Shown here: positions 1 to 64,000 of the stretch, one piece after another | How positions within the stretch are numbered: the first letter of the stretch is position 1 | Layout: each line of letters opens with the position of its first letter | Source of the DNA: Tetrapyrgos nigripes | Lineage: Eukaryota; Basidiomycota; Agaricomycetes; Agaricales; Campanellaceae | Reading direction: 5' to 3' | NCBI GenBank assembly: GCA_013368315.1 | Contig: JAACJM010000201.1 | Span: 1-64,000, forward strand | DNA: 64,000 bases | Position numbers and translations under genes: made by a program | Notes under the pieces: model-generated | What the model was told of the DNA's origin: nothing | What the model saw: only the letters and a program-made list of their open reading frames with translations | The model's database searches: none

Positions 1-233
1 ATAGCCATAATGCTACTTTGCTTTCAACCCCCAGCAAGGTTCTCCCTTTCCTTCACAGAGAATAATACCACCCCACCAGGGCCTAAACCTTCCCTTTTTG
101 TCAAAATATTTCGCGCCACTTTCGTGTTTGCATGATTTTCCACGCGAAGACGCCTGCCCTAAACTAGCTACAAACTGTCCCAAACAAACTTCCAATTGTA
201 AGACTCGTCCCAAACGCTCATTAGAACGCGGTC
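1..233. other. 5' flank of SMC5, no gene seen
   Basis: Short upstream region holding the presumed SMC5 promoter. I see no convincing coding sequence and no clear TATA box. Confidence 0.5.
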
Positions 234-3200
234 ATGGCGCGTCAGCCTCGTGTTTCTTCCTCAGACAATGACTCTCTCAAGGAAAACAAGACTGCCGCAC
301 CCTCTTCTCAAACCCGCGTTAAAATGGAAAAAGTGAACAAAGCACAAGCGGCGACGCGCAACAAGAAGCGCGTGCAGGATTCTGATGGTGAGGATGCGGA
401 TGAGGGCGATCGTACCCAGCAGCAGCAGTATGATAAGGACCATGATGCGGAAGGTGATGAGGATGAAGAAGAAGCTGACGAGGAGGCAGACGGGGAGGGT
501 GGGTCTCCAAAGGGGCGCAAACGCGTCCGAATCAACTCGGATGGCAACTCCAGACCTGCTGAAACCGAGACTGAGGTGCCTCGAGTCGTCACTCAGCCTA
601 GAGACACCGATGGGTACATCTCTGCCTTATTTTTATTCCACAAACGGTGTCCTGATATTTTCTTCTTTTACCAGCTTCATCCCTGGTTCTATCGTCCGAA
701 TTCAACTACGAAACTTTGTCACCTATGACTTTGTCGAGTTTCATCCTGGTCCCTACCTCAATATGATCATCGGCCCTAATGGGACGGGTAAAAGTAGTAT
801 TGCCTGCGCTATCTGTCTAGGTCTCAACTGGTCCCCTGCTGTGAGTCCCCTGCCCTACCTTACCTCCTATCCTCTTCATGCCACCATTTTTCCCTGTTCT
901 GACCCATCTATCTTCATGTCTCCTTCAGATCCTCGGCCGTGCCCAAGAAATCAAATCCTTTGTCAAAATGGACGCTCAAGACGGACACATCGAAATCGAA
1001 CTCAAAGGTTCTAAAGGCAAACCCAACCTCGTTATCCGCCGATACCTCAAATCCACCAACAACGCCTCCACCTTCACCCTCAACGGCAAACCCATCACCG
1101 GAGCAGACGTTACCAGCAAAATGGCTGAACTCAACGTTCAAGTCGGTAACCTTTGTTCTTTCCTCCCGCAGGATAAAGTATCCGAGTTTGCTGCCATGTC
1201 TCCTCAACAACTGTTACGGGAAACCCAACGTGCGGCTGGAGATAAGAATTTGACGCAGTGGCATGATACGTTGATCACGGTGGGAAGGAACATAGGATGA
1301 TGCAGGAGAAGATTAAAGCAGAGACGGATTCGTTGAAACAGATGAAAGAGAGAAATGAGGCGATTGAGAAGGAGGTTGAGAGGTTTAATCAGAGAAAGCA
1401 AATTGAGGATGAGATTGCAACGTTGGAGATTTTCATTCCGTGTCAAAGGTATAGGGAGTTGTTGGAGAGGTATACAGAGTTGAAGGCGGAGCAAAGGAGG
1501 CTTCATGATATTGTGAAAAAGTTGAAAGAGAAGAATAAGCCTGCACATGATTTGTTGGAGTATGTGACCTTTTTTTTAATCTTATTTTTCGTTCTTTTTT
1601 GTGTAGTCTGACACGACTCCTTTTCGCAGCGAGTACAAACAAAAGCAGAAGAAACACGAACATGCCCGTGATGCGAGAAAGAAACAGACCCAGGATAAGT
1701 TTGGGAAGTTGTCGAAAATCTGGAGCGAACAGGAGAAGATGGTTGGTTTCTTCTGGTTCTTTTCATTCTCGATGACTTGATACTCACTCTTTTTTCCCTT
1801 TCCTCGTTTCCCGTTTTCCTTCACAGGAAAGCGCGTCAGAAGACCTCGAAATGGAACTCGAACAACTCGCCGCCAAAGAAAAACAACGCGCGGAAGATAT
1901 CAAGTCCCTTGAAGTCGCAATCCAAAAGATGAAAGCCGAACGGGACAAACCCTTTGAAATACAAGATCATAGTGAATTGGAACAAGAAGCGGTAATGACA
2001 TCTATTTCTGAAGCCACCGAAGTCTATGATGGCCTAACGGTTGAGCAGAGGACACTTGCAACCAGACGTGCGAGGGCGAACCAAGAATTAGACGACCTGA
2101 AGCAACAAGTGGAGGATATGGCTCGTACTCGGAATCCGGTTTATCAGAGGAGGGAGAATGCGGAGAAAAGGTGGTTTTGCGCCTACTTTCTACGTTTAGT
2201 ATCTTCCTCCCTAACTGTAACTCTAATTTTCTCTCCATCTCCACAGACTTAAATCCCTCGCCAACGTCGACACCCAAAAACTAGACATGCTCGCCAAATT
2301 CAACAAGGACACCTACGACGCCGTCCTCTGGCTCCGGGCTAACAAACATCAGTTCCGCATGGAGATTATCGAGCCTGCGATGTTGTCTTTGACTGTCCCC
2401 GATAAGAAATTCCAGTATGCAGTTGAGACTTCGCTTGGGGCTACGCAGATGAAGGTGACGTGCCATTCCTTCTTTTTCGTTCTTTTCCTGCGGTTTCGGC
2501 TTTTTGGTTGTGGATTGGCTTAGATCCTGGATCTCCAGTAGCTGACTGACGAATTTCACAGATTTTTGTCGCTCAGTGTCGCGAGGATTACGATAAACTC
2601 AACGGACTGATAAATGATCGTGAAGCGTTGGGCAGGAAAGCCAGAATTGCCGTGTGGTTCCGAGAGAGTTCGTTGGAGAGTCAGCTTGCGCCTCCTCCAA
2701 TGGATCCTCAGGAGGTGTGTATCAACACCTTTTTGGCTCTCGTTTTGTCTCTTTTGGGTGATCATTTTTACTGACAAATCTTACTCTTCTGGATATATAG
2801 ATGACACAACTTGGCTTTGACAAGTACCTCATCGATTGTGTGCAATGTCCTGAGCCTATGAAGTTTTTCTTGAAGATGGATGCTCAATTCCATCGTACGG
2901 TAAGGACATTCGTTCCGTCATGCAACATCCATTCTTGTTTCGTTCTCTCAAAAAACATTTGTGCTAAAACATTTGTTCAGGCCGTCGCTCTCAACGGACC
3001 ACGCATCAACGTTGGTAATGCCATGGCTGCGGTCGGAAGGAGTGGTGGTGCCAACTTTATCGCCGGTAACACTGTGCATCAAGTAACTCGTTCCAGATAC
3101 GGAAGGCAGGCGCTGTCCAACCAGACCAGTGAAGCTCGTCAGCCGAAGTATTTCGGTACTGCGACTGGTGAGTCTTGGATGTCTTCTTTCTGTTCATTCT

Positions 3201-5065
3201 CTCGGCTCATCACGACGAATTTATGCAGTTGACCAGGAACAGAAGCGTGAACTTGAAAAAGAAATCCGAGACTGCGAACAAGATTTGACTGTCATCAACG
3301 ACGAGATTAATAAACTGCAAGAACCCATCAAGGAGGCTGAGGAGGAGATAAGCAATATGCAAGCTGAAGTTGTAAGTTTTCCTCGTGTTCACAGATGCAT
3401 CGCAATCTGGATAAATAAACTAACTGTACCACAGGAGAAAATCAAGAAACGCAAGGAGGCCATCAAAGCTGCAATCACCAGGAGGAAGAAGCTTGACCGG
3501 GATTATGGTAAGTGGACCACGTCTTTTCCAAGCGCTTGCTGACGGTTTTTGTTATTGTATCACTTTAGAGACCAATGTGAAAAAAGTCAATCAATTGCGA
3601 AACGCGCCTTCGCTCGATATCGAGAGGCAGAATATTAGACAGCAGATTTCTAATATTGCGAAGAAGAGAGTCAAGTTTGTCAAGGAATGTACTGTACGTG
3701 GGCTTTGGTCTCGATTTTTATTCGTCGTATTGACAAAGTCTCTAGGACCTTGCCCGAACCATCGTCGTGGACCAGATGGAGACCACCAAACTCGGTCTCC
3801 AATACCTCCAGATTTGCGCCAACAAGGCTTATTTGGAACGACGAGTCGCCGAGGAGGATACGAAATGTAAAGAGGCTGAGGACAAGTGGAAAGCAGGTAT
3901 GTGATTCGTCTCCTTTGTTCTCTCTGTTCTGCGTTTCTGTTTCACTAACAACCAATCCCCACCTGTTTCTAGTCGACAAAGAATACCTCAGGGCCAAGGA
4001 CATCACTAAAGAAGCCCTCGACTTTAGTCGTGATACCCTCAGCGCAGCTGGACCCGAACTCGTCGCCAAATGGGAAGAAAGACAGATGGCTTGGCGTGCC
4101 TACTTTGAGGCCAAGGCAGAAGCTGAAAGTAACGGGGCTGAGGTGCCTTCCGCAGAAGGTGTCGACTTGCGTTCGGCAGACGAATTGGAGGATGAGCTTC
4201 AGAGGCAACAAGCGAAACTAGAGTTGACGAACAAGTCCAACCCTGGTGTTGTTGAACAGTTTGAGAGGAGGAAGAGAGACGTGAGTGATTGGTACCGATA
4301 TCCTAAAGGGATACTTACTGATATCTGGATGCGCTATAGATTGAGATCCTTGAGAACACGCTCAACGGTCGCCAACAGAATGCTTCTAGAGTTGATGCCA
4401 ATATCAAGAAAACTCTGGTATATTCAGCTTTCTTTCTCAGTGGTATTGACTATACTAATGGCTTGCCTACAGGGCAAATGGCGTCCCGCTCTCGAACAGC
4501 TCATTGCAAGTATCGGCGAAAAGTTCTCTGCTGCATTTGATCGTCAGTCCCAATTTATGCCTCAGCATCTCACTTGCCTAACCTTTTCTTTTCTCCAGGT
4601 ATCGGCTGCGCTGGTGAAATTCATATCAGAGAACACGAAGAGTACGAAAAATGGGCTATCGACATCCTCGTCAAGTTCCGAGACGAGGAAAAGCTGCAAT
4701 TGTTGACGGGTCAGAGGCAATCTGGAGGGGAACGTTCTCTCACTACCATTCTCTACCTCATGAGTCTGACCGAAGAGGCTCGAGCTCCCTTTTCCCTCGT
4801 CGACGAAATCAATCAAGGAATGGACCAACGTGCTGAAAGAGTCGTCCACAACTCTTTGGTGGACGTCACCTGTAAAGACGAGGCTGCGCAGTACTTCCTC
4901 ATCACGCCCAAGTTGCTCCCGCATCTCCAGTATCACAAACGCATGAGGATTCTCTGTGTCAATAACGGAGAATGGTTGCCAGAAGAGAAGGGATTGGGGA
5001 ACATGATGAGGATGATTGAAGGATACCTCAACAAGCAGAAGGGTCAATCAAGCCGTTCGAACTGA
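234..5065 (+). CDS. SMC5: SMC5, structural maintenance of chromosomes protein 5
   Basis: ATPase core subunit of the nuclear SMC5/6 complex, which acts in recombinational repair and replication-fork stability. The spliced protein starts with an acidic, low-complexity tail of about 125 residues. Next comes Walker [10 protein letters not shown] near residue 160, then a conserved early block with [11 protein letters not shown]. Long coiled-coil arms rich in K, E and Q follow. The C-terminal head has the ABC signature SGGERS and a Walker B ending VDEINQGMD, the form typical of SMC5 rather than SMC1-4 or SMC6. There are more than ten short introns; the first spans 614-674 and the second 841-928. 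Exon 3 contains a one-base frame break near 1289 (phase 2 to phase 1) between a conserved WHDTL block and a coiled coil starting MMQEKIK. No intron fits there, so I suspect a sequence error. The start is the first ATG of the open frame. Identity is secure; individual splice sites are less so. Confidence 0.95.
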
Positions 5066-5352
5066 TCACGTCTTCCATCTCTAGACCAGACTACGATACC
5101 CATCTACAGCCCGACTATTCTACCTTATTCTCACCCTGATGTCTATACTTATTCCATGGTTATTTGTTGTACATTTGTAGCGGTTACTTGGCTGTAGTCC
5201 ATGCTGTATCATATAGCAAGTCTACCTTAGTCTTTCTTGTTGAATACACTTCGAATATGCGTCGTGGCATCTACTTCACCGAATTCGCATGCAGATCGTT
5301 AGAGAAAAAGGTATTTATTATCATGGTAACCAACACTACTGTTTTTCTACTC

Positions 5353-7445
5353 TTACAATGCCATAAACTTCCACGCATAAGGAGCAGTAGAACGACGGGC
5401 CAGAGTCACCGATGCGTCAGAGGCAGTGGAGGCCGACGCTGCAGAATCTGTCGAGGACGAGCTGTCGGTGGTGGAAGGAGCGCTGCTGGATGACGCGATA
5501 GAAGAAGCAACCGCATCAGCGTCTAGCGATTCGGTAGCAGACGACGTCGGAGTTGTCACCGACTCTGTGCTTGAAGAGGAAGAATCCGTCGGTGAAGAGG
5601 TCATAGTAGCAGAAGGGTCGGTTGATGAAGTCGTCGTAACCACATCAGATGACGAATCGTCCGCATAGACTTCGACCTTGAGAGCCGTTGTGGAAGGGGA
5701 AGATGCTGATGTCGACGTTGAAGTTGCCGTCATGGTGGTAGTAACAGTCTCAGTGACGGTGGAATTGGATGAAGGCCCGACGTCTTGCATGGTCATGTTT
5801 GCTGCCGCCGGCATCCACTTCAATGTAACAGGCTCAGTGGTAGGCGACCTCGAAGCAAGCATCTCACTTCCAACGGGAGTGTTGTCAACGGACTGTGGTT
5901 GGACCAAATCATCGTCGTCGGAAGTTTTGTAGGACATAGGGTCAATGGTATTATCGTCTGGTTTGAAACTGCCGAAGAGAGTTAGCCAAAGAGAATGAAG
6001 GATCAATGAAAGACTCACTCGAAGAATTGACTACTATTTTGTGTACGGGCAATTTCTCCTGGAAGGCACGGAGAAGCCTTGAGTGATTGAGGAGAAGACG
6101 ACGAGTCCTCCGAGAAGGTGACGCAGCTGGGACTAGACTCGTCGTTGCCCGAATGAACGACAATACGAACGACAACCGAGGAAGGATCTGTCTGAGGCAT
6201 AGAGTGATCCCGCATGAGCTCGAGAAGAGTACCTAGTAAACCTTCAGTACCGACTCTGCGAAATATGCACGCAAAACTCACCATCCGAAGGGTGTTCACA
6301 GACATCAAACTCTTCAGATGTTGAACTCTTGCAAAGCGCACCGATTTGCTTCGAGTCGCTGAAAACCCCGACGAAGCCTTCAGATGCAGTCGTCCTTTCC
6401 TGCACGTCACGGGGGTGACGATAATAACGTTGCGAGCAGACATGAAGTTCGTGCGAATCGGCGGTGTCCTCTTGCTCAGGCGACCTGCGACATCGGATGT
6501 GATCATGTCTCCTGTTAACTATGACCTTGAGATGAGGGTCGTCGCAGTCAACCGTAACGTGTTCTCGATCGCCATTCAGGACCACCTAATCAAGTCCACG
6601 ACTTTGAGCCTCGGAATGATCCACAGACACAACATAACACACCTTATCTTCGTGTCTAGGTTCCACATCGCTCATAGTAGCCTGGTAAAGATGTCAGAAA
6701 AAGCGACGATAAAGAAAGAAGAGAACAAGACGTTACCTCGTCACGATGTTCCAGACGCAGGTGGTTGCGGTCTCCGTTCACCACAACCTGCAAAAGACCA
6801 TTGCGAACGATGACGAGGGAGAGAAGACGAAGACTTACCTTATGATGACCATGCTCATCAACATAGTGATCCAATTTCAAATGGTTCCTGTCACCTGGAA
6901 TAAAGAGTCGGCTTGAAGAAGACCTTCGTCCAGGAAGGACATACCGTTGACAATGACCTATGAGACGGAGAGTAAGCTTCACTGTGTCCAATCGAGAAGG
7001 CGTTTAAGCTTACCTTGGCATGATGATCTCGACGAACGTGGAAGTAGGACTGCAAGAGATGGTCCACACCGCCCAGCCCAACCCATAAACCCCTCTAGAA
7101 ACGCCCATATATGCGTCAGAAAAGGCTGTTACTAAAGGCGAGAATGCGTACCTCTTCAACGTCACCTTCCTTCTTTGCACGAGACTTGCCCTTCTTTTTC
7201 TCGCCTTTTGACAGATGTACAGAAGCACCGGGGAGCTTAACCGAGACCTTCTTGTTGGAGGCCTTGGAAGTAGAAGCTTTGGCGAGCTTCGCCTTCGGAG
7301 GCAGAGGAATAGTCGTCTGCTCGGCGGTAGTATGCTGGCGACGCGGCTCAATAGCGACGGCATCAACAGGAGCAGGACTGACGGAGAGTAAAGCAAGAGA
7401 AAGAGAAACGGCCAAAACAGCGAAACGAGAAGTGAGGAAGACCAT
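5353..7445 (-). CDS. Secreted protein with exon-encoded VxVNGDRxH repeats and Ser/Thr-rich tail
   Basis: No family recognised. It starts with a signal peptide (hydrophobic core at about residues 8-30, ending near VDAVA), then a basic Lys/Ser stretch. Several very short exons each begin with a version of V(V/I)(V/L)NGDR(N/E)H: VIVNGDRNHLKLDH, VVVNGDRNHLRLEH, VVLNGDREHVTVD and a weaker VIVNRRHDH. Introns at these borders sit at matching phase, so the repeat probably spread by exon duplication. The last third is mucin-like (Ser, Thr, Ala, Val) and likely O-glycosylated, ending ARRSTAPYAWKFMAL with no clear GPI signal. One intervening exon is only 13 nt (6945-6957). The product is probably extracellular or wall-associated. 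Exon joins were inferred by eye. A stop codon at the 6.59 kb repeat border lies inside a proposed intron. Confidence 0.6.
6945..6957 (-). other. 13-nt microexon of the secreted repeat protein
   Basis: Bounded by AG on its upstream side and by a GTATGT donor. It encodes VIVN plus the first base of Gly, and so completes VIVNGDRNH with the next exon, matching the sister repeats. Confidence 0.55.
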
Positions 7446-7833
7446 GATGAATGATTTTATAAAGGCGGGACGAAATTGAGGGTTTAGAGATGTACACGAA
7501 GCCTGTCGCGAGAGAAAATAGTAATGTGGAAGGATGCTGGAGGGTGGTCAGTGACATCGAGGACGTGGACTGGCAAAGGCGGACTCACCAAAAGTAATCA
7601 CCAGGACTACTAGAAGATGATGGAGAAGAAGAAAGAAAGAAGATGGGGTTCAGAGCAAGACTCTCGCTTTTATAAGGTCTCCGCGGGACTTTCCGTGCAC
7701 GTCATGCTCCGACAGCCATCGAGAATTCTCTCCGAATTAGGGAAGGACGACGAAGTTGGTATGCCATATATAGTAATTCTTCTAAAATGCATGAAAATGC
7801 TTCATAATCCTTGAGATACACAATTCTGAAAGG
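7446..7833. other. Intergenic, 5' flank of the secreted protein gene
   Basis: Probably the promoter of the leftward secreted-protein gene. A short open frame at 7617-7814 has no coding character. Nothing else seen. Confidence 0.4.
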
Positions 7834-8170
7834 CGTTATAGCAATGCTAGCCTCTAGAGCGTCCCCAAGTGGCCAGTTAAATCATCGTTTTCAGGTTTGT
7901 TTTGTTTTTGATGCAATCCGCTGCTTGTAAGGTATCAAACTTGGAGACATGAAGTTCTTGAATGGTCAATCTGTGACATTTTTCGTCAGATATTTTACTC
8001 CTGCAACGCAATCGCCTGGAAGTTTATAAGGTCTTGACGAAGACTTGAATCATCGTGACGAGGAGACGAGGTTGGTATATTCCCACGTACCGGACTCTCG
8101 CTCAACTCTTCCCACCTACAAACGTAAATGCTTGGTAAATGCAAATCTTTCATTTTTCTGGAAGTCCAGT
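7834..8170. repeat. Dispersed repeat A, copy 1
   Basis: About 335 bases that match 10009-10346 with many substitutions and small indels. Shared landmarks include GTCCCCAAGT, TTGAATGGTCAATCTGTGA, GTTTATAAGGTCTTGACGAAG and a right end TCTGGAAGTCCAGTA. Both copies lie in the same direct orientation. There is no coding potential or terminal structure that I can name; probably a remnant of an old transposable element. Confidence 0.75.
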
Positions 8171-8558
8171 ATGTAAAAAAATCTGAAGCCGCTACTCCCT
8201 TGGTGTGAGGTGTCATTAGAGCCATTGTAAGAGCATAAATTCCAACGTAGGGGTCTGCTACGAGAGACTACATAAAAGGAGTACTGGGAAGTTAAGCAGA
8301 AAGCAAAGAGAAAACAAGAAGGTAGCCAGAAAGTGCATAAAAATTCAGACGTGTATCCCACCGGTAGTAGTAAGAGCAAGAAAGCGAGAAAATAATCAAC
8401 AGCGTAGTGAAACATGGGAGGGGGAGAGAAACTTCATATGTTGTACATTAATAGTATATGGAGGAACTAGTAACCTACCTGTATATATCCCTTATCTACC
8501 CAGACTTTCAGCACCGTTAAGGTCCACGATCTGCAACCAGAGCCTCCTTCATGCGATC
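8171..8558. other. Intergenic, nothing recognised
   Basis: Follows repeat A copy 1. Open frames here are short and show no conserved motif. Confidence 0.4.
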
Positions 8559-9333
8559 TTATGGAGTCGAGTCCTCAGCTTCGTCATGAAGGGCCTCCCA
8601 GAGGTCTGAAAGCAGGATCCCTTCAGGATCTACAGTCACTTCAGCATAAGCAATTGTGTGGAGTGAAACAATGGAGTCGTTATTAGGGTTAGTTCTTCGA
8701 ATTTCGTCCAACCTGTTTGAATCAATGGTCAGTATCCGCTTCGTTGTTTTATTCGTCGCAATTCCCGCACATAACGGTGCAGAGTGATCACCACCCAAAA
8801 GCTTTTTCCATAAGCTCAGTTGATTCCAGACCCGGGATAAAAGCTTGCCCTTGATGCAATCCATCACGAAAAGACAATGACGATAATCCACCTCTTCGGA
8901 AGATATCAACCGGTGAATTCGAGGAACGGGGATGTTGGTACTGCCTCGAACAAGGTTCATGATGTTAGCTTCAGGGCGGTCGAATACGTTTGGGGTTTCC
9001 ATTTCGTTCCATGTTCCTTTCATCACGAACAAGAAATACAACGAGCCTTGAGCAGAAATGTCGTCATGCTCGTCAATGCAAGAGGCGCACAGCCGTCAAA
9101 CATTCTAAAAAATGTGTCATGGTCCAAGGGAAGCTAGATGTATTGAGAATCAACACGTTGAACACTCGTATTCTTGCACTCACTGGTTGGTCAGGCAGTC
9201 TTTTAGCGGGCGCTATCAGCGACTGAAAAAAGAGAAAGAAATCAAGAAGTTTGGTAGCAGTTTTCATGCAGAAGAAGTGTAGCCATTCCGACCATGAAAT
9301 GCTCAGGCGATAGTGGTTTCTCCCAAAGATCAT
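8559..9333 (-). pseudogene. Aminoglycoside-phosphotransferase-like kinase, decayed
   Basis: The central part reads like the N-lobe of the APH/choline-kinase-like superfamily that is expanded in basidiomycetes. It has a block EANIMNLVRGSTNIPVPRIH followed by CLFVMDCIKGKLLSRVW, the typical pattern of a conserved IPVPR and then a hydrophobic hinge before a Trp. After WNQLSLWKKL the expected continuation (YVRELRRIK) sits in another frame and quickly meets a stop. The catalytic HGD and DxD loops of the C-lobe are not present. Upstream sequence to 9333 has an open frame with only weak resemblance to the family start. I call it a truncated, frameshifted relic with no expected kinase activity. Confidence 0.6.
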
Positions 9334-9779
9334 GGCGGGAAAAGGTCAACTTCCAGTTCTTGGTGGGCAAACGCGGCTAGACCCCTATCATAGAGCCAAC
9401 ATAGAGCTCCCACAACGCACGTAGGTCGGATTTAAGTCAGGTGCAATTCACGTTAATAGAAAAGGCTGGCCACATGAAGAACAAGGCAAGTAACTTATAG
9501 AAAAACCGTGCCTGTGTGTTCTGTAGGTCCAAACAAGGTCCTGATAATTTGACAATGGGAACACGGCGAGTAGTGGCCGAACAATAACGTGAAGGAGCTT
9601 CAGAATCACCAGACGGCACCAGGCAATGTCGGTCCAGCAAGGAAAGGTTTTATTATTTACTTTGTATTCTTGAGAATCAGTTCACCAGTGTATTGGTCGC
9701 GCCAAAGGGCTGGCCACACGAAGATGCAGTCATGAAGAACCGTGACGAAGCAGTTCCGACGGTCCCAAGACGGTCCTCA
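9334..9779. other. Intergenic, nothing recognised
   Basis: Gene-poor sequence. The word GCTGGCCACA recurs here (near 9465 and 9709) and again near 11132, which fits shared repeat ancestry. Confidence 0.4.
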
Positions 9780-9995
9780 CCTGAACGCACTATGAACATG
9801 CATAACGGCTTGATTGTTATTCTGTATTCGGTTTGATCCAGCTGAGTCCTCACTGCTCTGCACTTCTATAGGAAATCCTTCCTGGCCTGTGTAGAAAACT
9901 TTAAAGATCTATTGGTCAAAACATCTCCCTCAGGCTGTACTTTTCGTACCGGCAAACGTTACTCAGCTGTACTGACCGGTCATCTTTCCGTGAAA
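9780..9995. repeat. Dispersed repeat B, copy 1
   Basis: Matches 10700-11060. Shared words include GAACATGCATAACGGCTTG, CTCTGCACTTCTA, AAGATCTATTGGTCAAAAC and CTTTTCGTACCGG. The other copy carries about 150 extra bases. Repeat A copy 2 begins a few bases after this copy ends. Confidence 0.7.
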
Positions 9996-10008
9996 ACCTT
10001 GCCATGGA

Positions 10009-10346
10009 TCTTATAGCAAGGCTAGCCTCTAAAATCGTCCCCAAGTCGCCAATTAAACCATCGTTTTCAGTTTTTTGTTTTTGTTTTTGACGCCGTTGCT
10101 TTTAGGGATATCAAACTAGGAGACATGTTCCTTGAATGGTCAATCTGTGAAATTCTTCCTCAGAAAACTTGCTCCCGCAACGCAATCGCCTGAAAGTTTA
10201 TAAGGTCTTGACGAAGTCTTGGGCAGTGGCAGACACTGGACAGATGAGGTAGGGGTATATTCCCACGCATCGGTACCGACGACTCTCCCCACCTCCCCAC
10301 CTACAAATGTAAATGCCAATCTTCCCTTCTTCTGGAAGTCCAGTAA
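10009..10346. repeat. Dispersed repeat A, copy 2
   Basis: Second copy of the repeat described at 7834-8170, in direct orientation. Confidence 0.75.
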
Positions 10347-10699
10347 GACGAACCAGATCTGCCATTCGCGAACCATGCCTTATGATCGTATTCTTAGCTC
10401 GAACCAGTACCAAAAAAAATACAGTGAGAAAGCCTCAAAAATAAACAAGAGCACTACTAAAGTCGTAGCTTTTTAGTGAGAGTAAGTGAAGTCGAATTCA
10501 GCGAAAGCTCGCACTAGCTACGAGTACTACACTAATTATACCTAGGACTTTCCAGGAATCCTACCACAGACGGGTCCAAGCATACTAAAGGCGTATGTCC
10601 GACTATGTCCGTCATACTAGGCTCCTCGGGCGGCCGCCTCAGCTAATGATTCTGCCGCTCCTTCTCCAACTGGACATCTCTTCCATGGTGGTCCCTCAT

Positions 10700-11060
10700 C
10701 TAAACGCACTCTGAACATGCATAACGGCTTGATTGTTGCACGGTGCCAGCTGACTCCTCACCGCTCTGCACTTCTACTATAGAAAACCCTCCCCGGCCGT
10801 TGATCACTGATTCATGATAGTACTTGACTGGGTGCATGCTCCATCTCATCTCTGACTAAGTGGCTGCCACCTAGAACCCCGGGCCAGCAGAATCGGAAAA
10901 CTAGAGCCTTGCAACTACTCAAGTACTCAAGTCCCCGCAAATGGCAGCTGGTGTAGTAGAAAACTTAAAAGATCTATTGGTCAAAACACCTGGCTGAACT
11001 TTTCGTACCGGAAAACGTTACTCCTCTGTACTGTTAGGCCATCTTTCCTTGCGAATCATG
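10700..11060. repeat. Dispersed repeat B, copy 2, with internal insertion
   Basis: Second copy of the repeat at 9780-9995. About 150 bases (around 10800-10955) interrupt the match. The second half resumes at AAGATCTATTGGTCAAAAC. Confidence 0.65.
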
Positions 11061-14000
11061 CCGATCATTTTTACCCTGATTACTGTGCAAACTGCGTTTT
11101 CAGAAACTGGTACTATTTTCTACCAGGAAGCTGGCCACACTGGGAAGCTGGCCGTTTGCCGATTATCTCCTTTTCTATGACCATTGGTCTGGCTTTGGGA
11201 TGTCTGGTAGATGGATTACCAACCAGTGCACACTGATGAAAGAGCTTGTTCAGCGTCGGTAACTGGTGCGTGAGATACCTGTCAAAGGAGGGGCCGAAAT
11301 TCCGAGATGACGCGTTTTCCTTAATTGAGCTTCCCACGCTCGACAACGACACTTCTGGTGAGCACAACTCAACGACGACTGTACCATTCCGCAACTTTTT
11401 ATACTCAGCATAGTTCTATATGCAAAAGGTATATATAACATGAGTTATAATTATCTCAGCAGGTTCTTCCGTTGCTGGGCTAGAGCAAGTGGCCAGGTAC
11501 CCAGTTTCGGCCAAATTTGCACTTGCGTCGCGAAAAATATTCGCTGTTCCACAACATGTGCTTCCACAGTTCCAGCGGTCATATCAGGCAATGTGAAAGA
11601 AGCCACACTTTATAACGAGTACAAAATCGAAGAGTAAGAGTGAATTCCAGCGCTGTAATTTCAGAAAAACCGGATGGTGGCCAGGTACCTGATTATAAAT
11701 AGTACTGACTCAGATCAATCATTTAGAGTAATTCCGATTTCCTCATCTTTCCCTTCACTCAATATCATTCTCAAATCACTCTTATGCTACTAGTGATAAG
11801 AAATTCCCCTCAGAGCCTAGGCCCTACACGGTACACCTCCCGTTGTCCCGATCTGAACAGTGAATTCTATATACCCTTTCCGTCTGCCACTGGATTTGCC
11901 CTGGGACTTTAGCAAACCAATACAAGCCATGACTTCCGCAGTCGCAACTATCATAAGTTCAGTTCCTGACCGGTGACCTGTACTTATGTTCGTATGTATG
12001 CCAGGTTTATTTTGGTTTTGCTTCTGAGCTGCATTATCTTCACAGACTCCAACGCCACGACTGCTCGCAATCCTGTCGCTATCGAACGTCCATCTTGCGT
12101 TCATCGAACTTTACTCACAAATCTAGTATCTTTCGCGCGCTTACGACATGCGGAGGTCCCGGTGGAAATCCTCGGTGACGAACCAGTTTGTCCGTTTGTC
12201 CAAGCCTGTCCGCTCCATGTGATTGATCAACGTCTAGCCAAAATTTCTTTATGTATTCAGGACCCATACCAGTAGCTATGACCTTGGATACCTGCGCGGA
12301 TCGACGATGACGGCAGATGGCTCAAGTTCTCTGTCTACGTTCTGAAGATCAGGAGAACGTATCCTCTCTATTCTGCTGCTGCTTCGAGTCTTGATACTGG
12401 GTTTTAATACTCCAGTGGCTTATAAGTATGTCCCGACGGTCATTCTCACCCTGAACACCAACGACCCGACCCGACGGCACTCTCTTGTCCGATCACTACC
12501 TACATATGTACCAAACCCTTCTCCCGTGATGATACATATGGGCCGTCGATGTGGGTAGTTGCTTCACAACGACAAGTACGAAACCAAAGGAAGCTTTGAT
12601 AGTAAGTATGTACATGCGCCGAATCCCTGTGATTTTGCATACAAACAAGTAGTAGCCAAAATCACTAGTTCTTCAAGCATTCTCTAGCTCTGGGTATCAG
12701 GAACATTGACGCCTTCGTCAAATTTTCGAAGTCGTTGATGATAGATGATCTCCGAGTCAGCCACCTCGAGCTTTCTCTGCAGGCTTACTCGTGATGATTA
12801 TCCAGTCCCAAGGTCGCATTTAAACTTGAAGACATCATATCAACTCGTTGATGATTTCCAAGTCAACCGTTGAACGACTCGCCTTGAATCTTCTCTGAAT
12901 CGTGATGTCCAGGCGTACTACTTGCGATGATTCTCGTTTTTACATTCTTAAAGCTTCCAGTCAGGCTTGGCATTCACCGCCACTTTCAAAAACATCCACA
13001 GCGGGTTTCAAGTGGCTTCAATATCTTGCTTCTGCTACCCCAGTCCTGCAGGGGCACTACATACATACTTATGTATCTGTATAACGACGCCCAACCTACT
13101 GTAATCTATATACTCGACTACTGCTTTTGATCCTCCAGGGCGTCCCGGTGAGCTTAGGCGGACGTTCTGATTGATAGGGAATTATTCCGTAGGACGATCT
13201 AACTTTCCATTCAACTATTCAATTTTTGGTTATCTCCCGCCGCCTGTACAAGTGGCTCTTGAATCACTTCCTATTCTCACCGTTCTTCCTCGGAGGTGAT
13301 CGTCGACATCAACTGCCAAACTCTTCCCCAATCAGTCTGAGCGGCGAGCGCTCGACATTCGAGCTCACTACTTATTCTGTACCGCTACTCTACAGACTAG
13401 AGTCAAGTTGGCCGCTGATCCCCCTATCCTGTATCCATGTCTTCCTTATCATCTGCGGAGTTAGATTCAAATAAACCTTGTCAAGTACTTAAGCCACAAA
13501 TGCGTTTTTAGCGCCGTTCAGCTTTATTTTGGCCTGTAGCAGCAGTGGCCATAGTGATGTATGAAGAGGGCGTTACGGACCCGATTGAAAGACCACCTGA
13601 ATGGATTCAGCGGTCCTCGGCCACAATTGAAAGCAAAGTGGAAGAGAAGAAGCTGTTGAAGAAAGTAACTTGAAGTAATATACATTTTCCTCTGTGGTTG
13701 GACACGTCTTGTCGCATCGTTGTCAGGGGATTAGGCAGGTTCTTCTCACCTCTGACCATAATAAATTCAGCTGCCATACAGGTAAAGAACGTGGAGCTGC
13801 GCGTTTAACATTCCAACGTACTAGCATGAACGGTCATTCACAGGCTCAGCGCTGGTTCACAAGTCCTTGTTGACCCAGCTCAGTTCGGATTTTCCACATC
13901 ATATAATTATATTTAATATATTCTGTCAAAAACTCGGCACCTTTACTTAACCAAGGCAATGCAATTACGCATCTAATTATCCGAACGAAGTAATAAGCAG

Positions 14001-14229
14001 GTATAAGCACGTTCAATCCACAAATTTTCATTCGATTCGAGGCCATCGGAAGACAGCTTCCTACATAGTAATCCCGCCACAATTTCATCGAGTACTAGTA
14101 CATGTGTGGGACCTAGTGAAGTCGAGATTTGGAGGGAGATAGCCATACGGAAATGATAATATTCCGCTATACTTGGGAGGCCACGCGTACGAGGCTAATA
14201 AGGATGATCAAGACATCGAAATCAACTTG
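11061..14229. other. Gene-poor tract
   Basis: No gene I can support. Open frames of 60-100 codons occur on both strands without conserved motifs. Between about 12725 and 12900 there is an imperfect duplication built around CGTTGATGAT and GTCAACC/GTCAGCC, which suggests old repeats. Confidence 0.45.
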
Positions 14230-14910
14230 ATGGGCTGCCTGGACCATCATATGAAACTGAGATTCTGTTTTCTGGACACCTAAATTGAGCTTGAGGGAGA
14301 CAAAATCCCACCGACACCAGTCCATCAAGACAGTAGAGACCATCTTGACGTAGCAGGAACCCAGCCAACCCAGCTACAGAGACAAGGTTACACCAACTCC
14401 AGTCCACGAGAACAGTAGAGACCGTCTTGGCGTTGCAGAAACCGGACCACCAGCTGCAGAGACGTCTCTAGTACAAGAGGGCAGCAGAAACCTTAGAGAC
14501 CGTGACCGACGTTATAGGAACCAAACAGTCATATCAAAACAACTTGAAGGGCTTACCTCAAACCACCGGATGAGGCTGAGACAGACTTCGTCTCCGGGCC
14601 TGAGAGAGACAAAATCGGACAACAGTGGACGTGGGCTCCAGAGACCGTCATGAAGTGGCAGGAACCCGGCTAGGCCATCAAGAACGCCGAGTCGAAGGGC
14701 TGCCCAGATATCAGATGAAGCTGAGACAAACCTCGAGTTCCGATTGAGCAGAGAGATGGGCAGTTGAGACATTACAGACGTCTTAACGTTGCAGGAGAAC
14801 CCGACCAGGATATCGGAGACAACTAATCGGACCATCAGATGAAGCTGAGACAGACTTGAGTTCAGTGTACCCAGACCATCTTGACGTTGCGGGAGCCCGA
14901 CCACCAGTGC
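14230..14910. repeat. Degenerate tandem repeat
   Basis: A core like GAGACCGTCTTGACGTTGCAGGAACCCGACC recurs at roughly 14335, 14417, 14495, 14640, 14781 and 14875. Between copies lie other repeated words, such as GATGAAGCTGAGACAGACTT and GAGAGACAAAATC. Spacing is irregular (about 80-145 bases). Minus-strand open frames here (14222-14407, 14512-14904) are products of the repeat, not evident genes. Confidence 0.65.
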
Positions 14911-15394
14911 GAGGGCAACTAAGCATAGTGCCTACCGCCGGGGACGGGACACCGGGCAAACCTTCTAGAAGACTCTACAAAAGACTCGCAGCGATACCGG
15001 GCGTAATGGCAGTGCCTTAGCAGTGCACTGTACCCGTTAATGCCAGAGTCGGTCCTCCCAGGCCTCATCGCGCGAGTCGCAAGCAGTGCTGCCGCATTCC
15101 AAGTGCATTCCGATAATTATCGGAACCACACGACGGGCTCAAAATAGCGAGTGTGTTGTATGCGTATCCATCATGCCTTCATTTAAGCTTCTTCAAGTGT
15201 GCTGTGCCTGAAATAGTCCGTACAAGGTCCGACAATTGTCGTGCAGTGTTCTGGGTCGACTTGGTTTGATGAAAGAGTCAAGACACGAGCGCGCTGCGCT
15301 AAACGCGAAAAAAAGGCAATCCGTTTGTCAGCATGTTTGCCGGCAAAAAAAAAAAAGTCCCAAATTTGGTTTCATACAAACCAACTCGACTCCA
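14911..15394. other. Intergenic, 5' flank of the thioesterase gene
   Basis: No gene seen. Contains an A-rich run near 15308-15358. Probably includes the promoter of the following gene. Confidence 0.4.
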
Positions 15395-16532
15395 ATGTTA
15401 TTACCTGGCTTGAGGTTCGTTTCGGTGTCAAAGCTGCACCTAAAGTCGCAATTCCGGCATTGCTATTGCCAAAAGAGACTTTCTTCCTCTTCTATCAAGG
15501 TGAGTACGATACATTTACAATCCGGGATATGTTTAGGACTCAGAAATTAGTCTAGGACCTCCAAGCTGCTTTTCGCGACCCTTCTTCTCCGTTCTATCTA
15601 GCCCCGGGGACACAAGGGCCCGCATCTCCGGATGAAGAGCCTGCTTCAACCGAGACAACCGGTCAAGATAAACGTGACTCAGAGTCAGAACTCGCAAACC
15701 AAGACGCGGATTTTTCCAACTTGATAGAGAAAGGACGAGCAGAAATGGCACGCGCTGGGTTCCATATACCCTTCATCTGGCAACAGACAGTAGAGTGGGG
15801 TCACCATGATTCGTTTCAGTTCGTGTCTCAGCAACAAAAAGTCAAAATGACTGACTGACTGACTGGCTGCTATTCCTAAATCAAATTTGACGCGTCGTGA
15901 AGACATGTAAATAACGCACGTTATGGTCTGTACATACATTTACACTGGGTCGAGGCTTTGGACTGACTTGTTTTACTTTCCACAGTGCAATATTTTGAGA
16001 ACGTTCGTGTCTCTTCGTTCTTTTCGCATGCGCTCTGACACAAATTCCATCCACAGAGTCGCATACACTGGATGACACGGCTAGGCCATCGTCTCGGAGG
16101 TCCAGCCAAAGCCGACGCTCTTCTCAAAGGCAAAGGTATCTCCCTCATCATGAAATCCATCGAGGTCAAATACAGACGACCCGTAACGTTCCCTGATACG
16201 GTAACCATCCATCCATCCATCCTGCATGTTTCCGTAAACTAATCAGCCTTTCGCCATCATCGTCACCATCACTCTAGCTCCTCGTCTCCCACCGTCCAAA
16301 AAAATCCCCCGAGGACCACAGTGACCCCGCAACATGTTTCCTCACCGCTTCTGCATATTCAGTCACTCAACAAGCTTTCGTGGCGCATTGTAACGAGACT
16401 GTGGTATGGTATGACTATGACAACCTTAGGAAATGTTTCCCTGGGCAAGAAGTTATTGATGTGATGTGGGAGAACTTTTTGGAACGATCTCATCAGGCTT
16501 CGGGTCATGGGCATGGGGATGGACAGTCCTAA
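15395..16532 (+). CDS. Hotdog-fold thioesterase, 4HBT family, probably mitochondrial
   Basis: Acyl-CoA thioesterase-like protein of the fungal 4HBT-type hotdog family; substrate not predictable. Six exons: 15395-15499, 15556-15818, 15903-15925, 15986-16002, 16057-16200 and 16278-16532. The start gives a basic, Ser/Leu-rich leader resembling a mitochondrial presequence. Family landmarks in order are AFRDPSSPFYLAPGT, then EWGHHDSFQHVNNARYVQYF with ENSRIHWM (the catalytic hotdog helix region), then GKGISLIMKSIEVKYRRPV, FPDT, LLVSHRP and a terminal WENFLERS. The HVNNARYV and QYFEN segments come entirely from two microexons of 23 and 17 nt. In-frame ATGs at 15236 and 15272 are possible earlier starts, but their extra residues look unlike coding sequence. 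All splice sites are GT-AG. Confidence is high for the family and moderate for the start. Confidence 0.85.
15903..15925 (+). other. 23-nt microexon of the thioesterase
   Basis: Flanked by AAG upstream and the donor GTCTGT. Encodes the HVNNARY core of the hotdog motif. Without it the motif is missing from the gene. Confidence 0.8.
15986..16002 (+). other. 17-nt microexon of the thioesterase
   Basis: Flanked by CACAG and the donor GTTCGT. Encodes VQYFEN between HVNNARY and SRIHWM, as the family requires. Confidence 0.75.
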
Positions 16533-17893
16533 GGCTAGAGTGCCGAGGACTCGGAATGGAATTAGAGTACTAGTGGAGTGAAGTAGAGAGGCTGAGGAGG
16601 CAGAAAGCAGAAGCCAGAGGGTCAGAGACGCAGGTAGAGAGAAGGTAAGCCGGTTCCACGAATTTCATTTTCTCTCTTTTTATCCTGTACTCTAGTGACT
16701 GAATGACAACCTTTCCTTGGTATCAGATATCTTCTAGTCTTCATACATTTCAGTACATCTATCATGAACAATCAAAGCATCAAACGCCGTCGTTCTATCT
16801 TCGTTCCTAGGCCTCACCAGGGCCTCTGTTCATTGACCCTCAGTTCTAAGTGTCGACTACCGACATCGTCGGGACTCGGAGGACTACACCCATGATGTGT
16901 ATGTACCTAATAAGAATCAAAGAGTGAATTAGCCGACTATCGCTACAAAAAGAAATTTTCCGATGAAGGAGAGGCGCTTTCTTGGCAGTGGCGCTTGCCG
17001 TTTTTGAGCGATTCAGCCCTTTTAATTTTGCAGGGTCAAGCTTAGCTACATTTTCGTCCCTTACACTAGAATCCTCCTTCTCTTCTTCAAGTATCTGAAT
17101 CTCTTCTCTATCTCTACAAGCCAAGAACTACAACTCGCTTCTTCCTCCATGCTCAGTGCCAAATTCTTCTCCCCGAATCTTCTTCCTGTTCCTTTCTTCA
17201 TACTATTTATATATGTACTCGTTTCTTTCTCATCTCATCTCATCTTATCTCATCTCGTACCCCGCCAAGCCAACTGTGTTTTACTAAGGAGTGTCAAACC
17301 TATGAATTGCAATTTTCCAGACCACTTAAATCCGTTTCATTCTTGAACACTATTTTCCAGTCCGGTTTCCTAAGGTCTACAATAGCATCATTGAGCTCCA
17401 CTTGTCGAACCTGAGGCTGCCCGGATAATACTAAAATCACAAATCAAAGGATTGATGGCACTGGACGATGATGGCTATCAGTACGGGACGGAAACTAGTG
17501 AAAAACTGGGAAGACTTGAAGTATGTCCAGCTGAGAGCGCTCTTGACGGAGAAATCACAGAAGACAGAAAAATGAACCGAGTCCGCTCTGTCCCTTACTT
17601 AAAGAGAAGGAGGATGAGTGTCTCGAAATGATTAATGAAAGTTCCCAAACTGGGGCTCCATGGGTACGGTCCGCCAATCTCAGAGTCGCTACGTATTCCA
17701 TTTTCAATACTACTTAATTACTTTATAGTACACTTGCTATGTACGGTTCTTTTAATACTACTTTGAGCAACTACAGCTTCGCCCTATCGTACATTACCAT
17801 CCAGGTACCTGTATCCTGTCTATACTCTAAGCACTGATATGAATGAAGAATGACGAACCAACCTTGCATGAAACGGCGACTCACTCCACCTCT
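16533..17893. other. Intergenic
   Basis: No gene supported. A (TCTCA)n-like microsatellite lies near 17226-17258. Short open frames have no conserved motif. Probably 3' flanks of both neighbouring genes. Confidence 0.4.
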
Positions 17894-18705
17894 CTACCCT
17901 CTGATCAATCTCACAAACCATTCCTCCACAGGCGCAAGACACTTAATCCCATCATGCCCCACACCCTGAACCGTCGCCAACTCTGAACCTATCGCGTACT
18001 CCTCCCAAGTAGATTTCAACCATTGAATACGCTCCACCCTATTTTCCGCTTCTGCCTCTGCTTTATTCCTCTTTTTTGCAAGCTGCAATAACGAGGTATT
18101 CCTATCGTCTTCGCCCACGACAAGTTGAATTGGTACTTGAGCGATCGCAGCGTAATTCGGTGCTCCTCGTATCCCGAAAATACTTTCTACATTTCCTAAT
18201 CCCCCAGGCCATGAGGTATTCGTATCTGGCTGTGTGATCCTCCCAGGAGCTCCAATCGACACACCAGCTAGTCTCTCCGGGTATAGATAGAGAAACCTAT
18301 GGGCAAACTGTCCACCTCCACTAAATCCATGCAAATAAAACCTATCGGTTCTAATCCTCCAGATACGAGAGGCCTGGTCGATCATAGAAAGTAGAATCAA
18401 ATCAAATCGGATATCGTTGTATAGAATGTTTTTATAATTATGAAGATCCTCCGGATCATCGATCCCGCGGGAAAGAGAGGTGTGAGGAGAACGACGTTGT
18501 GGTCTTCGGAAAAGGATTTGAGTTTATCAAAATATTTGCCTGTCTGACGACGGGTTCCGTGGATGATGACGAGGAGGGGTAAGAGGGTTGGGAAGAGAAG
18601 GAGTGTCCTTTGGGGACGTAAAGACTAAAGGAGAAGCGCTGATCCAGAGTAGATGCAAAGAAAGGGGTTTTCCAGTAAGGAGACGTAGATGGGGATGGTT
18701 CTTGG
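17894..18705 (-). pseudogene. Alpha/beta hydrolase, frameshifted copy
   Basis: Esterase-like alpha/beta hydrolase of the PHB-depolymerase/dienelactone-hydrolase type; substrate unknown. The C-terminal 170 residues are open: nucleophile elbow HGFSGGGQFAHRF, then PERLAGVSIGAPGRIT and a terminal GVGHDGIKCLAP carrying the catalytic His. Upstream, conserved segments FSFSLYVPKGHS, LLVIIHGTRRQTGKYFDKL, VVLLTPLFPAG and DDPEDLHNYKN lie in three different frames. The breaks are near 18585 and 18462, each explained by one missing base beside a C or G run. A further break upstream of 18690 is possible. The gene is either disabled or mis-sequenced; the high conservation between breaks favours the latter. 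The start codon is unresolved. It is divergent from the NRPS-like gene, with about 0.7 kb between them. Confidence 0.7.
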
Positions 18706-19442
18706 CAGAGTCGTTAGTTGCTCGATGAGAGGCATGGAGCTACTGGAAGTGGTTTTTGTTGCCTAGGACACCGCACACCGACGACGAGTCTCCACGTAAA
18801 AGTAACACTTGGGACAGCAAGCTTCAACGCTTGAGGATGGAGCAACCGGTGCTTCGAAAAGTCTTGGCGCCTTATCACGTGTGCTTTAACTCCATTGCCA
18901 TGCCCTCATTCAATGATTCATGTGCGTTCTTGTGCTCCCTGATGAACCAGTGTTATTTAATGGTTTTTCATCCCTGTAAGTCTCCTCCTGGACATACTCT
19001 ACCTCGAGTGCATAAATGAAAGCGAGAATGGCTTGTAGAACGAAAAAGCTTTTTTTATTGCAGTCTTGGAAACGGGACAGTGGCGCCTGCAGGCTGAAAT
19101 TACCTACTGATTGCCGAATCGACCATTCATAGCAAGCGAACCCAAAGTTGAACCGAACTGATGTGTATTGGCTGGTACCTTGGGGACTCTAGGGTGCTCT
19201 CGGTCCTCAGTATTGTGGTTGTTTTTCTCTTTGGGGTCATGGTGACCATGAAAAATGAACACTGTAGCATCAGGAAGCTCCGAAGGGCAGAAGGCTGGTC
19301 AGTAGCTTCAGCTTGAGACGAACCGGTTCTGAATGGGGACAGGTCAAACGAACGCCGGAAGCGATGGATGACGAAGGGTTCGCTTCACCTGTGAAAGTAT
19401 TTATGTTCTCATCTGGTAGGAAGATCTCGTCTCTGGCAGATA
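18706..19442. other. Intergenic between divergent hydrolase and NRPS-like genes
   Basis: Probably a shared promoter region. It may also hold the undetected first exon of the NRPS-like gene. No other gene seen. Confidence 0.4.
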
Positions 19443-22400
19443 TTGATAAACCCCGTCACGCCAAGTGTTACGGCCAACTCTTTCTCTGTCCCTTCTCTTT
19501 TTGATCTGGAGACTCTGTCGGCGAGCGCATCTCGTGCGCCTGTGTATCATGTCCATCCCCTTGACCTTTTTACGCTCTCATCCAACTCCTCCAGAAGGTT
19601 ACTCACTCGGGATTATCTCGCTCATAGGATAGCGAACTCCAACCAGGTCCAAACTCTGCTAGACTGTCTTCCTTCCACTTCTGCTCCAGCTCTTTACTCC
19701 CAGATCCGTCACGGCCTCCCCTCTGCCATGATGTTATACACTCGTTTGTCAAGAACTTCGTCCTGCCCTGCTCTACAGCAGGCACTCCCTTAGGACCTAA
19801 CGACCGCGTCATGATCGTTCTTCCCACAGGTCCGGAGAATGCTCTGGCCCTCCTCTCCCTCGCCGCATACCATACCACCGCTCCCGTAAATGCCAGCTGC
19901 ACAGCAGCAGAACTACGTGAAGATGCCACCCGGCTCAATGCACGAGCAGTCGTCACCACCAAAGACGTTGCAGAACGTCTCGAATTACGCGCGCTTCGGC
20001 AAGAATTGCAATGTGAAGTTGTTTTCGTGGAACCTAGGACCTCGGGTCCTTCTGGTCTCTTTGACATGTCGATAATGGGTCAGATAAATACACGGCATCA
20101 CTACCCTACCCCCTTCATCTACTTGACGACCAATCCCTTGTTTTACACACCTCCGGAACGAGCGGAAAGAAGAAAGTTGTACCTTACACATTGAGGTCTC
20201 TAATAGTGGGCACATGGGCCGTCGTGCAATCCTGGGACTTGCAGTCCTACGATATTAACAGTACGTCGCTTACCGCTTTGTGTTTTTTTGACCCCTCAAC
20301 TGAATTGGTTACAATCACAATTTTAGTGAACATGATGCCTTGTTTCATGTGGGAGGCATTGTTAGAAACTTGCTGGCGCGATGATGTCCGGAGGTAGCGC
20401 AATTATGTGCCCTGGGTTTGATGCTATTGCTTTTTGGCAATTGGCCGCGCAGTTGAAAGCAACTTGGTGGGTCCGCCGTAACGGTGTTTATCCTTTTCGG
20501 CGCTAACTGGCATCTTGTTAGGTACTACGCCGCTCCCACCATTCACCATGCAATCCTTACTTCCCAACCTGAAGATATTATTCCCTCTCGCGACCTGCGG
20601 ATACGTATGATCTGTAACGCCGCTGGCGGTCTCTTGCCTTCCCTTGCTGTGGATCTTAAAAATCGGTTCTCCGGTGCCGTTATATTACCATCTTATGGAA
20701 TGACTGAGTACGTATTATCAGACTGTGGGGAGAGGCTGTGACTGACTCTACGAACAGATGTATGCCCATCGCGTCCCCTCCCACCACTTATCAACTCGAG
20801 CGCCCTGGGTGCTCCGGCATAGCCTGCGGGCCTTATTTATCTATTCGTAATCCCTCGAACCTTGAAGAAGAGCTACCTAGAGGGAAAACCGGTGCTGTAT
20901 CGGTTCGGGGTCTTCCGACTTTTGCAGGATACGAAGTTTCTCCTGACCGAAATGTTCCTCTGGATACGTCAACTTTCACGAGTGAAGGATGGTTTGACTC
21001 TGGGGATATGGGATACATGGACCAGGATGGTTATCTATACATCACCGGTCGGTCAAAAGAGATCATCAACAAGGGTGGTGAGGTTATTTCTCCGTTTGAG
21101 GTCGAAGAAGCTATTATTACTGCTACGAGAGGTTATGTCAAGGTGTGTGGCATTACATTTCTTCATAGATCATAAGCTTATTTCTTCTCTAGACTACTCT
21201 CGCATTCGCATCGAGCACGATGTGCTGCAAGAAGCTATCGGTGTCGTCCTGGTTACCGCACCTGGAAGGCCAAGGCTTGGTTTAAACCAGCTCCAAGATC
21301 TGCTAAAGGACCATTTACATCCGTCCAAATGGCCTTTCGCAATCGTGTACATGAGAGACCTTCCCAAAAACAGGTGCGTTTCCCCCACTTTCTAACTCTC
21401 CTCCGCAATTGATAACCTCGTTATTTGTGTGTAGTGCCGGTAAACCCCTGCGTATCAAGCTTGCTCAACGTCTGGGTCTTGGCGTTATGGCAGATAACGT
21501 TCCTGTCATCTCAAGACACTTTGAAGCCGAAGTCCCTCCTCCAACAGCTGCTCTCTCAGATCCTATCGACTGTTCTCCCGTACGAATCGACATGCGTACA
21601 ATCGAGCACGCTCTCCTCGATACCATCGGTGTCACCGACGTCGCCATTCGTGCTCGGCAAGATGGAACCCCAGAAGCTTTCGTTGCAGTTGATGCCGAAT
21701 CAATCGCTGATACCGCTTCCATCAAAGACTCTGTCCGCGGCTCCATCGTTGGAATTCTTCCCGGTTACGCTGTTCCCGAAGTTCATGTCCTCTTACGCAA
21801 ATTGGCTCGACATGGTGGAGGATTTGACTTTGAAGCGATGGAAAAAGAAGTTTTCAGTGCCAACAACGCGTCAATGTCACCCCAAGCCATCGTCGTGCGG
21901 GATATCGTTGCAGAGTTGTTGGGTATCGAGCCTGGGATTATTTCTGGAGACTCGGATTTCTTCCTCCTCGGTGGAAACTCGTTGCTTTTGGGTAAACTTT
22001 CCTACCACATCCGAAAGAGGACTGGTGTCAGTATTGCTGTTGCCGCCATTTTCACCAACAGTACCATAAATGGTATCGCTTCTCTCATCGAGGTCGAGCA
22101 GAAAGGAATGTCTTTGGAGTCTTTGTTAGACGACAAATCGCCGACACCTTATTCGTTGACTACCAATCCATCGGAAGCTACGTTGACACACGAAGAAGGT
22201 GGAATACCGTATCAGACCCGTCGGTCTCGTGGACAGAACCATATCATTTGCCTCATTGTCCAAGCCATTCCTCTCATTTTCTTCTATCCTCTCAAAACCG
22301 CTCTTACTTGTAAGCCAAATCGTTACCTATTCTTGCATACTTTTATGTTTAACATTCTTTCTTCCTTCTTCTCAGGGTCTGTCATGTTATTCGTTCTTTC

Positions 22401-25258
22401 CTACCTCACCCCAGAGATCAACAACGAAAGTTACTGGTTACGTATGGCTTCTTTGGTCTGTGCCATCGTAGCTGGTCGACTTGCCGCACGTATCATTGCT
22501 CCCATAACCACGATCATTTTCAAATGGATTGTAATTGGCAAATACAAGCCAGGCACTTACCCTACGTGAGTACACATACAGCGTCTTGACACGATCTCTC
22601 GCTGACTGCTTCATTCAGGTGGTCGAGCTACTATTTGCGATGGTGGATTGTGAACCAGAGTATCACGTACGTGTATCATTCACCCCTCTAACTCCGTCAA
22701 CGTCACTCATTCCTGTTGAATTCAGTGCTTCCGGTCGTGGAATATTTGCCATGAACTCTAGCCTCACCAAGCTGTACTATCGTTTACTAGGTGCTAGTAT
22801 CGGTAGCAACGTCACCATCGAGAGGAACGCTCGTCTAGGAGAATTCGATCTGCTCACTCTGGAAGATGGTTGCCGGATAGACAAGGCCCTTATACGCGGG
22901 TTCTGTGTCGAGAGAGAGGGGATGATTCGTCTGGCACCTGTCGTCATTGGTCGTAAAGCTGTCATCAACACTTATACCCAGATCTCACCCGGTGCTATCG
23001 TCCCAGAAAACACGGTCTATGGCCCTCATTCATCCTCGCTGGAACAGCCCTCTCCACAAAAATTCGCCGCCTACAACCGAACGCTATTCCTCGAACCGCA
23101 CTGGCTCCTCAAATTACTCATCGCATGGCCGATTATTGGACTCGTCATGCTTGCCTCATGTGTGTAGCTTTTCTTTTCCTTTTTCGTTTTCCTTGGTATT
23201 GATGGTCTTTCTTCTCTTTTCAAGATGTTCCGTGGTTCGCTGTCCTTTATCTCATGTTGCAAGAAACCTCAATCCTCCAGCAAGGTCTTAATTCCCTCGA
23301 GTCAGTCATTTATTGGTTTGCCAGCCCAGATCGAATTCTCTATCATGCTATCGCTCGGATGGTCCGTGCAACCATTACTCCTTTGGTTCAACTGTTATTG
23401 GGTATCCTCGTCAAACGTATTTTCGGCTTGAACAAGGAAAGCAGTGCGACCGAAGCTTCGCAGTTCTCGTTACTTAGGCGATATATCAATTCCAATCTGT
23501 TGTCTCAGCAATGCCTAAAACGGGCCTTCAGTATTCTTGGTACTCACTATGAGGTCGTTTCTGTAAGTGGTTCCCTTACCCACAAGGCGTTAATGATGGT
23601 AACCTGACTGACCATCTTCTGCAGGTGGTCTATCGGATGATGGGAGCGAAGATTGGGCGTCGCGTTTATTGGCCTGGTTCTGGTATTTTCTGCCAAGATC
23701 CCGAGCTTTTGGAGATTGGCAACGATGTAAGAAAACTTTTGTGTGTCTCCGGTTGTTCTAGTCATTGAAACTCTTTCCAGGTTGTCTTCGGTTCTCGTTC
23801 GGAACTCTTCACGACCGACAGGATTGGGACTGGTAAAATACGAATCGGCGATGGTGGTATGTACACCATACTCAAACTTTGCTATCTGATTCTAAATGAA
23901 TATTGTCTTCTAGCCATGATTGCCGACCGTGTCGTCCTTCTGCCAGGAAACTGTCGTTGGTTCGCGCGCTGTTATGGGTTCTGGTGCTCTTGGAAAGCGA
24001 AATGGTGTCTACGACGATGGATCAACATGGATAGGAAATGGTGAGTTGTCACTTGTCCATAACTGAACGATCACTTATTTTTCTCTCGAAGACCGTGGTG
24101 AAGCAATCTGCCTCAATAAGGGTAGCCCTGAAAAGCCCGGAATGGATACCATCACACCTTTCGGCCGGGCTTTCTACAAACGACAAGCCCCATACTTCGT
24201 CTACCCTTACATCTTCATCCTCGTCATCAATTTTATCATCGCTGCCTGCTCTGCTGCGTGGTGGTCCATCAGTGCCGTCTCAGCTGCCCAACTACTCCGC
24301 CAATTCCACATTCATCTGGCTTCACACCACCTGTTCCAGGAAGCATGGTACCGCTTTGGTATTCTGTATGGCTTCATTTCTGGAGCCTTCGTTGTCGCAC
24401 TCTTAGTTCAAGCCATTCTGTCAATGCTTTGGGTAATCCTTACCAAGTGGCTCATCATTGGTCGCCGACGACCCGGCAAGTACTCATGGGATGAAAGCAA
24501 CTATTGTCAGCGATGGCAGTTGCATCTGACAGTGTCAAGGCCGTTGTACAAGGGCCATGGTATCGGTGGTGTTCTACAGCCGTTGTGTGGCACTGTTTAC
24601 ATGGTCTGGTTCTTCCGAGCCATGGGCGCCAAAATCGGCAAGAACTGTGCGCTCTACCCAGGTGGAAAGGTTGGTCTCATGACAGAGCCTGATCTGATCG
24701 AGATTGGTCGAGACGTGAACCTTGACGACTGTTCCGTTGTTGCGCACATCAACTCGAGGGGTAACTTTGCTCTCAACCCGCTGAAGATTGGGAACGGGTG
24801 AGTTCTTGGTGACATGCAATACATATACATCTTGTTCTGACCTATTCTTCCATAGATGTGCTATGCGTTCCGGTTCTCGATTACTCTCTGGAGCTTCAAT
24901 GGAGGACAGCAGTATGCTTTGCGAACATACCCTGCTCACCTCAGGAGAGGTTGCCGAGGCCGGCGGTAAATACGTTGGCTGGCCTGGAAAGCGTTTCGAT
25001 AACCCTAAATTCGCCATGACCCCTGGAAGCATGACCCCCAGAACCATGACCCCCAGAACGACGACAACGACGAGCCCCTCAAATACCCTAATTTGCCCGA
25101 GGTGCAACACATTACCTAGAACTGCAGCTGTCACATCATGCGGGCACATATTCTGTGAACGCTGTCTCAGCGAAGGGTCAAAGAATGGAGAATCTTGTCC
25201 GGTTTGCCAGAAGAGAATGTCAAGTCGGAGTATTCTAAATAAAAGATATCCTTTCTAA
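19443..25258 (+). CDS. NRPS-like adenylating enzyme: A-T-(TM + left-handed beta-helix)x2-RING
   Basis: Single-module NRPS-like protein that should activate a carboxylic or amino acid as its adenylate and load it on a carrier; substrate unknown. The adenylation domain shows A3 LHTSGTSGKKKVVPYT, A5 SYGMTE, A7/A8 GWFDSGDMGYMDQDGYLY and TGRSKEIINKGGE. The carrier domain has DFFLLGGNS, with Ser as the phosphopantetheine site. Two rounds of membrane helices, each followed by a hexapeptide-repeat helix (for example GASIGSNVTIERNARLGEF and GAKIGKNCALYPGGKVG), resemble the terminal domain of epsilon-poly-lysine-synthetase-like NRPSs (TIGR02353 type). The last exon runs on into a RING finger: CPRC, CGHIFCERC, CPVC. 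There are no condensation or thioesterase domains. Single-base frame breaks occur near 19726, 20086, 20340, 20378, 21210 and 23948. The start codon is not resolved; 19443 is only the first base of the recognisable open frame. Confidence 0.8.
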
Positions 25259-25799
25259 CCTACTCATTTTTTTTTCTTGTCATCTCATGGATTTGCTTGC
25301 ATTTTCACTTTTTTTCGACACAAGGACCATTTTTGGCTCTGACTCTCTGACTGTTTTCGACAACTCACTCACCTTCGTTTGCTTATAGTCGTAGAGCTTT
25401 TTACATTTAATATATGGTTACCATGTATGTCATGAACTGTACAAAATTATGTTTTGCTTTCTGGTATGTATCAATGCCTCGTATATATAGACACAATCAG
25501 TTGCATTTGACTTTTCACCACTGGCTCTCACCGGCATGCGCCTTGCCCAATTTTGGTTTTTTGCCGAGCATCTATCAAAATGTACGTATGTTACTGTTGC
25601 ATGTTGCACCTGGGGCCACATTCAAGCCAGCCACATCAGCAACGTCACTGGCTACGCGTACTGATCAACAATCAAGTAATCTAGGGCATCTAAGTAATAA
25701 AAAGTACTATAAGATACAAAATGGTTCGGTAGCGAAAGTCTCAAGGCTTTCATTCCAGTGATTACAGGCCCCAGCTATCCCAAAACTCTCAAATCACTC
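25259..25799. other. Intergenic between convergent NRPS-like and DGAT2 genes
   Basis: AT-rich 3' flanks of two convergent genes. No gene seen. The open frame at 25414-25761 has no coding character. Confidence 0.45.
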
Positions 25800-28023
25800 T
25801 CACTCTACGATATTGAGTTCCCTCGTGCGGGCCTTTGCAAACTCGTCCTTGTATGTATTCCAGATTCTGCATCAAATTTTGCGTGAGTGACCATCATCGT
25901 TTCAATCATAGAAAGGATCATCGTGATCAAAGAAAGCTACATCGCGCCAAGCTGATGACTCGGATTGGCACCAGTAGTTTGGTATGGGCAGCATGCATGG
26001 GAATACTGCATAGGGGGTGCATGGCAAAATACAAGTGGAGAAGAGAATAAAACAGGGAAGAAAGCGGAACAGGAAGGATCATACCTAGTCAACTCTTCAA
26101 TGTATAACTTTTGGACACGCATGACTTCTTCTATGCTTGGCTTATCACACTGATCGACATGTATAGGATGACCGACTGGTTTGGAAAGGAAAAAATGCGC
26201 TAGTCAGAATCTCATTTCGTCATTGAACCACACTCAGCTGGTTCATCCATACAAATGAAACCAGAAGACATTCAGTAAACAAGTAAACCACACTTACTAA
26301 CAGCCACAATTCGCCTCCTGTAAGGCATTAATCCCAAATTGTCTGGCTCACGCCTTTCAGCCTCGGAATGACGAGGAAAACATGAACCAGTGACTTACAA
26401 TTCAATAACCCTCTCCCATGGAACAGCGGAAGAGTGAACCCGAATACAGACTGAAATTTCTTCTGTAATGCGTAGACGGTAGTACCCTTCTCATTAGGCA
26501 TTTGCTCATAGATCTGTTAACCGATTATAACCGCGAGCTTTAGAGAGACCGCTGACAGGCCAAAGACGGACGACTCACGTCATTTTCTCCGAACGAGAAC
26601 ACGGGAACGAGATCAGCTCTTAAAGGAATGAAACCGTCAAATATGAAGAGACGGATGATCATCGCTTGTAAAACCAACCCACCCATGCTGAATCGCAATT
26701 TTGATGAAACCGAGCCTGATCAAAAGACGTCAAACCGCGCAGGTCGTGAGATATGACAGACGTAACGAACCGTTTCCGTAAGGTAAGATCTGCAGTCCCT
26801 GGCCTCGCTGAAAGACTCTCCGCCGCGCCTCCGACCACAATTGTTATTGCAGATCCTGGACCGGCCTTGAGAATATTGGAACACGACCGCTTGCTAACAC
26901 TGCAGACACCCATGGCTAATATGATATCTCGGTAAATGGGCACATGGAAATTACTACCCAAAGTTAAAAGATGAGGTGTTATACCGGGAAAAGCTTTGGA
27001 AAATCCAGTTGCTGCAGTCATGAACGCTATCAGTATCCTTCCACTTCAGAACATAAGTTTTGTTACGTGCCTTCGGTAGCAAAAGTCGCTAGAGCGCCCC
27101 TGTGATCTGTTATTCACACATGCTCTTCTCAAAGATCATCGAACTGAAGACGTACATGCCAATGATACCTAGCCAGCATAATGAACGGAGAAGCTCATGG
27201 ATAGCAATAACAACTCACCATGCGGATGATACCCAAACACATACGGACGGTCAGCGGGAAGGTCTGCTTCCTATCACCAAAAACGTCATTCCCACTATTT
27301 TTCAAGACAAAGCTAGAGCTTCTACCTTTATCAACCTATCTTCATCGGTCAGACAAAGGAAGCAGATAGACCACGACAAACAACTCACGAAGCAGGATAA
27401 TAATCTGCAAAATACTTCCAAAACCTCCACTCTCTAAACCAAGGGGCTATGCGACCTCCATGTTCTGGACTCTTGTCGATATACAGGATCCAAATTAGGT
27501 AGGCAGCAAGAAAGGGCCAAAGAGGCGGGAATGACCTGAAAGAATGGAGAAGGTTTCGAGGTTTCAATGCCATTCAGTTTCGGAATTGGTTGGAACGTGC
27601 GCCAGGGGATGAAATGGAAAGGAAAGGATTCTTCAGCGACCTCAAACTCCAAACATAAAGATAAATCGCCCGTACCACAAGAACAAGAACACACAAATGG
27701 TTAAAGGGATCAAGACAGACCACAGTGCAACAGCCAACATTTGCAGTCTACGTTTCCTCGGGATTCGTGCGGGCGCAAATCTGATACTGGAACATACAAA
27801 GGTCTCAGTAATGCACGAATCAAAAGGCTAGACGGTAGAGTACAAGACAAGCTCGTCGAGAATTCGGAGAGACGCCTCTCTTCTAACACCAAAAAACAGT
27901 CACGTACTCGATGGGATTAATGTGGGGTTTCAGGACTGAAGGAGAAAGCAATGCAAGTCGCTCCTTGAGAGAGTTGGCAGAGACATTGCGCGAGGTTATC
28001 GATATACTAATTCCTTTCTCCAT
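25800..28023 (-). CDS. DGA1: Diacylglycerol acyltransferase 2 (DGAT2)
   Basis: ER/lipid-droplet enzyme that makes triacylglycerol from diacylglycerol and acyl-CoA. Read on the minus strand, the spliced protein starts MEKGISISITSR. It has an N-terminal hydrophobic hairpin (PPLWPFLAAYLIWILYID region) and then the catalytic YVFGYHPHG. GIIGMGALATFATEATGFS follows, then FPGITPHLLTL and a glycine-rich GGAAESL. Next come GFIKIAIQHGADLVPVFSFG, LPLFHGRG, MPYRRRIVAV and VGHPIHV. It ends with an IWNTYKDEFA...LNIVE tail and TGA. This is the full DGAT2 order with no frame break. GIIGM needs a 13-nt microexon (27156-27168), followed by a 29-nt exon (27071-27099) whose downstream intron appears to use a GC donor. 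It lies 0.3 kb downstream of CDC48 on the same strand and converges with the NRPS-like gene. Confidence 0.92.
27156..27168 (-). other. 13-nt microexon of DGAT2
   Basis: Flanked by CTAG and the donor GTACGT on the minus strand. It supplies the end of HPHG and most of IIGM. The next exon starts with the G that completes Met. Without it the conserved HPHG-x-IG stretch is broken and the frame is lost. Confidence 0.8.
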
Positions 28024-28329
28024 TGATGCATACGAGGATTTTGGACGAGAAAGAAGAAGAGAAATGGCAAAAGGCTTCCAAAGCCCTTGACGCGTAAACA
28101 CGTGAGATCAGCCTTCTCCACATTTTTTCAAATTTTTGCAAATTCTGGGCCTCAAGGTTTCTCGAGGACCGTTCCTTCGCGGCTACGGCAGCGTGAAAGA
28201 AAAGACTAAGCCTAATCACTGCTTGATACGAGCATTGTCGTATTCTTATTATATTATTACAGACGAAAGAAAATTCTAATGGACCACCACGTTCATTACA
28301 GGAACGAGAACACAAAGCAGTTCTTTTTT
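28024..28329. other. Short intergenic between CDC48 and DGAT2
   Basis: 3' end of CDC48 and promoter of DGAT2, both leftward. Nothing else seen. Confidence 0.45.
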
Positions 28330-31306
<2,977 letters not shown>

Positions 31307-31623
31307 TTGAGAGTGATATGATGAGGACGGGGTAGATGGGTGAAAGGGAGTGAGAGTCGAGTTTAAGAATGTCTTGGAGAGGACGCGCGTCCCTCGACGT
31401 GCTCTGACAAATAACCCCAAAGCCGTAAGCGCACGTGCTCTTTTACCGCTTTGCTCTTGAATGTTCTCGTACTTTCTCAATGCAAACTAGTCCTTCAGAG
31501 TCATTGTACGACACGACGTAAGCCAAATTGAAATCTAGCATGAAGGACGCGTCCAGAAAGTGCTATCTTACATCTCTTTGTCGATATTCGCGCCGCGCCC
31601 ACAGATTGCCCACAGAAAGAAAT
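31307..31623. other. Intergenic between CDC48 and tubulin cofactor B
   Basis: CDC48 promoter and 3' flank of the cofactor B gene. No gene seen. Confidence 0.45.
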
Positions 31624-32549
31624 TTACATCTCCTCGTCCAAATCTAGCTCGAGCTCGGGATAATCTCCAACCTTCAACTTGTCAGGCCTAACAAAAACCC
31701 CATAATTGGGCTTACAAGCGAAATATCTCTCGCCTTGGACGCTGCACAATGAAAGTCAACTGCAAACTCTCAAAGAAAACGATACCCGCGACTTACGATC
31801 CGTCATTCTTTCCAAAGGGTTCATCATACTCGACCCCAACCCATATGCCACCTCCAGACCCAAATTTCGTTTGACCCACAAATTTTACAGTCCCTCGTTT
31901 ACTCAACCCCGGTTCGTTAGATTCCACCTCACATCGCGATCCAATCGGTATTTCCACATTCTCCGTCTCCTTCGAGGCGTCGGTTTTTGGGGCAAAGCGT
32001 CCAACCTTGTGTCTTTGCTTATAAGAAAGCACGCTATCTGCTCTCCCAAGTCAGTCCGATACTACTTCAATTGCCAAAAGCGATCCACACACCTTGCCGC
32101 ATTGCATAGTCAGCATCACTCATCTCAAACTTATCCACTTGTGAAACGTCTGTCAATTGCCCTGTGAAGCTCACGGAGGGATTTAAATCATCTACCTGAC
32201 CATCATTCCGTTACATATTAGTTCAGTCAACGGAAGACATGTACGCGTACTTTAAGCACTTGAAAATTCCTGAGCCCATAAAATCCAAGAGCTTTGCTGT
32301 CATCAGACAACTGATCCACGACCCGAGGATCATCTTCCGAGTTCAACAAAGAAATCGACTGGTTTGCTGCAGGTATACCAGTTATAAGCTCGAGTTTGCT
32401 CTTTGATCGACAACAGTCGTCATAAGCGGTGTTCGCATTGATCGGAGGCAGACAAATACCTTGAGCTGCTCGACCGTAATATGAGGGTCAATGCGACGTT
32501 CTGAACGCGTATCGGGGGATACAACAAAGAGGGATAAAGCGCTCGACAT
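31624..32549 (-). CDS. ALF1: Tubulin-folding cofactor B (CAP-Gly protein)
   Basis: Binds newly folded alpha-tubulin and passes it to cofactor E. On the minus strand, the start [19 protein letters not shown] opens a ubiquitin-like domain that continues through [15 protein letters not shown] and [13 protein letters not shown] linker leads to the C-terminal CAP-Gly domain: [41 protein letters not shown] and [26 protein letters not shown] is the tubulin-tail-binding signature. It ends DLDEEM, an acidic EEY/F-like tail with Met in the last position. All expected parts are present. Its start codon lies 72 bases from that of the rightward bystin gene, so they share a promoter. Confidence 0.92.
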
Positions 32550-32621
32550 CGTTGAAGGTTAAGAGGAGCTGACACGTGACGTCATAGTACGCGAAATTCA
32601 TTTTCGTCTGCAACGCCCACC
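32550..32621. promoter_or_regulatory. Divergent promoter between cofactor B and bystin genes
   Basis: Only 72 bases separate the two start codons. The region must therefore hold 5' leaders and a compact bidirectional promoter, or the transcripts start inside each other's genes. Confidence 0.6.
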
Positions 32622-34274
32622 ATGCCTCGTCTTGCATCTCAGAAGCCAAAACCTCGATACCAGTCTTTACTTGTCGACCTGCAGAACGATGAAAATCTAG
32701 CAGCGAAAACCAATATCTCAAAAACACCTTCGGCCTAATGCTTGTTGCAGTTTAGTATTGGATGCACACACATCCCAGAGAGTACTGCTTCTTGCTCACA
32801 TGCAGCAACAGAAGCTTGAAGCAGATGAAGACGAAGATCCCGAAGATGCTGAGTCAACGACAAAACGATGGCAAACGTCGAGCTCAAGACAACGGAGGCA
32901 ACTCAAGGAGTGACATGGAAGACGAGACTTCGGACGAGTCTCAAGAAATATTCTGTGATTCTTCATTTTCATCTCGCCTTGCACTTGTGTTCTAACCTTG
33001 CATGGAATGGACACACCGCGAACGGCGATGCATATTTGGAGCATGGAAAAATCTAAACTTAAATGACGGGTTTTTGCTCGGCCTCGAGAATACTCCATAT
33101 GGAATATTGGCCTCAAATCGGTCCCATATGGAGTAGGCCCGGCGAGCAAAAGCTGCTTTGAAAAATCAGTAATTTAAGTTTGTGTTTTTCAGTGGCCCAA
33201 ATATGCATCGCCGTCCGCGGTGACAGGTGGTTGACGAAGAAGATTTAGAAGGCTTGGGAAAATTCTGTCCTGTATCTACTATCAGTGGACAGTCGTCTCG
33301 CACACTCGCCGATACTATATTCTCAAAATTCGAGACGAAGAGCAGGATAACAAGTCACCAGTTGGTGAGTTGCATCAAAATGCTCCCCGCTTTTCCTCTA
33401 TGGAAACGCTAACTAGCTATAGCAAACCTCTCTCAATGGTGTCCCTTCGCTCTAAGAAAAGCCACAAATATATATTTCCAGCATGAAAATTGACTGAGCT
33501 ACCTTCCTACGTTACATTCTTTTACCTGCTGCGCGTGAAAATATCGAGCAAGGCCGTAAGCTCAATGTGCATTACCATGAAGTTCTGTTAAGGGCTTTAT
33601 ACAAACCTGCTGCGCAAAGGAGTCTTGTTCCCGATGCTTGACGTTCGTTTGGCTTGCCTTTTTCTTTCTCTAGCTTTTATGCTGAATCATCTCTATACCT
33701 ATTCAGGAGGGATGTGGCACGCTCACAAAAACTGTCATGATTGGTGCTATCCTGTCGAAAGAGACCATTCCGACAGCGCAACTGGGTGCAGCTATCATAC
33801 ACATAACCTCAAAAGATTTCACTGGTAGGGCGCATACTCCTGTTTCTTATACTCTGTCATCTATCTCAAACTTTACCGCAGGTCCAAGAGCCATCACAAT
33901 CCGAGTCCTTCTCGACAAGAAAAAAGACTATCCTTACAAAGTCTCGAGGGAATTCGTCTCCGAGTATCAAATTGGGCTGTTGAACAGCCTCTTCCAGTTC
34001 TATGGCATCAAAGTCTCCTAGCGTTAGCTCAGACGTGAGTATGTCCTCAGTCAAAGAGATTTTTTCTTTCTCTTTCCATCCGCCGTTATGTGCAAGAACT
34101 GATAGTCAGACCTCAACCAGTTACTCTGTCCACTTAACCTCTGACCAAAAAGACGCTCTTCTCGATGTCGTTAGAGCCAATTTCCATTATCACATCAGTC
34201 CGGAAGTTCAAAGAGAGCTGGCTACTACCCCTGCGAGAGACCATACTGTGAATCAGGATGTAGTCATGGTGTAG
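32622..34274 (+). pseudogene. ENP1: Bystin/ENP1-like gene, internally deleted and frameshifted
   Basis: Bystin is an essential 40S-subunit assembly factor. Recognisable pieces in order: MPRLASQKPKPRYQSLL and an acidic N-terminus; VVDEEDLEGLGKF with RTLADTIFSKFE; CPFALRKATNIYF; YILLPAARENIEQGRKLN with VHYHEVLLRALYKPAA; KGVLFPML; MIGAILSKETIPTAQLGAA; TIRVLLDKKKDYPYKV; and a last exon SDQKDALLDVVRANFHYHIS. Pieces are missing. About 60-70 residues between the TLAD block and ALRKAT (family LSKYRSG...FKIIPAL...W region) have no room. The DALVFHF...LPVLWHQ block is replaced by unrelated sequence. The frame breaks near 32725, 32870 and 33600. An inverted-repeat element sits in the intron after the acidic region. 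I infer a decaying paralogue with a working copy elsewhere. Confidence 0.72.
33014..33222. mobile_element. MITE-like hairpin element, 209 bp
   Basis: Nearly the whole element folds on itself. The left end CACCGCGAACGGCGATGCAT and the right end (as reverse complement CACCGCGGACGGCGATGCAT) differ by one base. Pairing continues imperfectly through AAACTTAAAT and TTTGCTCG/CGAGCAAA to a centre near CTCCATATGG/CCATATGGAG. ACA flanks both ends, a possible 3-bp target duplication. It has no coding capacity and sits within the broken bystin gene, in a probable intron. Confidence 0.8.
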
Positions 34275-34710
34275 ATATTGCTGTCTGATACGGCGGTATC
34301 ATGTATGTATCCGTATCTCTGTGTTCTTGTGCTTCATTTGTACACGCAAATATATCGTCGGTCGATATGTAATTTTGGACTGGTACTTCTCTCTGTACAA
34401 CGCTGAGAATCCTTCAGTCTAGCAAGCCATATGTATTCCACACAATGTCACTGACGGACAGACAGCGAATTTCAAGACACGATGCAGACTCCGGCGCTGA
34501 CATGAAAGCCAGGCTCCTTCTACTTCTACTAGTATCATGGTATACACCTGCTCCTAAGACATCTGTACCTAGTGGGCCAAGTTAGGCCCACCTCCCCTTC
34601 GTCTGGTTTCCTGTTAGATTCCGACAGAGTGCTATACCACTACTCTGTATCAGTATAGTCCGCATATCCACCCTCAAAACGTTAAGACTGCGAAGAGTCA
34701 ACAACACGTT
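34275..34710. other. Intergenic between convergent bystin relic and RPC11
   Basis: 3' flanks of two convergent genes. No gene seen. Confidence 0.45.
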
Positions 34711-35403
34711 TCAATTCTCTCTCCACTGATGTGCGCAAGATGTACATCTAGACACAGAATCAGCATCTTAGAACAGAAATCAAGGACTATTCGGAAATGT
34801 GTACTCACCTATAAACTAGAGGAAAAAAAAATTACGGTCCACCGAGTCAAGGCAACGCAAGAGTCAGCCAAGCCAGCAAAAATGAGCAGAGAATCACACA
34901 TACACGTCGTCATAGGTTCATCCGCAGAACGAATCTGCAACTGATAAAAGTACGCTTGATTGTTGTTACACTTCGGACACGATGCTACAAGGCCCAATCA
35001 AAGTCCCAGCCAAAGCCCAACCCAAAGCAGTAAAGAAAACCGTCGTGAGGAAATCAGAACCAAAGTCCCGACCAAAAGCAATCATAAACGTACCAGTAGT
35101 CGAATCGGCATGTTTCCACATCTCCTCTCCTCCAAGAACATCGTCCACTTCCTTTCTCTTCAGCTTTGTCCGGGAAGTCATCTGCATCACAACAAAAGTG
35201 AAGGGGAAAAAAGAAGAACAAAGAAGATAGGTCAGAACAAAGTCTCTCTTCCACTCACCACACCATCAAACGAGGACGTAGGGTTATGAATGTACCTGCT
35301 TCGTGATTGGGAACTCATATGGACAAGTATTGCATGACCATTTGTTGTGTCCTGTTTCTGATGAGATTACCAGGAGGTTGGCACAGGTTGGACAGAAGAG
35401 CAT
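34711..35403 (-). CDS. RPC11: RNA polymerase III subunit RPC11/RPC10 (TFIIS-like)
   Basis: Small Pol III subunit needed for RNA cleavage, termination and re-initiation. The minus-strand start MLFCPTCANLLVISSETGHN begins an N-terminal zinc ribbon closed by SCNTCPYEFPI. A linker includes KLKRKEVDDVLGGEEMWKHA. The C-terminal TFIIS-type ribbon has CPKCNNNQAYFYQLQIRSAD, EPMTT, FYRC, TSC and ends HQWREN with TGA. The RSADE hairpin carries the acidic cleavage residues. FYRC is encoded across a 7-nt microexon (34809-34815) and a last exon of 37 nt (34711-34747). Size (about 110 residues) and motif order match the family exactly. It converges with the bystin relic. Confidence 0.93.
34809..34815 (-). 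other. 7-nt microexon of RPC11
   Basis: Minus-strand sequence TTTATAG, flanked by CCTCTAG and the donor GTGAGT. With the last base of the preceding exon and the first base of the next it spells Phe-Tyr-Arg. This restores the invariant FYRC of the second zinc ribbon and the frame to WREN-stop. Confidence 0.85.
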
Positions 35404-36123
35404 TCGAGGAAAAGGTAAGAGATATTACGCGTCCTAATATGGAAGCAGTCTGCTACACTACCCCTCTCTCTGGATTGGTAAGTATGGATTGGCAATCGCT
35501 CAGCTAGCGAGCGCTTTGTTGAGGCAGAACGTACAAGTACTACAACTCTTTTTATTGATTGAAAAACTCCAGGTTATGGAATTCATACAGGAGAACTATA
35601 CACATAAACGGGATTGGAACAATGCAACATGAAAGGTGTACAACGACACCATAAATAGATTAAGAAGGTAAGGCTGAACGAACACCCATAGGAAGAAGAA
35701 AAGAACAACATAAAGGGCATCGTCACAAAGTATATACTCGTGAAGAAGAAAAGAGTGTAAGGGAATAGAGGTATGTTAATCAGCCAGTGACCAAGTCGAG
35801 GAAGAAACCCTTCAAGGAACACTATGTAGTCGTCCTGAACTACAGTAAGAAAGGGCCAATACGCACAAGAAGAAACCTAATGATATAACCAAATGACTGT
35901 CTCTGATACATGTATCGAGACACCAGAACAAATGTCAAGTCAGATATCGATATAATTGGGGTATAGCCTGAGCCAGGAAAAAAGGAAATTAAACACAAGA
36001 AACACAAGAAATACACACATCTTCAATGATTTCGTAAAGAAAAATGAATGAATGAGAAGGATTGAAAAGGCATGAACAAGATCGCGGATCATGGATAGAC
36101 AGGTTGTCTAAATCATGACCACC
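35404..36123. other. Intergenic
   Basis: RPC11 promoter and 3' flank of the next leftward gene. A hydrophobic minus-strand frame (35583-35822) has no intron or family support, and I do not call it. Confidence 0.4.
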
Positions 36124-37602
36124 TTACATCCCGCCATAGGCATCCTCGTCGTCGTAGATGGTTTCAGGTCGCTTGACACCTGCGCTAGGAGAAGGCGCAC
36201 TACGTTGAGGCTGCTGAGGCTGAGTAACCTGACCAGGGGTCAAGATAGTAGGGTGAGGGGCTTGAACAGGAGTCAATGTCGCAGGATGAGCGGCCGCTGC
36301 AGGGACGGCAGGATATTCGGTAGGAGGAGACTGGACACGACCGGGACTCGCAACACGTTCCATATCGACATACTGTTCCTGCTGATGTTGCTGCTGATAC
36401 TGAGCCGGGTTTTCGTAACCATAGGCAGGCTGTTGACCATACATGTCAGGACCACGATGATCCGTCATGGGATCGTGGGCAGCGAACGGATTGGATAGAT
36501 TGTTCACGTCCTGAGGATGCATGCCGGCAGAATACTGTTGCTGATGGTCGTAACCGTACTCTGGATACTGGTTGATTTGGTTGGAAGCGCCATAGGCACC
36601 GTAGGTGGCTGCAGGGATCGAAGGAGTGTTCGCCATATGACGTTCGATCATGGTGGGAGGTCGGGCGCCAAAGCCACGCCCACCATTATTGTTGTTGTTG
36701 TAAGACGGGGCACCCGCAGAGAGGGCATCGTTCTGCACGATAGGATAATCATCATCCTCGATGACCATCGCAGAGTTGCGGAATTTGGCGGCGCTAAAGT
36801 GCTCTTCATCCAAACGACGTTGACGGAATTTACGCTGGGAAAAAAAAAATATGTATTTATAAATCCAGGCACCAAATCGGGAAGGTTGAAAACTCACTAC
36901 GATGAAAGCAATCACACATGCCAAGACTGCAATACCGACAATGGCACCGAAAATACCACCAACGATGGCGCCAGTGCTTCCAGAGCTTTGAGGGGTACTC
37001 GAAGCAGAAGCAGCGGCTGACGTAGCTGTGTGTGAGGCACCGGTGGTGGTGGTGGTGAACTGAGTAACGACGCCTGAAACGCCCGAATTGGGAGAGACAT
37101 TTCTAGATGGAGTGCTAAGAGAAGCAGAAGAGGTGTTTGACACCTGTTCTTTCGCTCGTCACTAAATTCCACAAGAGACAGCATTCCATCCTCACCGTGC
37201 TAGAGGTCGAGCTGGAAGTCGAAGTCGACCGGGAAGAAGAACTGGTAGACGACGACGACGACGAAGACGAAGACGACGACGTAAGACCAATTGGGATTAC
37301 GGGAGAAACGGTTGAGGACGAAGAAGGCGTAATAGCCGTGGAAGACGACGTGGTGGGAGTATCTCCAGGGGTAGAAGTGGGACCTAGGGTCAAAAGTCAG
37401 GCTTGTGGAGAAACTTTGTCTTCCTCTGCGACTTACCTCGAATGATTTGAGTGCTGGACGACGATGTGGGCGGGGGTACCGCAGGAGCACTCGAACTCGT
37501 ATCCTCACCACGACCGGGACCACTGAAAGGACCGAAAAGCCCCTGCCTCTTCTGGATCATCCTCTTTTTGTGCAAATCACGCTGGATAAACTGTTGGTCC
37601 AT
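36124..37602 (-). CDS. Single-pass membrane protein, Ser/Thr-rich ectodomain, copy A
   Basis: No named family. The N-terminus MDQQFIQRDLHKKRMIQKRQ is basic and lacks a signal peptide. A long mucin-like stretch of Ser, Thr and Pro follows, with runs of Ser. One membrane helix comes next (AIVGGIFGAIVGIAVLACVI region), then the basic stop-transfer KFRQRRLDEEHF. The presumed cytosolic tail (about 240 residues) is rich in Gln, Pro, Tyr and Ala, contains KFRNSAMVIEDDD, and ends YDDEDAYGGM. This layout recalls fungal wall-stress sensors of the WSC/MID2 type, but no WSC domain or signal peptide is present, so I infer only a plasma-membrane single-pass protein. The gene at 38329-39641 is a tandem paralogue in the same direction. 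Introns were placed by eye. Confidence 0.72.
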
Positions 37603-38328
37603 GATTCGTAAGTTGGTTGTTGTAGAATGAAAGAATGTGAATCAAAGAATGTAGGAATAAAGGAGTGAAGGGACAGCGACGGTCGTCGTAGGTGGATCCG
37701 AGACAAGTCGCAGGTCAAGAAAGGATGGGACCACGTGAACGATTTGCAAAATCTGTCACCCTCAAGCTGTCGAGTCTCGACAGACCTCCTCGGATCTCAC
37801 GCAAACGTTAATCGGATCTTTTAGTCAAGACTCGGCGAAACAGGAATTCCTGGTAGAAACCAAATTACTTCACCATGTAGCACACAGTACCATCGGTATT
37901 ATACATGAACCCCTACAAAAAAGGCATATAAGGTAACAACGACAGAACGTGATACAGGTATCAAAGAGTCAGACCAAAAGGTATGTGTATCGCTAGCAAA
38001 TCTGGCCAAGGTAGTGAGTCCAGCACAGATCGATCACGGCCAAGAAGACAAATAAGGAAGGAAAAAAGGGATATCAAGGTAGTCGTCAATGGAAAGTTGA
38101 CCATTCCTGTTGTACAGTAAAAAAATCAGAGGTGGCGCTTCAAAAGTAGAAGGTATGAGAACGAGGCCTATTTCTCCGCAAGTCAAAAGTGCAATATCAA
38201 GATACAGAAAAGATATAGGTGATTCGGGAAACTGTCGGACAGAGGGTTTCACCTTTTAGGCATCAAAGCAAGGAATTGCCTGATGCCATTCCCTTGTCTC
38301 AGTGACGTCGAGGGGTATCAAGAGGAAC
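37603..38328. other. Intergenic between the two membrane-protein paralogues
   Basis: Promoter of copy A and 3' flank of copy B. No gene seen. Confidence 0.45.
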
Positions 38329-39641
38329 CTAGATACCGCCGTAGGCATCGTCCGCAACTGTGGCAACACTGTTGCGATTGGGAGCTGCTGAGCTATAAGC
38401 ATGCTGACCGGAGTATGCATGCTGGCTAGTATACGTAGGATCATACACGCCGTGATGCTCAGAGTCATAGACACCTCCAGCAGAAGACGATGGCTCATAG
38501 GCTTGTCCAAAGGTATGCTGCTGTCTGGGCTGCAAGGGCTGGTGTTGATTGTCGCCGGCCGGTTGAGCAGCGTATCCATATTCGACAGCCCTGGGAGTAT
38601 TGCTATGGTACTGCTCTTCGATATCCTGAGCATTCTGGAATTTGTAAGCGCCAGCACCAGCCATACCGGCGCCGACAATGCTTCCGGTGGACGGGACGAC
38701 GTTCATGCGGTTCTGGATCATCTCGGGAGGACGAGGCATAGGTGCAAACTCGTCGTCATACATGACCATGGCAGATTTGCGGAACTGCATAGCGTTAAAT
38801 TTCTCTTCTCTTCGACGCTTGTTCCTACGACGCTGTACGGGTCAAAGTCAGTCAGATTCGGATTAATCATGATCAATGAACGGTGACTCACCAAGAAGAA
38901 TGCGACGATGAAACCGAGAAAAGCCAAAGCTACAAGACCTCCCGCAATTCCACCGGCCACTGCACCGGTGTTGATCCCACCGGATTGGGACACAGGGGTC
39001 TCACTAGCACTGATAGTGGCCGCGGCCGCGGCGGTGCTGCTAGTTCGCCTGATAGTATTGAAGGAGCTCGTCTGTGGAACAGTAGGTACCAAGGTAGTAG
39101 AAGTGGAACTTGAAGTCTGGAAATAGAACCAGTAAATTTAGAACGCGGGTTCCATTAGCTGCGTCGAAAAAACTCACACTGCGTGGAGCAGACGAAGTCG
39201 AGGACGTAGTCGAACTAGTAGTTCTGGCAGAAGAAGAAGTCAAAGAGGAGGATTGGGTAGAGCTGGTGGAAGAGGAAGTGGCTGAACTAGAAGAGCTAGA
39301 GCTGGAAGTGGCTGAACTAGAGGTGATAGAAGGAGGAACTGGACTGGGGGTGGTCGGAACTGAAGGCTCGGGCCTAGTACTTAGTTCAGAAGGAGCTGGG
39401 GGCTGCGCCGAGGGCGTAGTCGAGGGTGCCGCTATGTAAGGAAGACAAAAAGGGAACGTCAGGTCGATTGTAGGAAAACCAAGGGTCTATATCACATACG
39501 AGCCGAAGGTGAAGAAACGCCAGAATTAGAAGCCGATGAAGGAGAAAGTTCAGAGTCAGCACCGTTACCACTGGGAGGATCCTGAGCAGAATTCCCGGGG
39601 AAAATTTGACGGGCGTGAAGTACGCGATGTTGAAGAGACAT
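38329..39641 (-). CDS. Single-pass membrane protein, Ser/Thr-rich ectodomain, copy B
   Basis: Tandem paralogue of the gene at 36124-37602. It starts MSLQHRVLHARQIFPG, with no cleavable signal. A Ser/Thr/Pro-rich region carries long Ser runs. One membrane helix (GAVAGGIAGGLVALAFLGFI region) is followed by basic RRRNKRRREEKF, QFRKSAMVMYDDEFAP and a Gln/Tyr/Ser-rich tail ending VADDAYGGI. The shared blocks with copy A are (K/Q)FR(N/K)SAMV(I/M) just after the membrane and DDAYGG(M/I) at the end, so the cytosolic anchor points are the conserved part while the rest diverges. The conserved end may bind a partner. The function is unknown. Confidence 0.72.
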
Positions 39642-41627
39642 TATGAGGCGTAGATAAATTTTTGTTTTTGAGGAGTAAGAATGAGCGTAGATGAGACAAA
39701 GGAATGTGATGACCGTATGAGCACGGCTGGTTGTCGAGGGCGTCGACGTTCAACTTCAAGGGCCTTTGGGAGGCTTTGCTGAGGTTCCGGATAAAGGATG
39801 AGGGAACTTCAAGTTCAAAGGTTCTCACAGTGCACAACTCTCAGGCACGTGAGTAATATTGGAAATTGGAATTCCGTCCGCGTCGAGCTGAGACCTGCAA
39901 GAAAAATAGCCAAGAAATTTACAGTTACTGCTAACGAGAGTGCTATGGCCGTCGGGCCCACTCTTCCAGTTCACTGGGTAGCGGTTTTTTGTTTGAAAAA
40001 AGAAAACTTCAAAGCTTCCAGCAAACCTTACGGTATCTCTTATGTGCGATCAAAACATCAATGTCGCCATGGCACTATGTAGCCAAGTGTTTTCGTACCG
40101 TCCCTATTTGAGTCCACGAGGTAGTTTGGCAGTGGCAAGGTCCTTCAAGTGCTCAAAACTCATTGCGAAGCTAGGAAACTTGCCCTTCAAGACGGAAATC
40201 ACACCAATGTCGTGCACTCAAAGCTATCACTATGCCCTACCAGCATCATGCATCAGCCATCCTGAAACATCTATCAAGATCAGCTTGACAAATGCGAAAC
40301 GGACGTTAATGATGACTCAGAAAATCTCTGCCAGGATCTCGTCCAAGTCTCGCCCGGTTCTCTAAGACCAACGCGTACGTCATTTAGTTCACTTTTCTGC
40401 AAGTGTCGGTGATGCCATTGCTAACTTGCCAGGTGGACGTTTCGAGGAGCCAGAGTCAGTCCCGGTGACCCCGAGACCTCCTCCGCCTGCCACACAAAGG
40501 GCATTGTTCCCCGTACACTACGTATGCTCATAAATAATGACGTTCTTCAACTTGAATGACGTTTACTCGTCAAGACAAGCCAATGCGAATGAAAAACGCT
40601 GGTGCCTCTTAGTGCCTTCAAGCTGGCTAGAGCGCATGTCATTGATGTCATCTGAACTGGCTAGAACTAGCTAGCGACTCGGTTCGAACTCTGCAGTATA
40701 CTAGACAAGCTCCAACCAAGCTAACCCGGTGGTCAGTCGCTGGACAGACCGGCGCACTATCCGATCGTTAACCTGCAATGACTCTACAGATGCCAGTAGA
40801 GAGAAGGAAGTAGGATCTTTATGGTAGATCTAGAGCTCAGAAGGGCCCACTACATTGGCACTACATCATCGCGTAGTATTATCTTTGAAGCTGGTCCTAC
40901 ACATAAAATGAGAACCTGACTTTGTGCCTCTTCCAAGGAAAGAAGTAATAGCGCGTTAACGTACTGTGACCTTGAGAGGATGTGCGATTTTGGAAGGCAA
41001 TGATCGCGAAACTCGAGATAACGATGGGTCTGTTTCCGCAATGAAGACGGTCAAAGCTTGTTGGTCTATACCAAGCCCATACCCATACATCCAATGTATT
41101 GGTAGCCTGGTTCTGAAGAAGAGTTGGAATATATTCCAAAGCTTCAGCGTTATTAACTAGGCTTCGACAATTCGAGAGGTGAACGTTACCTTCAAAGAAG
41201 ATAAGGCGAGAGTAGAGTAATGAGGAAACTGTTCATCTTCAAGACTTTGAACGGGGATTAAATCGAGTTTATTGGTCTAAAACCATTGAGTTGACTACAT
41301 ACAAGCATGCATGTAAATTGTTGAACTCGGTATTAAGTACTCACGAGACTGATGGCTCGTATCAATAGAGTGTGGTACACTGGAAAACGAGTCATCGATG
41401 AAATAGGCTATAGGAGCGAAATCCAAGCCCACCAAGACACGGAGTTCGCAGAGACGGCGGATATGCAATGACTACAAGGGTCTACAGCAGCACAGAAAGG
41501 ACTAATGTGCCTTTGATCCCAACGAAAATCGTCTCGTTTGAACAGAAAGGAAGATGGTGCCCATTCAAAGGTTCAGACTCCCATTTGCGACCCCAAGGTT
41601 AACAGTGGACATGGTCTCGACTCCAAG
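39642..41627. other. Intergenic, possible relic exons near 40.3-40.5 kb
   Basis: Mostly no gene. Two pieces look coding-like on the plus strand. The first is near 40285-40375, reading DKCETDVNDDSENLCQDLVQ. After a possible acceptor CCAG, the second is at 40433-40531, reading GGRFEEPESVPVTPRPPPPA. No start, family or supporting partner was found, so this may be a decayed gene. Confidence 0.3.
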
Positions 41628-42650
41628 TCAGCCAGATGCTGATGACCCCAGACTGTCAGGAGACACAAGAGACTGGCCCCACTCCTTTGTTTGCAAGAGA
41701 AGACTACCAGCTTCTTCAAAAGCAAGCAGTTTCCCTGGTTTCAGTTCCGGCTGCAGAGCACGGGGTGCATCAAGAACTTCCATGTACACGTTGTCTCTCT
41801 TGTCGCGTATAAATTGCGCTTTGAAGGTATGGTCTACATGGTTTCAAGGTAAGCAAAAGAAGTGAAGGCATAATCCACAGTGATACAACATACACTTGCC
41901 GTTGTTCTCGGGAAGATTACAACCCCTCAGATTTGTCCAGATAAGACGCTCCAAAGTATCTTTCCCTGCCACCCATAAGGTGGTGCTGCCGCCCGCGTTT
42001 AAAATGAATGGGTGTCGAAATCCACATATAACATATAGACCCCTTTTGCGTTTTGCTTGCTGAAGCATCTTAAGGCAATGTTCCAGCGACTCACGGGAAA
42101 CGACACGGTCCTCAATAAGCTCAGACCAAAAGGCAGGCCGTAAGGCGAGTTGCCAGAGATTCAATTCGAACGGCAGCAGTCCGTTAGGTTGGAGAAGATC
42201 ATGCCCGGCTTCGAATGCGCTTGGAGTCCATTTGTCGCAAATACGGAATCGAATGGCGCCAGCGTATGGAGGAAGATGGGTATGAGTATGCCAATAGAGG
42301 TATCCTCTCGTTCCAGGGGGAAAGGCAATGCGTAACATAGTGTCATATTCGCAATCTTGAATACGAGCAGAGCCATATGTGAAGCAGAGGCGCTTGAGGT
42401 GAGATATATCCAGTATATCATTGTCCATGATCAGTTCGGGATTGAGAGTGGCAACAGTTCTGGATGGTGTTTCGACTCTCCGGGAATGAGCAAAGGATTG
42501 TTTGAAGACTAATGGTCTGCATTGCGCAAGTATAGTCCTGTTAAGAGAGGCAATGAGGGAGAAATGCGATTCAAGACTTTACAGTACTCACCGTCTTCTG
42601 GAATAGAGTAGTTTAGACTCGTTTAGGACCGTCCTGACGAGGAGAACCAT
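41628..42650 (-). CDS. Hypothetical protein, family not recognised
   Basis: The minus-strand first exon gives MVLLVRTVLNESKLLYSRR. The main exon starts within RTILAQCRPLVFKQSF and runs through PPYAGAIRFRICDKW and GHDLLQPNGLLPFELNLWQL to NLRGCNLPENNG. A last exon has FKAQFIRDKRDNVYMEVLD and ALQPELKPGKLL, ending SLGSSASG with TGA. Total is about 280 residues, with no signal peptide or membrane helix. The mix of Trp, Pro, Gly and a GAIRFR core resembles hypothetical proteins that recur in Agaricomycetes, but I cannot name a domain. Splice sites are GT-AG. I am fairly sure it is a gene and cannot assign a function. Confidence 0.6.
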
Positions 42651-42857
42651 CTACGAATCGGAAAAAAGTGACGGTGCACGTGGCCGGCTGTCAGTCCGAC
42701 CTCGGACGCGTTTTTGACATTTTGTGTCACCACTTTCGAACCCGACCTCCCGACCTCCATCCTTGTTCCCACTCGTTATCTTCTATCTTAGTACTTCATT
42801 ATCTGTGGGTGGGTTTCCTGATGGCCGCCTCTGCTGCCGCCGTCACGTCATTGGTTC
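42651..42857. other. Short intergenic between divergent genes
   Basis: Promoter region between the leftward hypothetical gene and the rightward disrupted gene. Nothing else seen. Confidence 0.4.
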
Positions 42858-43360
42858 ATGGAGTTTTTCATGAAGCAGTTCCGGGCTTTGAAAAGGATCA
42901 GACTAAAGTCTAAGCTGCCACAGTTCACACCTGGTCCAAGAGGTGAACATGTTGAAGGAATCGTGAAGGTAGGTGTCTTAAAGGTATATGAGGATTCTGA
43001 AATGTTATGAAAACAAGTGTGTTTTTAGAAGCTGCAATCTCATTCTCGTCCCTACTACTAACTCTATGGTTTGCGGAAGTACTTAGTGATACTCAGGTGT
43101 CTACGCACACAGTGATGCACTACCGTTTATCTCGTTGCTCATACTCGCTTGCCATTACCCTAAGAAGCTTCAGCTTCAGGTCCAAGCCAAGCTGGGAATG
43201 GTGCCGACAGTGTTCCTCCACGACCTACTTTTAGGTAAGACCAGGACTTCAAGTAGAAGTTTTTTGCGGTGCACCCCATCATACAGCTGTATCACCCTCT
43301 CTCCAGCATCCCCAAAGCCACAGTGGAGCCGTTGCTGGTTTTGACCTCGACAGCAGTTAT
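42858..43360 (+). pseudogene. 5' part of a gene broken by the 6.1 kb element
   Basis: A coding-like first exon starts MEFFMKQFRALKRIRL, continues through KLPQFTPGPRGEHVEG and ends at a GTAGGT donor (42969). A later coding-like stretch reads KKLQLQVQAKLGMVPTVFLH (around 43160-43225) before a GTAAGA site. The last 80 bases contain HPQSHSGAVAGFDLDSSY, which ends exactly where the palindromic element begins. Family unknown. Exon joins between these pieces are not resolved, and other frames are possible. Reading resumes on the far side of the element at 49493. Confidence 0.4.
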
Positions 43361-44608
43361 CACTGGGTGCAAACACTTGTAAATCCTCTGCTTTACTGAG
43401 GTTTTACAAGAGTATTACACCAAGCCAATCAATATGTAAGACTCCTTGTCATACATTAGTATTACAAGAGACAGAAAAAATTAGAACAACCTTGTATGAC
43501 CATTGTAAGTCACAAAGAAATACCATGGACTTTCAGTGTGACTTGCTGTCACTGTATACCCTTGGTGGATATACTGTGGAATTACACAGGAATTTCAGAG
43601 TGACTTTTTGTCACAATATGTCATGTAGTAAGACACATAGGAAATACTGGAGTATTTCAGTGTGACAGATAATCACAGTATGACAAACAGTAAGGCAAGA
43701 GAGATTTACAAAGGACTTACAAGGAAGCAAAATCTGCAGGAAATTTACAAAGTGACAATCAAGTCACAGTAATACGCTTGTAAGACTAGCTGTATTATGA
43801 AGGAATTACAAGAAACATTTGCTACAAACACTGGTAAATCCTCAGCCTTAATGGAGTATTACAAGAGTATTATGGGGAACCAATCAATATGTAAGTTGGC
43901 TTGACTTACAAGTGTATTACAAAATAGACAAAAAATGAGGACTATTCTGAAAGACCATTGTAAGCTGCAAGGACATACCATGGACTTTCAGTGTGAGGCT
44001 TTGTCACAGTATAGCATTGAAGAGCATACATTGGAATTACAAGGTGACTTTTTTGTCACAGTATGTCTTCTTGTAAAACAGAACTGAAATAGCAGGGTAT
44101 TTCAGTGTGAGATAATGTCACAGTAAGACAATTTGTAAACCAAGTAAAATTTACAGAGGACTTACCAGAAGGTAGAACTTGAAAGTCTTGGGTAAGACTG
44201 CTCATATTTACAGTGAATTTACGGAGGGACATCTGTGTCACAGTAATACCCTAGAAAGACTTGTGATTTTACAAGGAAATTACAAGTTGCAGGTTTTAAA
44301 AGTCTATCTCGTAAGTCTCTGGAAAAAACCTGCATGCTAAATGGAGAATATACAGTGTGACAGACTGGTCACAGTAAGACACTTGTAAGTCACAAGACAT
44401 TACAATGACTTTACTGAAAAGTGACTATTTTGTAAGTCATCATGTATATCCAATGGACTTACAAGAGACTTGTTGGATGGATTTGCAGTGTATGTCAATT
44501 AAGTAATACAGAAGGGCTTACTGAAAATTTACAGGATGTAATACAATGAATTCATTCAACCAGGTTAATTAAATTTTACTAAATATAAATAGAAAAGGGC
44601 AGACTACT
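43361..44608. repeat. Left inverted arm with palindromic subterminal repeats
   Basis: Contains about nine copies of a partly palindromic motif TGTGAC-(5-8 bases)-GTCACAGTA, for example near 43537, 43600, 43660, 43755, 43998, 44044, 44107, 44233 and 44352. These are interleaved with CTTGTAAGTC and TTACAAG words. Such arrays are typical transposase-binding regions. AT-rich, unlike the GC-rich core. Confidence 0.8.
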
Positions 44609-46575
44609 GTGTCTGCCTTGTCATCTTCGTCTGCTCAGTCTGTTACATCTGCCCCATCTGCCCCATCTGCCTTGTCTGCTTTGTGTGCCCTGTCTGCCTT
44701 GTCTCTGCTCTGTCTGCCTTGTCTGCCTTGTCTGCTCTGTCTGCTCTGTCTGCCTTGTCTGCCCTGTCTGCCCCATCGGCCTTGTCTGCCCCGTCTGCCT
44801 TGTCTGCCCCGTCTGCCTTGTCTGCTCCGTCTGCCTCGTCTGCTCTGTCTGCCTCGTCTGCTCTATCTGCCTCGTCTGCCTCATCTGCTTCGTCTGCCTT
44901 GTCTGCTTCGTCTGCCTTGTCTGCTCTGTCTGCCTTGTCTGCTCTGTCTGCCCCGTCTGACTCGTCTGCCTTGTCTGCCTTGTCTGCCTTGTCTGCTTTG
45001 TCTGCCTTGTCTGCTCTGTCTGCCTTGTCTGCTCCGTCTGCTCTGTCTGCCTCGTCTGCCTCGTCTGCTTCGTCTGCCCCGTCTGCCTCGTCTGCTCCGT
45101 CTGCCTCGTCTCCTCCGTCTGCTCTGTCTCCTCCGTCTGCCTGGTCTGCTCCGTCTGCCTGGTCTGCTTCGTCTGCTCCGTCTGCTCTGTCTGCTTCGTC
45201 TGCTTCGTCTGCCTCGTCTGCTTCGTCTGCCTCGTCTGCTTCGTCTGCTTCGTCTGCCTCGTCTGCTTCATCTGCCTCGTCTGCCTCGTCTGCTTCGTCT
45301 GCCCCAGCTGCCTCGTCTGCTCCGTCTGCCTTGTCTGCCCCGTCTGCCTTGTCTGCCCCAGCTGCCTCGTCTGCTCTGTTTGCCTCGTCTGCCTTGTCTC
45401 CTCCGTCTGCCTCGTCTGCTTCGTCTGCCTCGTCTGCCTCGTCTGCTCCATCTGCCTCGTCTGCCTCGTCTGCCTCATCTGCTTCATCTGCTTCGTCTGC
45501 CTTGTCTGCCTCGTCTGCTTCGTCTGCCTTGTCTGCCTTGTCTGCTTCGTCTGCCTTGTCTGCCTCGTCTGCTTCGTCTGCCTTGTCTGCCTCGTCTGCT
45601 TCGTCTGCCTCGTCTGCCTCGTCTGCCTCGTCTGCTTCGTCTGCCTCGTCTGCCTCGTCTGCTTCGTCTGCCTCGTCTGCCTCGTCTGCTTCGTCTGCCT
45701 CGTCTGCCTCGTCTGCTTCGTCTGCCTCGTCTGCCTCGTCTGCTTCGTCTGCCTCGTCTGCCTCGTCTGCTTCGTCTGCCTCGTCTGCCTCGTCTGCTTC
45801 GTCTGCCTCGTCTGCCTCGTCTGCTTCGTCTGCCTCGTCTGCTTCGTCTGCCTCGTCTGCCTCGTCTGCTTCGTCTGCCTCGTCTGCCTCGTCTGCTTCG
45901 TCTGCCTCGTCTGCCTCGTCTGCTTCGTCTGCCTCGTCTGCCTCGTCTGCTTCGTCTGCCTCGTCTGCCTCGTCTGCTTCGTCTGCCTCGTCTGCCTCGT
46001 CTGCTTCGTCTGCCTCGTCTGCCTCGTCTGCTTCGTCTGCCTCGTCTGCCTCGTCTGCTTCGTCTGCCTCGTCTGCCTCGTCTGCTTCGTCTGCCTCGTC
46101 TGCCTCGTCTGCTTCGTCTGCCTCGTCTGCCTCGTCTGCTTCGTCTGCCTCGTCTGCCTCGTCTGCTTCGTCTGCCTCGTCTGCCTCGTCTGCTTCGTCT
46201 GCCTCGTCTGCCTCGTCTGCTTCGTCTGCCTCGTCTGCCTCGTCTGCTTCGTCTGCCTCGTCTGCCTCGTCTGCTTCGTCTGCTTCGTCTGCCTCGTCTG
46301 CTTCGTCTGCCTCGTCTGCCTCGTCTGCTTCGTCTGCTTCGTCTGCCTCCTCTGCTCCGTCTGCCTCGTCTGCCCCGTCTGCCTTGTCTGCCCCGTCTGC
46401 CCCGTCTGCCTTGTCTGCTCCGTCTGCCTTGTCTGCTCCGTCTGCCTTGTCTGCTTCGTCTGCCTTGTCTGCTCCATCTGTCTTGTCTGCCTTGTCTGCT
46501 CCGTCTGCCTTGTCTGCCTTATCAGCTCTGTCAGCCCCGTCTGCCTCTTCTGCCTCATCTGCTCCGTCTGCCTCG
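44609..46575. repeat. Tandem array, left half: TCTGCCTCG-type 9-mers
   Basis: About 2 kb of 9-base units, TCTGC followed by YTCG, CTTG, CCCG or TCCG. From about 45580 to 46300 these settle into a homogeneous 27-base unit TCTGCCTCG-TCTGCCTCG-TCTGCTTCG. The edges are more varied, as expected if unequal exchange homogenises the middle. No unit contains a stop codon, so all frames stay open; I do not call a gene. Confidence 0.9.
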
Positions 46576-48240
46576 ATGATACAAGGCAGACAAGGCCGAC
46601 AAGGCAGACGGGGCAGACGAGGCAGCAGACAGGGCAGACAAGGCAGACAAGGCAGACGGGGGCAGACGAAGCAGACAGAGCAGACGAGGCAGATGGAGCA
46701 GACGAGGCAGACGGAGCGGACGAGGCAGACGAGGCAGACGGAGCGGACGAGGCAGACGAGGCAGACGGAGCGGACGAGGCAGACGAGGCAGACGGAGCGG
46801 ACGAGGCAGACGAGGCAGACGGAGCGGACGAGGCAGACGAGGCAGACGGAGCGGACGAGGCAGACGAGGCAGACGGAGCGGACGAGGCAGACGAGGCAGA
46901 CGGAGCGGACGAGGCAGACGAGGCAGACGGAGCGGACGAGGCAGACGGAGCAGACGAGGCAGACGAGGCAGACGGAGCGGACGAGGCAGACGAGGCAGAC
47001 GGAGCGGACGAGGCAGACGAGGCAGACGGAGCGGACGAGGCAGACGAGGCAGACGGAGCGGACGAGGCAGACGAGGCAGACGGAGCGGACGAGGCAGACG
47101 AGGCAGACGGAGCGGACGAGGCAGACGAGGCAGACGGAGCGGACGAGGCAGACGGAGCGGACGAGGCAGACGAGGCAGACGGAGCGGACGAGGCAGACGA
47201 GGCAGACGGAGCGGACGAGGCAGACGAGGCAGACGGAGCGGACGAGGCAGACGAGGCAGACGGAGCGGACGAGGCAGACGAGGCAGACGGAGCGGACGAG
47301 GCGGACGAGAGCGGACGAGGCGGACGAGGCGGACGAGGCGGACGAGGCGGACGAGGCGGACGAGGGCGGACGAGGCGGACGAGGCGGACGAGGCGGACGA
47401 GGCGGACGAGGCGGACGAGGCGGACGAGGCGGACGAGGCGGACGAGGCGGACGAGGCGGACGAGGCGGACGAGGCGGACGAGGCGGACGAGGCGGACGAG
47501 GCGGACGAGGCGGACGAGGCGGACGAGGCGGACGAGGCGGACGAGGCGGACGAGGCGGACGAGGCGGACGAGGCGGACGAGGCGGACGAGGCGGACGAGG
47601 CGGACGAGGCGGACGAGGCAGACGAGGCAGACGAAGCGGACGAGGCAGACGAGGCAGACGAAGCAGACGAGGCAGACGAGGCAGACGAAGCGGACGAGGC
47701 GGACGAGGCGGACGAGGCGGACGAGGCGGACGAGGCGGACGAGGCGGACGAGGCGGACGAGGCGGACGAGGCGGACGAGGCGGACGAGGCAGACGAGGCA
47801 GACGAAGCGGACGAGGCAGACGAGGCAGACGAAGCAGACGAGGCAGACGAGGCAGACGAAGCGGACGAGGCAGACGAGGCAGACGAAGCGGACGAGGCAG
47901 ACGAGGCAGACGAAGCGGACGAGGCAGACGAGGCAGACGAAGCGGACGAGGCAGACGAGGCAGACGGAGCAGACGAGGCAGGGCAGACGAGGCAGACAGA
48001 GCAGACAAGGCCGACGGAGCAGACAAGGCAGTCGGGGCAGACAAGGCAGACAAGGCAGACAGGGCAGACGAGGCCGATGGGGCAGACAGGGCAGACAAGG
48101 CAGACAGAGCAGACAGAGCAGACAAGGCAGACAAGGCAGACAGAGCAGAGACAAGGCAGACAGGGCACACAAAGCAGACAAAGCAGATGGGGCAGATGGG
48201 GCAGATGTAACAGACTGAGCAGACGAAGATGACAAGGCAG
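46576..48240. repeat. Tandem array, right half: GCAGACGAG-type 9-mers
   Basis: Opposite orientation to the left array, but with its own higher-order units. GCAGACGAG-GCAGACGGA-GCGGACGAG dominates at 46690-47290. A pure GCGGACGAG run lies at about 47290-47620. GCAGACGAG-GCAGACGAA-GCGGACGAG runs from about 47620 to 47960, interrupted by a second GCGGACGAG run at 47695-47790. The two halves have thus diverged, while the outer arms have not. Confidence 0.9.
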
Positions 48241-49492
48241 ACACAGTAGTCTGCCCTTTTCTATTTATATTTCGTAAAATTTAATTAACCTGGTTGAATG
48301 AATTCATTGTATTACATCCTGTAAATTTTCAGTAAGCCCTTCTGTATTACTTAATTGACATACACTGCAAATCCATCCAACAAGTCTCTTGTAAGTCCAT
48401 TGGATATACATGATGACTTACAAAATAGTCACTTTTCAGTAAAGTCATTGTAATGTCTTGTGACTTACAAGTGTCTTACTGTGACCAGTCTGTCACACTG
48501 TATATTCTCCATTTAGCATGCAGGTTTTTTCCAGAGACTTACGAGATAGACTTTTAAAACCTGCAACTTGTAATTTCCTTGTAAAATCACAAGTCTTTCT
48601 AGGGTATTACTGTGACACAGATGTCCCTCCGTAAATTCACTGTAAATATGAGCAGTCTTACCCAAGACTTTCAAGTTCTACCTTCTGGTAAGTCCTCTGT
48701 AAATTTTACTTGGTTTACAAATTGTCTTACTGTGACATTATCTCACACTGAAATACCCTGCTATTTCAGTTCTGTTTTACAAGAAGACATACTGTGACAA
48801 AAAAGTCACCTTGTAATTCCAATGTATGCTCTTCAATGCTATACTGTGACAAAGCCTCACACTGAAAGTCCATGGTATGTCCTTGCAGCTTACAATGGTC
48901 TTTCAGAATAGTCCTCATTTTTTGTCTATTTTGTAATACACTTGTAAGTCAAGCCAACTTACATATTGATTGGTTCCCCATAATACTCTTGTAATACTCC
49001 ATTAAGGCTGAGGATTTACCAGTGTTTGTAGCAAATGTTTCTTGTAATTCCTTCATAATACAGCTAGTCTTACAAGCGTATTACTGTGACTTGATTGTCA
49101 CTTTGTAAATTTCCTGCAGATTTTGCTTCCTTGTAAGTCCTTTGTAAATCTCTCTTGCCTTACTGTTTGTCATACTGTGATTATCTGTCACACTGAAATA
49201 CTCCAGTATTTCCTATGTGTCTTACTACATGACATATTGTGACAAAAAGTCACTCTGAAATTCCTGTGTAATTCCACAGTATATCCACCAAGGGTATACA
49301 GTGACAGCAAGTCACACTGAAAGTCCATGGTATTTCTTTGTGACTTACAATGGTCATACAAGGTTGTTCTAATTTTTTCTGTCTCTTGTAATACTAATGT
49401 ATGACAAGGAGTCTTACATATTGATTGGCTTGGTGTAATACTCTTGTAAAACCTCAGTAAAGCAGAGGATTTACAAGTATTTGCACCCAGTG
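48241..49492. repeat. Right inverted arm
   Basis: Inverted copy of 43361-44608, nearly identical. A visible difference is ACTAAATATAA on the left versus CGAAATATAAA (as reverse complement) on the right. Confidence 0.85.
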
Positions 49493-50156
49493 TATAGCCT
49501 GAATATTGGCGATGCAAAGTTCTTCGGCTCTGACGTGACTATGAGCAATGCAAATGCAAACCTCTCCGCTCCGTCTCATGCACCGTCATCGTCATCATCG
49601 CCACCGCGCTTCAGTCTGCCATTCCGCTCAAACGAATTGGGAGATCTGCCTTTGTATGGAACATTCATAGAGAATCAATCTCAGGTGCTAGATGATTGGG
49701 ATTCGTTCGGACTCCCGGAGCAGGGGTTTAATTTTTGACCCAGCTAGAAATAGGGCAGACACAGACGCAGACTCACCTGACGGAGAGCTGGGTAAGAAAA
49801 CCGAGTACTTCTCATTCGGGTCCGTATCCTACGCAGGGTAGTGACCATAGTGCGAATATTTGTAGGTGAGTAGGGCCTTCTCTAGCTTCAGTGTGAACGA
49901 AATGACTGACAACGCTGATTTTTTTCCCGTTCTAGTCAGTGAGCTGCCCTTCATGAATTTCAGGGCCAGCAAGAGGATACGACCTGTTGCCATCGCCGAC
50001 ATCTCTACTTGGTATGATACCACATTACCATCAGGTCTTCTTCCCTCAGGCCCTTCTTTTTGTGCTGTTCGCGACTTGTTGGCACTCATTATATACTTGT
50101 TTAAACAGGCATTAGTATATTTTCTCCCTAGAAAACTTGTAGCTTCGAGTATGTAA
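49493..50156 (+). pseudogene. 3' part of the gene broken by the 6.1 kb element
   Basis: If the element and one TAT copy are removed, the frame ending GFDLDSSY continues without a stop as SLNIGDAKFFGSDVTMSNAN. A Ser/Pro-rich stretch and LPFRSNELGDLPLYGTFIEN follow, then FGLPEQGFNF and a stop at 49738, or a donor just before it. A further coding-like segment, SELPFMNFRASKRIRPVAIA, lies at about 49935-50010 after a possible acceptor TCTAG, and may belong to the same gene. Family unknown. The real 3' end is not resolved. Confidence 0.4.
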
Positions 50157-50448
50157 ATGTGACTATCTGTAGCTCTTAGGCCTTTAAATCTTTATCTCAT
50201 GGACTCCTAGGCCTTAGTGGTGGAAGCGCAAGAAGTGTGCTCGGAAATTTCCACGCCCTCTCATTTCGTTACCACCATCATTTGTCCTGGAACCAAGGCA
50301 GAGAATGCAACATTCCCCCAAAACCTGTTTTCATGGTGTGCACTTACACAGTTGTATCGATCTGGATGTATGCACTTTTGCATATATAAATACATGTCCG
50401 ATCGTCTTCCATACAACTTGATTCTTACTTCGACTTTTATGCCTCTCG
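50157..50448. other. 5' flank of GH71 gene 1
   Basis: Promoter region of the rightward glucanase. No gene seen. Confidence 0.45.
50383..50390 (+). promoter_or_regulatory. TATA box candidate, GH71 gene 1
   Basis: TATATAAA, 59 bases upstream of the start codon at 50449, a plausible position for a fungal core promoter. Confidence 0.5.
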
Positions 50449-52795
50449 ATGTTCACTTTCCTCCAATTTTCACTTCTCGCCCTTGGTTTATCAGTTGCCG
50501 TTGAGGGAAACCATCTCCTATCTCTGAAAAGTCCTTTCCAGCACAGTAGGGCAAACCTCAAAACGCGTCACGGCGACAGTCTTTTCTCCAGGGATGTTCC
50601 GCTGCCCGACATTGACATCTCGCTCGCGCGACTAGGATCAGAAATGCTCACCTCGACAGCAACCAGTGAAGAAGAAGAAGGCATGAGCCCAGTCCACTAC
50701 CTAGCTGTGCATCCCAGGGTTGATCATGCTCAATCTCTGGCGGAAAGAAAATATGTTTTCATGCACGTTGTACGTACGCGCTTTTCTCCGTTTCTTCACG
50801 CGTTTGCTAATGGCGAGCACCTTTTAGATCGTCGGAAGTGAGTTCTGCCAATTGTCTATCCTTCATAAGACGGCATACAATCTTAACTCCATATCTTATT
50901 CTGGCGAATAGATACGTATGTCTTGCCTTCTCGCTTTTGTGAATTGAAGGGTTTACGCGTCTTCCAGACTCGGACTCTCGTCTGCCACCTGGCTAGCAGA
51001 CTTCCAGCGAATGCAATCCGTTGGCATGTAAGCTCGACCTTCGCGATTCACCATCCACATGAATGAACTAACGTTCTCGTCCTATCTTTGCAGAGACGCT
51101 GTCGCTATGAACATCGGCGGTGACCAGTGGCAAACAGATCAACTTTATTCTGCATATGCTCAGGCTCACAAAACCTCCATCAAACTCTTCATCTCATTTG
51201 ATTATACCGCCTTTCCATGCGATACAGCCGAAACGATTCGTGTCGCTAGTTTGTTTATGGATCATCCCGCCCAGTTTAAGGTTGCTGGAAGACCGATGAT
51301 CTCGAGTTATTCTGGAGTTTGTCTGGGTGTGGATGGATGGAAAGCAGTGAGGAGTTCGACTGGAGGGTTTTTGATGCCGTTTATCTATGGCGAGGATTAT
51401 CAAGATCTAAGAGAGGGCCGGGTTTTCGGTTTCTTTGATTCTTGGTATTGGTGAGTGTGTTTTACTTCTCGGTTCAATTGAAGGCGTATACTCACATCTG
51501 TACGTTAGCTGGGGGTGTGCGTGGCCACAGGGAAACTATGCGAAAAATGTGAGTCGTTGCCTTCGTCAACTCTCCTTGGAGGGTGCTCATGATTCCCGAT
51601 AGACCGTCGATGATCGATATTGTAAGAAAGTCTGCTATTTTCTCAGTGACCTGTGGTGCCAATGACGCTATTCTATTGACAGACATGGATATCTTGGGAA
51701 AGCGTTATGCCACTACCGTCAGCGGTGGAATATAGTATGTTTTCTTCGTTTCTTTTGTTAACATATACTCAGTTAAGCTACCAGCACACACTACGACTAC
51801 AAGAATTTTTACCTCCGTGGAGAAGATTGGTTATTAGCTTCTCGCTGGGAACAACTCTTTGACATGCGCGACCAACTGACGTTTGTGGAGATGGTTACTT
51901 GGTAATATTGTTTCCCTTAGTCTGTCTCAGAGGCTTACTGTTTTTTTTCTTTTCAGGAATGATTACGGTGAATCCGACTAGTAAGTCTCACTCAACCTCA
52001 TTCGGACGTGCATTTGGTTGACCAACGTTCAAAGTTTTGGACCGTTGACTTCTGGCGTACAACCAACCGGTGAGTCGAAGTTTCAGTCAGTCTTGGTCAA
52101 TGGAAACTGATGAAGATCTTTAGGTACGACCTGGGCAACAGGTTTCCCTCATGAAGCTTGGTTAGACATGTCCAAGTATTATATCCACGCGTTCAAGACA
52201 GGTCATTGGCCTGCTGTAGTTGTGAGTCTTTGAGTAGTATTTTCTGTGCAAACAATTCCCTAACAATAACATTTCTTTTTCAGGTCAACGAGGTCTTCTT
52301 TTGGTGTCGTCCTCATCCAGCTAGAGTCAATGCGATGAACGATCCCCTTGGAAAGCCTTCTGGATGGGATTGGGGAAGAGTGCGTACACCCCGTTGTTAC
52401 TCCCTTGTCTCGAATCCTCGTTCTGATTCTGACTATCATAACAGGACGCAGTCTGGATAGTCGTATTCTGTGCTTCGTCACATTGTGAAGTCGACATCTT
52501 GATGGGCTCACGTCAACAAACGTTTACCGGTCTTTCTCGCGGTGTTTCCAAGGTCAAAATGGATTTGGGAGCAGACGATGCAGGACCTATTACAGTCAAG
52601 ATGTTTACTTTCATCGCAACACCCGCTGGTCCTGGTCGGAGGGTACAAGTCGCTGAACATTCTACGCAAGGGGCGTTTGAGTTTGAGCAGTCTACGCAAT
52701 TGTGTAAGTCCGAGGCTTGACGTGTCTTACGGTGAACTGACTGGCTGTTGCGTATTGCAGATAATTATAACGTGTATGTTGGTAGGGCGAGGTAG
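50449..52795 (+). CDS. GH71 alpha-1,3-glucanase (mutanase), copy 1
   Basis: Secreted endo-hydrolase of wall alpha-1,3-glucan. The signal peptide is MFTFLQFSLLALGLSVAVEG. After a variable propeptide-like region the GH71 domain begins at KYVFMHV. It continues with IVGNT, ATWLADFQRM, VGIDAVAMNIGGDQWQ, KLFISFDYTAFPCD, PMISSYSGVCLGVDGWK and WGCAWPQGNY. TWNDYGESDY holds likely catalytic acids, and FPHEAWLDMSKYYI follows. The tail region has VFFWCRPHP and ends TQLYNYNVYVGRAR. The gene is split into many small exons, including 10-nt (50828-50837) and 4-nt (50912-50915) microexons that are both needed to reach ATWLADF in frame. No frame breaks. A paralogue with the same microexons lies convergently at 55386-57861. 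Confidence 0.9.
50828..50837 (+). other. 10-nt microexon of GH71 copy 1
   Basis: ATCGTCGGAA between TTTTAG and the donor GTGAGT. Encodes IVG plus one base of Asn. Confidence 0.8.
50912..50915 (+). other. 4-nt microexon of GH71 copy 1
   Basis: ATAC between CGAATAG and the donor GTATGT. It gives two bases of Asn and two of Thr, moving the phase from 1 to 2 so that the next exon (50968-51027) reads into TWLADFQRM. Confidence 0.75.
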
Positions 52796-53183
52796 CGGCT
52801 GTGACCAGGCTGGATGATAGATGTAATAATTAATACAGGCTGGATGTAGCCATAATGCAATTACAGCACTTTACAGCTGGGTCTTTGGTAAAAGAATTTG
52901 ACGATGTTAACGTCGACGTCGTACACTTCTTTGTTGCCTCTCTGGGCCAGAAATTAGACCTCCTGTCTGACTCTCTCCAAAGAGCAAGCTCACAAACAAA
53001 GTATACGTGGAAATTGTCAAGAAGAACATTTCATCAGTAGCCAGTACCTTCAAGAACAGATAGTCCAAGGTGTAAAGTAGTGAAAACATGAGTAGGGTAC
53101 ACACAAAATAAGAATGCAAGTGTAGCATTAAATCCAGTAAGATAGTCCAGGTATCAAATGTAGATCAGAGTTCCCTCGAGTCC
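52796..53183. other. Intergenic between convergent GH71 copy 1 and VTI1
   Basis: 3' flanks of two convergent genes. No gene seen. Confidence 0.45.
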
Positions 53184-54139
53184 TCAATGACGAATCAGTT
53201 TGAAGTACAGGATGAGGGCGACAACGATGACTAGCACGACTCCGATAGCGCCTAGTATAAACCTTGTTTTGTACATTCTAAAGTCAAAAGTTAGAGGAGA
53301 GCGAGCAAGGTAGTATAATAGAGAAATAACACACTGTCTAATCATCTTCTGTATCGTCCCTGACGCGCGGTCAATAGAGGTATCTGCAGAGTTGAGCTGT
53401 TCCCAAACCATAAGTCCACAGAGTCATACCGACAAGGCGAATAAATCACTCACAGTACCCCTCGCATTCGCGATCTGCTCCCCCTGGATATGCAACGCTC
53501 TCAAGATATCCGCGCCCGCATCCTCGGTCTCTAAAGCAAGCCGTGTCGAATCCTGCAATCTCCTACTTGCATCATTCAGCCTCTCATGTCCAGCCAACAA
53601 CCTCGTCCTTTCGTTTGCATCGTCATACGGACTATCAGACGACATGTTGAATCGTTTGTTTGGACCGAGAAGGTCTCCTCGAGAGACTTGATTGTGCATA
53701 TCCTTGGCTAGCCTTTTCGTACGGTTCATGTCTATTTTAGCTTGCTTTAGTCTGCTTGAGAATTGCGGCCGTATTGAAGCGGGGATTCCCTGGACTTCGA
53801 TTTCGAGCTGGGATATCTACATACACGCGGATGCCACCGGCCAAAAGAGTGTTATTGTTAGGATATAATACAGAAGGTCGAAGAAAAGAAAGAAAGAACG
53901 AACCAAATCATCAGCTGAGTCCAAGTCGAGCTCTACTCGTCGAAGAGTTGCTTTGCGTTGTTCTGTTGAACCAGCGACAACAACATGAACGTTGGCAACG
54001 ACGTGAAAGGAAAAGACGTCATTTACATACCACCAAATTGCTGCTGAGCGTCCTTTTCGAGTATTTGTTTGACGTTTCGAATAATGTGCTCGTAGTCTTG
54101 ATGATATGAGTCGAAAAGAGCAGCAGCAGTGGAGTCCAT
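53184..54139 (-). CDS. VTI1: VTI1-type Qb SNARE
   Basis: Tail-anchored SNARE for Golgi, endosome and vacuole fusion. On the minus strand the start MDSTAAALFDSYHQDYEHII opens the three-helix N-terminal (Habc-like) domain: EQRKATLRRVELDLDSADDL, then RTKRLAKDMHNQV. NERTRLLAGHERLNDASRRL follows, then the SNARE helix with TRLALETEDAGADILRAL, IQGEQIANARGT and LNSADTSIDRASGTIQKM. The protein ends in one membrane helix (FILGAIGVVLVIVVALILYF) and KLIRH. Order, length (about 225 residues) and the tail anchor fit VTI1. Several short introns. It lies between the two GH71 genes. Confidence 0.9.
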
Positions 54140-54824
54140 AGCGGAGAGGATGGAGGTTAGGGTCAAAGTTTGCAAAATGAAACGGGTTGTATTAGCTCCT
54201 TTTGTATGACTGCTACTAGCCTACTATAGAACTGAGGGGTGTAGAAGTGAACTACGCGTCGATTTTTGACGTGTAGTTCCCTCAATAAATTGTCGACAGA
54301 CTTTATATTTTGCAAGAACATTCTTTTATGTGATAGCTAAGAGACTGTTTACTCAGAATTCTACTCTGCGATGGTGAAAAAATGTGACAGCGATTCCGCG
54401 TCAAAAAAAACGGTGCTTTTTGGAAGCGTGACGGACCTAAAGTGGTGTGTTTTGGTGGATGTAGCAGATGACACTTCACCAAATTATGTCGACTTGTATA
54501 AAATACCATTAGAAAAAGTTGGAACGACGATTTGCAGTGGAAAATTCTCATTTTCACCTACTTATCGAATAGAGGACGAAGTAAACTAACTCTGCCCCGC
54601 AACTGGAGCTTGTGTCACACCCTGTCACGAAGTGCCAAATCGAAGGGTCTCTCTGGCACTGCACTTATCATCCCTGGAAAACCGTTAACATTGGCAGAAC
54701 GAATGCTTAGGGCCTCAAGTGTACGTCGACGAATTTGTAGGACTATCTTGGGGTAGTTCACCTCTAGCCTAAAATTTATAAAATAGAACTTCTTCTCAAT
54801 GCTTCGATCTCACAAATAAAGTGT
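54140..54824. other. Intergenic between VTI1 and tRNA-Leu
   Basis: VTI1 promoter and unassigned sequence. A direct or inverted word TAGTTCCCTC/GTAGTTCACCTC recurs around 54235-54290 and 54755. No gene supported. Confidence 0.4.
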
Positions 54825-54904
54825 GGCGAAATGGCCGAGTGGTCTAAGGCGCTAGAATCAGGATCTAGTCTTTCGGGGCGTGGGTTCGAATCCCACTTTC
54901 GTCA
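54825..54904 (+). tRNA. tRNA-Leu (CAG)
   Basis: 80-base class II tRNA. The acceptor GGCGAAA pairs with TTTCGTC (one G-T). D arm GCC/GGC; anticodon stem CTAGA/TCTAG with loop ATCAGGA gives CAG (54859-54861). The long variable arm is TCTTTCGGGGC. T arm GTGGG-TTCGAAT-CCCAC, discriminator A. Internal Pol III boxes are intact, no intron. The long variable arm and A73 fit leucine, decoding CUG. Confidence 0.95.
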
Positions 54905-54921
54905 CTAGGATAAGCATGTTC

Positions 54922-54927
54922 TTTTTT
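54922..54927 (+). terminator. RNA polymerase III terminator of tRNA-Leu
   Basis: Run of six T's 18 bases after the tRNA 3' end. Confidence 0.75.
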
Positions 54928-55385
54928 GTTTTCCGTTTTGGAATCTCTCGTTGTCTCTTCGCCTTTTTTCAAATTTGTTCGGATAGAAACTTACAATTTT
55001 GTTCTCGCGCGACTGCACCGCCACGGAACTACTAAATAGGAACCTTCAAAATCCAGTAACGCCGCGTGTGCGCGGCACCCCCGACTCCGACCAGATTTTG
55101 TAGTTGATAGAGAGTAGATGGGGGATATTTGTTCATGGAGTGAGGATTGGTGGAGCTACTGATTGTTCTGGAATGCTTGCTATTTTCAAATGAATAGATA
55201 TTAGACACAAGGAGGGGGTACATCATTCCTAGTGGTTCCACGGAGAGGAGTGCCTACTAGTTATACTTATACTTAGATAGCTTTTCCGGAGTGGTGTAAT
55301 CTATCTATCTATCTACCTATCGAGGTGCAAGATCCGTCAAAACTATTCGACATTGTTGAAAACAGCGATTACAAGCTTCTAGCAT
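54928..55385. other. Intergenic with CTAT microsatellite
   Basis: 3' flank of GH71 copy 2. Contains (CTAT)n at about 55301-55316. No gene seen. Confidence 0.5.
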
Positions 55386-57861
55386 CTAACTCAACCCAGA
55401 GGCCATAGCCTTCCCAACATACACATTATAATTATCTGCAGAACGCTGTCCGTTAGCCACACCACACCCCAATTAGACTAAAGAAAACCACTTACACATT
55501 TCGGGAAACTGACTATACTCAAACGACCCTTGTGTAGAATGTTCTGCAACTTGTATCCTCTCAACCTCAAATGACGGGGTCGTGATTGAAAGATACATCC
55601 TGACCCCGATAAACCCTTCGTCATCTGATCCTAAATCCATCTTAATCTTCGAGACGCCTGTAGGGAGACCAGGATACATTTGATGTCTTGAACCCATCCA
55701 GAGTTCGACGTCACAACGAGCAGTGCAGAAGACGATTGCCCAGAGGGCGTCCTGTGGCGAACAAACAGTTATTATGACGGTTAACAGGATTGAGCTAAGT
55801 AAGGATGATGTGGACGTTGTAATGGACTCACACTCGCCCAATCCCATCCTGTCGGTTTTGTCAATCTGTCGTTCAAAGCATTTGCTGCAGCCGGATGGGG
55901 CCGACACCAAAAGTACACCTCGTTCTCCTGCAAATACCGTTAGGGTATATACAACGTCTGGCACTCGTCACCCACAGTTACAATAGGCCAAGAACCCGTC
56001 TTGAATGCCTCAATGTAATATTGGGACATATCCAGCCAAGCATCGTGAGGAAAATTCGTTGCCCATGTCGTACCTGGAGAAGTTCTAAATGATATATATG
56101 TTGGAAGGAAGTCCCGCTCACCTTCTGGCTGCAATCCAGCAGTCAAAGGTCCAAAACTTGACCACTCGGCGTTCAGCCATCCGCGTCAAGAAAAAGTGTC
56201 GTTGAAGACTTACTAGTCTGATTCACCAAAGTCATTCCTGTATACGTTTGAGCATCATATAACACACACAAATTCGTAAAATTAATTACCAGGTAATCAT
56301 CTCGACAAACGTCAGTTGGTCGCGTAGGTCAAAGAGCTGTTCCCAGCGAGTAGCTAATAACCAGTCTTCTCCCCGAAGGTAAAAATTCTTGTAGTCGTAA
56401 TGCGTGCTGATGTCTGAGGTGAGTATATGCTAAAGAACGATGAGCAAAGTGAAAAGACGTACTATATCCATCCACTAATGGTAGTAGCATATCTCTTTCC
56501 CAAGATATCCATGTCTGTCAACAGCATTAGTTATGGTTCTATACTCTTCAGACAGCAACCTACAGTAGTGATCATCTGCAGTCTGCAGGACAATACCCTT
56601 GAGCAACTTTTCAGAGAGTAGACAAAACGCCGGCTCACGTTCTTTGAATAATTCCCCTGTGGCCATGCGCATCCCCAACTACAAAAAGCATGAGTATATG
56701 TTCTCACAGACGCAAAATACGTCAAATCACTCACCAATACCACGAATCCAGGAACCCCCAGGTCCTAAACGGAGATGTGCATAATCAGATGAAATCCAAG
56801 TGAAAGGTGACTGTGGTTCCATACATATCCTTCCTCAAATCCTGATAATCCTGCTCATACGTAAACGGCATCAAATACCCTCCAGTCTTACTCCTCACTT
56901 CCTTCCACCCATCCACACCCAAACAAGTCCCGGAATAACTCGAAATCATCGGTTTGCCAGCATACCTAAACTGAGCGGGATGATCTTGAAAATTGTTGAT
57001 ATACCGAATTGTTTGAGCTACGTCGCAGGGAAAGGCGGTAAAGTCGAAAGAGATGAAGACGCGGACGGACGTTTTAGCTGCCGCTTCGTATGCGAAGTTC
57101 AATTGTTGATCGAATTGCCATTGGTCGCCGCCGACGTTGAGAGCGACGGCGTCTCTGGAAGGATATGAGTGAAGTTGGGTGGTTGAGGAGTGCGGGACCT
57201 TACATGCCGCACGATTCCATTCTCTCAAAATCGGAGAGCCAGGCGTCAGGCGTGTATTGGTATCTGGAGAAAGACACGTAAAATGCTCAGTTCAAACTGT
57301 CTGGAAAGACGAACTGGCACAACGTACGTATCTGTCCACCAAAGTAAGCCATCGACCCAATCCTACACGCATCACATAGCAAATCGACAAGTAAAACTCA
57401 CTTCCAACAATCTAAACCAGCATCATTCATCAGAAAACGCGTCCATAAATCAAAGAAAAACGCGTACATACATGATGCATGAACACATACTTCCTCCTCG
57501 CTGACGATGCAGGGCTATCAGGCTCTTCGTCATTCGAATTCGAAAGACCAGGAGGAAACTCTAATGAGCCGCCCATGCCCCCAGGCAAGAGTGGTGGTTC
57601 TTGCAATTGACCCGCTCCTGGAAGAGGTAACGCATTTAATCCCAGTTCCTCTAGCGTGATTGAGTCGGCGCCGGTGTTGGGAAACACGTCGACATCTCTA
57701 GGGTGAAGCCGCAGACTACGATCTTGTAGACCATCGAGATGGCCCAAATCAACTTCAATAAGAGGTTGAGAGGGTGACATGAACCTTTTTCCGTGAGTGG
57801 TCACCGATAGCCCAAGGGCGAGAAGCGAAAATAGGATGAAGGAGGCCATTGAGAGGCACAC
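55386..57861 (-). CDS. GH71 alpha-1,3-glucanase (mutanase), copy 2
   Basis: Paralogue of copy 1 on the opposite strand, with the same role and order. The signal peptide lies in MASFILFSLLALGLSVTTHG (57849 is an alternative start). A variable region rich in Pro, Leu and Gly follows, then KYVFMHH. IVGNTYQYTPDAWLSDFERM comes next, then DAVALNVGGDQWQFDQ, RVFISFDFTAFPCD, PMISSYSGTCLGVDGWK and WGCAWPQGNYSKN. The gene ends VYVGKAMASGLS with TAG. GNTYQYT is the standard GH71 sequence here, and it is only obtained by using a 10-nt exon (57402-57411) and a 4-nt exon (57328-57331). Both sit at the same protein positions as in copy 1. No frame breaks seen. The tandem inverted pair suggests duplication and inversion around VTI1 and the tRNA. 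Confidence 0.9.
57328..57331 (-). other. 4-nt microexon of GH71 copy 2
   Basis: Minus-strand ATAC between GGACAG and the donor GTACGT. Identical in sequence and position to the 4-nt exon of copy 1. Confidence 0.8.
57402..57411 (-). other. 10-nt microexon of GH71 copy 2
   Basis: Minus-strand ATTGTTGGAA between GTTTAG and the donor GTGAGT; IVG plus one base, as in copy 1. Confidence 0.8.
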
Positions 57862-58195
57862 GGGTTGAAGGAAGGATTAAGGGGTTTGACTTGCTGAAGA
57901 CGATCGGGCGTGCATGAAATGTATGCACCAGTATACATTCAGGACTACTCGTCGTTTTCTGAGGATATGGCAAAGAGTTACCATTGTTGAATCTGTTCAG
58001 ACAGTGGTTTGAAGAGGTGATGGTAATAGGAAGATAAGAGCGTGGAAATCCTCTCGCAATAACTGCGTGTTATAAAAACCGATTTGTACTGTAATTACCT
58101 AAAGAGTAGGGAATAGCTTTCCAATCGTCACGCCTGTAGTAATGTAATTATCTTAAAGAGTAGGGAATGCTTGCCTTCTATCTTCCACTGTTAGT
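57862..58195. other. Intergenic between GH71 copy 2 and the FAD monooxygenase
   Basis: Promoter of GH71 copy 2 and 3' flank of the monooxygenase. The phrase TAAAGAGTAGGGAAT occurs twice (about 58101 and 58153), a short direct duplication. No gene seen. Confidence 0.5.
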
Positions 58196-60566
58196 CTACA
58201 CAAAAATCTTGCCAAAGTATCTCTTCACACCAGCCACATCGTTGACCAATCCTCCAATCCACCCATCAGGTCTAACAATCACAACACCACCCTTCGCTTC
58301 ATCAACAAGATAGTGCTTGTACGCATATCCGCCTTGATCAACCAATGCATAGTCCACCTTGAGGGATTTCTCGGGCCCAGACCCATGTTTCGCGTCTTGC
58401 GGATGAATAAGAACCGTCTGAACCGTCCCAGCAGGGTACCCCGACAAATCCTGAATCAAGTCCTGTACATCATCGTGGCCCGACCCGCAAAACACCAACA
58501 CGGTATGCTTCTGGGGTTTGAAAATGTCGAAAAACCTCGTCATAATCGTAGCCTGCCCAGAAGACGACTCGGTCGTAACCGAGGGGTCCAAAGACAACAA
58601 CTCTGGAGCATCAGGTGCTCTATCTCCCGCGCGTACAGACCCATCTTCACCAGCACGATAATAATCAATCAACTCCCCGTCTCCAAGTTTGTTCCCAGCT
58701 TCAGCTTCACTTCGTTCATCCAAAACCAACGAACTTCCACGGTAATTCACTCCCAATTGCCTGAATTCGTAGCCGCGATCGAGACCTCTGGGCACACCTC
58801 CGTTGACGAGAGACTTTTTGAAGAGTTCAGTGGTCTTGTTGAGCATGGTGGCGATGACGGGGAGACGTTCTTTAGAGTATGTTTCGAGTATGGTGGGTGG
58901 GGATAGATTCTTATGGACTAGGGCGATCTTCCAAGCAAGGTTTATCTACAACGGAAGCGGAGTCAGTGTTGGAAGGAGAGTTGCAGCACATGGAGAGAAC
59001 TAACCGAATCTGCGAAACTGGAGTTCAATCCCTTGGAAAAGGATGATGTTAGAGCTGACAGTCACAAAACCTCAAGTAGAAAAGAGGCAAACCTGAGCAC
59101 CTGATGGACTATGAACATGGGCGCTGTCTACACAACAGAAAACCAACTTGAGAATCGTCTAGACAAACTGATGAATGAAATGACATACCACCAGCAACAA
59201 AGACTCTCCCTTCTCCAAACTTGTTGACCATGCGTGTGTTGGGTCTGTTAAAGAAGATATTAGCTCGCTTTCTCATACTCTAGCACGGTAAAGTCCTCAC
59301 CTGTATACAGCCTGCGAGATCATTTCCCCAAATTCGATATCCGTTCTCCCAGTAATCTCGTAGAAAGTTGAGATAAATTCTTCTCGACTTGCCAGGAGCT
59401 TCTCAGCATCTATCCCTGGACCTCCAATGATGAAGAAGAACCGGTTGTCCGGTTTTTCGATGGTATAGGGGCGGAGCAATACACTAATGAACGTCATGTT
59501 AGACAGATTATCTGGGGTGGATACGAACAGAGTAACATACGCTTTCCCAGTCATCTGACCCCACATACGCATGCACTGACAGAAAACCAATTGTTAGTCG
59601 CTTTTGATTCTCTTGATCAGTTCAGAACACAGCACACCGAATTATCCAACCCTTTGACGATGTGTATATCCCCTAATAAGCTTGCAGGAATAGACGGAGT
59701 ATCGCCAACGAAGATTAACCCTAGTTGTTTGCGGACTACACCTATATCATATCAAAGTTAGCCAACAAAGCTGGGTCATAGAATAACAAACGTACTGCGA
59801 GCACCATCACAACCGACAAGATACGACACTTCGACTTCTTCAACTACAGCATCTCCATCTCCGCCTTTCCCAACCTTCGCGATGGACGTAGTAACATGAT
59901 CCTCATGTTGCTCGAATGACCGTAACTCCGACCCAAGCTCAACATGGACACCGTATCCCTTCTCTATAACAGATCGTAGAATACCTTCTTGTACGTCTTG
60001 GCCTATGGCAACCATGTTGTGCTAATATCATGAAAACAAAGGTAGTCAGTCATCTGAAGGCGGCAGAATCAATTCTCTCTCACATAAGGCTTCGCGGGTG
60101 TGTCTTCTACGTTCAACCCAAAATCTCCAACAGAGATAGGCTCCTTGCCCTGTGGTGACGACCAATGTTCCATCTTGGGAAGACGAGTAGCTTCCTTGAG
60201 CATTTCAGGTAGAATTCCCAGAAACTTGAACATTTCGAGGGTTCGAGGCTGTAGGCAAGGGGTCAGCACCAGGCCTTAAGCACGGAAAAAGACAGAACGC
60301 GTTTTTGCCTACCTGGATACCAGCACCCTTCTGGCCGATAGAATACTCGAGCTTCTTCTCAATGATTCGGACAGGTACATCGTTGCGCAGAAGAGACAAA
60401 GCTAGGATGAGGCCTGTAGGATGGCTGAAAGTCAGTCATCAAACCGCCCCTGAAGAATGGTTGGCATACCAGATGGCCCAGCACCGACCTAGCAGTAAGG
60501 TAATCAGTCGTCAGAACACGATGAAAAGAAAAGCTGGCAACATACAATCAAGACAGGAGGAGCCAT
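58196..60566 (-). CDS. FAD-dependent monooxygenase, phenol-hydroxylase type (PheA/TfdB family)
   Basis: Flavoprotein aromatic hydroxylase; substrate not predictable. On the minus strand, MAPPVLI-VGAGPSG-LILALSL forms the dinucleotide-binding GxGxxG. RIIEKK (FAD ribose Glu) and GAGIQPRTLEMFKFLG follow. The DG motif is SYLVGCDGARS and the GD motif is RVFVAGDSAHVHSPSGAQ, leading into GLNSSFADSINLAWKIAL. The C-terminal thioredoxin-like phenol-hydroxylase domain has DRGYEFRQLGVNYRGSSLV and RPDGWIGGLVNDV, ending YFGKIFV. VGAGPSG comes from a 19-nt microexon (60470-60488). All domains are present and in frame. A TATAAAAG lies about 70 bases upstream of the start. Likely roles are catabolism of phenolics or secondary metabolism; neighbours do not show a cluster. 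Confidence 0.88.
60470..60488 (-). other. 19-nt microexon of the FAD monooxygenase
   Basis: Minus-strand GTCGGTGCTGGGCCATCTG between an AG and the donor GTATGC. Encodes the invariant GAGPSG nucleotide-binding turn. Confidence 0.85.
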
Positions 60567-60635
60567 GGGCAGGATCAGGAATGTTCAGAGCGTGCACGTC
60601 GAGGGGTGTTGCTAAACATCCTGAAGCAAGGGCCT

Positions 60636-60643
60636 CTTTTATA
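60636..60643 (-). promoter_or_regulatory. TATA box candidate, FAD monooxygenase
   Basis: Minus-strand TATAAAAG about 70 bases upstream of the start codon. Confidence 0.55.
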
Positions 60644-61405
60644 CGTGCAGGGCAAGCATAATTCATCTAGCAGTCGCGATCAGCGATTGAGAACTATATT
60701 TAGTACCATAGTAGTGGTTAGAGTAAGGAGGCAATCGAAAAAAAGTCGCGACGCGCGTCGCTGTCGAGTCAACGGCCAGAGCAAATCTGGGCGCTTATTT
60801 TTTGCAAATTTTTTGCGTCAAGCTGGAATGTCTTCAAATTTCATCACTGCATACAGTTTATTCAGAGGACACGTACCTAGAATGCATGCTGATCGCCCAT
60901 GACCCCCACTGATCAGAGAGAAACCCCCAGCAACCATCGACAGGAGAATAACCGCAAGCGCTGATGACGCGAACATGGGCAGTAATTCAACCGTTACCGG
61001 TAGTACAGTTACTGCAACCACGCCGTCTGCTTGCGCACTCGTGACGCCGATTTGTCGAGCTGCTAAAGCCTGGCAGGCCTTAATCTGGTTCTGCTTTGGT
61101 CAAGAGCTCGTTATGACCTGTCTAAGGACTATACAAGTGTCTTATAAGTAAAGTAAGTACTAGACATCGAATTAAATAATGTTATCAAGACGTTGAACAC
61201 AGACTCGCTCAGCTCTCGCGGCTTGCCAGCATACATTGGAGCTAGATCAACAAGTCCCTCGGCCAATGTGAAAAATCCTATTTCTCCGCTTCTGCCCTTT
61301 CTTCCACCCGACCTTCTGACCTTCCAAGTTCCGAGGCGGATGTTTCACTGATGTCAGAGCACTGAGCAGCAGTCCCAAAGTCTGGAAGGAGTCGCTTAAC
61401 GACGC
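60644..61405. other. Intergenic
   Basis: Upstream of the monooxygenase and downstream of the next leftward gene. The minus frame 60818-61021 is hydrophobic but unsupported. No gene called. Confidence 0.4.
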
Positions 61406-63164
61406 CTATTTAGCGCCCGACAGCGTCCCTGCACTAGACAGTACGGTATTCGTAGCTGAGAGCTTCGACATCCTCCTCGTCTGAGTCTGAGTCTCCACTC
61501 CAAACACCGGCGATGGCGAACGCATGTTCATCCTACTCTGACTCATCTCCCTCGCCTCCAAACGATTTTCCCCAATCGAAAACACCGGCGACGGGGAACG
61601 CACATTACTCCTTGGCGCTGTCACAAATACAGGCGACATCGAAGGAACTACCGAAGGCGATCTAGAAGTGACTGGTGAAAACGACGCATATCTCGAAGCG
61701 CTCTGTATAGGTGCAATCGGTGGAGTAGGGAAGTCGATGGCCCTAACGGAAAATGGCGAGATGGACAAACTTTCGACTTGACTGGCTCGTGCTGGGTTGG
61801 GGGTAAAGCTAGAGCTGGAGAGACTGGAGAAAGGTGTGTCTGGTGCTGAGGGATCTATGAAAGGATCTATGGTGCTCTTCCTGGAGCTGCCACTTTCTGC
61901 ATTATGGGCTGTCTGCATAGGCGTCACGCTGCGGGTAGCTGATTGGAGTCTACTGGATGGCCGTATCACTTCACGAGCAGTATCTCTATTAGGTCCCAGT
62001 CCGTTGCCGTTGCCGCTGTCCAATTGGGTGCGACTAAGTGGTTGGGAGATAGGAGTCCTCTCCGAATCCTGGCTGGACTTGTCTGCAACGCCGTCGCCGT
62101 TCTGGTCTTGACCATACATAGGCTCAGAAACCCCCATACTGATCAACGAAGATTGGAATGAAGGCGCTATGGGAGAGAACTCTGACTGCGAACACATCAT
62201 GGTCCATGGGTCGGCACTATTCGGTATTCGAGGAAATTGGGATTGAGATTGGATATAGGATGGGTGCAAGTTCTCGCGGGATGTTATTGACTGCTGATAG
62301 CGATATGGCTGAGGATACTCCTGCATAACCGGTTTCGAGAGTTGACTAGTGCTAGTAGGCGCGGGACGAGGTACAAAAGGAGCAGTTGCGCCGTATTGCA
62401 TCCCGAATGACGTGTATTGTCCGGTTCTGACCATTGGAGGGTATAGAGCAGGGGAAAAGGTTTCGTCAAGTCTGCTGAAGGATCCGGGTTCGAAGACATC
62501 GAGGTTTCTACGAGTATGTTGGCGACGCTGAAGACGTTTTTAGACCCCGAGATGATGAGAAAAGAATATCCTTCACTCACGAGAATGAAAGCAATAAGCA
62601 TGGAAATAACGACGCAGAACGCAAGAGCCCCCAGTAATCCAAAAGACACTGTCTCACTTTTCTTCGAAGAGCCTGATCCTTGTACAGATGAACTGGCCGA
62701 AGCCGCTAAAGTCGAAGCAGTTTGAGACCAAGACAGTGATGCAAGTGCAGTGCTGTAAACCGTGATGATGGGGTTGGAAGAAGCATCGATGGAAGAAGTA
62801 GAGGGTAGGGTATTCAGGGGTTTGGCTGCAGACGACGATGCAACGGACGGGCTAGACGTTATTGTAGCAACGAGATTACTTGTCGTAGCCACGGCAGAGG
62901 ATCCTTGAGCAAAAAGGGCTGTCATAGACTTGGTTGCTAAGATGAGTAGTGGTATCAGGTAGGTAATTATTATCCTGGAGTAAGTCTGAACTCACCGGCT
63001 TGTGTTTTGGGACCGTTATCGTTGTCAGAGTCACTGTTGCTGGCATCGATGCCCCCAAACCCCACAGCAGTGGGACTGAACCGAGGCAATAGACCAGCTT
63101 GAGCTTTGTGTACTAGTCTGCGGTGTGCCCAGGCTGCAGGCTGTGAATGCCCATCGAAATGCAT
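61406..63164 (-). CDS. Single-pass membrane protein with Ser/Pro-rich tail, copy C-like
   Basis: Same layout as the genes at 36124-39641. There is no clear signal peptide (MHFDGHSQPAAWAHRRLVHK), then a Ser/Thr/Ala-rich region. One membrane helix follows (SFGLLGALAFCVVISMLIAF region), then an intron and a long low-complexity cytosolic tail. The tail contains a repeated SPSPVF motif (NVRSPSPVFSIGENR and NMRSPSPVFGVETQ), with SRSPSVVPSMSPVFV nearby. It ends SSAGTLSGAK. Shared layout but little sequence identity with copies A and B, so homology is uncertain. An in-frame ATG at 63221 is an alternative start. Possible plasma-membrane sensor or scaffold; the function is unknown. Confidence 0.6.
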
Positions 63165-64000
63165 GACAAAGCTTTGAAGATTTGAAGAAATAAAAGAGTG
63201 TGATGAGATAGCGAATGACAAAAGAATGGTGAGCTTGAGAACGACTCGTTCGGGCTGTCAAAGTCCCTGAAGAAAGTGAAGGGTTGCTGCAATGCTGCTG
63301 GAGGGAGAGTTCAAGTTAGGGGTTACTGCCAACAAAATGTCGCGTTTCATACCTGTAACCTGATCAAAAATTTTGTCAGAGCCCGCACAAAATTCCTCGG
63401 CAAGTTCATGAGGCCTAGGGCTATGTGCAGGCAAGGTTGACCTAAAGTAAGATAATTAGGAAAAATCGATGTCAGAGAGTTTGAAGAGTCGGACTAACTG
63501 GAGTGTTCAAGCCTAATTGCAAAGAAAGAAGGGTGAGGTGAAGTTCGCCAACTACTCGTCGGTCACTACCCCAGTGAGGTAAAAAGAACCTTGAGAAGAC
63601 CATCTTTCAGTGCTTCAATGAATAATATCAGTTAGTCGTTCGTGGAATAACAATGGAATAATCCTTGACAATGACAGTGAACTTGAAGCCGATGTGTGGG
63701 CGCCTAATAATTTTCCCACTGTCTTCACCACATCTCCTCGGAGTCTCCTTCCTAACGAGGACACTCATCCTGCATCTTTATCGCCCGCTCTGACCGCCTA
63801 TATAACCGGATAGAGCTTTTCAGGAAACCAGAAAGATAGGCCGTTCGACAAATCTCATGTCGGGACCGGTAACCTGAACTGAAAAATTTTGAGACTTCAA
63901 TGAAGCTCAAAACGCGAGCAGCAACAAGGCAGCAATGTAGGAGTAGCTCCAAGCGTCTGGGCATTAAATCACAGCTCTCGCTCACGCTTTACCTCAAGAA
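63165..64000. other. Right end of window, no gene recognised
   Basis: Promoter side of the membrane-protein gene, then unassigned sequence. A minus frame 63752-63985 shows no conserved motif. It could be part of a gene beyond the window. Confidence 0.4.

Follow-up and report, generated by a model that had tools for sequence, protein, structure and literature searches.

Predicted consecutive 10-nt and 4-nt microexons in two inverted sister GH71 genes of Tetrapyrgos nigripes

Introduction

Among the described systems closest to the present one are the microexons of plants (1-15 nt), which are likewise tiny, not a multiple of three in length, essential for the reading frame and easily missed by annotation, and for which adjacent pairs are documented, as with two neighbours of 5 and 12 nt within a rice transcript (PMC8831610, PMC4674806). 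According to the same sources exons of a single nucleotide, those of APC11 in Arabidopsis and of VPS55, have been validated in plants by RT-PCR. The plant microexons are RNA-validated and conserved across plants, whereas the pair described here is fungal and is predicted from the DNA of two sister GH71 copies in one genome. Within the basidiomycetes, the P450 genes of Phanerochaete chrysosporium are rich in small introns and small exons, some exons being as short as 6 bp (PMC1184071); they belong to a different family, and their small exons, which encode 2-10 amino acids, were deduced partly by prediction. Filamentous fungi are represented by Trichoderma virens Xlr2, in the report of which functional microexons are presented as previously undescribed in these organisms and microexons in fungi as otherwise little described (PMC11121469). 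The Xlr2 microexon is alternative, depends on glucose and lies in a regulator gene, whereas inclusion in the genes considered here looks constitutive. The accessible text of a Cryptococcus study (PMC3990503) gave nothing on exon size, and no report of a 4-nt fungal exon was found in the accessible text of the open-licence literature that was searched.

Here we describe two inverted sister genes of glycoside hydrolase family GH71, each of which very probably contains consecutive microexons of 10 and 4 nt where the catalytic domain begins, with introns that would be removed by intron definition. A first-pass annotation of the locus had placed an exon of 4 nt near the lower size limit for spliced exons, which was overstated in view of the 1-nt plant exons validated by RT-PCR and the 6-bp exons of basidiomycete P450 genes. 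We regard the GH71 microexons as a predicted example of a known phenomenon, well supported by the sequence.

Results and Discussion

Two inverted GH71 genes

The window, that is the whole stretch of 64,000 nt that was analysed, holds two GH71 genes that are inverted relative to each other, copy 1 on the forward strand (50449..52795; 15 exons, 508 aa) and copy 2 on the reverse strand (55386..57849; 16 exons, 532 aa). Both full gene models were assembled manually, guided by splice signals and homology. In these models all 29 introns (14 in copy 1 and 15 in copy 2) are of the GT-AG type and 48-80 nt long, and copy 2 has one extra intron (56824-56765) relative to copy 1. Further small exons of 19, 24, 35 and 40 nt are present in both models; those of 19 and 24 nt lie at matching positions, 51603-51621 and 51957-51980 on the forward strand in copy 1 and 56582-56564 and 56237-56214 on the reverse strand in copy 2. 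A tRNA-Leu (CAG) gene is situated between the inverted copies at 54825-54905.

The predicted protein of copy 2 matched the PF03659 profile with 326.2 bits and that of copy 1 with 314.6 bits (curated cut-off 34 bits), covering profile positions 1-358 and 1-365 of 375, respectively. As predicted from their sequence, both genes are full-length GH71 alpha-1,3-glucanase homologues, and these scores bear out the earlier assignment of the two as GH71 paralogues. Relatives of copy 2 in the Protein Data Bank are Agn1 of S. pombe (8yfh, 9m6l) and AnGH71C of A. nidulans (9fnf). The catalytic acidic pair of AnGH71C is reported as Asp265/Glu268 (PMC12394665). The acidic pair DxxE is kept in copy 2, which reads TWNDFGES at the place of TWNDYGES in Agn1 and WNDYGES in AnGH71C; copy 1 reads TWNDYGES, so that both copies fit WND-x-GES.

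Two consecutive predicted microexons restore a GH71 motif

Exon 1 of copy 1 (50449..50769, forward strand) ends in KYVFMHV in phase 0 and is followed by intron A (50770..50827, 58 nt, GTACGT..AG). Next comes a 10-nt exon, ATCGTCGGAA (50828..50837, read as I-V-G-A..), which is preceded by TTTTAG and followed by the GTGAGT donor of intron B (50838..50911, 74 nt, ending in AG), a donor that contains a rival GT at +4. The 4-nt exon ATAC (50912..50915) lies between GAATAG and GTATGT, and intron C (50916..50967, 52 nt, GTATGT..AG) leads to the 60-nt exon 4 (50968..51027). On the reverse strand copy 2 has the same order: exon 1 (57472..57849), ending in KYVFMHH in phase 0; intron A (57412..57471, 60 nt, GTATGT..AG); the 10-nt exon ATTGTTGGAA (57402..57411), followed by GTGAGT; intron B (57332..57401, 70 nt, GTGAGT..AG), again with a rival GT at +4; ATAC (57328..57331), between GGACAG and GTACGT; intron C (57264..57327, 64 nt, GTACGT..AG); and the 60-nt exon 4 (57204..57263), which begins ATACCAATACACG (..Y-Q-Y-T). 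In both copies these are internal coding segments of at most 15 nt (10 and 4) with AG before and GT after, and the sequence agrees with the first-pass annotation on their coordinates and flanks. They are consecutive and not nested, as they had been called.

When exon 1, the 10-nt exon, the 4-nt exon and exon 4 are joined, copy 1 reads KYVFMHV-IVGNT-LGLSSATWLADFQRM and copy 2 reads KYVFMHH-IVGNT-YQYTPDAWLSDFERM. In copy 1, ATAC supplies the rest of the Asn codon and the first two bases of the Thr codon, and most of the N-T of the GNT motif is encoded by ATAC, the same residues as in S. pombe Agn1. With the microexons included, copy 2 (VFMHHIVGNTYQYTPDAWLSDF) aligned with Agn1 (VVAHFIVGNTYPYTVSNWEEDI), which reads IVGNTYPYT where copy 2 rebuilds GNTYQYT. 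In this protein-level comparison Agn1 is homologous across the catalytic domain and has IVGNTY(P/Q)YT in common with copy 2. AnGH71C, compared at the same level, has a homologous catalytic domain but reads VGIVENYT at the place of the motif, so GNT is not universal in GH71. The rebuilding of GNTYQYT in copy 2, noted earlier, was supported. In copy 1 GNT alone is rebuilt, after which LGLSS (50968-51000) stands where copy 2 and Agn1 have YxYT. Judging from the predicted protein, a change of function in copy 1 through this replacement is possible.

The two-microexon path compared with other splice paths

Omission of either microexon, or of the two together, led to early stops in both genes. We enumerated all frame-keeping, stop-free splice paths that run from nine codons before exon 1 ends to halfway through exon 4, with GT-AG introns of 35-220 nt and at most four introns, which gave 302 paths for copy 1 and 416 for copy 2. 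By protein score, i.e. similarity to two GH71 reference peptides, the path through both microexons ranked first, with 43 against 35 for the next path in copy 1 and 62 against 51 in copy 2. It was also at the top of both sets of paths by the combined protein and splice score, where the splice matrices were trained on 23 introns from the hand-built models of the same two genes and the summed splice scores reward paths with more introns. Its splice score per intron was 12.4 in both copies (37.2/3). Against three alternatives, the PF03659 match was also better, with 326.2 vs. 321.7 bits in copy 2 and 314.6 vs. 310.0 and 308.2 bits in copy 1. Of the paths enumerated, the one through the two microexons is thus the best in either paralogue by protein and by combined score, which supports the microexons proposed in the first-pass annotation. 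Paths with internal exons of 3, 6, 11, 12, 13, 20, 23, 26, 27 or 39 nt all scored lower.

Single signals around the microexons vary in strength. Intron C has one of the weaker donors in both copies (4.6 and 4.8 bits, against a range of 4.2-10.7 over the 29 introns), and the intron B acceptor of copy 1 is weak (1.7 bits). A loose branch-point candidate (YTNAY) occurs in all four B and C introns, but also in 26 of the 29 introns overall, and the stricter form CTRAB in one of the four.

The first-pass annotation had further held that the next exon is in frame only with both microexons. Plain skipping does give early stops, but the claim is not strictly right, since the frame is also kept by a single 14-nt exon that uses the second GT of GTGAGT as its donor (GGAAGTGA|GT) and skips ATAC, so that IVGNT becomes IVGSE. 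To this alternative we give a small chance. It is in frame and free of stops in both copies, its protein score places it second in copy 2 and fourth in copy 1, and it would draw on a described class of splice sites, the tandem GYNNGY donors (PMC2423196, PMC8055015); the GTNNGT form is found in 21 of the 29 donors of both genes. However, the donors it needs, GTTCTG and GTTTTA, are poor. The one intron that takes in ATAC would measure 126 nt in copy 1 and 134 nt in copy 2, and the splice score per intron is 8.8 and 6.8 (17.5/2 and 13.5/2) against 12.4. It also loses the N-T that is present in Agn1 and at 13 paralogous places, scores 4.6 and 4.5 bits lower to PF03659, and leaves AG|ATAC|GTAYGT at matching places in both copies unexplained. 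Our conclusion in favour of the two microexons thus holds because of the encoded residues and the splice strength.

The same second donor might serve as a frame-safe switch. The skipping of a 4-nt exon, or of any exon of 1 mod 3 length, would be made frame-neutral by a second GT four bases downstream, and in both copies GNT changes to GSE with the frame intact if ATAC is skipped and the +4 donor is used. That the genes make two isoforms in this way (GNT and GSE at the start of the catalytic domain) seems to us improbable.

Other combinations of splice sites are very improbable. Replacing ATAC in copy 1 by a 39-nt exon (IVGNTYVLPSRFCELKAD) gives the path that is second by protein score (35 vs. 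43), but its PF03659 match is lower (308.2 vs. 314.6 bits), as is its splice score, and among the copy 2 paths listed it has no counterpart. We give virtually no credence to the idea of decaying genes in which the supposed microexon does no more than patch a frameshift, as the many GH71 copies in this genome with stops inside their matches might suggest, since the remaining exons are all open, the introns are GT-AG in 29 of 29 cases, the acidic pair is kept, dN/dS is about 0.24 and the same solution is common to both copies.

Chance and divergence of the copies

How often such a solution arises by chance was estimated by dinucleotide-shuffling the stretch from the 10-nt exon to exon 4 with its first 6 and last 3 bases fixed (n=5000), in a test that did not admit the 14-nt alternative. 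A fit to GH71 as good as that of the real sequence was reached by the best frame-restoring internal exon in 2 of 5000 shuffles for copy 1 and 15 of 5000 for copy 2; these two results are not independent because the copies are homologous. Any frame-restoring internal exon of at most 40 nt was found in 1486 (copy 1) and 3910 (copy 2) of the 5000 shuffles, and a frame-restoring 4-nt exon of any sequence (AG|NNNN|GT) in 229 and 1092. Since frame-restoring 4-nt exons are not rare in shuffled DNA, it is the residues that are significant, and restoration of the frame alone is weak evidence.

The copies are identical at 325 of 503 aligned residues and at 65 of 135 shared fourfold-degenerate sites, and the NG86 estimates are dN 0.27 and dS 1.11 (dN/dS about 0.24). 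The arrangement is accordingly common to two diverged paralogues, as had been claimed, and from this divergence we conclude that enough time has passed for the copies to lose it, while both have kept it. Introns B and C of the two copies align above shuffles (z 3.4 and 3.2), but introns 1, 6 and 8 do so too (4.6, 3.7 and 3.9), so intron similarity is not special to the microexons.

Proposed splicing and origin of the microexons

Under intron definition the efficiency of splicing is reported to depend on how long the intron is, exon length being immaterial, and Prp40 to be needed where exons are too small to hold enhancers (PMC8624252). The introns that flank ATAC (52-74 nt) would be recognised pairwise by intron definition, each short intron being excised as a separate GT..AG unit, with the 4-nt exon as the remainder between two such units. 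GGAA, ATAC and the next exon would then be joined to encode Gly-Asn-Thr of the GNT(Y) motif, with GGAAATAC as the spliced junction. A remainder of 4 nt should be no obstacle to intron definition, above all if the introns are removed sequentially. The RNA is presumed to be spliced via both microexons, and we infer that their inclusion is constitutive because plain skipping breaks the frame.

On the simplest reading of the sequences, the GNTY exon was once unsplit, and in the common ancestor of the two copies it either gained introns B and C or had one of them move into it; the ancestral unsplit state would read GGAAATACATAC. It may also be that intron C is the one that follows GNTY in the paralogue C56, displaced by 4 nt, a shift that requires two compensating changes.

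Distribution in the genome

A search of the 98.5-Mb genome with the spaced pattern, both strict and loosened, gave exactly two matches, the two copies in the window, and the reversed control gave none. The same genome contains at least 99 exon-level matches to PF03659. With a peptide pattern applied to 31 fetched stretches, the motif was found unsplit at 17 other GH71 places (13 GNT, 3 GNS and 1 GST), two of which are 213 bases apart on C298 and several of which may belong to broken genes; an unsplit RHMVGNTF at about 61 kb on C298 escapes the pattern. One such unsplit form, HHMVGNTFPYT, occurs on C13, C50, C280, C298 and C454, and the peptide pattern gave no GNT match in the paralogues C48, C122, C139, C304, C388 and C452. 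Within the 42 fetched loci and the window, which was also the scope of the nucleotide pattern for the 10-nt exon, a pattern for unsplit VGNTY matched only C56, where MVGNTY lies in an apparent 22-nt exon (boundaries by eye). Because the motif is unsplit at the 17 other places, the microexon arrangement may be confined to this pair, and the first-pass idea that automatic gene callers would mis-annotate the whole clade was not supported. A search of viral contigs for relatives gave no match.

A block tree paired copy 1 with copy 2 (99/98). The tree had 14 rows and a block of 72-86 residues, with long branches flagged, and we use only the sister relation of the copies; its rows were nine paralogues with an uninterrupted match, C56 (two exon matches joined), the two copies and the two PDB proteins, interrupted paralogues being left out.

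If RNA confirms the models, the 4-nt exon would be a fungal exon smaller than the 6-bp exons reported for a basidiomycete, adjoining a second microexon and lying inside a motif common to characterised GH71 enzymes. Sister genes with a split motif beside 17 unsplit places in one genome make a convenient case for studying how two introns end up separated by 4 nt, and the same genes suit the question of how very small exons are spliced. For annotation, a gene caller could settle on the 14-nt exon, which would alter two motif residues without any frame error being flagged.

GH71-like genes have expanded on C13, C280, C298, C454 and C50, where many similar copies are found, several with internal stops. 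Decayed fragments similar to exon 10 of copy 2 were seen at L051 (C248, 79% protein identity), L052 (C121, 79%) and L053 (C317, 68%). The stretches on C248 and C121 look near-identical by eye well past the exon, as if a piece of GH71 had been carried by a repeated element.

The window also contains a 3.6-kb satellite with a 9-nt unit (44611-48242) that switches strand midway, with (GTCTGCCTC)n at 44611-46575 and its reverse complement (AGGCAGACG)n at 46584-48242. This may be either an imperfect palindrome of very great length or a join made in assembly, and a jump in base composition coincides with the strand switch.
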